From an uncultured Selenomonadaceae bacterium (lineage in GTDB: Bacteria; Bacillota; Negativicutes; Selenomonadales; Selenomonadaceae): 44,629 bases of DNA. The translations under genes and the position numbers were made by a program. This document shows positions 1-44,629 of this stretch, piece after piece. The stretch spans positions 1 to 44,629 of the forward strand of contig CAJOIA010000001.1 of NCBI GenBank assembly GCA_905234505.1, read 5' to 3'. Under the pieces are notes generated by a model that saw only the letters and a list, made by a program, of their open reading frames with translations, was not told the origin of the DNA and searched no databases. Every line of letters begins with the position of its first letter. Position 1 is the stretch's first letter.

Positions 1-47
1 TCGAGGTTATTTCTAACCCCGCACATTCTAGCGTTAACATTGTTTAA

Positions 48-77
48 TTTTCAAAGAGCCCGCTGAAGTGATTCAGC
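48..77 (-). promoter_or_regulatory. rRNA-type leader: hairpin plus boxA-like antitermination site
   Basis: Read on the minus strand, GCTGAA-TCAC-TTCAGC forms a 6-bp stem with a 4-base loop (62-77). It is followed at once by GGGCTCTTTGAAAA (48-61), close to the boxA element that loads the Nus antitermination complex on rRNA transcripts. Placement just downstream of the strong promoter at 84-112 fits an rrn leader. The remaining bases 1-47 hold no other recognisable element. Confidence 0.6.
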
Positions 78-83
78 CTGCGT

Positions 84-112
84 ATAATACTTCACGAAAT
101 TGCTTTTGTCAA
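84..112 (-). promoter_or_regulatory. Near-consensus sigma-70 promoter, probably for an rRNA operon off the left edge
   Basis: On the minus strand a perfect TTGACA (107-112) is followed after exactly 17 bases by TATTAT (84-89). Transcription would leave the window to the left. The downstream leader has a hairpin and a boxA-like GCTCTTTGA followed by AAATTAAACAATG, wording typical of Firmicute rRNA leaders, so I infer an rRNA operon starting just outside the window. The rRNA itself is not visible. Confidence 0.75.
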
Positions 113-145
113 CCCCTCATAAAATTTTTTTTTCAAAATCGAAGA

Positions 146-153
146 CTGCGCGA
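146..153 (+). repeat. Intergenic copy of the recurrent octamer CTGCGCGA
   Basis: One of 32 exact copies that I count outside the giant gene. This one lies between the -35 boxes of two divergent promoters, so it is not explained by protein coding. See the finding on the octamer. Confidence 0.6.
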
Positions 154-168
154 TAAATCAACAACTAA

Positions 169-198
169 TTGACACGCCGCCGCGAAAAATTGTATACT
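169..198 (+). promoter_or_regulatory. Sigma-70 promoter of the substrate-binding lipoprotein gene
   Basis: TTGACA (169-174), an 18-base spacer and TATACT (193-198) lie about 35 bases ahead of the start codon of the solute-binding lipoprotein. The match to consensus is strong, and the rRNA-type promoter is placed back to back with it. Confidence 0.7.
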
Positions 199-232
199 AC
201 CCACGAATTTTATTGTTAGGAGATGTACTGAA

Positions 233-1417
233 TTGTTCTTCAATAAAAAGAAATTTAGACTCGCGGCACTAGTTGCAAGTGGTATTTTAGCTTGTTCGTT
301 ATTCAGCGGTTGCGGTGAAGATTCTGGTGGAAATGCGGCTAATGCTGAGCAAATCGTCGTCGGCTCTAACTTTGAATTGACCGGCAATCACGCGCAATAT
401 GGCACAAACGCCGCTAAAGGTTTTAAACTAGCTGTTAAGGAAATTAACGCGGCTGGTGGTATCGATGGTAAGCAAATTAAAATTGTCGAAGCTGACAGTA
501 AATCTGACGCCGCCGAATCAGTTAACGCCGCTATTAAATTAATTTCTGATGATAAAGTTGTTGCACTTGTAGGACCGGCTGTCACGGCTAACGTTATTGC
601 CGAATCGCAGGTTGCCGCTGATAATAAAGTACCGGTCATTGCGCCCGCCGCTACCAATCCGGACGTTACCGTTGAACATGGCGCGGTTAAGCCGTTCATT
701 TTCCGCAGTTGCTTTATTGACCCACAGCAGAGCGAGGTTATGGCTGAATTTGCCTCCAAAGATTTAAACGCTAAAACTGCTGTGCTTTATCTTGATTCAA
801 GCTCCGATTATTCCAAGAGCTTAGGCAAGATTTTTAAAGAAAAATTTGAGGCTGCTGGCGGCGAAGTTGTTATGGAAGAAGCTTTCTTGGCTAAGGATCA
901 AGACTTCAAAGCTGCGCTCACTAAAATTAAAACTGCCAACGCCAACGTAATTTTTGTTCCGGCTTATTATGAAGAAGTTGGTAAAATCGTCAAGCAGGCG
1001 CGCGAACTCGGCATTGAATCAATCATTCTTGGTACTGACGGCTGGGACGACGTAAAAGTTGTTGATATTGCTGGCGGCGAAGCGCTTAATAATACCTTCT
1101 TCTGCACACATTACTTTGAAGGCGACGAAGACGTTAAAGCTTTCCTTACTGCTTATCAAACTGAATACCTTGAAAACCCGAATGTTTTTGCGGCGCTCGG
1201 TTATGATTCCGGCAAAATGCTGATTAACGCCATCCAACGCGGCGGCTCTGATTCTGAAAAAATCCGTGACAATATTGAAACGATTAAAGATTTGAAGGTC
1301 GGCACGGGCGTTATCACTATGGACGCGGCGACGCATAATCCGATTAAAGGCATTGTTGTTATTGAAAACAAAGACGGCATACGCGAATTACGCACGAAAA
1401 TTGCGCCTCAAGGATAA
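233..1417 (+). CDS. Branched-chain amino acid ABC transporter substrate-binding lipoprotein (LivJ type)
   Basis: A 394-residue periplasmic binding protein of the type I fold used by Leu/Ile/Val (Liv) importers. The N-terminus has a lysine/arginine-rich start, a hydrophobic stretch and a lipobox ending SLFSGC with Cys27, so the mature protein should be lipid-anchored. The mature chain opens with IVVGSNFELTG, followed by a KGFKLAVKEINAAGGIDGK segment, both characteristic of LivJ/LivK-like proteins; the length is normal. The start is TTG at 233, placed by AGGAG at 218-222; the earlier ATG at 223 runs straight into a stop. It has its own promoter and terminator, and no permease or ATPase gene (livHMGF) is next to it, so its transporter must be encoded elsewhere. 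The ligand cannot be read from the sequence; amino acids or other small organic ligands are possible. Confidence 0.9.
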   Translation: MFFNKKKFRLAALVASGILACSLFSGCGEDSGGNAANAEQIVVGSNFELTGNHAQYGTNAAKGFKLAVKEINAAGGIDGKQIKIVEADSKSDAAESVNAAIKLISDDKVVALVGPAVTANVIAESQVAADNKVPVIAPAATNPDVTVEHGAVKPFIFRSCFIDPQQSEVMAEFASKDLNAKTAVLYLDSSSDYSKSLGKIFKEKFEAAGGEVVMEEAFLAKDQDFKAALTKIKTANANVIFVPAYYEEVGKIVKQARELGIESIILGTDGWDDVKVVDIAGGEALNNTFFCTHYFEGDEDVKAFLTAYQTEYLENPNVFAALGYDSGKMLINAIQRGGSDSEKIRDNIETIKDLKVGTGVITMDAATHNPIKGIVVIENKDGIRELRTKIAPQG

Positions 1418-1440
1418 TGTATTTTTTAATTAACAAAAAG

Positions 1441-1477
1441 TCGCCATCGACGTATTGCCGGTGGCGATTATTTTATT
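1441..1477 (+). terminator. Intrinsic terminator after the substrate-binding lipoprotein gene
   Basis: TCGCCATCG pairs with CGGTGGCGA (9 bp including one G-T pair) around a 9-base loop and is followed by TTATTTTATT. It sits directly ahead of the ribosome binding site of the next gene (GGAGG at 1478-1482), so that gene depends on read-through or on a promoter that I cannot see. Confidence 0.75.
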
Positions 1478-1489
1478 GGAGGTTTAATT

Positions 1490-2707
1490 TTGCCTAGAAT
1501 TTTTTTCATTATAATCATTCTGCTCTGCGCGAGTGGTTGCGGCAATGAAATTACAGAAATAGATTTGCCAGTTGCGGTTAAAAGTGAAATTGACACGGTG
1601 CCTGAAAAAATTACCACCGACATTTATTTCGACGCAACTGTTTCAATGCGCGGCTATACAACATTGTCGGGCGGCAATGTCTATCGCACTTTGCCGGATA
1701 TTTTAAGCGATATCGGCGGCTCTATGGGTGAAGTAAATTTTTACAGTTTCGGCGAAAAGATCAAGCCGCTTGTTGGCAAAGATTATCGCCGCTTCAGCTC
1801 GCCCGAACCTTATAACGAAATTATTACCGCCGCGCACAACGTTATAGATAAATCTGAGCCCTCGCATTTGTCGGTAGTTATTACTGACCTTTTCGAGAGC
1901 GACGCTGATTGGAGCAATATTGCGCAGAAAATCCGCGATAAATTTTTTGCGAATCATCTTGCCATTGCGGTTATTGGCGTGAAAAATTCTTTCAGCGGCG
2001 ATATTTTTGACGTTGGACTTAACGCCGCCAAATTCCGCTACGATTCAAACATTTTGACTGAAAAATTTCGTCCGTTTTACCTGCTGATTTTGGGCAATGA
2101 AGTGGCGGTTGAAAATTTTATGCAGAAATTCAAGGAACATCAGACATTGCCGAATGAAACTAAATATCTGCTGTTGTCTGAAAATCATGCAAGTGGCACT
2201 TTTACCTTGCTGGAAGTAGCGAATTTTTTTGTTGAAGACAGGCTGAATGTGGCTGACAAGGGCGTTTTAGAATTTGGCATAGATAAATTTAGTGAGCCCG
2301 CCAGTTTCGTCGCTCAATTTAATTACGATGCGCCGCTTGGTGCTTGCCCGATGAATTTTGATGAAATTGATTATAACGTACAAAATTTTTATTTGGAAGA
2401 TGGCGCGTGGCTGAGTTCTGCGCGAAAAGATTTAAAAAATGCAATGACGGCGGACGAAGTGTCAATTGAATTAATGCCCGAAAAAACTTTATGTGAAGGC
2501 AAAATTAATTTTATTCAAGTGACAGTTTCGCCAAATACTAAATTGCCGGAATGGATTAATGAGTGGAATATGGCAAATGTAGACGCCACGCCCGAGGATT
2601 TCGACGGCTCAAAAACTGTCAATCTGCTCCACGTATTAAGCTCGCTCAAAGATTCTATACATCACACCGCGCTTTTTAAATTAAATTTCGTGGTAGATGC
2701 TAGATAA
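1490..2707 (+). CDS. vWA-like lipoprotein, converging on the actin/tubulin cassette
   Basis: A 405-residue predicted lipoprotein with a short hydrophobic leader ending CASGC (Cys17). From about residue 42, TDIYFDATVSMRGY looks like the first strand and metal site of a von Willebrand A domain (D-x-T-x-S in place of D-x-S-x-S), and the later VVITDLFESD fits the third MIDAS loop with TDL in place of TDG. A roughly Rossmann-like N-terminal half is followed by about 200 residues that I cannot assign. The start is TTG, fixed by GGAGG 7 bases upstream. The gene ends 8 bases inside the last gene of the opposite-strand cassette. With a lipid anchor it should act at the cell envelope, possibly as the outer partner of that cassette. 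The vWA call rests on motifs only. Confidence 0.6.
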   Translation: MPRIFFIIIILLCASGCGNEITEIDLPVAVKSEIDTVPEKITTDIYFDATVSMRGYTTLSGGNVYRTLPDILSDIGGSMGEVNFYSFGEKIKPLVGKDYRRFSSPEPYNEIITAAHNVIDKSEPSHLSVVITDLFESDADWSNIAQKIRDKFFANHLAIAVIGVKNSFSGDIFDVGLNAAKFRYDSNILTEKFRPFYLLILGNEVAVENFMQKFKEHQTLPNETKYLLLSENHASGTFTLLEVANFFVEDRLNVADKGVLEFGIDKFSEPASFVAQFNYDAPLGACPMNFDEIDYNVQNFYLEDGAWLSSARKDLKNAMTADEVSIELMPEKTLCEGKINFIQVTVSPNTKLPEWINEWNMANVDATPEDFDGSKTVNLLHVLSSLKDSIHHTALFKLNFVVDAR

Positions 2708-3203
2708 AAAAACACAACGCCGCCAAAATTACAACAACGCCAAGAAAAATTTTCAGCTTAGAGAATGTACTATCTGACGAAGCGTCCTGCGCGAAATTTG
2801 AAGGTGAATAAATCTGCTGCTCAGTCAAATCAACGGGTTGCCGTTTCGAACTACCATTTTTTTTAAGCTCATAGTTAACAATAACCGACAAATCTTCTTC
2901 GAGCTTTGAGGCATCTATTGGCGCGTCGCGCAGAACATTGGAAAAAGTATGCAACACAAAATCAATGCGCGCCGATTGCATTCCAGATTTTTTTAATGCG
3001 ACAGCGGCTTTTTTCTGAGCCGCGTCAATATTCTCAACCAAAATGAAAAGCGCGCCAATATTCAACTCTAAAGCCTGCCGAATCGCCGCATAATCCCGCC
3101 TTAAATTGTTCGGCACTTTTTTATCAAGAACCGCAATCAATTCCTCGCGCCGCAATAAAATATTTCTGTCCTGCGCGAAAACCTCACGCAAAATTTCTTC
3201 CAT
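2700..3203 (-). CDS. Tail-anchored membrane protein, last gene of the actin/tubulin cassette
   Basis: A family that I do not recognise. The 167 residues are mostly helical and charged, rich in Leu, Ala and Glu, then a polar linker (about 115-145), and a single C-terminal hydrophobic segment KIFLGVVVILAALCFFI that ends the protein. This is a tail-anchor layout with the soluble part in the cytoplasm. I chose ATG at 3203 rather than the ORF-track GTG at 3212 because AAGGTGA lies 5-6 bases ahead of that ATG and overlaps the GTG. It starts 13 bases after the stop of the preceding cassette gene, so the two are almost certainly cotranscribed. Its stop overlaps the convergent vWA lipoprotein gene by 8 bases. 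Confidence 0.7.
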   Translation of the reverse strand: MEEILREVFAQDRNILLRREELIAVLDKKVPNNLRRDYAAIRQALELNIGALFILVENIDAAQKKAAVALKKSGMQSARIDFVLHTFSNVLRDAPIDASKLEEDLSVIVNYELKKNGSSKRQPVDLTEQQIYSPSNFAQDASSDSTFSKLKIFLGVVVILAALCFFI

Positions 3204-3216
3204 AAAAATCACCTTG

Positions 3217-4113
3217 TCAAGTGAGAATTAAAGAGCCCTTAGTGTGCAAAATCCATTCGCCTTTGAAAATCGCCGGCTTGTCAATGAAAATTCCATTGTA
3301 ACTGTCGCCGGCATTAAAATTCGACTTGAAAATTTCGCCCATCGCCTGCTGAAAATGTATGTTGTTATTGTAGTTTTTAATCTTTGGAACAACGGCAAAA
3401 GTCCCCGCCTCAAATTCAAAAGCCCAATAATTACCACTGCGAACAGGAGTAACTTCCTCAAATTTCGGCGGAGGTATAGGCTCGTCAATGCGCATTTCAG
3501 CATTAGTACAATTAAAAGCCCGCACTTTGAATTTCTGAATAAAATCATTAAAAGCCCTGCGCGAATCGGCGTCTTGCCCGCTCAAACTCAAAAGCGCGTT
3601 GAACTCATTAACAAAATCGTCAAATTTATTAGCTTTCTCCGGCGGTACAAAATTAATAATTTTTTTATTGGGCGGCGGTTCAAAGGTCTTTACAATGATC
3701 TTTTCCTCCTGAGCAGTTTTAATTTCGCTAATGCGCCGTTCTAAATCAGCAATTTTATTTCTAAGCTCAGAAATTTTCTTGTCGGCGTCTCTAAATTGGT
3801 TGCTGTGATTCTCGCGCATTTTGTCAATTCGCGAAGAATTTTCCTTGCAAAGAACAATACAAAGCATAATAGCTACAAGCGCCATAGAAACCGCCGCAAC
3901 CGAAATATAACCAGCAACCGAGCCAAGCGGAATATCAGGCGCCGCCTCAATTTTAGCTTGAAGCTCGGCGAATTTATTCTCAGCAGAAGCTTTGAAGGCG
4001 TCAAAATCCGCCTGCGCGACAGTCTCAATTTCAACCGGCGCGGTCATTTCTTCTTCAATGTAGTATTCTTCAGGCTCGTAATCTTCTTCACGGTCAAAAT
4101 ATTCTTCGTCCAT
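3217..4113 (-). CDS. Single-pass membrane protein with acidic N-terminus and coiled coil
   Basis: 298 residues with no family that I recognise. Residues 1-32 are extremely acidic and tyrosine-rich (DEEYFDREEDYEPEEYY). A helical stretch follows, then one transmembrane segment at about 65-89 (VAAVSMALVAIMLCIVLC), a charged heptad-like coiled coil at about 92-145, a proline-rich spacer, and a C-terminal domain of about 125 residues with beta-rich character. This is a plausible bitopic linker between a cytoplasmic partner and the periplasm, but topology cannot be fixed from sequence alone. The ATG lies one base after the stop of the actin-like gene, so translation is probably coupled. A GGAG site lies about 10 bases upstream. 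The acidic head could contact a basic surface on one of the NTPases (inference). Confidence 0.7.
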   Translation of the reverse strand: MDEEYFDREEDYEPEEYYIEEEMTAPVEIETVAQADFDAFKASAENKFAELQAKIEAAPDIPLGSVAGYISVAAVSMALVAIMLCIVLCKENSSRIDKMRENHSNQFRDADKKISELRNKIADLERRISEIKTAQEEKIIVKTFEPPPNKKIINFVPPEKANKFDDFVNEFNALLSLSGQDADSRRAFNDFIQKFKVRAFNCTNAEMRIDEPIPPPKFEEVTPVRSGNYWAFEFEAGTFAVVPKIKNYNNNIHFQQAMGEIFKSNFNAGDSYNGIFIDKPAIFKGEWILHTKGSLILT

Positions 4114-4114
4114 A

Positions 4115-7100
4115 TTAAAACATCTCCATTAAGCGCTTAAGTTCAATAATAAAAACCGGCTCAAGAAAAATTTTCTTCACGTCAACGCCCATATTCGCCA
4201 CGTAAAAACCGTTGGTATCCTTGATAATTTCTTCAGCAGATTCTTCATCAAAATCAACGCCCTCAGCCCAAAGATTCGCCGCCGCGTTAAAAGCCTGCAT
4301 AAATCTTTCAAAAACCTCAAAAGTTGTAACGTTAATGCCTTCCGAAACGTCATTTGCGCTGATAAATGCGTCAGCCGGAAAAGTCTTTTCACCTTGAGAA
4401 AATTCAGCGCCCGCTAATACAGAATTATAAATGTAGTCTTCCGAATCCTCACCAAAAAGTTCCTCATTAATGCGCTCTTGGTCAAAAAAAACTTCCGCAT
4501 TATTCGGCGGCTCAATAATCATCCCGCTAGCAACCTCAACTTTGGGATAATGACTGAGATTAAATTGAAAACTGCGAAGCCGCTTAAGCCCCGACGCCGT
4601 GACAAGCATTTTTTCAAGCACTTTCAGATAGGGATTATTTTCAAGTTCAGTGCCGCCCGCTATCCAGCGAAAAATACGCGAGCCATTCCCGCCAATAAAA
4701 ATGTGCGGGATATTTTTATGATTATAAATTTCCGCCTCATAGAGCGCGCCCAAAATTTCTCCAATGTAATAAAATAAACCCGCCGTTGCTAATTGCGCGC
4801 ATTGCAAAACTTCCTTGACTTCCTGTCTGCCAGTTTTAAAAGCCAGATTTTGAATATATTCTTCGCTGTTTTGGCGCATATCGGCATCAATTAAAGCCTG
4901 GCGCTGATCGTCGGTCAGAGCTTTAATTTGCTCAATATTTTTGCCGAAAAGCTCATAGTGATCGTAAATCGGCTTGAACATATACCGCCCCGCGTATTGA
5001 ACAGAAGTATGAAAAACAATTCTGCCAGGTTGTCCGCTGATAACGGTAATATCGGTGGTACCCGCGCCAATATCCACGCAAACCGCGCCGTGATTAAAAT
5101 TCGATACACCAGCATTGAGCTTATTGAAATAATACGCCGCCGCCTGGCTTTCGGACCAAGTTTCAATTTCAGCATCACTATTGCCGGTATTTTCGCAGGC
5201 AAATTTCACAGCGTCGCGGCAAGTGGCATCAAATGCTAAACTTTGCTCTTTGGAAAAGGCGGTAGGATATGAAAAATTCCACTGAATTTTATCAACGCCA
5301 TTAGCCGCTGCTTCAACCAGCGCTTGAAAACAAATCTGCTGAATATACGCCGCAACTTTCCGCCGCCCAAAATCTTCATTTTGCCATTTCAAATTTGTAT
5401 CAACGTCGTTGCCGAGTTCCTCAAAAATTCGAGGGCTGATAAAACTAAGCACGTGACCATCAAGCAACGCGCGAATTTCTCCAGAATCATTACGTTGCAA
5501 CAAATGGAAAACGCTCAAAAATGAGCCGTCCGATCTTATCGGCTGAATTGAAGATATAAAACTCAAAAAAGTATTTGCCCGCGCGCCGCGACTTTCAGTT
5601 ATCTGCAAGAGGTGCGAATCAAAATCCAGCGGCTTAGGCGGTTGCTTGTCCTGCGCGAAGTAAAGCATTGTTGAACTTGTTCCGAAGTCAACGCCAATTT
5701 TCCAATTTAAACCAACCTGCCGCTTAAAATTGTGCGGCTTATTCAAAAGCAACGCGCCAATTTCCACAGCAACGTCACCGAGCTTGTAATTGCAAATCAA
5801 AGCCTCTGGAAAATCATTCAGTCGCGCAGTTAACCGATTTGCTAAACCGTAAGCAGGAAATTCTTCACAAAGCGCCTTGTCAAAACTAAATGGCTCAATG
5901 TACAGCATTTCTTCAACCAGCAGCTCAGCATTATCTTTCGCCTGCGCCTGGTAATTCTCATAGTACAGATAATATTTATTCCAGCCCGCGCGCCGAACAT
6001 TCGGGTAAAGCTCAATTACTGGAATATCTTTTTGAATATAAATCAGATTATCGCCGCTATAATTTTTTGTGAAGCGATATTCGCCACTTTGAAGCGGAAA
6101 TTTAAAATGCACCGAAATATCATTGTCAGATTCTGCAGTAACCGAAATGCGGCTGATAATTTCTTCCGGCGAAAAAAATTCAAGCAACTCACGCTTAATT
6201 GGCAAAATAATATCAAGGTCTAAATTCGCAATTTGCGCCGCGCCTTCAATTTCAATAGCGCCAATAAAAGATTTACTCGGCTCAATTACCGCCAATTTCG
6301 CATAAAAAAAATCTTCCGGTCGGCGATATTCCGCATCCTTTAAAACAATTTCGCCGATTTTATTTTTATCGCCCTGCAAACTTTCTTCAGTTATATCTGC
6401 GGCACTGACGCCCTGCCAAATAATTAATTGCGACGCGTCAATATTTTCTTGCTCGGCGAAATCGCGTGCCATTTGTGGAGAAACTATCAGCAAATTTTTC
6501 TTTTTGCGCTTGGAATTTGTCAGAAGTCGAACCGCTGAATCTGCTATCGTGGCTACGCGCGCCTCAACTGTACTATTTAAAATTCGCGCAGTGCCAATAT
6601 GCAAATCTAAATTCGAAGCTACAAGATTTAATTTCGGCGCAGGCTTATTTTTAATCTTCGCGCCAATATCACGCCGATAATATTCAATGCACGTCAAAAG
6701 TTTTCCGGCAATTTCTTTCGAGCTTCCGCTCACAGCTTTGCTTATTTCTTGCAATTCGCTATAAACATTATCCAGCCAAAAATCCATTGCAAAAAGTTCT
6801 TCGCCAGAAAGTTTATCAAGCGGGTCAATCAGATTTTTATTTTTATCAAGCCAAGGGGCGGGCGGTTCGTCAATAAAAGTTTCAATATAATCAGCGGCAC
6901 TGGCAACCAACGTAACCGGCGAAGTCATTGCAAAAGGCTTGCCCTTATAAAAAAGCACGTAAATATCACTGTGCCAGGAATTTTCATCGCCATTAAATGA
7001 ATCACTTGGAATTAGCGCCTTGAAAATCTGCGCGAGATCAGTTGAAGTATTTTCCGCCGCGTCCAAATTTACCGAAACCGCCTTGATATTCAAATGTCGA

Positions 7101-7414
7101 ATTTCTTTCAGCGCCAACATAGCCAAAATCGCGCGCCATTCGCCAACAACTTTATCATGCAAACCGGCAACAAATTCACGCAAATTATTATCCGCGTTAA
7201 AATCAAAAAGCGCCATTTTAAAAAGCAACGGACGCGCCCAAATATCCGGTATAGAATCAATGTTGCTGATATCTTCCAAAGTCGAACCGGCGGCTAAACT
7301 ATTTACAAGGCTCGTCAGATAATCGCTGTCAGTTTCTCGCGTCCATTCGCCCGCGTTTCTGTCAATAAACCGCTGATTTTCTCTGTCAATTTTCGGGAGC
7401 ATTGGAAAAGACAT
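4115..7414 (-). CDS. Large protein with C-terminal actin/Hsp70-type ATPase core (possibly SrfB-like)
   Basis: A 1099-residue cytoplasmic protein. Residues 1 to about 560 are a domain that I cannot assign. The ATPase core follows: phosphate-1 loop VDFGTSST (Asp576-Gly578), a connect-like ESQAAAYYF near 754-763, phosphate-2 loop VDIGAGTTD (Asp781-Asp788) and adenosine loop FIGGNGSR (about 907-913). All the nucleotide-contact motifs of the actin/Hsp70/FtsA superfamily are present, so ATP binding and hydrolysis are expected. About 190 residues follow the core. By size and layout it recalls large Hsp70-like proteins annotated as virulence factor SrfB, but that link is from memory and unverified. 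The ATG at 7414 has AAGGAG 7 bases upstream. It lies 12 bases after the tubulin-like gene and 1 base before the coiled-coil protein gene. Confidence 0.85.
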   Translation of the reverse strand: MSFPMLPKIDRENQRFIDRNAGEWTRETDSDYLTSLVNSLAAGSTLEDISNIDSIPDIWARPLLFKMALFDFNADNNLREFVAGLHDKVVGEWRAILAMLALKEIRHLNIKAVSVNLDAAENTSTDLAQIFKALIPSDSFNGDENSWHSDIYVLFYKGKPFAMTSPVTLVASAADYIETFIDEPPAPWLDKNKNLIDPLDKLSGEELFAMDFWLDNVYSELQEISKAVSGSSKEIAGKLLTCIEYYRRDIGAKIKNKPAPKLNLVASNLDLHIGTARILNSTVEARVATIADSAVRLLTNSKRKKKNLLIVSPQMARDFAEQENIDASQLIIWQGVSAADITEESLQGDKNKIGEIVLKDAEYRRPEDFFYAKLAVIEPSKSFIGAIEIEGAAQIANLDLDIILPIKRELLEFFSPEEIISRISVTAESDNDISVHFKFPLQSGEYRFTKNYSGDNLIYIQKDIPVIELYPNVRRAGWNKYYLYYENYQAQAKDNAELLVEEMLYIEPFSFDKALCEEFPAYGLANRLTARLNDFPEALICNYKLGDVAVEIGALLLNKPHNFKRQVGLNWKIGVDFGTSSTMLYFAQDKQPPKPLDFDSHLLQITESRGARANTFLSFISSIQPIRSDGSFLSVFHLLQRNDSGEIRALLDGHVLSFISPRIFEELGNDVDTNLKWQNEDFGRRKVAAYIQQICFQALVEAAANGVDKIQWNFSYPTAFSKEQSLAFDATCRDAVKFACENTGNSDAEIETWSESQAAAYYFNKLNAGVSNFNHGAVCVDIGAGTTDITVISGQPGRIVFHTSVQYAGRYMFKPIYDHYELFGKNIEQIKALTDDQRQALIDADMRQNSEEYIQNLAFKTGRQEVKEVLQCAQLATAGLFYYIGEILGALYEAEIYNHKNIPHIFIGGNGSRIFRWIAGGTELENNPYLKVLEKMLVTASGLKRLRSFQFNLSHYPKVEVASGMIIEPPNNAEVFFDQERINEELFGEDSEDYIYNSVLAGAEFSQGEKTFPADAFISANDVSEGINVTTFEVFERFMQAFNAAANLWAEGVDFDEESAEEIIKDTNGFYVANMGVDVKKIFLEPVFIIELKRLMEMF

Positions 7415-7426
7415 ATTTTCACTCCT

Positions 7427-8890
7427 TCACGCGTCGCATGCTTCATACAATCGCCTCAAAAATTTTCCAAATCCATTAATTGACGAATCCAAATTTAAAT
7501 CTTCGGTAAGCCTGTACCAAACTTCGTGCAATGTCAATTTCGGATTGGTTATAACGCCGTCGCAGGCATAAAATTCTTCCGCATTCACTATTCGCGCAGG
7601 TCTGGACTCGAACATTGCCGATTTTATCAGCGCAACTTCCCTGTCTTGCAAAGTTTCAAGTTGTTTAAGCCACGTCACAAAAGATTCTGCGTAGTCTTCA
7701 AAATTTTTCACCGCGCCGGTATTAACAATGTCAGCTTCCGAAAAATAATCCACGTACCAAGGATATTGATAATCTTTAATGTCGCCGCTCGACAAGCCAC
7801 GCAAAACCGGCTTGATAAAATGCACATAAGCAAAAACAAATCGCGCAAATTTGGCAAAGCGTTTCCTGAACTCAAAATCTTTCGCGTCACCATTTTCAAT
7901 TTCCTCAAGCGCCGGAAAATCGCTCCAACTAAATTTATTGCTGTCATTGTGAAAAATGCAATTATAAACTTGCGAATAATCGGCAGGCTGATTGAAAAAA
8001 TCTATAGCGGCAAGCGCAGCGTAAAAATCCACAATATGCGCATCGTTTTTCTGAGTGGCAGCGCCAATGCTGAATTTTTGAAAATGCGTCACGTGTGAAT
8101 CGCCAACAAAATACATCGCGTTGAAAACATTTTCGCGTTGTGCATAATATTTGAGCGCGGCTTTGGTATTCGTTAAAAAATTTTCCGAGCGCGCAAAAAG
8201 TTTATCAGCTTCAGCGGGCGGCGGAAAACTAAAGTACGGCAGAATAAAAGCGCCGCCAATCAAAATAGTATTTTTATCTGGCGAATTATCCTTAAGGTCA
8301 TTTCTCAAAAGTCGGGCGATGGTCGGCATTCCAGAGGCGCCTGTCCCGCCAAATACCGAGCCCGCAAAAAAAATTTTTATCTCGCCGCCGTTGTTCGCGT
8401 CCTGCTTAATCTTTTGAATAAAATCTGTCCATTGCGTATTTTTATTGTCGCGCAGAGTATATTTTTTCGCCAAAACTGCCGCGCCAATTGAAGGATGTCC
8501 GCGAAACCCTTCATTCAGTTTGGTATTTCTTTCGCGCCGCGTATATAAAACTTCGTACAAATTGCCTAGTGAACCGCCCTTGTAAATCTGATAATCCATT
8601 AAATCATCCAGCGTCTTATCAATTTCAATCGGATTCCAAGGAAAAGGTTTAATCAGCGTCATTTTAGTTTTAAAAAGCGGCGTATCATTGCCAACACTCA
8701 GCTTTTGAAATTTTATATAGCTATTCAGCGCAAAACCGCTGCGCTCCAAATTGCCATTGCCAGAATCGGGATCAATTGCCAAAATATTAATTTCCTCGCG
8801 CGTAGGCATAACGCCCGCGACGCATAAATGAGTTAACGCTTCAAGAACTTTTGCGCCACTGCCGCCAATCGAAATAAAATAGTAGCTCAT
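7427..8890 (-). CDS. Tubulin/FtsZ-like GTPase
   Basis: A 487-residue protein with the nucleotide-binding signature of the tubulin superfamily. The N-terminal strand-loop FISIGGSGAKVLEAL (residues 5-19) matches the T1 loop. NILAIDPDSGNGNLERS (about 35-51) fits the T2 region. AGSVFGGTGASG (about 176-187) is the diagnostic GG-T-G-[AS]-G tubulin/FtsZ T4 loop. About 300 further residues are divergent and hold no transmembrane segment. It is probably one of the uncharacterised bacterial tubulin-like proteins (Tubulin_2-type families) rather than FtsZ, which is shorter and has a different context. I place the start at ATG 8890, not GTG 8899, because AGGAAG lies 8 bases ahead of that ATG. It begins 5 bases after the stop of the upstream membrane protein and is followed after 12 bases by the actin-like gene. 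Polymerisation is possible but not shown. Confidence 0.8.
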   Translation of the reverse strand: MSYYFISIGGSGAKVLEALTHLCVAGVMPTREEINILAIDPDSGNGNLERSGFALNSYIKFQKLSVGNDTPLFKTKMTLIKPFPWNPIEIDKTLDDLMDYQIYKGGSLGNLYEVLYTRRERNTKLNEGFRGHPSIGAAVLAKKYTLRDNKNTQWTDFIQKIKQDANNGGEIKIFFAGSVFGGTGASGMPTIARLLRNDLKDNSPDKNTILIGGAFILPYFSFPPPAEADKLFARSENFLTNTKAALKYYAQRENVFNAMYFVGDSHVTHFQKFSIGAATQKNDAHIVDFYAALAAIDFFNQPADYSQVYNCIFHNDSNKFSWSDFPALEEIENGDAKDFEFRKRFAKFARFVFAYVHFIKPVLRGLSSGDIKDYQYPWYVDYFSEADIVNTGAVKNFEDYAESFVTWLKQLETLQDREVALIKSAMFESRPARIVNAEEFYACDGVITNPKLTLHEVWYRLTEDLNLDSSINGFGKFLRRLYEACDA

Positions 8891-8895
8891 AAAAT

Positions 8896-9384
8896 TCACT
8901 TCCTAGCCAGAAAAAATCTTGCACCAAGCGGCGTGTATTTGAAAATTTTGGGCGTTGTGAAAATCGTTAACAGCCAATAGCCTATTCCTGCAAAAAATAT
9001 TATAAAAACCGCTATGACAATGAAATTTATTTTTATTCCGAGTGTGCTTGAATAAAACTGTGGAATGGCTACACATCCGATTAAATCTAGCGCCGCCAGT
9101 GCTGCCCAAACTGTTCTTTTGCCTATGCCGCGCGACGAATTTATTTTGAAAATCCAGCGTGTAAGCACGAACCACGCCAATGAGCATAAAAATGATAAAA
9201 TGCCCGCGTTTATAGTCAGCGATTGAAATTTTTCTTGCCAGCGACTGAATGCCATATTGCCGGACGCCGTTGCTAATTGATGCCCCGTGATTGACGACGT
9301 AATGAAATAAGTCAATATCACACAGCTGAACGTAACCGCGATAATTGTTGCTAATTTTGCTAAGGTGCGTAAGTCACGATTCAT
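8896..9384 (-). CDS. Four-helix membrane protein, first of the actin/tubulin cassette
   Basis: 162 residues with four clear hydrophobic segments: around ATIIAVTFSCVILTYFI, AGILSFLCSLAWFVLT, TVWAALAALDLIGCVAI and FIVIAVFIIFFAGIGYWL. No enzymatic motif is visible and I do not recognise the family. I use ATG 9384 (Met-Asn-Arg) rather than GTG 9393, since AGAGGTGG lies 5 bases ahead of it. The stop TGA falls within the ribosome-binding region of the tubulin-like gene, with a gap of only 5 bases to its ATG, so the two are translationally linked. It starts 18 bases after pepD, so the operon may begin further upstream. It is the likely membrane platform of the cassette (inference). Confidence 0.7.
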   Translation of the reverse strand: MNRDLRTLAKLATIIAVTFSCVILTYFITSSITGHQLATASGNMAFSRWQEKFQSLTINAGILSFLCSLAWFVLTRWIFKINSSRGIGKRTVWAALAALDLIGCVAIPQFYSSTLGIKINFIVIAVFIIFFAGIGYWLLTIFTTPKIFKYTPLGARFFLARK

Positions 9385-9402
9385 TAAAACCACCTCTGCG
9401 GC

Positions 9403-10797
9403 TTAAATTTGTTTGAGCGTTTCGATTATCAGTCGGACTTGCGGCTCAATCGTTTCAAGGTGAAGGCGCTCTTGCGGGCTGTGAATAAATTCATTCGTTG
9501 TACCTATTGAGACGATATCGAGGCTTGGATTTTTCACTGAAAAAAAGCTACACTCAAGCCCTGCGTGTATCGTGTGAACCTTCGCGCAGAAATTATTTTG
9601 CTCTTTGAAAATCTGCGACATAATTTCAGCGAGGCGGCTTTTTGGATTATAATCCCAAGCTGGTGTCGGTGTGCCAATTTTTATATCAAAGCCTGTTACC
9701 TTTGCAACCTGCGCGAAATAGTTAATGAAATCCTCAAGCAGTGCCGTGATATTTGCGCGAGCTAATATGTTTAATTCGATATTTTCAGCCGTGCGCAAAA
9801 TTCCAATATTCGCCGAAGTTCTCGCCATTTCGCCAAAAACAGAATAGACGCCGCTATGAATCACTGCCAACAAATTTTTTAAAGCCTCAAAGTCTGCCGC
9901 GCTCATAACTTTTTCCGGAACTTCGACTTTCGCGCAGTCCACGTAAATATTTTCAGCCATCGCATGCATATTTTTTTTCAGCCAATCTGCGCGAGAATTT
10001 ATCTCAGCAACCGAATCAGTGACAATAATAAATTCCGCCGCGTCCGGAATAACATTAGCCGCATTGCCGCTGTCAATTTTTGCCAGCTCAATTTTATCGA
10101 GCCGCCTCAAAAACTTTTCTGCAATTTTAATGGCGTTAGCGTGATTTTCAGTAATTTCAAGACCAGAATGCCCGCCGCGTAAACCGAAAATCTTTACTTG
10201 AATTGCGCTATCAAGATTCGGAGCAACATAATTAATTCTGCGCGAAAAATCTACGTGAACATTGCCCGCGCTGCCAACAACAAGCTCGCCGTGTTTTTCG
10301 CTGTCGCAGTTAATGAGATACGCCGCGTCAGTAAAATATTTTGCGTCAAGATTAATCGCGCCGCTCATGCCTTGTTCTTCGTCAGTGGTAAAAATAATTC
10401 TAATCGGACCGTGCGGGAAATTTTTATGATTCTTCGCAATGTACAAAATTTCGGCAATTCCAATTCCATCGTCGGCGCCTAAACTTGTTCCAGCCGCCTT
10501 CAAATATTTTTCAGTGCGAATTAATTTAATAGCGTCGCGCAGTGGTTCATAATCAACTCCGCTTTCTGCCACGCAAACCATATCCATATGCGCCTGCAAA
10601 ATCGTCACGGCAGAATTTTTACCATTTGCAGGAATTTCAGCTATAATATTTTTAAATTTGTCCTGCGCGACCTCGAAACCTAAACTTTTCAGATATTCGC
10701 GCAAAAAATTACTAACTTGTTCTTCATTCTTGGAGGGGCGCGGTATTGCCGCCAAATTTTTAAATTCGTCAAGAACGCTCTCCAATATATTTCCCAT
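9403..10797 (-). CDS. pepD: Xaa-His (aminoacyl-histidine) dipeptidase, PepD type, M20 metallopeptidase
   Basis: A 464-residue cytosolic zinc dipeptidase of the M20 family, hydrolysing short peptides such as beta-Ala-His or Xaa-His. LQAHMDMVC holds the first metal-binding His and the catalytic Asp (about 70-72). GTSLGADDGIGIA carries the bridging Asp, and FTTDEEQGMSGA carries the general base Glu and a metal ligand (about 141-142). The later GLRGGHSGLEI belongs to the lid/dimerisation domain. The length is normal for PepD. I chose ATG 10797 over the ORF-track TTG 10803 because AGGAG (10806-10810) is 8 bases from the ATG but only 2 from the TTG. An intrinsic terminator hairpin abuts this ribosome binding site, so expression may need read-through. 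The actin/tubulin cassette follows 18 bases downstream on the same strand. Confidence 0.92.
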   Translation of the reverse strand: MGNILESVLDEFKNLAAIPRPSKNEEQVSNFLREYLKSLGFEVAQDKFKNIIAEIPANGKNSAVTILQAHMDMVCVAESGVDYEPLRDAIKLIRTEKYLKAAGTSLGADDGIGIAEILYIAKNHKNFPHGPIRIIFTTDEEQGMSGAINLDAKYFTDAAYLINCDSEKHGELVVGSAGNVHVDFSRRINYVAPNLDSAIQVKIFGLRGGHSGLEITENHANAIKIAEKFLRRLDKIELAKIDSGNAANVIPDAAEFIIVTDSVAEINSRADWLKKNMHAMAENIYVDCAKVEVPEKVMSAADFEALKNLLAVIHSGVYSVFGEMARTSANIGILRTAENIELNILARANITALLEDFINYFAQVAKVTGFDIKIGTPTPAWDYNPKSRLAEIMSQIFKEQNNFCAKVHTIHAGLECSFFSVKNPSLDIVSIGTTNEFIHSPQERLHLETIEPQVRLIIETLKQI

Positions 10798-10813
10798 TGT
10801 CAAAACTCCTTAC

Positions 10814-10843
10814 AAAAAAAATAGCCGCCCAAGACAGAGCGAC
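10814..10843 (-). terminator. Intrinsic terminator abutting the pepD ribosome binding site
   Basis: Minus-strand GTCGCTC and GGGCGGC form a 7-bp stem (two G-T/U pairs) around TGTCTT, followed directly by TATTTTTTT. It would end transcripts coming from the FliD-like gene. It lies only a few bases before the pepD AGGAG, leaving no room for a promoter between, so it either leaks or acts as an attenuator. Confidence 0.65.
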
Positions 10844-10873
10844 CTTTGATATTTCGATTTCCGAACCAGGAAA

Positions 10874-10938
10874 TAGGAGTTAGGAATTAGCGACTAGGGA
10901 AAAATCCCTAACTCCTAATTCCTGAATCCTAAATCCTA
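10874..10938. repeat. Inverted array of degenerate heptamers (TAGGAAT type)
   Basis: Four direct heptamers (TAGGAGT, TAGGAAT, TAGCGAC, TAGGGAA; 10874-10901) face five complementary ones (from TCCCTA at 10905 through ACTCCTA, ATTCCTG, AATCCTA, AATCCTA to 10938). The two halves can pair: TAGGGA with TCCCTA around AAAA, and GGAATTAG with CTAATTCC. The array begins 3 bases after the stop codon of the FliD-like gene. Confidence 0.75.
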
Positions 10939-10941
10939 AAA

Positions 10942-12042
10942 TTAGGTTAGCATAGTCAAAAAACGCGAAACATTGTCCCAAGCATAAGTGGCAGTATTAA
11001 AATTTTGCCGCGAATACAACGATTCTGTAATGTCCTGCGTGTTGTTGTTCGAATAATCATAAATGGACGGAAATAAATTTTCACTTTGAGAACTAGCGCG
11101 CTCAACTTCACGATCTATTTGACCGGCAAGTCCTTCGCCGCCTACAATAGAATTGACATTATCAGCGTTTCTGTCTAATTCAAGCTGCAAAACAGTTTCA
11201 TTAATCGAAAGTTCGCCGTCCGAGTTCATGAAAATTCCAATGCTCATAAGCGATTCAGAAAGTTCACGGCTGCCACCAAAATTATCTGCCAGCGCCGACA
11301 TACGATTTGATAAACCGCGATTTTCATTCAGGTAATTTCGCGCAGAATTATAATCATTGACCAAACTTCTGATATTGTTGAGAATATCTGCGTTGTTTGA
11401 GCGACTATTTTCGGTATTGTTAATGCTTTGCCCAATCTCTTCAAGCGCCGTCAAATCCGTTTCATCTTCATTTTCGGCAATAAGATATCTTTCAGTAAAT
11501 TCCTCGAAGCCCATGCGCCCAGCCTCTTGAAAATTATTGCGCATAGTTTCGCGAATTTCTGCCTCAGTCAATTCTTCAGTTTCTGGCGGTGGCGGTGGAA
11601 AGTCGGGCGCGTTATTCGGCTGCACCATCATATTTCTTTCTTGCGGCGGAATATTGCCATTGGCAAATCCAGCAAGGTTTGATAGCGCCGAACCGGTATT
11701 TGGGTCGCTGTCAGTGGTTGCAGCGGTATCTTCAACCGTTTCAGTGGCGGTTTCCTCTTCAGTGGCGGTGGATTCTTTCAATCTATCGGAAGAGTCTTTG
11801 AGTGACTGCATATTGTCATTTAATTCTTGTCTGAAAGCGTCTCGGCGCGCTTGATAATTTTCAACTAAATTTGTTAAAGCCGGTTGCCCGCCATATTCCG
11901 ATTTGACCGCATTGTTTAAAGTATTAAACGCCGAACCGACCAGCACAGAATTATTACCAGCCGCAAAATCAGAGCCGAAAAATTTCGTTTGCAAGCTCGC
12001 AACCATACTCGCTTGTTTAGCTATTGAATTGATCGTTGGCAT
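10942..12042 (-). CDS. Hypothetical protein with a FliD-C-like segment
   Basis: 366 residues, acidic, no signal peptide or transmembrane segment. An N-terminal helical third is followed by a low-complexity linker rich in Thr, Glu and Ala, then a proline run (FPPPPPE). Around residues 215-315, NNIRSLVNDYNSARNYLNE and then LMSIGIFMNSDGELSINET, with a nearby GLAGQID, resemble the C-terminal region of the flagellar cap protein FliD, where a long helix precedes a 'SLGI...DGxLxID' hairpin. No flagellar genes are in the window and the rest of FliD is absent, so this may be a domain reuse. Start: I chose ATG 12042 because AAGGAGG lies 8 bases upstream; the ORF-track start at 12069 lies upstream of that site. 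A good promoter lies at 12095-12123. The function is unknown. Confidence 0.7.
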   Translation of the reverse strand: MPTINSIAKQASMVASLQTKFFGSDFAAGNNSVLVGSAFNTLNNAVKSEYGGQPALTNLVENYQARRDAFRQELNDNMQSLKDSSDRLKESTATEEETATETVEDTAATTDSDPNTGSALSNLAGFANGNIPPQERNMMVQPNNAPDFPPPPPETEELTEAEIRETMRNNFQEAGRMGFEEFTERYLIAENEDETDLTALEEIGQSINNTENSRSNNADILNNIRSLVNDYNSARNYLNENRGLSNRMSALADNFGGSRELSESLMSIGIFMNSDGELSINETVLQLELDRNADNVNSIVGGEGLAGQIDREVERASSQSENLFPSIYDYSNNNTQDITESLYSRQNFNTATYAWDNVSRFLTMLT

Positions 12043-12094
12043 GGTACACACCTCCTTGTTAACTAACAACTTACGAACCTACTTAATCAGTGTC

Positions 12095-12123
12095 ATTTTA
12101 TAATTTCAAAACGCCGTTGTCAA
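12095..12123 (-). promoter_or_regulatory. Sigma-70 promoter of the FliD-like gene
   Basis: On the minus strand TTGACA (12118-12123), 17 bases, then TAAAAT (12095-12100), about 50 bases before the ATG. It lies between the sensor kinase stop and the FliD-like gene, so the latter can be expressed independently. No terminator is visible between the kinase gene and this promoter. Confidence 0.65.
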
Positions 12124-12159
12124 TATAGGAATAATCAAATTGGTAATTATAGAAAATCT

Positions 12160-13740
12160 TCAAATGGTTCTCTGCGCGAAAGTCTCACAATTAATATTAA
12201 TAGTAATTGAAGTGCCTGCGTTGGGTTCAGAATCAATTTGCAGAAAACCCTTGCGTCGGTCAATAACTTCACGAATTAATTTCATACCGTAACCGTGCCC
12301 TGCGCCTTTCGTCGTGTACGAACCGCTGTAAAATTTCTTAATCTGTTGCTCAGTCATACCGCAACCAGTATCATCAACGGTAATCGTTAAACCCTGCGGA
12401 TTGGAATCAATGAAAAATTCAACCTGCCGCGGATTTTTAAGCGTCATTGCCTCGAAAGAATTTTCAATGAGGTTGCCGATAATCAACACAATTTCTTTCG
12501 TCGTCAAAAATGGATTCTTTTCCGGCAAATTACTATCGCGACGCAATTCAAAATCAATATTCATTTCAGCGGCGCGATTAGCCTTACCGAGCAAAAGAGC
12601 GGCGACAGTTTTATCTTTAATCAGCCGCAAAATATTTTGCCCATTCTTATTCATTGCTTCTTCGCTGATAAATTCCATTGCCCGCTTGGTATCGCCGACT
12701 TGCAGAAAACCCGAAATGATATGCAGTTTATTTCTAAATTCGTGAGTATTGGCGCGCAAAGCGTCGATTATGTGATTTGAGCCGGTTAATTGCTCTGTCA
12801 ACTTTACAAATTCCGTGCGATTTCGCAAAATCACCATTACCGCATCAAGATTTTCAAGCGGCTTGAGCGGAATCATACTAACCAAAAATGATTTATCTTC
12901 CAGCTCGATCATTGACCAAGGAATTGTTATATTCCATTTAAAACAATCATACGCGCCAGGATAAATCGGCGACTGCTTTGATAAAAATTCTTCCTTGATA
13001 TATGTTTGAGAGGGCAGATTTTTATAAATGATTCGCTGCTCTTCATTAACAACAATGACGCCTTCATTAAGTTTATCTAAAATTTCTTCGCGTTGCAAAT
13101 ACATCTGCGCGAAAGTTGTTGGGTCATAGCCCAATAAAATTCGCTTAATGCTCTGCGTAATTCCATAAGCCAAAAGCAAGCCCATTGTCAGCGAAATTGC
13201 CAGAAAACCAATCGCGCTGATAACTATATCTTGCTTGCGGAGTTCAATGCTTTTAGTCGAAGTACTCGCCATTACAAAACCGATAATTTCACCGTCATCA
13301 TCGTACACCACATGAAAGGCGCGCTTCTGAAAGTCAGGGTGTCCTTGGTGTGTCGTTACGATTTTTTCTTTATTGCCGCTTAATATTTCGCATTCATCGC
13401 CGCCTATGAATTTTTTGCCAATCAAATTCCGGTCGGGGTGGTAAATTCTCACCTTGTTTTTATCGGCAAGCACAATGTAATCCATACTGCTCTTGGTTGT
13501 TGCAGAAATACCATCCAGCCGCCGCAATAAATTTACCGAGCAGGCGCCGGCTTCAAGCGATTCAATAACCTCTCTGTCGTGTGCCAGAATATAAGCCAGT
13601 CGTGAAAGTGTATTCTCCAAGTTTTTATTCATTGTTTCAATTTGCCCTGGCAATATCAGCGTAACACTAAGCGCTGCCACTATCACAACCAATACTACGT
13701 ACGATACCAATAATTTTTGCGTGATTGATATTTTATTCAT
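12160..13740 (-). CDS. Sensor histidine kinase, CitA/DcuS type
   Basis: A 526-residue membrane sensor kinase. TM1 spans about 10-30 and TM2 about 174-196. The extracytoplasmic part between them has MDYIVLADKNKVRIYHPD and later a DDDGEIIGFVMAS strand, the layout of the CitA/DcuS PAS-like sensor that binds citrate or C4-dicarboxylates. A cytoplasmic PAS-like region (about 215-310) precedes the H-box RANTHEFRNKLHIISGF with phospho-acceptor His333. The N-box is IIGNLIENSFEA (about 421-432), and the ATP-lid glycines lie in DDTGCGM and GHGYGMKL. All catalytic motifs are intact. The ligand is inferred only from family resemblance. Its ATG overlaps the stop of the upstream SGNH-hydrolase gene (ATGA), so they are coexpressed. 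No response regulator gene is in the window, which is unusual because CitA-type kinases usually sit beside one. Confidence 0.88.
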   Translation of the reverse strand: MNKISITQKLLVSYVVLVVIVAALSVTLILPGQIETMNKNLENTLSRLAYILAHDREVIESLEAGACSVNLLRRLDGISATTKSSMDYIVLADKNKVRIYHPDRNLIGKKFIGGDECEILSGNKEKIVTTHQGHPDFQKRAFHVVYDDDGEIIGFVMASTSTKSIELRKQDIVISAIGFLAISLTMGLLLAYGITQSIKRILLGYDPTTFAQMYLQREEILDKLNEGVIVVNEEQRIIYKNLPSQTYIKEEFLSKQSPIYPGAYDCFKWNITIPWSMIELEDKSFLVSMIPLKPLENLDAVMVILRNRTEFVKLTEQLTGSNHIIDALRANTHEFRNKLHIISGFLQVGDTKRAMEFISEEAMNKNGQNILRLIKDKTVAALLLGKANRAAEMNIDFELRRDSNLPEKNPFLTTKEIVLIIGNLIENSFEAMTLKNPRQVEFFIDSNPQGLTITVDDTGCGMTEQQIKKFYSGSYTTKGAGHGYGMKLIREVIDRRKGFLQIDSEPNAGTSITININCETFAQRTI

Positions 13741-15338
13741 CTATGAGCAACATCCCTGAATAAATGTCGATTTTGATTAATAACTTCGCCTATCAGCATT
13801 TTGCCGACTAAATCGGGATGAATGCCGTCTATACAAAATTTGCTATTCATATTGCCGTTGGAATCGTAAAAGTACGGCTCAATGTCTATAAAATAATCAG
13901 TGCCCTTGATAAAACTGTTGACTGTTACCAATTTGTCGTGCCAATGCGGATCGGTTTCGGTGTGGAAGGCGTATTGTATATTTTCCGGATTAATCGGCAT
14001 TAGCGTTAAAAAAATCGGGCGAATATCATTTCTTTTGCACAGGTTCATTATCTGCGTTAAATCGGAAATAATTTCGTCGGCAGTAATGTTAGCGTCGCGC
14101 AGGCTGTTAGCTCCGGTGGAGATAATTAAATTTTTCGGCTTAAATGGCAGAACATCATTTTCAAAACGCTCCAGCGCCGTGTGAGCTGTGTCACCGCTTC
14201 GACTTAAATTGATCACGGGAAAATCAATATATGTTGCGTAGCTGTATTCAAGCGAGCGCGGGGAATAACTTACAGCGCCGCCGCCGTGCGAAATGCTATC
14301 TCCAAAAATCGCTGCTGTTACGCCTTTGCCAAAATCTTTAACTGCGAACTGTTCAATGTCCGACCATTCGCCAACTTGATTATTTTCTGCGTCAAGCCCG
14401 CGTACGTGCCAATAATACACGCCAGCCGGTCGTCTGAAATCGTCGTAGCAACTTCCCAAATCAGCCGTTGTTTTTCGCCAAATACTGTCATTGCCGGAAA
14501 TCAGCTCCACTTCAAATTTCACTGCGCCATTTATCGGTATCCAATTATACACGGGATACATCGGTAGCGGCTTATAATTCATAAAATCGAAATTATTAAT
14601 TAGCGGCGCGTTTGGCTCGGGAATTTTTTCGTCAATATAAATTGGCTCGGCGTTGCTAAATTCGCCGATTGGTTCTTTGTGCAAACCCAAAGCTCGCGCT
14701 CGCCAATAAACCACAGCATAATTTTTATAGTATGGCGTCAAATCTGCTTGATAGCCATTAGTATAAATTTTCGCCGTGCTTTCCAAATGATAAAGTTTAG
14801 ATAATTTCGTTCCGCCTTCATATTCCGGCGGCGCGCTCAGAATTTCCAGTTCATAACAGACTGCATTTGGTACTGTATGCCAAATTAAAAATGGTTTACT
14901 GCTTGCAGGATTTTCTTTCGTGTAATGGAAAATTGATATTGGGCGCGGCGGTATTGGGAAATTTGGATTTGCCATTGCCGCTTTGGTTTTGAATATCTCA
15001 TTGAAAATTCCTCGCGCAGAAATTGAGTAGTACGTTGGAATTGGCGCGCGCGGTACAATGTAACTTGCGGATATAGTTTCTGCCTCTGTCAGTACGTGGT
15101 ATCGCGGCGCATTCGGTACATAGCCGGTTGTTTCGCTCATTGTTTCAATCTTGTACACGCACGGATATTGAATTGGCGACCAGCTCATTATTAATTCTTC
15201 GCCCGCCGTGTTAAATGATATTGATAAATTGCGGTTGCGCATTTGCAAAACGTCAGTTATTTCTGCTATGAATGTGCTAAAAATCGAAAAGAACGCCATT
15301 AAAACAAACGCTACGCAAAATGTTAAAAAGTGCCTCAT
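13737..15338 (-). CDS. Exported SGNH/GDSL hydrolase with N-terminal Ig/FN3-like repeats
   Basis: 533 residues. A hydrophobic N-terminal segment (about 4-26) serves as a signal peptide or membrane anchor. Residues 35-335 contain three or so beta-sandwich-like repeats built around W-x-P-I/V and YYW-x-R motifs (for example VVYWRARALG and VYYWHVRGLD), like fibronectin type III domains. The C-terminal SGNH-hydrolase has block I FGDSISHGG (Ser348), block II NLSRSGDT, block III STGANS and block V DGIHPD (Asp504, His507). These are the Ser-Gly-Asn-His residues of this esterase/lipase/acetylesterase fold. A substrate such as an acylated cell-envelope glycan is likely but unproven. The ATG has AAAGGAG 7 bases upstream and a promoter at 15388-15416. 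Its stop overlaps the sensor kinase start. Confidence 0.85.
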   Translation of the reverse strand: MRHFLTFCVAFVLMAFFSIFSTFIAEITDVLQMRNRNLSISFNTAGEELIMSWSPIQYPCVYKIETMSETTGYVPNAPRYHVLTEAETISASYIVPRAPIPTYYSISARGIFNEIFKTKAAMANPNFPIPPRPISIFHYTKENPASSKPFLIWHTVPNAVCYELEILSAPPEYEGGTKLSKLYHLESTAKIYTNGYQADLTPYYKNYAVVYWRARALGLHKEPIGEFSNAEPIYIDEKIPEPNAPLINNFDFMNYKPLPMYPVYNWIPINGAVKFEVELISGNDSIWRKTTADLGSCYDDFRRPAGVYYWHVRGLDAENNQVGEWSDIEQFAVKDFGKGVTAAIFGDSISHGGGAVSYSPRSLEYSYATYIDFPVINLSRSGDTAHTALERFENDVLPFKPKNLIISTGANSLRDANITADEIISDLTQIMNLCKRNDIRPIFLTLMPINPENIQYAFHTETDPHWHDKLVTVNSFIKGTDYFIDIEPYFYDSNGNMNSKFCIDGIHPDLVGKMLIGEVINQNRHLFRDVAHR

Positions 15339-15367
15339 TGTTAACTCCTTTACAAAAATTTATGCTA

Positions 15368-15395
15368 TTGCTAAAATGAATACCGAGATTATAAT
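15368..15395 (+). promoter_or_regulatory. Candidate promoter of the small membrane protein gene
   Basis: TTGCTA (15368-15373), 16 bases, TATAAT (15390-15395), about 37 bases before the ATG. The -35 is weaker than in the opposing promoter, with which it shares the -10 sequence. Confidence 0.45.
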
Positions 15396-15416
15396 TTATG
15401 TTTCAATCAATGTCTA
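15388..15416 (-). promoter_or_regulatory. Promoter of the SGNH hydrolase/sensor kinase operon
   Basis: Minus-strand TAGACA (15411-15416), 17 bases, TATAAT (15388-15393). Its -10 box overlaps that of the plus-strand candidate promoter because ATTATAAT is self-complementary. Confidence 0.6.
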
Positions 15417-15432
15417 GAAAGGAGTTGGTACT

Positions 15433-15774
15433 ATGAATTTTAAAAATATGAAGTTCGGGCGCAATCAATTAATCGTGGGAATTTTAATTGCGATGATTTC
15501 AATCACGGGAATTTTTATGATCAGAATTGCCTACAATGAGTTGATTATCAATTCTTACGAGGCAATTTCCAATCCGCTACCTGCTCGCTCGAAACTCGCT
15601 GTTTTGGAAAAATCTTGGCGGGAATATAACGGCGCGACTAGAGACACTTCAGTTACCGCTGTAGACGCCCAAAATGCCCGTAGCGCGGTTGATTCTTCCT
15701 CTACCATAATAGTTGTCGCAGACGTGATTTTAATCGCCGCTCTTGCCTTTGTGGTTGTTAAAGTTAAATCGTAA
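15433..15774 (+). CDS. Small two-helix membrane protein
   Basis: 113 residues, not recognised. A short basic N-terminus precedes one hydrophobic segment (about 13-31, LIVGILIAMISITGIFMI). A polar, probably extracytoplasmic loop of about 60 residues with a KSWREYNGATRDTS stretch follows, then a second segment (about 90-109, IIVVADVILIAALAFVVV) and a short basic end. This gives a helical hairpin topology with both ends in the cytoplasm. AAAGGAG lies about 8 bases ahead of the ATG, and the gene has its own terminator, so it is monocistronic. It is transcribed divergently from the SGNH hydrolase/sensor kinase pair with overlapping promoters, which suggests linked regulation but no specific function. 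Confidence 0.7.
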   Translation: MNFKNMKFGRNQLIVGILIAMISITGIFMIRIAYNELIINSYEAISNPLPARSKLAVLEKSWREYNGATRDTSVTAVDAQNARSAVDSSSTIIVVADVILIAALAFVVVKVKS

Positions 15775-15796
15775 ATTCGCATTTATAAAAAATTTT

Positions 15797-15824
15797 AACC
15801 TGTCAGCAATGGCAGGTTTTTTTA
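15797..15824 (+). terminator. Intrinsic terminator after the small membrane protein gene
   Basis: AACCTGTC pairs with GGCAGGTT (8 bp with one G-T) around AGCAAT, followed by a T tract. A-rich sequence upstream means it could also work in the opposite direction. Confidence 0.8.
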
Positions 15825-15828
15825 TTGC

Positions 15829-15860
15829 AAAAAAATAGCTCCCGACTTTCGCCGAGAGCT
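15829..15860 (-). terminator. Intrinsic terminator of the giant RTX-like gene
   Basis: Minus-strand AGCTCTCGGC and GTCGGGAGCT form a 10-bp stem closed by a GAAA tetraloop and are followed by ATTTTTTT. It lies about 95 bases after the giant gene's stop codon and back to back with the plus-strand terminator. Confidence 0.85.
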
Positions 15861-15913
15861 TAAATTTTATTTATCGGTTAGGGCTTAACTTAGCCGCCGA
15901 TTTTACCTGTCTT

Positions 15914-15921
15914 TCGCGCAG
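15914..15921 (-). repeat. Copy of the recurrent octamer CTGCGCGA in the giant gene's 3' untranslated region
   Basis: The second clearly intergenic copy (CCTGCGCGAAAG on the minus strand), between the giant gene's stop codon and its terminator. Confidence 0.55.
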
Positions 15922-15953
15922 GATTTGTTAATTAAATTTACTCGAAGTAGCTA

Positions 15954-18900
15954 TTAAGATTTTTTGTTTTCATCATCGGTACCGGCAATAAAGGTATTAT
16001 CGCCCGCCAATGACGTGAAGTCTTGAGTTTCGATATTGCCTGCAGAGTAATTCGCGCTGTAGTCGGTGAGCTCGTTAAGGTCGGTTGCAGTTTCACCAAC
16101 GCCGCTGTAATTATCGCTGCAGAAGTCATAATCGTAACTGTCGCCCCAGAATGTGTCTTTGCTGCTTGCATAGAACTTAGATTCAAAGTTTGCTGCGGTT
16201 TCTTCATCAAGGACATCAGCTGCACTGCTTTGAGTAATCTTAGCGTTAGTGTAACCTATAAATGTTACTGTATTGCTAGTGCCGCTAATTGTGACAACCG
16301 TATTTCCATTAACAAGAGCTTGGTTAGCAATGGAAGCGCCGTTTTCAAGCACAATCTTGGTTTGTCCATTGAAGCCCCAGACTGAATCTCTGCCGTCCGA
16401 CGCACCAAATACCAGGTAATTGTCAGCGCTATCGGAACCAAGAGAAATAGAATCGTTGCCTGCGCCGCCTGAAACAGTTACACCGGTAACTCCAGATTTA
16501 AGGCTAATATAATCGTTGCTGCTGTCGCCGTAAATTGAAACATCATTTGCATTGTTGATAATTGTATCGACGCCATCGCCGCCATAAATTTCAACATTTG
16601 CAGCCTCATTATCGATTCTGTCGTTGCCTGCGTTGCCATTAATTGTAACGTTTGCAGCTTCATTGGTGATTGTGTCAGCGCCTGTACCGCCAAGAATTTC
16701 AACGTTTTCACCTCTATTGATAATGCTATCGTTGCTATCACCGCCATTGATTGAAACGTATGCAGCTGTATTGGTGATTGTGTCATTGCCTGCCGCGCCG
16801 AAGAGTACGACGTCATTTCTGGTAGTGATTGCGTTGCCGTCATCATCAGTTGTAGTTGTTGACGCCTTGCCTGCTTTGCTATTGGTGATTTGGTCATTAC
16901 CCGCGCCTGCGTCAATTGTTGCTGCATTCAGTGTGCTGTTATCAATCACATCGGCAGTTGCCAATCCGACATAATGACTGGAAACCACAAAGGTACTCCC
17001 TGCCTCTGATGCAGCTTTGCCATTAATCACGATACGATCGGAAATATTATCTTCGATTGAAAGACCTTGGAGTGTGACTGAGGCACTTGTACCAATTCTA
17101 AGGACATAACCCGCCGCATTGAATACGCCGGTATCGGTGACATTAATATTTGCGCCGGTAATTTCAATGTAATCTTTATCTTTGTTGAAGCCTTCAATAT
17201 AGTTGTTGCCGGAGAGTGAATCGAACTCGTAAACGTGCTGTGCTTCGCTAGATACGGTTTCATCATGAGCTGCAACATAATCAGCATCTCCTTCGGTGCC
17301 GCTTGCCGCGATGTGTTCAATACGATATGCATAAACTGAATCATTGCCTGCACCGACAGAAACTCTAACAGCATTTCCAGCCTTTGAAGGATCTACGAGG
17401 TAAATCTTATCAACACCAGCGCCCGCGTTGATTGAAACATCCGCAGCTTCATTGTAAATTGTATCATTACCTGCACCTGCGTCTACTGTGACATGTTGAC
17501 CAGCGTTGACAATAGAATCATTACCTGCGCCGCCAATAATGTAAATGTAGCTGGGTTCATTTTTATCTTTATCTTCAACATCACTTTCAATAGCTGCAAG
17601 TGCATTGTGAATAGTATCGTTGCCGTCGCCGCCATTGATCGTCATAAGAACGTCACCCTTACCAGAACCGGTATTCTTAATAATGTCATTAGCTGCCGCG
17701 CCATTGATTGTAGCATCATTGCCGGTATTGGTAATTGTGTCATTACCTGCTCCGCCGACAATCGAGACGGAATCGCCGCTATTTTCAATAAGATCCGTGC
17801 CATCCTCGCCGGTAATTATAGCATCATTGCCGGTATTGTTAATTGTATCATTTGCTGCGCCGCCATTGATTGTGGAATTTTCGCCGCTGTTAGTGATAAT
17901 GTCATTGCCACCAAGTCCGTAAATCAACGCGCCTTTGGCTGTATTCTCCAGAGCTTTGACAGTTGAATTATCATAGCCATCATCCTCAGATTGTACACTG
18001 TCGCTTTGATTTGTACCAATAACCGCAGTCGGAACTGTAACTTTTGTTTTAGTACCGTCGCTGTTGATAACGTCGAAGGTATTGCCATCCGCCCAGAAGC
18101 TGCCGAGTGTTACATATGTGTTGCCGATTTGAAGTCTGAGGTCTTGGTGTTCGATAATATTTGCTACAGTATTTTCACCTTCGCCGCTTATAACTGTCTC
18201 ATTGCGGGTAATGAAGGAAGTATTATTAAATGCAGCAAGCGTACCAGAAATAATCTTGATTACACTATCTTTAGTGAAGTTTTCGACGTAGTCACTGCCG
18301 TCGCCACTGCCATAAATTAAGATGTTAGTGTTGCCTGATGCCAAAGTAATTGAATCATTACCTGCGCCGCCCCAAATAACAGCATCTTTTGTATTGGTTG
18401 CGTCAATCTTATCATTGCCGCCTGCGCCATAAATCACCACGTCGTCGCTACTATTTGGTTTGATTGTATCTGCATAGGCAGTACCATTGAGCCAAGCATT
18501 ATTGGCAAGGTCTTTATCAATGAATGTATATCTAGGTTGTACAGTGGCACCTGTAGAGTCATCCAAAACATTTGCGGTAGGAACAGTGACAATTGCATTT
18601 TGAATCTTGATTGATTCAGCTTTATCAGCGTCGAATTCTTCGCTATCACCCTGAGTCCAAATCGTGATTTCTGAAGTTTCAGTTGCGAGATCTTTGAGTG
18701 TAAGAGTACCGCCGCCATTTACGCTGATAATGAAATCGAATTTTCCTTCTTCAGCTGCAGGTCTAACTGAAGTATTATAACCGCTGTCATTGAGTTTGAT
18801 AACGCTGTTTGAAGTGTAGCCGTAAATTGTATCGTTGCCGTCAGCGCGGTTGTATTCATAGACGTTAGCACCTGAACTGAGATAGACAGTATCATTACCT

Positions 18901-21900
18901 GCGCCTGCAATAATGCTTACAGCGCCAGCACTACTACCGAGACTGATCTTGTCAGCGCCCGCGCCACCTTCAATATAATTTACTCCTTTTTCGACGATAA
19001 TGCTATCAACGCCGCTACCGCCATAAATTAAAACCCCACTGCCACCATTATTCTCAATGTAGTTTGTGCCGCTGTTGCCATAAATCACTGCGTTTTCGCC
19101 GGTATTGGTAACTTTGTCTGTGCCGTCGCCCAAGCTGATAATTGCATTTGCGCCCGCATTGTCGATCGTATCATTGCCCGCGCCTGCGTCAATAGTGACA
19201 CTTGCTGCGACATTGACAATCGTGTCATTACCTGCGCCACCATAAATTTCAACCAATGTTCCAGCATTATGAATAGTATCATTACCTGCCAATGCATTAA
19301 TAACATAATGCTCGCCTTCCTTGCCGTCTATCTTACCTTCGGCATGGGTTTCACTTTCTTCACCGGTGAATGTGCCATTATCGATTGAGTCATTACCAGC
19401 TGTACCAGGCATAACCTTCGGAATGCTAAATGATTTTTCCTCCGTCTTGCCGTTTTTCGAGATCTTGATTGACGTAGGAATGCTATTAGCATCGGGTGCT
19501 GTGCCGTCTTCCCAGATACCAAGATAACCTTTAAGCGTGACATTGCTGTTGCCAATGCTCAGCGCGAGTGAATAAGCTTGTACAGTATCCGTTCTGGAAG
19601 TACCTGTCTGGATGTAGTCTTTGACAACTTGATTTGGTGTAATATCAGCGACCTCAATGGTATCATTAAGAACTTCAATGACGTCTTTTTCTCTAAATCC
19701 CAAAATAACGTTGTTGTTGTAGCCATTGTCGAATTGATATGTAATAGCACCAGCCTCAGCTTTTACAGTCTCTGCATTAACGGTATCAGCGCCTGCGCCA
19801 ACGTTGACAGTGACGTTGCCGGAATTTTCACCGAGAATAATTGTATCCGCGTCTGCGCCGCCATAAATAATACCATTTGCAGCATCATTAGTAATTGTGT
19901 CGATACCAGCGCCGCCGTCAATTGTAAAGCCGGCTTCAGCAGTACCGGCGCCGTTGTTATAGATTGAATCTCTATCAGCACCGCCCATGAGCAGAGCAGA
20001 AGCACTGGAGTTTTCAATAGTATCCATACCAGCGCCACCGTCAACAGTAACGCCGGTAATCTTTGCAGGTGTGTTGTCCGTTGTTTCTGCAAGAACTTTG
20101 ATATAATCTCTGCCCGCCAAAGCGTTAGCATATTTACTGCTTGCTTCAACGATAATGTTATCATTTCCAGCAGTACCGACCAAAACCGAAGTCAAATCTG
20201 TTTCAACTGCCTCTTTATCGCCATTCTCAATATTAATCTTACTTGCTTCACCGTAGCCTTGAAGTGTGACATTGGTTGTACCAACCTTTACAACGAGATC
20301 ATAACGATCAGCTGCACCGCCGGATTGAGTTACTCTGACAACTGAATTTGCGTCCAAAGTGATATCAGACTCGCCGATATTGTGCAAAATATCGCTGGCT
20401 TTGAAGCCTTTGATAACGTTATTGCCATAGCCGGTATCAATTTCGTAAGTGATAGCATTGGTCTCGGAGACCACCTTTTCAGCATCAACTGTATCATTGC
20501 CTGCACCAACATTAATCACAATACCGCTAGAATCTGCACTAACGCTAATGAAGTCATTATCAGCGCCCGCATAAATTTTACCGCCAGGAGTCGTAATTCT
20601 GTCAGCGCCTGCGCCTGCGTCAATTGTGATGACATCTTTCTCACTGATAATTGTATCATTGCCAGCGCCTGCCACAATTGAAACGCTTGTACCGCTGTTA
20701 ATAATGCTGTCATTGCCTGCTCCGCCGTCAATTGTAACTTGATCGCCTTCATTGGTAATTATGTCATTATCTGCGCCGCCAATAATTTCTGTTTCATCAC
20801 CACTATTGACGATTCTGTCTGCACCTGCGCCACCGTCAATCTTGGAATTGGTACCGCTATTCTCAATCGTATCAGCGCCAGCCAAAGCGTTAATTTCATA
20901 TGCATCTTTGTCATTTGTTAAATTATCTGCACTAGCTGTACCGGTAATCCAATTACGAACTACGATATCATTGCCACCATCAACCTTAACTTTATAGCCA
21001 GCTTCGCCGTAACCTTGAAGAGTAACATTGCTATTGCCAATCTTAAGTACGAGGTCATTATAGATTTCAGTTACCGGAGTTTCGCCTTCGCTTGCAGCCT
21101 CTAATGTAACTGTACGTTGAACAACAGAAGAGTATGTAATCGGAGTAATAGTCGCGCCATTGAGCAATTGGATTGTATCGGTTGCAGAGAAGCCCTTGAT
21201 AACGTTGTTGTTGTATGTTCCGGCAAACTGATAAACATTGGTAGAGTTCTCATTTTCATTAATAATCGTATCAGTACCTGCGCCAACATCAACAGTAGCA
21301 TTACTGACTTCTGCGCCAAGCTTAATTGAATCGTTGCCAGCGCCGCCGGTTATGCTGACGTTAGAGCCTTCATTTTCAATTAAGTCATTACCTGCACCGG
21401 CGTCAATTACAACACTTTCTGCAGAATTTGTGATAGTGTCATTGCCTTCGCCTGCTTCGATTGAAACATCTGCAGCGTAGTTAATAATTTGCTCTGTACC
21501 TGCACCGCCACTGATATAAACTTTTTCGCCCGCAGTTTCATTTGTGATAATGTCGTCGCCTGCACCGCCATAGATTGAAGCGCCTTCGCCGGTGTTAATG
21601 AATGTATCGCTGTCATTGTCGCCATTCAGAACAACATTTTCGCCGCTGTTAGTAATTATATCAGCACCTGCGCCGCCGTTAACTGTGGATTTTTCGGCGG
21701 TATTGGTAATTGTATCGTTCCCATTAAGCGCATTAATTACATAGCCTCTCTTGGAATTTTCCAAAGCATCATGACTTGCAGTTCCGTTAGTAATCTTCGG
21801 CCAGCTGACTGTAGTCTCATTGCCGTCTTTGTCAATAACTTGAATTTCTTCAAGATCGTCATCAACGTCTGAAAGCAACAATCTGGAAGATCCAATCGTG

Positions 21901-24900
21901 ATTGAAACATTATTATTATTATCGTCGCGAGTAACATTAACAACATTGGTAGTTGTATCGAGCTTAAGCTTGTCAAATGCCGTGAATCCAGTAATCGTAT
22001 CGTTGCCGTCATTTCTGCCAATTTCATAGATATAAGCATTTTCTTCATCAGAGGTATGTGTTCCAAATTCAACGATATCATCGCCAGCGCCTGCGTTAAT
22101 TGTGACATTTTCGCCGGAAACTGAAATTGTATCAGCGCCCTTGCCGCCATAAATTGAAACTTCATTGCCGCTATTGGTAATTTCGTCTGCATCGTCGCCC
22201 GCGTCAATGGTAACATTTGCCGCGCTGTTAACGATTGTATCGCTACCTTCGCCGGTAATAATGGTAGTTCTAATTGCGTTGTTGGTAATGTTGTCATCGC
22301 CAGCGCCCGCGTTAATATAAACATCAGCTGCTTTTGCGTCAACTACGATGGTATCAGAACCTTCGCCGCCGTCCACAGTGACAAATTCACCGCTAATTTG
22401 AATGTTATCATTGCCCTTCTCCGCATTAACGGTAACGTTATTGCCACCAACTTGAATTTCATCGTTGCCGCCGTTAAGGCTAATGAATACATTATTGCCA
22501 GTGGAATGAAGCGAATCATCTGTACTATCAGCAGAGCCTTTAATTGTGAAATCGCTCTTGCCTTGATCGTCATAAGAATTACCAATACTACCACTACTAA
22601 GCTGTACAACGCGCGGAATGCTGACTTCTTCGCCATTAATCTTGATTACGCCTCTCTCGTAATTGATACCATCGAGTGTCAAAGCATTTGTATTATTGTT
22701 TTTAATAACAAGGTTGCCGTCAACAAGGTCAAATGTGTAATTAACATTCTTTGCAATTTGCAATTCGTCAGTATCTTGGAAGTTTTGAATAGTATCATTA
22801 CCTTTGCCGTCATACACAAAGACATTACTGCCGGCTGCGCTACCAATAAGCAGATCGTCCTTTGCTCCGCCGTCAAGAGTAACATTGCTTGCACCGCTGT
22901 CAAGTGAAATTGTGTCTTTACCATCTCCGCCGACAATTGAAGCACCACTGCCGCTATTGAGAATCAGATCATCGTCGTTTCCTGCCAAAATTATAGCATT
23001 AGCGCCGGAGTTGGTGATTGTGTCAGCGCCGCCCGCAGCGCTAATAGTGAAGTCATCCTTAGAATTAGTGATATTTTCAGCAGCGTCAGTACCAATTATA
23101 GCGTTTGGAACTTCAATACCTGCATCTGCTCCTACAGCATTGCCGCTACTATCGATAACATTAAGCTCAATACCGGTTTCAATTCCAGCAAGAATCAATG
23201 TGCCATAAGATTTATCGTTGGTCTTGAAGTTGATTGTCAAGCCACTTGCGGTTTGTTTAGTGTCGCTGACTTCAACGTCCGCGGGCAATTGCAAAGTATC
23301 ATCTGAAGTGAATCCAAAGATAGTATCAACGCCTTCACTGATTTCAAAAATGTTACCTTTACCATTATTGTGAATGGCATCCTCTTCTTTGCCAGTAACA
23401 ACCGTAACACCGCTTGCTTCACCCGCGAGGCTAACAACGTTTCTACCTGCGCCTACGTCAATATAAGCATTGTCTGCGCTGTTGAAGATTGTATCATTGC
23501 CGTCGCCGCCATAAATTGTAGCATTTGCAGCTTCCGCGTCGTTGACAACTGAATCATTATCTACTCCGCCGATAATTACAGCATTTTCAGCGTTGTTGGT
23601 AACGTTGTCTTTACCTGCGCCCGCGTCAATCGTTGTGCCTTTAGCGTTATTGACAATGGTATCATCGCCCTTGAACAATTCAACAAGGTAATTTTCTTTA
23701 TCAGAATCCCAAGTGATATTATCAGCAGTAGAGGTATCCTTGCCCTTATAATAGCGTGGGACAGGAATTTCTGCTGTAGAAGAATCGGAGAATACCGCAT
23801 TAATAGTTGCACCAGGAGCAATATCTTTGATAACAATTCGAGTAGAATCTGCTGTAATTGTGATATCTTCCAAAGCGGTAGCAGTGTCAATTCCGCTAGA
23901 AGCAGTTGCAAAGTTCGCTATAGCCCCATTGAATACAAGTGCATCATTGCTTGTAAATCCGAAGATTGTATCATTGCCGCTGTTGGAGTCATAAACGAAG
24001 GTATTGCCGCTTGTGGCTGCGTTATAAATGGTATCGTTACCAAGTCCACCGATAACGGTAACGTCCGCTGCCGTCGAAGTGAGCGAAACCAAATCGTTGC
24101 CTACGCCAGCATCAATGAAAGCTCTGGCGCCGTTGTTGTAAATTACATCGTTACCCGCTTTCGCATCGATTGTTACGCGGTTGCCGTCGTTAGTAATTGT
24201 GTCGTGTTTAGTGGTGCTTGTAACGCCGGTAAGAATATAATCATCGATATCGTCGCCCTTATTAATGAGTTGTTCGCCTTCAGTTGCAACTTTTTCTTTC
24301 GGAGCAGTTATATCAGCGCCTGAAATGTTTTTGAGACCAATTAAAGTCTTTTCAGCAAGCGGATATTTATCAAGCATAAGTTTAATGACGCCTGTTTGCG
24401 TTGTCTTTGTCTCATCGGTGGCGTCAACTGTACCCAAAGTTACGCTAAAGCTGTCAGCCAACATTTCACTACTGATAACTTTAACATCACTAAGGACGAA
24501 TTTATCAGTATCCGGATTGAAACTATAAATTATATCATTTCCGCTTGTAGAGTCATATTCATAGGTAGCGTTATTGCCACTGCCATAAATAGTATCATTG
24601 CCAGCGCCGCCATTGACAATTGCATTTTCAGCGTCTGCGCCAAGACTAATCATATCATTGCCCTTGCCGCCAAAGATTGAAACATCTGCGCCACTGTTAA
24701 TAATGCTGTCGTTATCGTCGCCCGCGTTAATTGTAACCGCTTCTGCGTTGTTGGTGTAACTGTCTGTGCCCTTGCCCAAATTGACTTGGAAACCGTTCCA
24801 AGCAGTATTTGTAGCTTTGTCGTTCGAGTCTGTGCCGACAATAAGTTTTTCAGCCTGAATAGGCTCCTCGTCGTTGAGCACTTCAATATATTGCGCTTCA

Positions 24901-27900
24901 GTGTTGGCATCGCCTTCGGACAAGTCATATTTTGGATTAAGAGCTCGAACATTAATATTAATACCAGCTTCAACGTCCTTCAAAATAACGGTAGAAGTAG
25001 TATTCGTAGCGCCTTTGAATTTAAAGGTGACGTCTTCAAGACCGGTGTTTGTATCAATGCCGCCGGAAGTTATAGTTACATTGGAATTTTCGCCAGTGAG
25101 AACAACTTCACCTTTGATAACGAGCGTATCATTTGCTTTGAATCCAACAATAACATCATTGCCTTCACTAGCGACAGAATCGCGTTTTTTATTGTCACCA
25201 CTTTCAGCTCTTGCTTCTTGGTAATTCTGGTAGAAGTAGACATTGCCTGCGGTATTTTCACCAACATTGATGGTATCGTTGCCAGCGCCGCCGTCAACAG
25301 TCGTCATTTCAACTGTACCAGTGAGGTTGATAATATCGTTGCCAGCTCCTGCGTTAATTTTGGTATTATCGCCAGAGTTGGAAATAGTATCGTTACCCTC
25401 GTTCGAGTTAACTACTACATTCAAGCCGCTATTTGTAATCTTGTCAGCTTGACTGCTACCAGTAATTTTATAATCGTCATTTGCATTATCAAGAGTTGCC
25501 GCGACATTTGTACTGGCGTTAAGCTCAGTGGGAACGTCAACTGTTTTGTCATTGATATTTAATTGAGTCAAACTTGCAGAGATACCTTTAATTCTAATAA
25601 GTGTTTGAGTATCTTTTTTAATGAGGAGGTCGGACTTGGTTTCGCCATTTTCTTGATAAGATTCAATTTCAAGATCTGTTGAAGCGATAGCTACATTAGC
25701 TGTAGTACCATCAGTAATTTTGACAATCTTAATCACGTCGTCAGCATTAAAGTCATAAATAACGTCTGTGCCATCACCATCAGCAGCAGTTTCGTTGTAA
25801 GTGTAATAGTAGGTATGAGCTGCTTCATCGCCATAAATGGTATCATTGCCCTCGCCGCCGCTAACAGTAACACCGCCAGCTGCTCCGCTAAGATTGATAA
25901 CATCATTGCCATCTTCGCCGAAAATTGAAACATTAACGCCGACATTGGTGATAGTATCAGCGCCCGCGCCGCCATAAATTTCAACGTCATCGCCGCTATT
26001 TTCAATTGAATCAGTGCCTGCTCCACCGGTAACATTGAATCCTTCATGATCTTCGGTTGTAACGAGCGTTGATTTCTTTGTTTCGGTGGTGATAATTTGA
26101 CGTGGAATGGTGAGTTCTTTTGCAGCTTCGGCTATATCTGCTTTTGCTGTGGCTATATCTGCTTCTGCTGCGGCTTTGGCTGTGTCGTCACTTGCCTTTT
26201 CCGCTGCTTCTTTGGCGGCTGTTGCTGTTGCCAAGTCTGACTGTGCTTTTGTTAAATCTTCCACTACGTAGACAGTAAATTTGGTATCAGCAGTAACTTC
26301 TTTCAAAGTAATTGTGTTGGAAGCATCAATCTTGATAATGAGGTCTGTCTTGACAGTATCGCCGTCCATATAGGAAGAAAGCACTGTACTATCAGACAAA
26401 GCATAATCCGTTGGCAATTTGCTCAATGCAATGCTGTCACCGTCAGCAATACCATAGATAATGTCTTTGTTGTCGCCTTTAGCATATTGATAGAGGATTG
26501 CATTGGTATGGTCAGTAGCTGTAATGGTGTCGTCGCCAGCGCCCGCGATAATAGTGACATTTTCAGGATCGCCAGAAATATTAATAACGTCTTTGCCAGC
26601 GCCGCCACTGATTGAAGCAGCATTTGCAGAGTTATTAATGGTATCGGCATTGGCTGAACCTTCAATGAGTGCATTGTCATCAGTGTTGGTGACCTTATTG
26701 CTATTTTCCGAAAGTCTAACAACATTAGCTACGGTTGCTATAGCGCCTGAAGCATGTTCTGTATCAATAATCGTGTAAGTTGTACCAGCCGAAAGCGTAT
26801 TCGTTGAATCTGGGAGGAGGTAAACGCTTCCGCCGCCACTCAAGCTAATGTAAGAATGATGTTTAGCGTCAACAGTGAGATTGTAACCAGCACCTGCAGC
26901 GCCATCGAGGCTGATTGTATCTTTTTCATTGAAGCCGTAAATTGTATCTTTGCCGTTGTCTTTTACTGCAAATTGATAAACGTGACCAGCTTCATCAGCA
27001 TAAATAGCGTCATTACCTGCGCCACCAAAGACGGTGACATTGTCAACTGCGCCTTCAAGGGTAATCTTATCAGCACCGGCGCCGCCATTAATGGATACAT
27101 ATTCGCCGGAATTTCTAATCTTATCATCGCCATTGCCAGCTTCAATAATCAAAGGATCGCCTGCACTTGCACCTTCGAGCGGATCTGTTTCATCGTCACC
27201 GACATTAACAATTGTATCAGCTTTGTCAGTACCCTTAAGTTTTCTTTCAATCGAATTATTTTCGGTCAAAGCTGTAAAGTTTGTGCCGTCAGTTGAAGTT
27301 GAAATCTTGAGCGCTTGACCAGGAGTAATATCTTTGAGAACAACAGCTGCGCCGGTGATTGTAATTGTGACATCTTGTGTGCCGTCTGCGTTACCTGTCA
27401 AATTAATGTTCTCTCCATTGAACTTGTCAGCAATGCCAGCAGCGCCAACAAACTGCAATTTGTCAGTTGCATAATTGAATCCGGTAATGGTTGTATTGCC
27501 GTCGTTTTCGGTAATTTGATAAGTATTGCCAACCTCGCTGTTATTAGCCTTAATTACATCGTTGCCTGTGCCGGTCTTTATGGTATTGCCGCTTGCGTCT
27601 GCTCCGAGCGAAACAGTATCGTTGCCAGCGCCCGCGTCAATAATTGAAGTACTTGCCTCAACTTTGATAAGGTCATTGCCTGCTTTTGCGTCAATATTGA
27701 AATTAGCTTCATCTTCGCCAAGAGTGATAGTGTCAGCATTTGCTGTGCCTAATTTAGTGCGAAGTTTTGCTTTGTCAGCATCATCCAATAGTTTGCCATT
27801 AACGTTGAAGACAGCGTCGCCAGAAACCGGTACAAGTTTTTTGCCTGTTTCGTCATATTTCTTGAGCAATACAGTAGTGGTGCCGTTAGAAATCTTAAAG

Positions 27901-30900
27901 GCGTCATTGGTCATTTCGTAGGTCAGAGTACCTTTGAATTCAATATTGTCACTTTCAGTAATGCCAATAATGACATTTTCGCCTTCATTGTCTCCGAAGT
28001 AATAAGTATTGCCGCCTTCAGTATTTGCGTAGATAGTATCATTGCCCGTGCCAGAAATAACTGTAACATTATTGGCTTCTGCACCGAGTGAAATAATATC
28101 TTTGCCGGTGTCGGCTGTAACAGAGATATTTGAAGATTGGACAGTAATTTTATCGTCGCCCGCGCCTAAGCTTACATTGTAGCCGTCATGGTCGCCGCTG
28201 AATGTAAGGCTATCAGCAGTAATTTTTCCAAGATAAACTTTGGGCATTGTTTCATAACCTGTAGCAGTAATTGCCTGCAAATTGCCATCAGCATCTTGAC
28301 ATGCGAAATGAATTTCTGTGTCAGGTGCAACATCTCTAAGCGTGATAACATTGTTGCTGCTCAATGAAACCTGCAAATCGTTATTGACCAAACCGTCAAC
28401 AGTGCTATTCTTGGCATTTGCTATTAAACTGATCTTATTTTCCAAGTTGTCTATATTAGCAGTGCCGAGCACGATTGTATCATTCTTGCCAATACCAACA
28501 ATGACGTCTTTGCCAATCTTATCGGTCTCGGTATAGATAATCTTGTTTGCGCCGCTGCGATCTGCACTGCCGCCAATGCTGATTGTATCTTCAGCCGCTG
28601 AAGCCGCACCGGTAGCTTCGTCATTGTCAGCATAAATCACGTTTTCTGTTACATCGCCGGAAACTTTGATAATGTCTTTGCCTGCGCCGCCATAAATTGT
28701 AACTTTGTCCGCATTGCTGGTAATTGTATCTGCGTTTGCTAAACCTTGAACTTTGTACTCTGCTTCATCTGCAACAAGCGCTTCTGCTTTGGCAGTGCCC
28801 AATACAAGTTTTTCAGCAACAATCTTAGTTGCATCTCCAGAACCGATATCGGAACCATCAGCCTTAGCAAATTTAATTTCAGTTCCAACTTCAATATTCT
28901 TGAGTGTCAAAGTCTTAGCCGCGCCGCCCAGCGTAAAGATATAATCTAAGCCGCCTTCGTTATTCTTAACAATATCTGTCTTATATTTGTCGTTCGAACT
29001 ATTAACATCCGCGATACCATCCAATTGGGTGGGATCAATCAAAATTATGTCACCGGTCTTGAAGCCATACAAAACATCAGCGCCGTCCGGATCGGTATAA
29101 TCATAAACATGTCCGCCAGTCGCCGCGTCGTCATCAGTTCTATCGGTGTCTACGCGGATTGTATCTGCGCCCTTGCCAGCATTAATTGTAACCGCTTGAG
29201 CGTCTGCACTGAGTGAAATTAAATCTTTGCCGTCGCCGCCCTCAATCGTAACAATGCTGCCGTCGTTATAAATCTTGTCGTCGCCCGCGCCTGCAACAAT
29301 TGAAATCTTATCAGTTCCTTCCGCTGTGCCGCTTGCATGATTAGTGATAACGTCATTAGCTGCGCCAGCATCAATTGTGTAACCGGTATTGTCAATACCT
29401 TTCTCGTTGTTTGCATTCAGCGTAAGAGTATCGGCTTTGCTCGTTCCGAAATAAATTCTTGGTGCTGTGAAGGTAGTAGTTTCGGTTCCTTCGCCATGTT
29501 TAACCATTTGTCCCTTAGTTTCGCCTTCTCCACTAATGATTGCAAATTGAATCTTAGTATCCGGAGCAAGAGATTTGAGTGTAAGAGAATTATTGCCGCT
29601 ACCAATTACAAGGTCATTATTAACGCCGGAAGTACCGCCGGATATCAACTTATTTAATGCGTCCTGATCTTCAGGAATACTGGCGTTATCAAGAATAATC
29701 GTATCACTAGAACTGAAGCCATAGATAACATTTTTGCCGGTAAGAGTGCTGAAATTATAAACGTGACCTTTAGGCTCTTCTGCGCCGCCATAAACGCTGA
29801 TTGTATCGTCGCCTTTGCCCGCTGTGATTGTAACGTCGCTTGCTTCGTCGCTAACATAAATCTTATCGCTACCATCGCCAGCATCGAAAACAATACCATT
29901 TGCGCCAAGCGTTACAGTATCGTCACCTGTACCTGCATTGATTGTATAACTCTCATATGTTTCGCCGGTGAAGTCTAATTTATCTTTGCCAGTTGTGCCA
30001 GTGTAAATACTCGGAACGGTATCAACAATATCTTTACTATTATTGTCTTTAGCCGGCTTATAAGGATTTTCTGTGTCGCTAGAATCTAAAGTAGCGTAAT
30101 TAATGACAACGCCAGCAGCAACATCTTTCAGCGTTATGGTATTGTCGTCGCTCGTGAATACAACATCACTATGATTGCTACCGCTAATAGTATTAAATGT
30201 TGGATCTGTACTAAAATAATAATCCGAAGGCAATACGAGGGTATCACTGGAATTAAAGCCAACTACAACATTCTTGCCTGTAAATGTACTAAAGTCATAA
30301 ATGTGACCTTTTGCATCTTGTTCATTGACTGGAGAATTATAAACAATCGTGTCATTGCCTGCGCCAGGTGTAACAGTAACATCAGAAGCCGTTGAACTAA
30401 GGCTGACATAATCATTGCCATCGCCTGCGTTAATTACAGCTGAACTTGCATCATTGAAGATTGAATCATTGCCAGTGCCAGCGTTTACTGTGACATTGGT
30501 AATTTCGCTACCAGTAACAGAAACTTTGTTGTTACCGTCACCGGTTTCAATAACTGCGTCGTTTGCTGAAACTCGGATTGTATCGTTACCTGCGCCTGCT
30601 TTAATGGTATAGTCGGCGTAAGCTTCTCCCGCCGGTAAAGTAATTTTGTCAGCTTTTTCTGTGCCGTGAATTATCTTCTTTGTAGTGTAAGCCTCAGTTA
30701 TGTCATCATCAGTGATAACCTCGAGCTTTTTGTCGGAGTCAAGGGTTGCTACTTTGATTTCAAAGCCAGCCTCGATATCTTTCAAAGTTATAGTGTATTC
30801 GCCGGATTTAAGCTTAATGTCATTATTTGTAATGCCGTCAACAACGCTGTTTTTGGCATCGCTTATTGACGTAAGTTTATCATCACTTGAAACTTCATTG

Positions 30901-33900
30901 AGAACGAGAATATCACTTGCAGTAAAGCCGTAAATTGTAACATTACCTTCAATATCTGCTGCACTGAAGTCATAAACCCGATTGACGCCATCATCTGCAC
31001 TGCCATTAACGATGATTGTATCACTGCCCGCTGAGCCGACAACTGTAACATCGGAAGCTTTTTCGCCTTTATCGTTGAAGTTATACAGGTAAATCTTATC
31101 GTCACCAGCGCCACCATCAATTGAAGCCACTGCGCCATAGTTGCGAATTGTATCAGCGCCATCTCCGCCAGAAATTGAAACTTCATTGCCGCTATTGATA
31201 ATGAGGTCGTTGTCATTCTTACCTTCAAGTTTGAAACCATCTTCAGTGTTGTTAATGGTGTCTTTGCCTGTGGAACCGACCCAAGCTTTTTCAACTTCAA
31301 CATCCGAAGCATTGGCGACATAAGCTTTAGCTACAGTGGTGCCAGTTTCTATTTTAATCTGGTTGCCTGTAATATAAGCCGCGTCTTTAATTGTGATAGA
31401 ACCAGTTAATTTATCCCCATCCTCAACTGTCCATTTCTTTTCTGTTTCTTCATAAGTGGCTGTCTTTGCAAATTTAATGATAAGATCTTTACCAGATTTT
31501 TCGATGTAGTATGCATTACTTCCTGTACCCGTATCACTTACGCCGATAACAAGCGTATCAGTTGCATTGAAGCCATAAATGACATCGTCGCCATCAGTGC
31601 CTTGCTGATATTCATAAACATGACCGACGCCGCCTTCCATTGTAGCGTAAATAGTATCATTGCCCGCTCCGCCGGAAATAGTGACGTTACTGGAAACATT
31701 ATCAACAAAGATCTTATCGTTGCCGTCGCCGCCGGAAATATATGCATGTTCTACACCGGACGTGCCGATTGTGTCATTGCCGCCCTCTGCCATTAAACTA
31801 TATTGACGTACAGCAATGTTTGTATCAGTTGCTGCGTACAGTTCAGACAATTTACCGTCTTCAATATCTTCAGCTGTGAGAGAAATTCTTTGATTGCTGC
31901 TTGTACCGTACTTGACATAAGGAACAATATAAATGCTTGCTTTGTTCTTTTGTCCGTCAGTTGCATCATCCGTATTATAAATTTCATTGTACGCCTTAGG
32001 ATCTGATGATGGTGTCACACTTGCTTGGTGAATAACAGTCTCACCAGGTTTGACATTTGCCAGCGTAATTTTACCGCTATCATTTGGTAAAGTGATAATC
32101 AGGTTAAAGGTCTTGCCGTCCGCAGAAACGCTAATCTCGGTAGTATCAGAACTATTAAGATTGAAAGCCTTATTATCAACATTTGGCAAAACGAGCGTAT
32201 CATTGGAATTGTACCCATAAATAGTATCATTGCCAATGACATTAGCTTTGCTTGTAGCAGCCTCATATGCAGAAGCGAAATCGTAAATGTGACCGACAGG
32301 ATCTTCAGAATCTGCACCAACAACGCTGATAACATCATTACCCAAACCAGCTTCAACGGTTACTTTTTCTGCGCGAGTGGCAGCATCATCTACATTATTG
32401 TCATAGAGATAAATCTTGTCATCGCCAGCGCCCGCAACGATTGAAACGTCAGAGCCATAATTGTAAATGACATCGTTGCCCGAGAATTTTGCTCCATTTG
32501 CTGTATCAGAATCAAAGTAGTCTTCGCCAATCTTGCGCATGTCGCTGAAAATATTGGTCTTGTTAGCGTAGTTATAAATAACATCGTTTCCGGCGTCACC
32601 AAGTACTGTAAATTCATCGCTACCAGAAGCAATCTTAATTGTATCTTGACCAGCAGTGCCAATATATTCTTTATTAGCATCTACTTGGTAATTATGGGCA
32701 TATGCATCTGCCAAAGTTGTTCCAGAATTCAAATTAATACCTTGCAGACCGGCAACATCTTTGAGTGTGATTCTTCCGGATTCGGCGCTACCATCTGCAG
32801 ACACGGTAAAGATAACGTCATTGCCGGAAATTGAAGCAAATCCCACTGCTGCGTCGGTGCTGCCAACATTAACAACAAGCGTATCAGTTGCTTGGAAACC
32901 ATAAATGATATCGTTGCCGTCACCAATATTGTATTCAAATTTATGACCAACAGCATCTGTACCGTCTGGCAGAACAGTAGGAGCTATGATAACGTCATCG
33001 CCCTGTCCAGCGTTAACTGTTACGCCGGTTGCAACATTGTCAAGGTTAATTGTGTCATTGCCCTCACCAGCGTCAATGTAAACAGAATTGATACCATTAT
33101 TGGTGATATTGTCACTGCCGCCCTGCGCGGAAAGTGTATATCCATCGCTATATCCGTCAACTATATTAGCTACATCATTTCTATCGATAACAAGATCGGT
33201 ATCAGCGCTCTTTTCGCCGTACTTAATGAACGGAACAACGAATACGTCATTTTCATTTGACTCAAGCGAAGCGTAAGTACTATTGTCAAACTGTGCTTGA
33301 TGAATCTTTGTCTGACCAATCTTGATATCTTTCAGCGTTACGGTATTACCTGCGCCATCAATTGTAATCTTCAGATCGTCTGTGCCGTCGTCGTCATTAT
33401 GGATTATTTCCCTGCTGCTAAAGCCAAGTTTATTTGTATCTGTAACAACAATAGTATCATTGTCATTGAATCCATAAATTACATCCGCGCCATTGCCGCC
33501 GTTGTGGAAGTCGTAAATATGTCCAACAGGATTATCGACGTCTGCACCAACAACACTGACAGTATCATTGCCCGCGCCTGCCGTGACTGTAATGCCAGAA
33601 GCTTTGTCGCCTTCAGAATTTTCGTCATAGAGGTAGATAAAGTCATTGCCGTCGCCTGCACTTATTGAAACCTTCGCGCCGTAGTTAGTAATAGTGTCTT
33701 TTCCTTCGCCGCCGTCAATGGTTGTGTCAGAACCGCTGTTAACAATTAAATCATTGCCGTTTGCACCAGAAATATTGAAGCCAGCAACAGCATTGGTGAC
33801 AGTTTCAGCTGTAGCCCTGCCGGTGTAGGTCTTATCAAATGTGAAAGTTTCAGCACTAGAACCAGAGTTATCTTGAGCATTACCATTAATGCTAATCTTA

Positions 33901-36900
33901 GCTGTCTTGCCGGCTGCGTCTTTCAACGTGATTGTATTACCTTCGGTTGTAGTAATAATGACGTCATACTGATCGAATGCAATTACACCCGCGATAGTAA
34001 GATCACTGTGACTATCATCAGCTTTAATAACAAGGCTATCACTGTCATTTTCTGCAAAACCGTAAATAGTATCTTTGCCGTCAGCTTCGCCAACACTAAA
34101 TACAACAGCATTGGAACGGTTGCCGCCTGCGGTTGTTGCGTAGATAGCATCATTGCCAGTTCCACCAACAACTGTTGCGTTTTTGATATTGCCAATAGTA
34201 ATGGCGTCATTACCAGCGCCGCCGTCGATATAAGCATCCTTTTGACTATCAACAAGAATTACATCATTGCCATTACCCGCGCTAAGAGTGTATTTACCGG
34301 AATAACGCGAATCAACAGCTGCAATTTTATCTTCAGAGAATCCAAATGCCTCAGAGGCATTGCCATCGTCGCCAGATGTACCAAATTGGACATAAGGCAG
34401 AACAGTTGTATCACTGTTTGTGCCAACTACGACATTGAAATTAGTTTGTCCGACCGTAATATCTTTGAGCAAGATAGTATCTGTTGAATTAACATCTGCC
34501 TTAAGAGTAATTCTGAAATCATCGCTGGTAGTTTCGTCGTCATTGATAACATGAACAACTTCGCCGCTGTCAATAATATTAAGACCGCTAGGAACAATCA
34601 ACGTGTCATTTTCATTGATACCAAAGATAACGTCCTTACCCGATGGAGCGCTGAAGTCATAAATGTGACCGGTGATATTTGTATCATTTTCAGCGTAGAT
34701 AGTATCGTCGCCTGCACTTGCTTTGACGGTAACGCCCGAAGCTACAGCGCCTTTGTCATTTGCGCTCTTAAGGGTGATTGAATCGTTGCCTTCGCCGCCA
34801 TCGATTGAAACATTTTTGCCATAGTTAATAATTAAATCGTGACCATCTCCGCCTTCAATCTGGACAAAATTATTAGCAGTACCGGTATTGTCAGAGCCAT
34901 CACCGGTATTGGTGATCGTGTCTGCGCCTGCCAAGCCCTTGATTGTAAAGTTGGCTTGATCGTTTGTGAGTTCGTCTGCTCGGCTTGTACCATTGACTTC
35001 ATTTATAGCAGGTAACGTACTACCTGTTGCAGCTGCATCATAAGCAAGGGCTAAAGTTGTTCCACTGCCGTAATGGATAGCAATTCCGGCGGCGTCTTTA
35101 AGGGTATACGCCAAAGTGGAACCAACACTGATTTTAACGTCTTTAACTTCAACTGCAGTGGTAATAGAGGAATTTGCGGCAAAGATAAGAGTATCATTTG
35201 CGCTAAAGTTGGTGATAACGTCTGAGCCGTCGCCTTCTGACCATTCAAAGATATGACCAACTTGAACTTCACCAGCGTCAACGGAAACTCCCGCGATATT
35301 AATCGTATCATTGCCCTTGCCCGCGTTAACAGTAATACCGGTGCTAAGTCCATCAAGATTAATAATATCCGCGCCGTCGCCCGCATTGATATAAACATTA
35401 TTGAAGTCGGAAGTGTTAATTGTGTCATCTCCGACGTCCGCTATAATGCTATATCTGGAATTAGAACTCAAAGTATAATCGTCGCTGGCAGTGCCGTGAT
35501 CGTCTGCCGTAAGGTTAATTTCATCTGCGCCACTTGTGCCATAATCAACATAGGGCAAAATGTATTTGGTAGTATCAGCGGCGCCCGATTCCTTCCAATT
35601 AATTACAGTTGTGCCAGGAACAACATCCTTAATTAATAAAACGTTACCTGAACCAAAAGTAATCTCATAATCAGTTGTCCAGCCATTGCCAGAAGAAACA
35701 GTTTCAAATTTATTATTAGTACCGTTCCAGGTGACGGATCCACCACTAGGAACTATGATTGTATCGCCGGATCTGAAACCGTAAATAGTATCATTGCCGA
35801 CGCCATAGGTAGTAGCGCTGAAGTTTGAATAATCATAGACGTTGTTATAAGTATTATCCGAAGAAACGCTGATAGTATCATTGCCTGCGTTTGCTACAAT
35901 CGTTGCATTTCGAGTATCGCTATCAAGATAAACAAAATCAGCTGCGTCTGCATTTGCACCGCTACCGAGTGAAACATAAGTATTAGCGCCGCTAACAGTA
36001 ACTTTATCAGTCTCACTACCGCCGATAATTGAAACGTTATCGCCTGTGCTAGTGATTGTATTAGTGCCGTTGCCTGCGTTGATTGAAACATAACTTGCAT
36101 TATTGGTGATTAAATCATTACCGCTACCAGATTTAACACTAATCCAAGCGCTAAGATCGCCCGATCCGGCAATATCAATAATATTTTTACCGTCGCCTGC
36201 GTCAACATTTACGCCTCTAACGTTACCGGTAAGACTAATTGTATCATCATCTGCACCGGTTGTAATGGTATTGTAAAAGCCACCTTCGTTGAGGATTGTA
36301 TTTCTGCCCTCGCCCGCGTCAATGGAAACGTAAGAGCCAGTAAGTGTAACAACATCAGCGCCGCTACCTGCCGAAACGCTAATAAAGTTGTTAGCATCGC
36401 TATTTTTACCGCTTGCATTGACAAGAATTGTATTAATGCCTTCGCCCGCGTTAACGCTTACATCTTGAACGTCATACGTACCGGTAGCGTTTTCAATTCT
36501 GATTGAATCGTTTGCGTCACCGGTATTAACCGTAACATGAGAGCTATTAATTGCAACAATATCTTCGTCCGCGCCAGTATCAACGGAAACATATTCGCCA
36601 TTGATAACAACATCGTCTTGATCGCCGCCAAGACTGACGTTAATGCGGCCAGTGTCGCTGTTGGTACCACTAGCATTAACAGTAACAGAATCTTTGCCAC
36701 TGCCGCCAACTAATGAAACGTCTGCGGTAGGCGTATCGCTATAACGCCCTCCATTATTGAGCACAAAAGTATTGGCGCCAGCGGAAGAAGTAATTGTGAC
36801 GTGAGAGCCTGAGCTAATCACGGTGTCATTACCTGCGTCCGCGTTGATTGAAACATAATCACCGCTGTTGTTAATGGAGTCTGCATTAGCGCCGGTCTGA

Positions 36901-39900
36901 ATAACCGTTTTGCTAGTAGCAGTACCACTACCAGAGTTGTCAATAATATTAAGACCGTTGCCAGCCTGAATAGTTGTCACATGAGCAACGTTAATAATTG
37001 TATCATTATTGTTACCGGTTACAATTGAAACTTTTTCCGGCGAAGGTTCATCACCATAATAAACATATCTCTTAGTTTCAATATAGTTATCGCCAGAACC
37101 CGCGTTAATTGTGGTGTAGCCGGAATAGGCAACGATTGAATCAGCGCCTGTTCCTGCTGTAAGTGAAATGCCGGCATCAGCTACACTCGCCAAAGCTTGA
37201 TCGACATAATCGGTTTTAATTGTGTTGTTACCATCTCCAACATCAACCCTGAGTGATGTGCCGTTTGTAATATAAATAAAATCATCTGGTGTTCCGGCAG
37301 TGATTGAAACATCGCTTCCAGAGGTTGTAATGCTTACCGCGCCTGCAGCAGCACTAACTTCATCAATAACAACGTGATTTGCCGCGTTATAAATCGAATC
37401 AGTTGCACCCTCGCTGCCAGTAACCGTGACATACTCTCCGCCGGTAATACTGATAGCATTAGCGCCGACACCTGCATTTATATCAACATACTTGCCTGTA
37501 TTGGTAATTGTGTCGTTACCAACGCCTGTGTTGATTGTAACAATCTCACCTGAAGCACCGCCAGAGTTTGTAACTTTGTCATCGCCTGCACCGGTATTAA
37601 TATTGGTTTTCTTAGACTCGTTGATAACTGTATCATTGCCGCTGCCTGTTAAGACATTAACACCTTGTTTATCAGAACCACCAACACTGACATAGTTATT
37701 ACCTTCACCTGCATTGATACTTGCATAATCGCCTGTGCTCTTAATGGTATCATTGCCTGTTCCGGTGGTAATTGTAACAGCAGTATCGGAATTTGAACCG
37801 CTGCCGGTATTGATGACGGTATTGGCACCATTGCCCGCGTTAATCTTTGTGGAAGTACCGACGTTACTGATAGAATCATTGCCGTCATAAGTCGTGATAG
37901 TGATATTGGTTCCGCTAGTGACCTTAATTGTATCGTTAGTACCAGCGGCATTTTGTCCACCATCAATTTTGACGTAAGAGCCGCTATTTGTAATATAATC
38001 TGCGCCCGTCCCTGCTTGGATGGTTACGCCGTGCCCTTCAGCGCCGCCTGCGTTGGTAATTCTGTTAGCACCATTGCCAGCTTCAATAATCAAATCATTA
38101 GCGAGTGTACTAGAGACGTTGATAGTGTCGGCGCCTCCAGCGGTTTTGATCGTACTCTGCTCAACGGCTCCGACCACAATATTATTACCTGCTGGGTTAT
38201 TTTGGTTATTGTTGTCATATTCTGAGGCATCTACAATAACCTTGCTACCGCCAGTAAGAGTGATCTTGTCACCGCCGTTGATAGCATGAATTGAAACATC
38301 TGAAGCGCCGCTAATGACCGTGTCATTACCATCGCCCGCCTCAACTGTAATTTGGTCGGTACCTGAATCCAATGAAATATAATCACTACCCGCGCCGGTA
38401 TTGATATTAATTTTGCTGGAAGTGCCTTGAACGTTAACACTGTCATTGCTACCTCCATTGCTCAAATCAATATTAACATCTTGGCTGCCGCTTTGAAGTG
38501 TAACTTGATCTGCGCCTGTGCCGCCATTTATTGAAATATTTTTACCTGCGCTAATGATATTATCGGCACCTGAACTACCAACTGTTGAACCATTAATAGT
38601 GATATATTGCGCAGCGCTATTAATACTAACATACACGCCATTATTACCACCATAGATTGTCTCGTATCTTGCCTTTTCACCCGCTACAATGGAATCTTTA
38701 TAGGTATCGTCACGCTGGACAATATTTTGCTCACCATTGATAGTAATTTTGTCTGCGCCAGCACCGCCATTTATTGTGACATAGTCTGCGGTATTAATAA
38801 TTTTATCACTACTACTGCCACCAGAAATTGAAACTCTTGCTCCGCTGTTATTGATACTGTCAACACCGCCGCCGCCTGTAATTGTCAAATTATTGCCGCT
38901 GTTATCAATAGTGCTACCTGTATTGCCGCCTTTAATTGTGACATTTTCTGCGGTATTGTGAATGGAAGCTCTACCAGATCCGCCATAGATTGAAACGTCT
39001 CTAGCGGTATTATCAATTGTAGAATAACCTTCACCGCCGTGTATTGTGACATTAGATGCAGAGTTAACGACTGTATCAGAGCCCGCACCGCCATAAATTG
39101 AAACCTGTTGTGCTTTGTTGCTAATACTGGAATTGCCTGCGCCGCCATTAATTGTGGAATGCATTCCGTGCGAGTCAATGTCGATTGTAGAGGCAGCGCT
39201 GCCACCATCCACATAAACAGATTCGCCATGTACAGAAACAAAATCAGCGCCCGCGCCTGCGTTAACTGTGTTACTATTGCCGGAAATCGTGATTTTATCA
39301 TCGCCCGCGCCTGCCACAATTGAAACGCTTGTACTGCTGTTAATAATGGTGTCATTGCCTGCTCCGCCGTCAATTGTAATAGCGTCAGCGTTATTGAAAA
39401 TAGAATCAGCACCCGTGCCGCCAACGAATTTGATATTTTGTGCACCGGCTTCAATGCTGATTTTAGATGCGCCAGTAGTATTAACAGTAACATGATTAGC
39501 ATTGGAAGTAATGAGAACTGTATCGCTATCTGTAGCTGCACCCGTGTTAACTACAACATTGCTGCCAGATATAGTAATTTTATCATCGCCAGCGCCTGCG
39601 TTAATCGTGGTTGCAGTGTTTCCCCTGTAAACGATTTCGTCATTGCCCGCGTCAGCGTTTATTGTGCCGCTGCTGTTACCGGTAATTGTAATTTTGTCTG
39701 CTTCATCGCCCGCATTGACCAAAACACTACCTGCATTATTAATAACAATTTCGTCTGCATCTGTGCCTGCGTTAACTGTGTTACTGGTACCGGAAACTGT
39801 GATTTTATCTGCGCCCGCGCCTGCGTCGATTGTGTTACTATTGCCGGAAATCGTGATATTATCTGCGCCAGCGCCTGCGATAACTGTGTTACTACTACCG

Positions 39901-41513
39901 GAAACTGAAATTATATCGTTGTCATCTCCTGCGTCGATTGTGTTATTATTGCCGGAAATCGTGATATTATCGTCACCAGCGTCGCCATTAATAACGATAT
40001 TGCTACCAGCGTTGTTAATGCTATCAGCAGCTCCATCAGCATTAATCGAAACATACTTAGCACTGGAAGAAAGGATGAATTTATCTCCATTGCTGCCACC
40101 ATTGACTGTAATATAGTGGTTACTATCTTTGCCAGATGCTCCAATACTAACGGTATTTGCGCCTGCGCCAGTATTAACGACAACATCCTCAAGATTAGAG
40201 CCGCTAATCGTGATTTTATCATCGCCCCCGTCGGCGTTAATTGTAACGTTATCACTGCTATTGATAATCGAATCAGCGTCGCTTCCGCCATCAATCACTA
40301 CATTGGCGCCACTGTTGTTTATGTAGTTTGTGCCGGTGCCGCCATTGATTGAAACATAAGCGCCACTGTTGGTTATACTGTCGTCTCCTGTGCCGCTTTG
40401 GAGTGTGACCAAAGAACCAGAACTACCGCTAAAATCGTTTTTGATGGTGTCATTGCCATCGCCCAACGATACATTTTTGGCGTCAACCAATATATCAAGA
40501 ATCTTACTCGTTCCTGATAACTCTGTAACATTCACGCCACTAGTAGATCCAGAAATTGAACCTGCGTTTGAAATACTAACTGTATCGTTGCCAGTACCAC
40601 CTACCACTTTTGCTTCAACATCATTACCATTAGAGCTTAAAATCCAAGTAGCAACTGTTGTACTTGCGTCTGAATACAATTGGAGCGTATTGTCATTAAC
40701 ATTAAGACTCGTGATAGTAAATAATGTATTTCCGCTGCTATTTTTAACAACATAGGAATTGCCGGATTTTGAGACAACAGCATCTGCTGCCCCGTTAACA
40801 ATGAGTTTATCGCCAGACCCAACTTTAGAAATATTACTGTTGCTGCCCATTGTAATGGTATTGCCATTAGTGGAGTTGTTGCTGATAGTGCCATTGTTGT
40901 CGATAGTCATTCCAGTTGCGTCGTTTCCGAGCGTTAATGTTTTACCGCTTCCAACAGTAACCGTACTGATTGTATATGTGACACCACTGATAAGATGGCT
41001 GATTTCGGTATTGTCCGAAGCTTTGATTGTCGTATTGCTTGGAATTGAAGTAATTGTTGCATTGTTTATCGAAGTGTTTCCAGAAACTATGGCTTGGATT
41101 CCAGTTACAGCAGCGCCATCCGCTCCGTAATATGTGTTTCCGTTAACTGTGATTGTTTTGACAGAACTAGCCGGGGTTGCAGTAATGGATCCAATGTGAA
41201 CAGCGTTGTTGCTGTAGGATACTGTTCCACTAGTTACAATATTAGTAGTAGACGCTACATTGGAAATAGTGAGCGTCATTGTGCTTGGAACAGTGAGCGT
41301 AGTCACATTAAGACCGCTCAAATTAATACTACTGAAATTCGAGCTTTCATTTTGTATTGTTGTTGGTGAATTACTCGTTGTTGTATAAGTAAGAGTTTTA
41401 GCGTCGGTAAAAGTAATAACAGCACCTGAGGTGACGATATTGGTGAAGTTTGACGAAGTAAGTTCTGTCACATCTGTAAAGCGCTGAATATCGAATTTAA
41501 AAGTGTTTTCCAT
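15954..41513 (-). CDS. Giant RTX-like calcium-binding repeat protein (8519 residues)
   Basis: A single intact reading frame of 25.6 kb for a protein of roughly 0.85 MDa. It is rich in Gly, Asp, Asn, Ser and Thr and almost free of Cys. There is no signal peptide; the N-terminus carries FKFDIQRFTD, a motif that I associate with large Selenomonas-type proteins. Layout: residues 1-300 are Ser/Thr/Asn-rich; about 300-1890 are beta-roll repeats of 18 residues (GGxGxDxIxNxxxxVxIx); about 1890-8430 hold some 31 modules with YDF...GNDVIYGFxxxDTL then ITLKD or NVTLQGY; the last 90 residues are acidic and aromatic. RTX proteins are normally exported by type I secretion through a C-terminal signal and fold on binding external calcium. 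That route and a surface or adhesin role are inferred; no secretion genes are in the window. The ATG has AAGGAG 9 bases upstream. A strong terminator follows the stop. Confidence 0.9.
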   Translation of the reverse strand: MENTFKFDIQRFTDVTELTSSNFTNIVTSGAVITFTDAKTLTYTTTSNSPTTIQNESSNFSSINLSGLNVTTLTVPSTMTLTISNVASTTNIVTSGTVSYSNNAVHIGSITATPASSVKTITVNGNTYYGADGAAVTGIQAIVSGNTSINNATITSIPSNTTIKASDNTEISHLISGVTYTISTVTVGSGKTLTLGNDATGMTIDNNGTISNNSTNGNTITMGSNSNISKVGSGDKLIVNGAADAVVSKSGNSYVVKNSSGNTLFTITSLNVNDNTLQLYSDASTTVATWILSSNGNDVEAKVVGGTGNDTVSISNAGSISGSTSGVNVTELSGTSKILDILVDAKNVSLGDGNDTIKNDFSGSSGSLVTLQSGTGDDSITNSGAYVSINGGTGTNYINNSGANVVIDGGSDADSIINSSDNVTINADGGDDKITISGSNLEDVVVNTGAGANTVSIGASGKDSNHYITVNGGSNGDKFILSSSAKYVSINADGAADSINNAGSNIVINGDAGDDNITISGNNNTIDAGDDNDIISVSGSSNTVIAGAGADNITISGNSNTIDAGAGADKITVSGTSNTVNAGTDADEIVINNAGSVLVNAGDEADKITITGNSSGTINADAGNDEIVYRGNTATTINAGAGDDKITISGSNVVVNTGAATDSDTVLITSNANHVTVNTTGASKISIEAGAQNIKFVGGTGADSIFNNADAITIDGGAGNDTIINSSTSVSIVAGAGDDKITISGNSNTVNAGAGADFVSVHGESVYVDGGSAASTIDIDSHGMHSTINGGAGNSSISNKAQQVSIYGGAGSDTVVNSASNVTIHGGEGYSTIDNTARDVSIYGGSGRASIHNTAENVTIKGGNTGSTIDNSGNNLTITGGGGVDSINNSGARVSISGGSSSDKIINTADYVTINGGAGADKITINGEQNIVQRDDTYKDSIVAGEKARYETIYGGNNGVYVSINSAAQYITINGSTVGSSGADNIISAGKNISINGGTGADQVTLQSGSQDVNIDLSNGGSNDSVNVQGTSSKININTGAGSDYISLDSGTDQITVEAGDGNDTVISGASDVSIHAINGGDKITLTGGSKVIVDASEYDNNNQNNPAGNNIVVGAVEQSTIKTAGGADTINVSSTLANDLIIEAGNGANRITNAGGAEGHGVTIQAGTGADYITNSGSYVKIDGGQNAAGTNDTIKVTSGTNITITTYDGNDSISNVGTSTKINAGNGANTVINTGSGSNSDTAVTITTGTGNDTIKSTGDYASINAGEGNNYVSVGGSDKQGVNVLTGSGNDTVINESKKTNINTGAGDDKVTNSGGASGEIVTINTGVGNDTITNTGKYVDINAGVGANAISITGGEYVTVTGSEGATDSIYNAANHVVIDEVSAAAGAVSITTSGSDVSITAGTPDDFIYITNGTSLRVDVGDGNNTIKTDYVDQALASVADAGISLTAGTGADSIVAYSGYTTINAGSGDNYIETKRYVYYGDEPSPEKVSIVTGNNNDTIINVAHVTTIQAGNGLNIIDNSGSGTATSKTVIQTGANADSINNSGDYVSINADAGNDTVISSGSHVTITSSAGANTFVLNNGGRYSDTPTADVSLVGGSGKDSVTVNASGTNSDTGRINVSLGGDQDDVVINGEYVSVDTGADEDIVAINSSHVTVNTGDANDSIRIENATGTYDVQDVSVNAGEGINTILVNASGKNSDANNFISVSAGSGADVVTLTGSYVSIDAGEGRNTILNEGGFYNTITTGADDDTISLTGNVRGVNVDAGDGKNIIDIAGSGDLSAWISVKSGSGNDLITNNASYVSINAGNGTNTITSTGDNVSIIGGSETDKVTVSGANTYVSLGSGANADAADFVYLDSDTRNATIVANAGNDTISVSSDNTYNNVYDYSNFSATTYGVGNDTIYGFRSGDTIIVPSGGSVTWNGTNNKFETVSSGNGWTTDYEITFGSGNVLLIKDVVPGTTVINWKESGAADTTKYILPYVDYGTSGADEINLTADDHGTASDDYTLSSNSRYSIIADVGDDTINTSDFNNVYINAGDGADIINLDGLSTGITVNAGKGNDTINIAGVSVDAGEVQVGHIFEWSEGDGSDVITNFSANDTLIFAANSSITTAVEVKDVKISVGSTLAYTLKDAAGIAIHYGSGTTLALAYDAAATGSTLPAINEVNGTSRADELTNDQANFTIKGLAGADTITNTGDGSDNTGTANNFVQIEGGDGHDLIINYGKNVSIDGGEGNDSITLKSANDKGAVASGVTVKASAGDDTIYAENDTNITGHIYDFSAPSGKDVIFGINENDTLIVPSGLNIIDSGEVVHVINDDETTSDDFRITLKADVNSTDTILLKDITVGQTNFNVVVGTNSDTTVLPYVQFGTSGDDGNASEAFGFSEDKIAAVDSRYSGKYTLSAGNGNDVILVDSQKDAYIDGGAGNDAITIGNIKNATVVGGTGNDAIYATTAGGNRSNAVVFSVGEADGKDTIYGFAENDSDSLVIKADDSHSDLTIAGVIAFDQYDVIITTTEGNTITLKDAAGKTAKISINGNAQDNSGSSAETFTFDKTYTGRATAETVTNAVAGFNISGANGNDLIVNSGSDTTIDGGEGKDTITNYGAKVSISAGDGNDFIYLYDENSEGDKASGITVTAGAGNDTVSVVGADVDNPVGHIYDFHNGGNGADVIYGFNDNDTIVVTDTNKLGFSSREIIHNDDDGTDDLKITIDGAGNTVTLKDIKIGQTKIHQAQFDNSTYASLESNENDVFVVPFIKYGEKSADTDLVIDRNDVANIVDGYSDGYTLSAQGGSDNITNNGINSVYIDAGEGNDTINLDNVATGVTVNAGQGDDVIIAPTVLPDGTDAVGHKFEYNIGDGNDIIYGFQATDTLVVNVGSTDAAVGFASISGNDVIFTVSADGSAESGRITLKDVAGLQGINLNSGTTLADAYAHNYQVDANKEYIGTAGQDTIKIASGSDEFTVLGDAGNDVIYNYANKTNIFSDMRKIGEDYFDSDTANGAKFSGNDVIYNYGSDVSIVAGAGDDKIYLYDNNVDDAATRAEKVTVEAGLGNDVISVVGADSEDPVGHIYDFASAYEAATSKANVIGNDTIYGYNSNDTLVLPNVDNKAFNLNSSDTTEISVSADGKTFNLIITLPNDSGKITLANVKPGETVIHQASVTPSSDPKAYNEIYNTDDATDGQKNKASIYIVPYVKYGTSSNQRISLTAEDIEDGKLSELYAATDTNIAVRQYSLMAEGGNDTIGTSGVEHAYISGGDGNDKIFVDNVSSNVTISGGAGNDTIYATMEGGVGHVYEYQQGTDGDDVIYGFNATDTLVIGVSDTGTGSNAYYIEKSGKDLIIKFAKTATYEETEKKWTVEDGDKLTGSITIKDAAYITGNQIKIETGTTVAKAYVANASDVEVEKAWVGSTGKDTINNTEDGFKLEGKNDNDLIINSGNEVSISGGDGADTIRNYGAVASIDGGAGDDKIYLYNFNDKGEKASDVTVVGSAGSDTIIVNGSADDGVNRVYDFSAADIEGNVTIYGFTASDILVLNEVSSDDKLTSISDAKNSVVDGITNNDIKLKSGEYTITLKDIEAGFEIKVATLDSDKKLEVITDDDITEAYTTKKIIHGTEKADKITLPAGEAYADYTIKAGAGNDTIRVSANDAVIETGDGNNKVSVTGSEITNVTVNAGTGNDSIFNDASSAVINAGDGNDYVSLSSTASDVTVTPGAGNDTIVYNSPVNEQDAKGHIYDFSTFTGKNVVVGFNSSDTLVLPSDYYFSTDPTFNTISGSNHSDVVFTSDDNTITLKDVAAGVVINYATLDSSDTENPYKPAKDNNSKDIVDTVPSIYTGTTGKDKLDFTGETYESYTINAGTGDDTVTLGANGIVFDAGDGSDKIYVSDEASDVTITAGKGDDTISVYGGAEEPKGHVYNFSTLTGKNVIYGFSSSDTIILDNASIPEDQDALNKLISGGTSGVNNDLVIGSGNNSLTLKSLAPDTKIQFAIISGEGETKGQMVKHGEGTETTTFTAPRIYFGTSKADTLTLNANNEKGIDNTGYTIDAGAANDVITNHASGTAEGTDKISIVAGAGDDKIYNDGSIVTIEGGDGKDLISLSADAQAVTINAGKGADTIRVDTDRTDDDAATGGHVYDYTDPDGADVLYGFKTGDIILIDPTQLDGIADVNSSNDKYKTDIVKNNEGGLDYIFTLGGAAKTLTLKNIEVGTEIKFAKADGSDIGSGDATKIVAEKLVLGTAKAEALVADEAEYKVQGLANADTITSNADKVTIYGGAGKDIIKVSGDVTENVIYADNDEATGAASAAEDTISIGGSADRSGANKIIYTETDKIGKDVIVGIGKNDTIVLGTANIDNLENKISLIANAKNSTVDGLVNNDLQVSLSSNNVITLRDVAPDTEIHFACQDADGNLQAITATGYETMPKVYLGKITADSLTFSGDHDGYNVSLGAGDDKITVQSSNISVTADTGKDIISLGAEANNVTVISGTGNDTIYANTEGGNTYYFGDNEGENVIIGITESDNIEFKGTLTYEMTNDAFKISNGTTTVLLKKYDETGKKLVPVSGDAVFNVNGKLLDDADKAKLRTKLGTANADTITLGEDEANFNIDAKAGNDLIKVEASTSIIDAGAGNDTVSLGADASGNTIKTGTGNDVIKANNSEVGNTYQITENDGNTTITGFNYATDKLQFVGAAGIADKFNGENINLTGNADGTQDVTITITGAAVVLKDITPGQALKISTSTDGTNFTALTENNSIERKLKGTDKADTIVNVGDDETDPLEGASAGDPLIIEAGNGDDKIRNSGEYVSINGGAGADKITLEGAVDNVTVFGGAGNDAIYADEAGHVYQFAVKDNGKDTIYGFNEKDTISLDGAAGAGYNLTVDAKHHSYISLSGGGSVYLLPDSTNTLSAGTTYTIIDTEHASGAIATVANVVRLSENSNKVTNTDDNALIEGSANADTINNSANAASISGGAGKDVINISGDPENVTIIAGAGDDTITATDHTNAILYQYAKGDNKDIIYGIADGDSIALSKLPTDYALSDSTVLSSYMDGDTVKTDLIIKIDASNTITLKEVTADTKFTVYVVEDLTKAQSDLATATAAKEAAEKASDDTAKAAAEADIATAKADIAEAAKELTIPRQIITTETKKSTLVTTEDHEGFNVTGGAGTDSIENSGDDVEIYGGAGADTITNVGVNVSIFGEDGNDVINLSGAAGGVTVSGGEGNDTIYGDEAAHTYYYTYNETAADGDGTDVIYDFNADDVIKIVKITDGTTANVAIASTDLEIESYQENGETKSDLLIKKDTQTLIRIKGISASLTQLNINDKTVDVPTELNASTNVAATLDNANDDYKITGSSQADKITNSGLNVVVNSNEGNDTISNSGDNTKINAGAGNDIINLTGTVEMTTVDGGAGNDTINVGENTAGNVYFYQNYQEARAESGDNKKRDSVASEGNDVIVGFKANDTLVIKGEVVLTGENSNVTITSGGIDTNTGLEDVTFKFKGATNTTSTVILKDVEAGININVRALNPKYDLSEGDANTEAQYIEVLNDEEPIQAEKLIVGTDSNDKATNTAWNGFQVNLGKGTDSYTNNAEAVTINAGDDNDSIINSGADVSIFGGKGNDMISLGADAENAIVNGGAGNDTIYGSGNNATYEYDSTSGNDIIYSFNPDTDKFVLSDVKVISSEMLADSFSVTLGTVDATDETKTTQTGVIKLMLDKYPLAEKTLIGLKNISGADITAPKEKVATEGEQLINKGDDIDDYILTGVTSTTKHDTITNDGNRVTIDAKAGNDVIYNNGARAFIDAGVGNDLVSLTSTAADVTVIGGLGNDTIYNAATSGNTFVYDSNSGNDTIFGFTSNDALVFNGAIANFATASSGIDTATALEDITITADSTRIVIKDIAPGATINAVFSDSSTAEIPVPRYYKGKDTSTADNITWDSDKENYLVELFKGDDTIVNNAKGTTIDAGAGKDNVTNNAENAVIIGGVDNDSVVNDAEAANATIYGGDGNDTIFNSADNAYIDVGAGRNVVSLAGEASGVTVVTGKEEDAIHNNGKGNIFEISEGVDTIFGFTSDDTLQLPADVEVSDTKQTASGLTINFKTNDKSYGTLILAGIETGIELNVIDSSGNAVGADAGIEVPNAIIGTDAAENITNSKDDFTISAAGGADTITNSGANAIILAGNDDDLILNSGSGASIVGGDGKDTISLDSGASNVTLDGGAKDDLLIGSAAGSNVFVYDGKGNDTIQNFQDTDELQIAKNVNYTFDLVDGNLVIKNNNTNALTLDGINYERGVIKINGEEVSIPRVVQLSSGSIGNSYDDQGKSDFTIKGSADSTDDSLHSTGNNVFISLNGGNDEIQVGGNNVTVNAEKGNDNIQISGEFVTVDGGEGSDTIVVDAKAADVYINAGAGDDNITNNAIRTTIITGEGSDTIVNSAANVTIDAGDDADEITNSGNEVSIYGGKGADTISVSGENVTINAGAGDDIVEFGTHTSDEENAYIYEIGRNDGNDTITGFTAFDKLKLDTTTNVVNVTRDDNNNNVSITIGSSRLLLSDVDDDLEEIQVIDKDGNETTVSWPKITNGTASHDALENSKRGYVINALNGNDTITNTAEKSTVNGGAGADIITNSGENVVLNGDNDSDTFINTGEGASIYGGAGDDIITNETAGEKVYISGGAGTEQIINYAADVSIEAGEGNDTITNSAESVVIDAGAGNDLIENEGSNVSITGGAGNDSIKLGAEVSNATVDVGAGTDTIINENENSTNVYQFAGTYNNNVIKGFSATDTIQLLNGATITPITYSSVVQRTVTLEAASEGETPVTEIYNDLVLKIGNSNVTLQGYGEAGYKVKVDGGNDIVVRNWITGTASADNLTNDKDAYEINALAGADTIENSGTNSKIDGGAGADRIVNSGDETEIIGGADNDIITNEGDQVTIDGGAGNDSIINSGTSVSIVAGAGNDTIISEKDVITIDAGAGADRITTPGGKIYAGADNDFISVSADSSGIVINVGAGNDTVDAEKVVSETNAITYEIDTGYGNNVIKGFKASDILHNIGESDITLDANSVVRVTQSGGAADRYDLVVKVGTTNVTLQGYGEASKINIENGDKEAVETDLTSVLVGTAGNDNIIVEASSKYANALAGRDYIKVLAETTDNTPAKITGVTVDGGAGMDTIENSSASALLMGGADRDSIYNNGAGTAEAGFTIDGGAGIDTITNDAANGIIYGGADADTIILGENSGNVTVNVGAGADTVNAETVKAEAGAITYQFDNGYNNNVILGFREKDVIEVLNDTIEVADITPNQVVKDYIQTGTSRTDTVQAYSLALSIGNSNVTLKGYLGIWEDGTAPDANSIPTSIKISKNGKTEEKSFSIPKVMPGTAGNDSIDNGTFTGEESETHAEGKIDGKEGEHYVINALAGNDTIHNAGTLVEIYGGAGNDTIVNVAASVTIDAGAGNDTIDNAGANAIISLGDGTDKVTNTGENAVIYGNSGTNYIENNGGSGVLIYGGSGVDSIIVEKGVNYIEGGAGADKISLGSSAGAVSIIAGAGNDTVYLSSGANVYEYNRADGNDTIYGYTSNSVIKLNDSGYNTSVRPAAEEGKFDFIISVNGGGTLTLKDLATETSEITIWTQGDSEEFDADKAESIKIQNAIVTVPTANVLDDSTGATVQPRYTFIDKDLANNAWLNGTAYADTIKPNSSDDVVIYGAGGNDKIDATNTKDAVIWGGAGNDSITLASGNTNILIYGSGDGSDYVENFTKDSVIKIISGTLAAFNNTSFITRNETVISGEGENTVANIIEHQDLRLQIGNTYVTLGSFWADGNTFDVINSDGTKTKVTVPTAVIGTNQSDSVQSEDDGYDNSTVKALENTAKGALIYGLGGNDIITNSGENSTINGGAANDTINNTGNDAIITGEDGTDLIENSGDSVSIVGGAGNDTITNTGNDATINGAAANDIIKNTGSGKGDVLMTINGGDGNDTIHNALAAIESDVEDKDKNEPSYIYIIGGAGNDSIVNAGQHVTVDAGAGNDTIYNEAADVSINAGAGVDKIYLVDPSKAGNAVRVSVGAGNDSVYAYRIEHIAASGTEGDADYVAAHDETVSSEAQHVYEFDSLSGNNYIEGFNKDKDYIEITGANINVTDTGVFNAAGYVLRIGTSASVTLQGLSIEDNISDRIVINGKAASEAGSTFVVSSHYVGLATADVIDNSTLNAATIDAGAGNDQITNSKAGKASTTTTDDDGNAITTRNDVVLFGAAGNDTITNTAAYVSINGGDSNDSIINRGENVEILGGTGADTITNEAANVTINGNAGNDRIDNEAANVEIYGGDGVDTIINNANDVSIYGDSSNDYISLKSGVTGVTVSGGAGNDSISLGSDSADNYLVFGASDGRDSVWGFNGQTKIVLENGASIANQALVNGNTVVTISGTSNTVTFIGYTNAKITQSSAADVLDEETAANFESKFYASSKDTFWGDSYDYDFCSDNYSGVGETATDLNELTDYSANYSAGNIETQDFTSLAGDNTFIAGTDDENKKS
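20665..20737 (-). repeat. Copy A of a near-identical 73-bp block in the giant gene
   Basis: It matches 39307-39379 at 71 of 73 positions, although the two lie 18.6 kb apart in different architectural zones. It encodes a TIDGGAGNDSIINSGTSVSI-type pair of turns. Confidence 0.8.
26112..26262 (-). other. Alanine-rich helical insert in one giant-protein module
   Basis: About 50 residues (between EDLTKAQ and KELTIP) with a pattern such as ATAAKEAAEKASDDTAKAAA, strongly predicted as helix or coiled coil by eye. It is the only such stretch that I see in the otherwise all-beta repeat protein, and it sits in the hinge position of a module. Confidence 0.75.
35900..40610 (-). repeat. Beta-roll zone of 18-residue (54-bp) repeats within the giant gene
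   Basis: About 1600 residues of nearly uninterrupted repeats. Consecutive units such as GGEGYSTIDNTARDVSIY and GGSGRASIHNTAENVTIK are exactly 18 residues. The first nine follow the RTX nonapeptide GGxGxDxIx; the second nine are NxxxxVxIx instead. Boundaries are approximate. Confidence 0.8.
39307..39379 (-). repeat. Copy B of a near-identical 73-bp block in the giant gene
   Basis: Partner of 20665-20737 with two substitutions, far above the usual similarity between repeat units, so recent exchange or duplication is likely. Confidence 0.8.
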
Positions 41514-41734
41514 GATACTATTCTCCTTCCATGAATGAAAAATCCATATCTATAATTCCCTGAAAATCTATTGACAGTATAAAAATTTCCAAAAACCTAG
41601 AAAGTTCACGAATTGAAAAACCGAGCCAAGTTATGTTGCGTGATCACACCCTTTTAAAAATTAAATTAAACCTAAAAAAATACCCCCCCCCTTGCAGATT
41701 TACGAAGACAAGATAAGTTCGGCTTTATAACTCA
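41514..41734. other. Intergenic region between trpG and the giant gene
   Basis: 221 bases, AT-rich. It holds the giant gene's ribosome binding site (GGAAGGAG on the minus strand), a palindromic TGATCA near 41641 and a nine-base G/C tract. I see no convincing intrinsic terminator for trpG and no strong promoter for the giant gene; a weak CTGTCA-17-TATAGA pair on the minus strand is the best candidate. Confidence 0.5.
41683..41691 (-). repeat. Nine-base G tract upstream of the giant gene
   Basis: On the minus strand GGGGGGGGG followed by TATTTTTTT, about 170 bases ahead of the giant gene's ATG. Homopolymers of this length are prone to slippage. Confidence 0.85.
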
Positions 41735-42310
41735 TTAGAAATGGTTAACGTGATTAAGGAAGTTATTCAGCATGATTTTACCGGTTGGCGTAAGAATTGA
41801 TTCCGGATGGAACTGAATACCTTCGATGTCGAAATTTTTATGATGAATGCCCATGATAGTACCGTCCGCAAGTTCGCTGGTAATTTCAAGGCAGTCCGGC
41901 AAAGTTTCACGTTCGACAATTAGCGAATGATAACGCCCGACTTCGGCGTTCTGCGCGACGTTTTGATAAATACCTTTGCCGCAGTGAATTAGCTTTGAAG
42001 TTTTACCATGAACAATTTGCTCTGCGCGAATGATCTTGCCGCCAAAAACTTCACCAATGGCTTGATGACCTAAACAAACGCCCAAAATCGGCAGCTCGCC
42101 CTTGAGCTCCGAAATAAGATTTTCAGTAATACCTGCGTCTTTAGGAACACCCGGACCAGGCGAAATAATAACGGCTTGATAATTCCGGCTTTGAATATCT
42201 TGGACTGAAATTTTATCGTTGCGAATAACTTCGACACTTGCGCCGAGCTCTGCTAAGAGTTGATAAATATTATAAGTAAAAGAATCGTAGTTATCAAGCA
42301 GAAGTAACAT
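41735..42310 (-). CDS. trpG: Anthranilate synthase component II, glutamine amidotransferase
   Basis: A 191-residue class I glutamine amidotransferase that supplies ammonia to TrpE for anthranilate formation in tryptophan synthesis. Visible motifs: LLLDNYDSFTYN at the N-terminus, the oxyanion-region SPGPG (50-54), nucleophile Cys79 in GVCLGHQ, and the His168-x-Glu170 pair in QFHPES. Full length. Its ATG shares one base with the trpE stop (TAATG), so translation is coupled. An AGGAGG lies 10 bases upstream within the trpE end. The same protein type can also serve PabB in folate synthesis; the partner here is a TrpE-type enzyme. No further trp genes follow; the giant gene is next. Confidence 0.93.
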   Translation of the reverse strand: MLLLLDNYDSFTYNIYQLLAELGASVEVIRNDKISVQDIQSRNYQAVIISPGPGVPKDAGITENLISELKGELPILGVCLGHQAIGEVFGGKIIRAEQIVHGKTSKLIHCGKGIYQNVAQNAEVGRYHSLIVERETLPDCLEITSELADGTIMGIHHKNFDIEGIQFHPESILTPTGKIMLNNFLNHVNHF

Positions 42311-43803
42311 TAATTTTCAACCTCCTCGACAACTTCAAAGAGTGCTTTAGCTTTCTGCAACATTTCACGATATTCATTGACAGGAACAGAATCGGCAACG
42401 ATACCCGCGCCAGCTTGAATAATTGCGGTGTCATTTTCAATTTTCATAGTGCGAAGAGTAATGCACATATCCATATTACCGCAAAAATCCATATAACCAA
42501 CAGTACCGGCGTAAAAGCCGCGCGGCTGATTTTCCAATTCGTGAATAATTTCCATAGCACGAAGTTTAGGCGCGCCGCTAACTGTACCGGCGGGAAACGT
42601 CGCCTTCAGTACGTCCATAGGCTTGTAATCATTTTTCAAAGAGCCAGTGACGCTGGAAACCATGTGCATAACGTGGCTGAAATATTCCACTGCGCGAAGT
42701 TTATTAACTTTGACAGTGCCAGCTTTGGAGATTCTGCCCAAATCATTTCGTGCAAGGTCGACTAACATTGAATGCTCAGCGCATTCTTTTTCGTCGGCTT
42801 GCAATTCTGCTGCCAAGGCGGCGTCTTCTTCTGGAGTTTCACCGCGTCTGCGAGTGCCGGCGATCGGATACGTATAAACTGTATCATTTTGAACTTTCAC
42901 CAACATTTCCGGCGACGCCCCGATCAGTTTTATACTCCCGAAATTCAAGTAGAACATGTAAGGCGAAGGATTTACTTGTCTAAGCTTCCTATAAAATAAG
43001 AAAGCCGGTTTAGAAACTCTCGACTTGAACTGATAACTCGGCACAACTTGAAAAATTTCTCCGGCAAAAATATAATCCTTCGCTTTATTAATAGCATAAA
43101 TAATACTAGGCGGCACTTCGCCATATGTCCCTATAAGATTTATCGGATTTTGGCTTTGATTCTTAACAAGATTTTTGAAAACTTTTAGCGGCGCTGAAAT
43201 AATTTCGGCAATTTTTTTCATGCGCGCGGAAATTTCTTCATACAGTGCGTCAAGATTATCATTTGGCTTAACGTCGGCAAGATAAATCAGTCGCGCAGAA
43301 TTTTTAAGCGAATCAAAAACAACCATCACGCGGCAAATCATAAATTGACCAAGAAGTTCTTCATCGCAAATTTCAAGCCCGCGTATTCTGTCAAAAGTTG
43401 CGGCAACTTCGAAATTGAAATAGCCAACCATGCCGCCATTTTGAAGTGGCAAAAGGTTAGTGGTTAGTGGCAAAGTTTTATACAACGACATAAATTTATT
43501 AATCGTGTCGACCGGTGCGCCGTCAATGCTTTTCATCAAATCGCCGTCTTTGTAAATCAGCTTGTTTTTGAAAACCTGCAAATGAATGAAAGGCTCTGCG
43601 CCGATAAATGAATATCGCCCAAATGCCTGTTGCGTGGTGTCGACCGATTCAAGGATAAAACCTTTGCCTTCGTCAACCAGCTTGTAATAGATTGAAACCG
43701 GAGTATCCAAATCGACGCTGATATTGGCAGAAACCGCAATCAAATTGGCGTCCTGCGCGAAAGATTTAAACTCGTCGATAGTCGGAGAAATTTTCAAGTT
43801 CAT
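42310..43803 (-). CDS. trpE: Anthranilate synthase component I
   Basis: A chorismate-utilising enzyme of 497 residues (usual TrpE length) that makes anthranilate with TrpG. The N-terminal part has FILESVD and GRYSFIGAEP, corresponding to the region that forms the tryptophan feedback site in TrpE. The catalytic part has IGASPEMLVKV, YPIAGTRRRGETPEED, AEHSMLVDLARNDLGR and FPAGTVSGAPKLRAMEII. AEH with LVDLARND favours TrpE over PabB. The ORF track extends it to 752 residues, but that extra 255-residue N-terminus is just the translated 81-bp repeats. The start is ATG 43803, or TTG 43797, which has better spacing (8 bases) from AGAGG. I see no trp leader peptide or attenuator in the 50 bases upstream. 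Confidence 0.93.
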   Translation of the reverse strand: MNLKISPTIDEFKSFAQDANLIAVSANISVDLDTPVSIYYKLVDEGKGFILESVDTTQQAFGRYSFIGAEPFIHLQVFKNKLIYKDGDLMKSIDGAPVDTINKFMSLYKTLPLTTNLLPLQNGGMVGYFNFEVAATFDRIRGLEICDEELLGQFMICRVMVVFDSLKNSARLIYLADVKPNDNLDALYEEISARMKKIAEIISAPLKVFKNLVKNQSQNPINLIGTYGEVPPSIIYAINKAKDYIFAGEIFQVVPSYQFKSRVSKPAFLFYRKLRQVNPSPYMFYLNFGSIKLIGASPEMLVKVQNDTVYTYPIAGTRRRGETPEEDAALAAELQADEKECAEHSMLVDLARNDLGRISKAGTVKVNKLRAVEYFSHVMHMVSSVTGSLKNDYKPMDVLKATFPAGTVSGAPKLRAMEIIHELENQPRGFYAGTVGYMDFCGNMDMCITLRTMKIENDTAIIQAGAGIVADSVPVNEYREMLQKAKALFEVVEEVEN

Positions 43804-43857
43804 CACCTCTGCAGATATTTTATAACGACCTGTCAAATAAAATAATGACGGCATTTT

Positions 43858-44629
43858 GACGCCATTTTTGCCAATTATGTTGTTTTTTCCCGAGGAAAAG
43901 TCCAAAATCGGCGTTTTCAAAAATGAGAATCGCGTACTGACGCCATTTGTACCAATTTGATTGTTTTTTCCCGAGGAAAAGTCTAAAATCAGCAGTTTCA
44001 AAAATGAGAATCGCATACTGACGCCATTTTTGCCAATTATGTTGTTTTTTCCCGAGGAAAAGTCTAAAATCAGCATTTTAAAAAATGAGAATCGCGTACT
44101 TACGCCATTTCTGCCATTTATGTTGTTTTTTCCCAGTGAAAAGTCCAAAATCAGCAGTTTCAAAAATGAGAATCGCATACTGACGCCATTTGTGCCATTT
44201 ATGTTATTTTTTACCGAGGAAAAGTCCAAAATCGGCGTTTTAAAAAATGAGAATCGCGTACTGACGCCATTTATCGCATTTTGATTGTTTTTTCCCAGTG
44301 ACAAGTCCAAAATCGGCGTTTTAAAAAATGAGAATCGCGTATTGACGCCATTTGTCGCATTTTGATTGTTTTTTCCCAGTGACAAGTCCAAAATCAGCAG
44401 TTTCAAAAATGAGAATCGCATACTGACGCCATTTTTGCCGATTATGTTGTTTTTTACCGAGGAAAAGTCCAAAATCGGCGTTTTAAAAAATAAGAATCGC
44501 GTACTGACGCCATTTCTGCTGATTATGTTATTTTTTCCCGAGGAAAAGTCAAAAATCAGCAGTTTCAAAAATGAGAATCGCGTACTGACGCCATTTGTGG
44601 CAATTATGTTGTTTTTTCCCGAGGAAAAG
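43858..44629. repeat. Tandem 81-bp repeats upstream of trpE (at least 9 copies plus a partial)
   Basis: Units begin with GACGCCATT (or close) at 43858, 43939, 44020, 44101, 44182, 44263, 44344, 44425, 44506 and 44587, exactly 81 bases apart, and the array runs off the window edge. The conserved core includes TTTTTTCCCGAGGAAAAGTC and AAAATGAGAATCGC. Two flavours alternate irregularly: ATCGGCGTTTT with CGCGTACTG, and ATCAGCAGTTTC with CGCATACTG. As 81 is a multiple of three, one minus-strand frame stays open throughout (27-residue unit like LDFSSGKNNIIGKNG), as does part of a plus-strand frame. There are no unique spacers, so it is not a CRISPR array. Confidence 0.92.

What the first reader, a model, noticed from the sequence alone, without database searches (positions are those of the whole stretch)
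43858..44629. 81-bp minisatellite of nine or more copies upstream of trpE, open in frame
Perfectly periodic repeats with two interleaved flavours lie within 60 bases of trpE and continue past the window. The period is a multiple of three and one minus-strand frame has no stop across the array, joining trpE in frame. Differences between copies often change the amino acid (K, T, R and I exchange in one position), which argues against selection on protein. It could be a VNTR, a regulatory protein-binding array or the tail of an upstream gene.
Basis: partly seen in the sequence, partly recalled or inferred. Interest (0 to 1): 0.5.

Follow-up and report, generated by a model that had tools for sequence, protein, structure and literature searches.

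The report
Dispersed 81-bp intergenic repeat arrays
The repeat next to trpE is one of several non-coding tandem arrays scattered between genes in a rumen-type Selenomonadaceae bacterium and two close relatives, where copies at different places stay alike within each species; it resembles the interspersed repeats used to fingerprint tuberculosis strains and is not part of a protein.

Summary
The array is real: 9.5 copies of 81 bp at 43857-44629, running to the contig end. It is not a one-off. The same family forms arrays on four other contigs of this genome (C2, C12, C20, C24). C24 ends in exactly the same 99 bases that open this array, so C24 and the window are probably one ~15-unit array between a clostripain-family gene and trpE. 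Among 66 genomes of the genus only two close relatives carry it. Several arrays sit at orthologous sites (trpE, hisG, coaBC, a type III methylase gene), yet units resemble other arrays of their own genome far more than the array at the same site in another species (0.82 against 0.68): concerted evolution. The open frame is not coding. It closes in the C24 part and in the relative's trpE array, sister arrays hold stops and frame-breaking units, and pN/pS in that frame is unremarkable. Half the columns never change, including a GCGT-N4-ACGC inverted repeat and A/T tracts, so the DNA itself looks constrained. Best reading: a lineage-specific, MIRU-like dispersed intergenic VNTR family. Any effect on trpE is unproven.

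The parts
43857..44629 (-). 81-bp tandem array, 9.5 units, cut by the contig end; unit sense (GGCGTCA...) on the trpE strand
   Evidence: TRF score 1100; 9 core matches, 0 expected
43868..43948 (-). array unit nearest trpE (model match 1-81)
   Evidence: covariance model R1, 89.7 bits
43932..43943 (-). core of that unit, GCGTCAGTACGC (GCGT-N4-ACGC); repeated at 44013, 44175, 44256, 44337, 44418, 44499, 44580 and, with one change, at 44094
   Evidence: own-genome pattern scan: 38 of 39 exact matches lie in arrays; GCG, A, A and GC of the core invariant in the 64 aligned units
44531..44629 (.). 99 bases identical to the end of contig C24, probably joining the two contigs into one array of about 15 units
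   Evidence: exact suffix/prefix overlap of 99; 15 cores in the joined sequence
43848..43867 (-). trpE-side edge of the array: a partial unit running into AAATGCCG, which looks like a remnant of element E that is present here in G079
   Evidence: comparison of G000 and G079 trpE upstream regions; inference
43817..43824 (-). TATAAAAT, -10-like box between array and gene; the 43 bases ending in the ATG differ at only 2 places from G079
   Evidence: promoter assignment is inference
42310..43803 (-). trpE, anthranilate synthase component I, ATG start with GAGGTG ribosome site at 43804-43809
   Evidence: NCBIfam TIGR00564 E=1.8e-151 (505 bits, just under its cut-off of 517.7)
41735..42310 (-). trpG/pabA-type glutamine amidotransferase, follows trpE
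   Evidence: TIGR00566 above cut-off

Best explanation
The array is one locus of a lineage-specific family of non-coding, intergenic tandem repeats of about 81 bp, comparable in organisation to mycobacterial MIRU-VNTRs. Shown: it occurs as arrays at dispersed sites between genes in three closely related Selenomonadaceae genomes, partly at orthologous sites, and units are homogenised across sites within each genome. Inferred: copy number changes by replication slippage or unequal recombination, and homogenisation occurs by recombination or gene conversion between arrays. Also inferred: the GCGT-N4-ACGC repeat and the A/T tracts are kept because something, most likely a DNA-binding protein or the amplification machinery, needs them. 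The array lies upstream of the -10-like box and ribosome site of trpE, so any effect on trpE would be modest and through spacing or protein binding, not through translation.
For: Arrays on C1, C2, C12, C20 and C24 of the same genome. Only G005 and G079 besides G000 match among 66 genus genomes. Orthologous sites: hisG in 3 species, coaBC in 3, trpE in 2, C11 peptidase in 2, mod in 2. Concerted evolution: cross-species identity 0.675 at the same site against 0.663 at different sites, within-species different sites 0.817; 19 of 39 G000 units have their nearest relative in another array. Constraint: 41 of 81 columns unchanged against 8.6 expected under Poisson, dispersion index 4.3. Not coding: stops and 71/80/57-bp units in sister arrays, pN/pS 0.73-0.89 in the trpE frame against 0.47-2.26 in other frames, no Pfam match. 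Distant relative G003 has the HD gene and hisG almost touching, an empty-site state. Published analogue: 40-100-bp MIRUs at 41 sites, and a repeat-filled rnc-fpg1 gap that is only a few bp in most mycobacteria outside the tuberculosis complex (PMC2734929).
Against: Copy-number variation between isolates was not shown; only one MAG per species was available. Linkage between variable positions decays within about 6 bp, shorter than usual for gene conversion tracts, so recurrent mutation may contribute. Column constraint could in part be mutational bias (C columns change most). Many arrays lie at contig ends, so assembly artefacts at the edges cannot be excluded.
Confidence: 0.8

Rival explanations
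1. Protein-binding array: each unit is an operator or architectural site (GCGT-N4-ACGC plus A/T tracts); the array concentrates a DNA-binding protein and influences neighbouring operons or chromosome organisation.
For: Block-wise constraint and conservation of the core across three species; arrays sit upstream of biosynthetic operons (hisG, trpE) and run in the direction of the flanking gene at 6 of 8 distinct sites.
Against: The core is almost absent outside arrays (1 of 39 matches), so there is no ordinary regulon; neighbours share no function (coaBC, ychF, mod, a chemoreceptor gene); orientation is reversed at ychF and mod; 63 of 66 genus genomes lack it.
Confidence: 0.2
2. Transcription terminator or insulator arrays: units are degenerate intrinsic terminators that separate operons.
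For: The first unit of the C2 and G005 C45 arrays is replaced in register by a good stem followed by a T-run (AAGGTTGCG-TAATGG-CGCGACCTT-ATTTTTTT); arrays often start right after stop codons.
Against: In ordinary units the stem is only 4 bp with a gap of several bases before the T-run; terminator-like sites in the window region do not clearly exceed shuffles (5 against 3.6); consensus folding gives only -2.8 kcal/mol.
Confidence: 0.12
3. Mobile element: arrays are copied to new sites by an enzyme acting on the TTTTCC..GGAAAA ends that bound every array.
For: Boundaries are at the same point of the unit, often directly after stop codons; a second dispersed element E occurs in the same three genomes and abuts five of the arrays.
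Against: No convincing single copies away from arrays, no hits in plasmids, phages or viral contigs, no target-site duplication seen, and several sites are shared between species instead of scattered.
Confidence: 0.1
4. Coding repeat: the array encodes a repetitive N-terminal extension of TrpE or the tail of another protein.
For: The frame is open over the window part and joins trpE.
Against: An in-frame stop lies 283 codons upstream in the joined array; the G079 trpE frame closes 80 codons upstream, inside its array; about two thirds of shuffled 81-mers repeated in register have at least one open frame; most complete trpE genes of the genus have open frames of about 490-550 aa; no selection signal; no family match.
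Confidence: 0.03

Closest known systems
MIRU / MIRU-VNTR of Mycobacterium tuberculosis (PMC2734929)
   Same: Unit length within 40-100 bp, tandem arrays at dispersed intergenic sites, restricted to a clade, empty site in relatives.
   Different: No sequence relation was sought or is claimed; here about 5-6 sites per genome, not 41; no solitary copies; units of one genome differ by 15-20%; copy-number polymorphism not shown here.
Wolbachia intergenic VNTR-141 and VNTR-105 (PMC3287509)
   Same: Long-period intergenic tandem repeats with small palindromes and internal deletions.
   Different: Those are separate loci with 98-99% identical units; here one family is shared among loci with variable units.
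CRISPR arrays
   Same: Regularly spaced conserved blocks alternating with variable ones.
   Different: Variable blocks are 2-12 bp, reuse a few words, and lie inside a unit that is homologous throughout; no unique spacers.
REP/BIME-type palindromic repeats
   Same: Dispersed intergenic elements; element E next to the arrays is of this sort.
   Different: The 81-bp unit is only weakly palindromic and occurs only in head-to-tail arrays.

Membership tests
Dispersed intergenic VNTR family (MIRU-like organisation) | tandem arrays of one unit family at several separate chromosomal sites | tested here: met
   5 contigs in G000, 6 arrays in G005, 4 in G079
Dispersed intergenic VNTR family (MIRU-like organisation) | intergenic, not coding | tested here: met
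   array edges abut stop codons and 5' regions; frame tests
Dispersed intergenic VNTR family (MIRU-like organisation) | copy number varies between isolates | not testable with these tools
   one MAG per species; copy number differs between species (coaBC 14, 4 and 5 cores) but could not be tested within one
Mycobacterial MIRU (as a sequence family) | sequence homology to MIRU units | not tested
   no claim of membership is made; only the organisation is compared
Repeat-containing protein gene | one frame open in all copies and under amino-acid selection | tested here: not met
   stops in the same frame in 6 of 37 G000 units, frame-shifting unit lengths in G005, pN/pS 0.73-0.89
CRISPR array | near-identical short repeats separated by unique spacers | tested here: not met
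   unit alignment shows homology along all 81 columns
Known structured RNA (Rfam 15) | match at gathering score | tested here: not met
   no match in 12 loci at gathering, none in the window region at E<=1
Plasmid, phage or viral repeat | similar DNA in those collections | tested here: not met
   no matches

The most novel reading that the evidence does not exclude
The arrays are a maintained chromosomal system: a dedicated protein recognises a fixed scaffold (GCGT-N4-ACGC and A/T tracts), while short slots between the blocks vary almost independently from a small vocabulary and are shuffled among arrays genome-wide, serving chromosome organisation or tuning of neighbouring operons.
Probability: 0.13. 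Interest if true: 0.65.

Novelty: new member of a known kind. Interest (0 to 1): 0.4.

Why it matters
It documents a MIRU-like repeat family in uncultured Selenomonadaceae with clear concerted evolution between sites that appear to predate the species split. It offers candidate strain-typing loci, explains contig breaks in these MAGs, and warns that the 772-aa open 'TrpE' frame should be annotated from the ATG at 43803.

Tried and rejected
Coding reading: rejected on frame, stop and pN/pS tests. Compensating hairpins: the TTTTCC..GGAAAA palindrome pairs worse within units than between shuffled units (0.999 of shuffles at least as good), and only one slot pair of ten tests reached p=0.009, not significant after correction; the 4-bp core helix barely varies. 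Rfam search empty. Genome-wide operator use of the core: not supported. Mobile DNA in plasmids, phages, viral contigs: none. Strict two-flavour alternation: not supported over whole units. Array-mediated rearrangement between G000 and G079 (different genes upstream of trpE): suggestive only; the S15 peptidase gene upstream in G079 has no match in G000 and G005. Literature searches for the same repeat in Selenomonas found nothing on it.

Full report
What is there. TRF reports an 81-bp array of 9.5 copies at 43857-44629 with score 1100. A 27-base core recurs nine times with at most one mismatch, where shuffles give none. The array lies at the end of the contig and stops 53 bp before the trpE ATG. 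TrpE and the following TrpG/PabA are clear homologues of their families. The window is contig C1 of a 1.79-Mb, 97-contig genome.

It is a family, not a single locus. The array DNA also matches contigs C2, C12, C20 and C24 of the same genome. A covariance model of the unit gives 46 matches there, all in arrays or at array edges except one weak hit on C5 (E=0.025) whose sequence lacks the core. Unit lengths are mostly 81, with a 72-bp unit in C2 and 71-, 80- and 57-bp units in relative G005. Among 66 genomes of the genus only G000, G005 and G079 match. A scan of named genomes returns CAJOMO01 (Reindeer_2_mag_171) and CAJOIB01 (Red_deer_4_mag_35), whose contig numbers and lengths match G005 and G079; both are called uncultured Selenomonadaceae. 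The one other hit, in a Verrucomicrobia MAG, is a single match of a degenerate pattern and was taken as chance, without further study.

The window array probably continues on another contig. The last 99 bases of C24, turned to the unit sense, equal the first 99 of the turned window exactly. That is what a de Bruijn assembly leaves at a broken repeat. Joined, the array has about 15 units between a clostripain-family (Peptidase_C11) gene and trpE. The join is an inference. In G005 the same peptidase gene also runs into an array at a contig end. In G079 it has no array, and the trpE array is preceded by an S15 peptidase gene that has no match in the other two.

Sites are shared between species. 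Arrays lie between an upstream 170-aa gene (called the HD gene here, a label that was not checked against families) and hisG in G000 and G079, and after the same gene at a contig end in G005. They lie after coaBC in all three, before trpE in two, after the C11 peptidase gene in two, and beside a type III methylase (mod) gene in two. Others lie by leuA and ychF (G005) and between a chemoreceptor gene and a membrane-protein gene (G000). The names hisG, coaBC, leuA, ychF and mod were read from the translated sequence and not confirmed by family searches. Every array begins and ends at the same part of the unit, often directly after a stop codon. In distant relative G003 the 170-aa gene's homologue and hisG are almost contiguous, which looks like the empty state.

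Concerted evolution. Between species, units at the same site are 67.5% identical and units at different sites 66.3%. Within a species, units at different sites are 81.7% and at the same site 84.3% identical. Of 39 G000 units, 19 have their closest relative in a different array. Flanking genes are 80-92% identical in DNA between these species. So the sites look old, but the sequences are homogenised within each genome.

Constraint without coding. On a tree of the G000 units, 41 of 81 columns show no change where a Poisson model expects 8.6, with dispersion 4.3. Unchanged or nearly unchanged columns include the GCGT and the outer GC of GCGT-N4-ACGC, and the A/T tracts; these hold in the three species. 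Correlation between variable sites falls from r2 0.47 at 1-2 bp to about 0.05 beyond 12 bp, so short slots vary almost independently. Why linkage is so short is not explained: recombination, recurrent mutation under constraint, or both. Mutational bias may explain part, since C columns change most, but most G and C inside the core do not change.

The open frame. In the window the trpE frame is open through the array. In the joined array a stop appears 283 codons upstream, and in G079 the frame closes 80 codons upstream, inside its array. Six of 37 G000 units have a stop in this frame. Because the period is a multiple of three, a frame free of stops in one unit tends to stay free across the array, and about two thirds of shuffled 81-mers have at least one open frame. 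pN/pS in the frame is 0.73-0.89 and other frames range from 0.47 to 2.26. There is no Pfam match.

Mechanism. Best supported is an interspersed intergenic tandem-repeat family. The comparison with MIRUs rests on PMC2734929, which describes 40-100-bp units at 41 sites and a repeat-filled gap between rnc and fpg1 that is only a few bases in most mycobacteria outside the tuberculosis complex, with longer repeats correlating with higher fpg1 mRNA. Slippage, unequal recombination and inter-array conversion are inferred, not seen. A TATAAAAT box and ribosome site conserved with G079 lie between array and trpE, so trpE probably keeps its own promoter; this too is inference.

Limits. All three genomes are MAGs with contigs ending in arrays. 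Within-species copy-number variation could not be tested. A name for G000 itself was not available. About ten pairing tests were run, and the single nominal p=0.009 is not counted as evidence. The unit alignment used for the identity and constraint figures left out the C88 and C99 arrays of G079, which were fetched later.

Noticed in passing
G000 C3:17608, C4:3879, C5:8843, C20:32909 and others; L123-L142: A second dispersed element (E, very roughly 110-170 bp, several nested hairpins ending GGCGTTTCTTT..AAATGCCGA): 17 pattern matches in G000, 28 in G005, 11 in G079, none in four other genus genomes tested. Its terminal hairpin varies in a mostly complementary way.
   Followed up: partly
L020, L023, L075, L077, L078 at array right ends: Element E sits directly at the right end of five arrays in the same orientation and at nearly the same point of the unit; G000 trpE keeps only a possible AAATGCCG remnant.
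   Followed up: partly
L017 after 6035; L018 and L020 left array edges; L145: Heptamer-type repeats (CACTAGTCACTAACCACTA, TTAGTGACTAG) run into several array edges, reminiscent of short tandemly repeated sequences of other bacteria.
   Followed up: no
L022 left array edge; L019 array edge: The first unit of two arrays at different sites in different species is an intrinsic-terminator-like stem plus T-run in register with the repeat.
   Followed up: partly
window 15954-41513 (-): A single 8519-aa open frame rich in GNDxI-like repeats, with 54/108-bp DNA repeats at 16579-16792 and 39765-39971.
   Followed up: no
window 41683-41691: A run of nine C between the giant gene and trpG, a possible slippage-prone tract.
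   Followed up: no
G005: No trpE match in a genome rated 99% complete, although its close relatives G000 and G079 have it.
   Followed up: no
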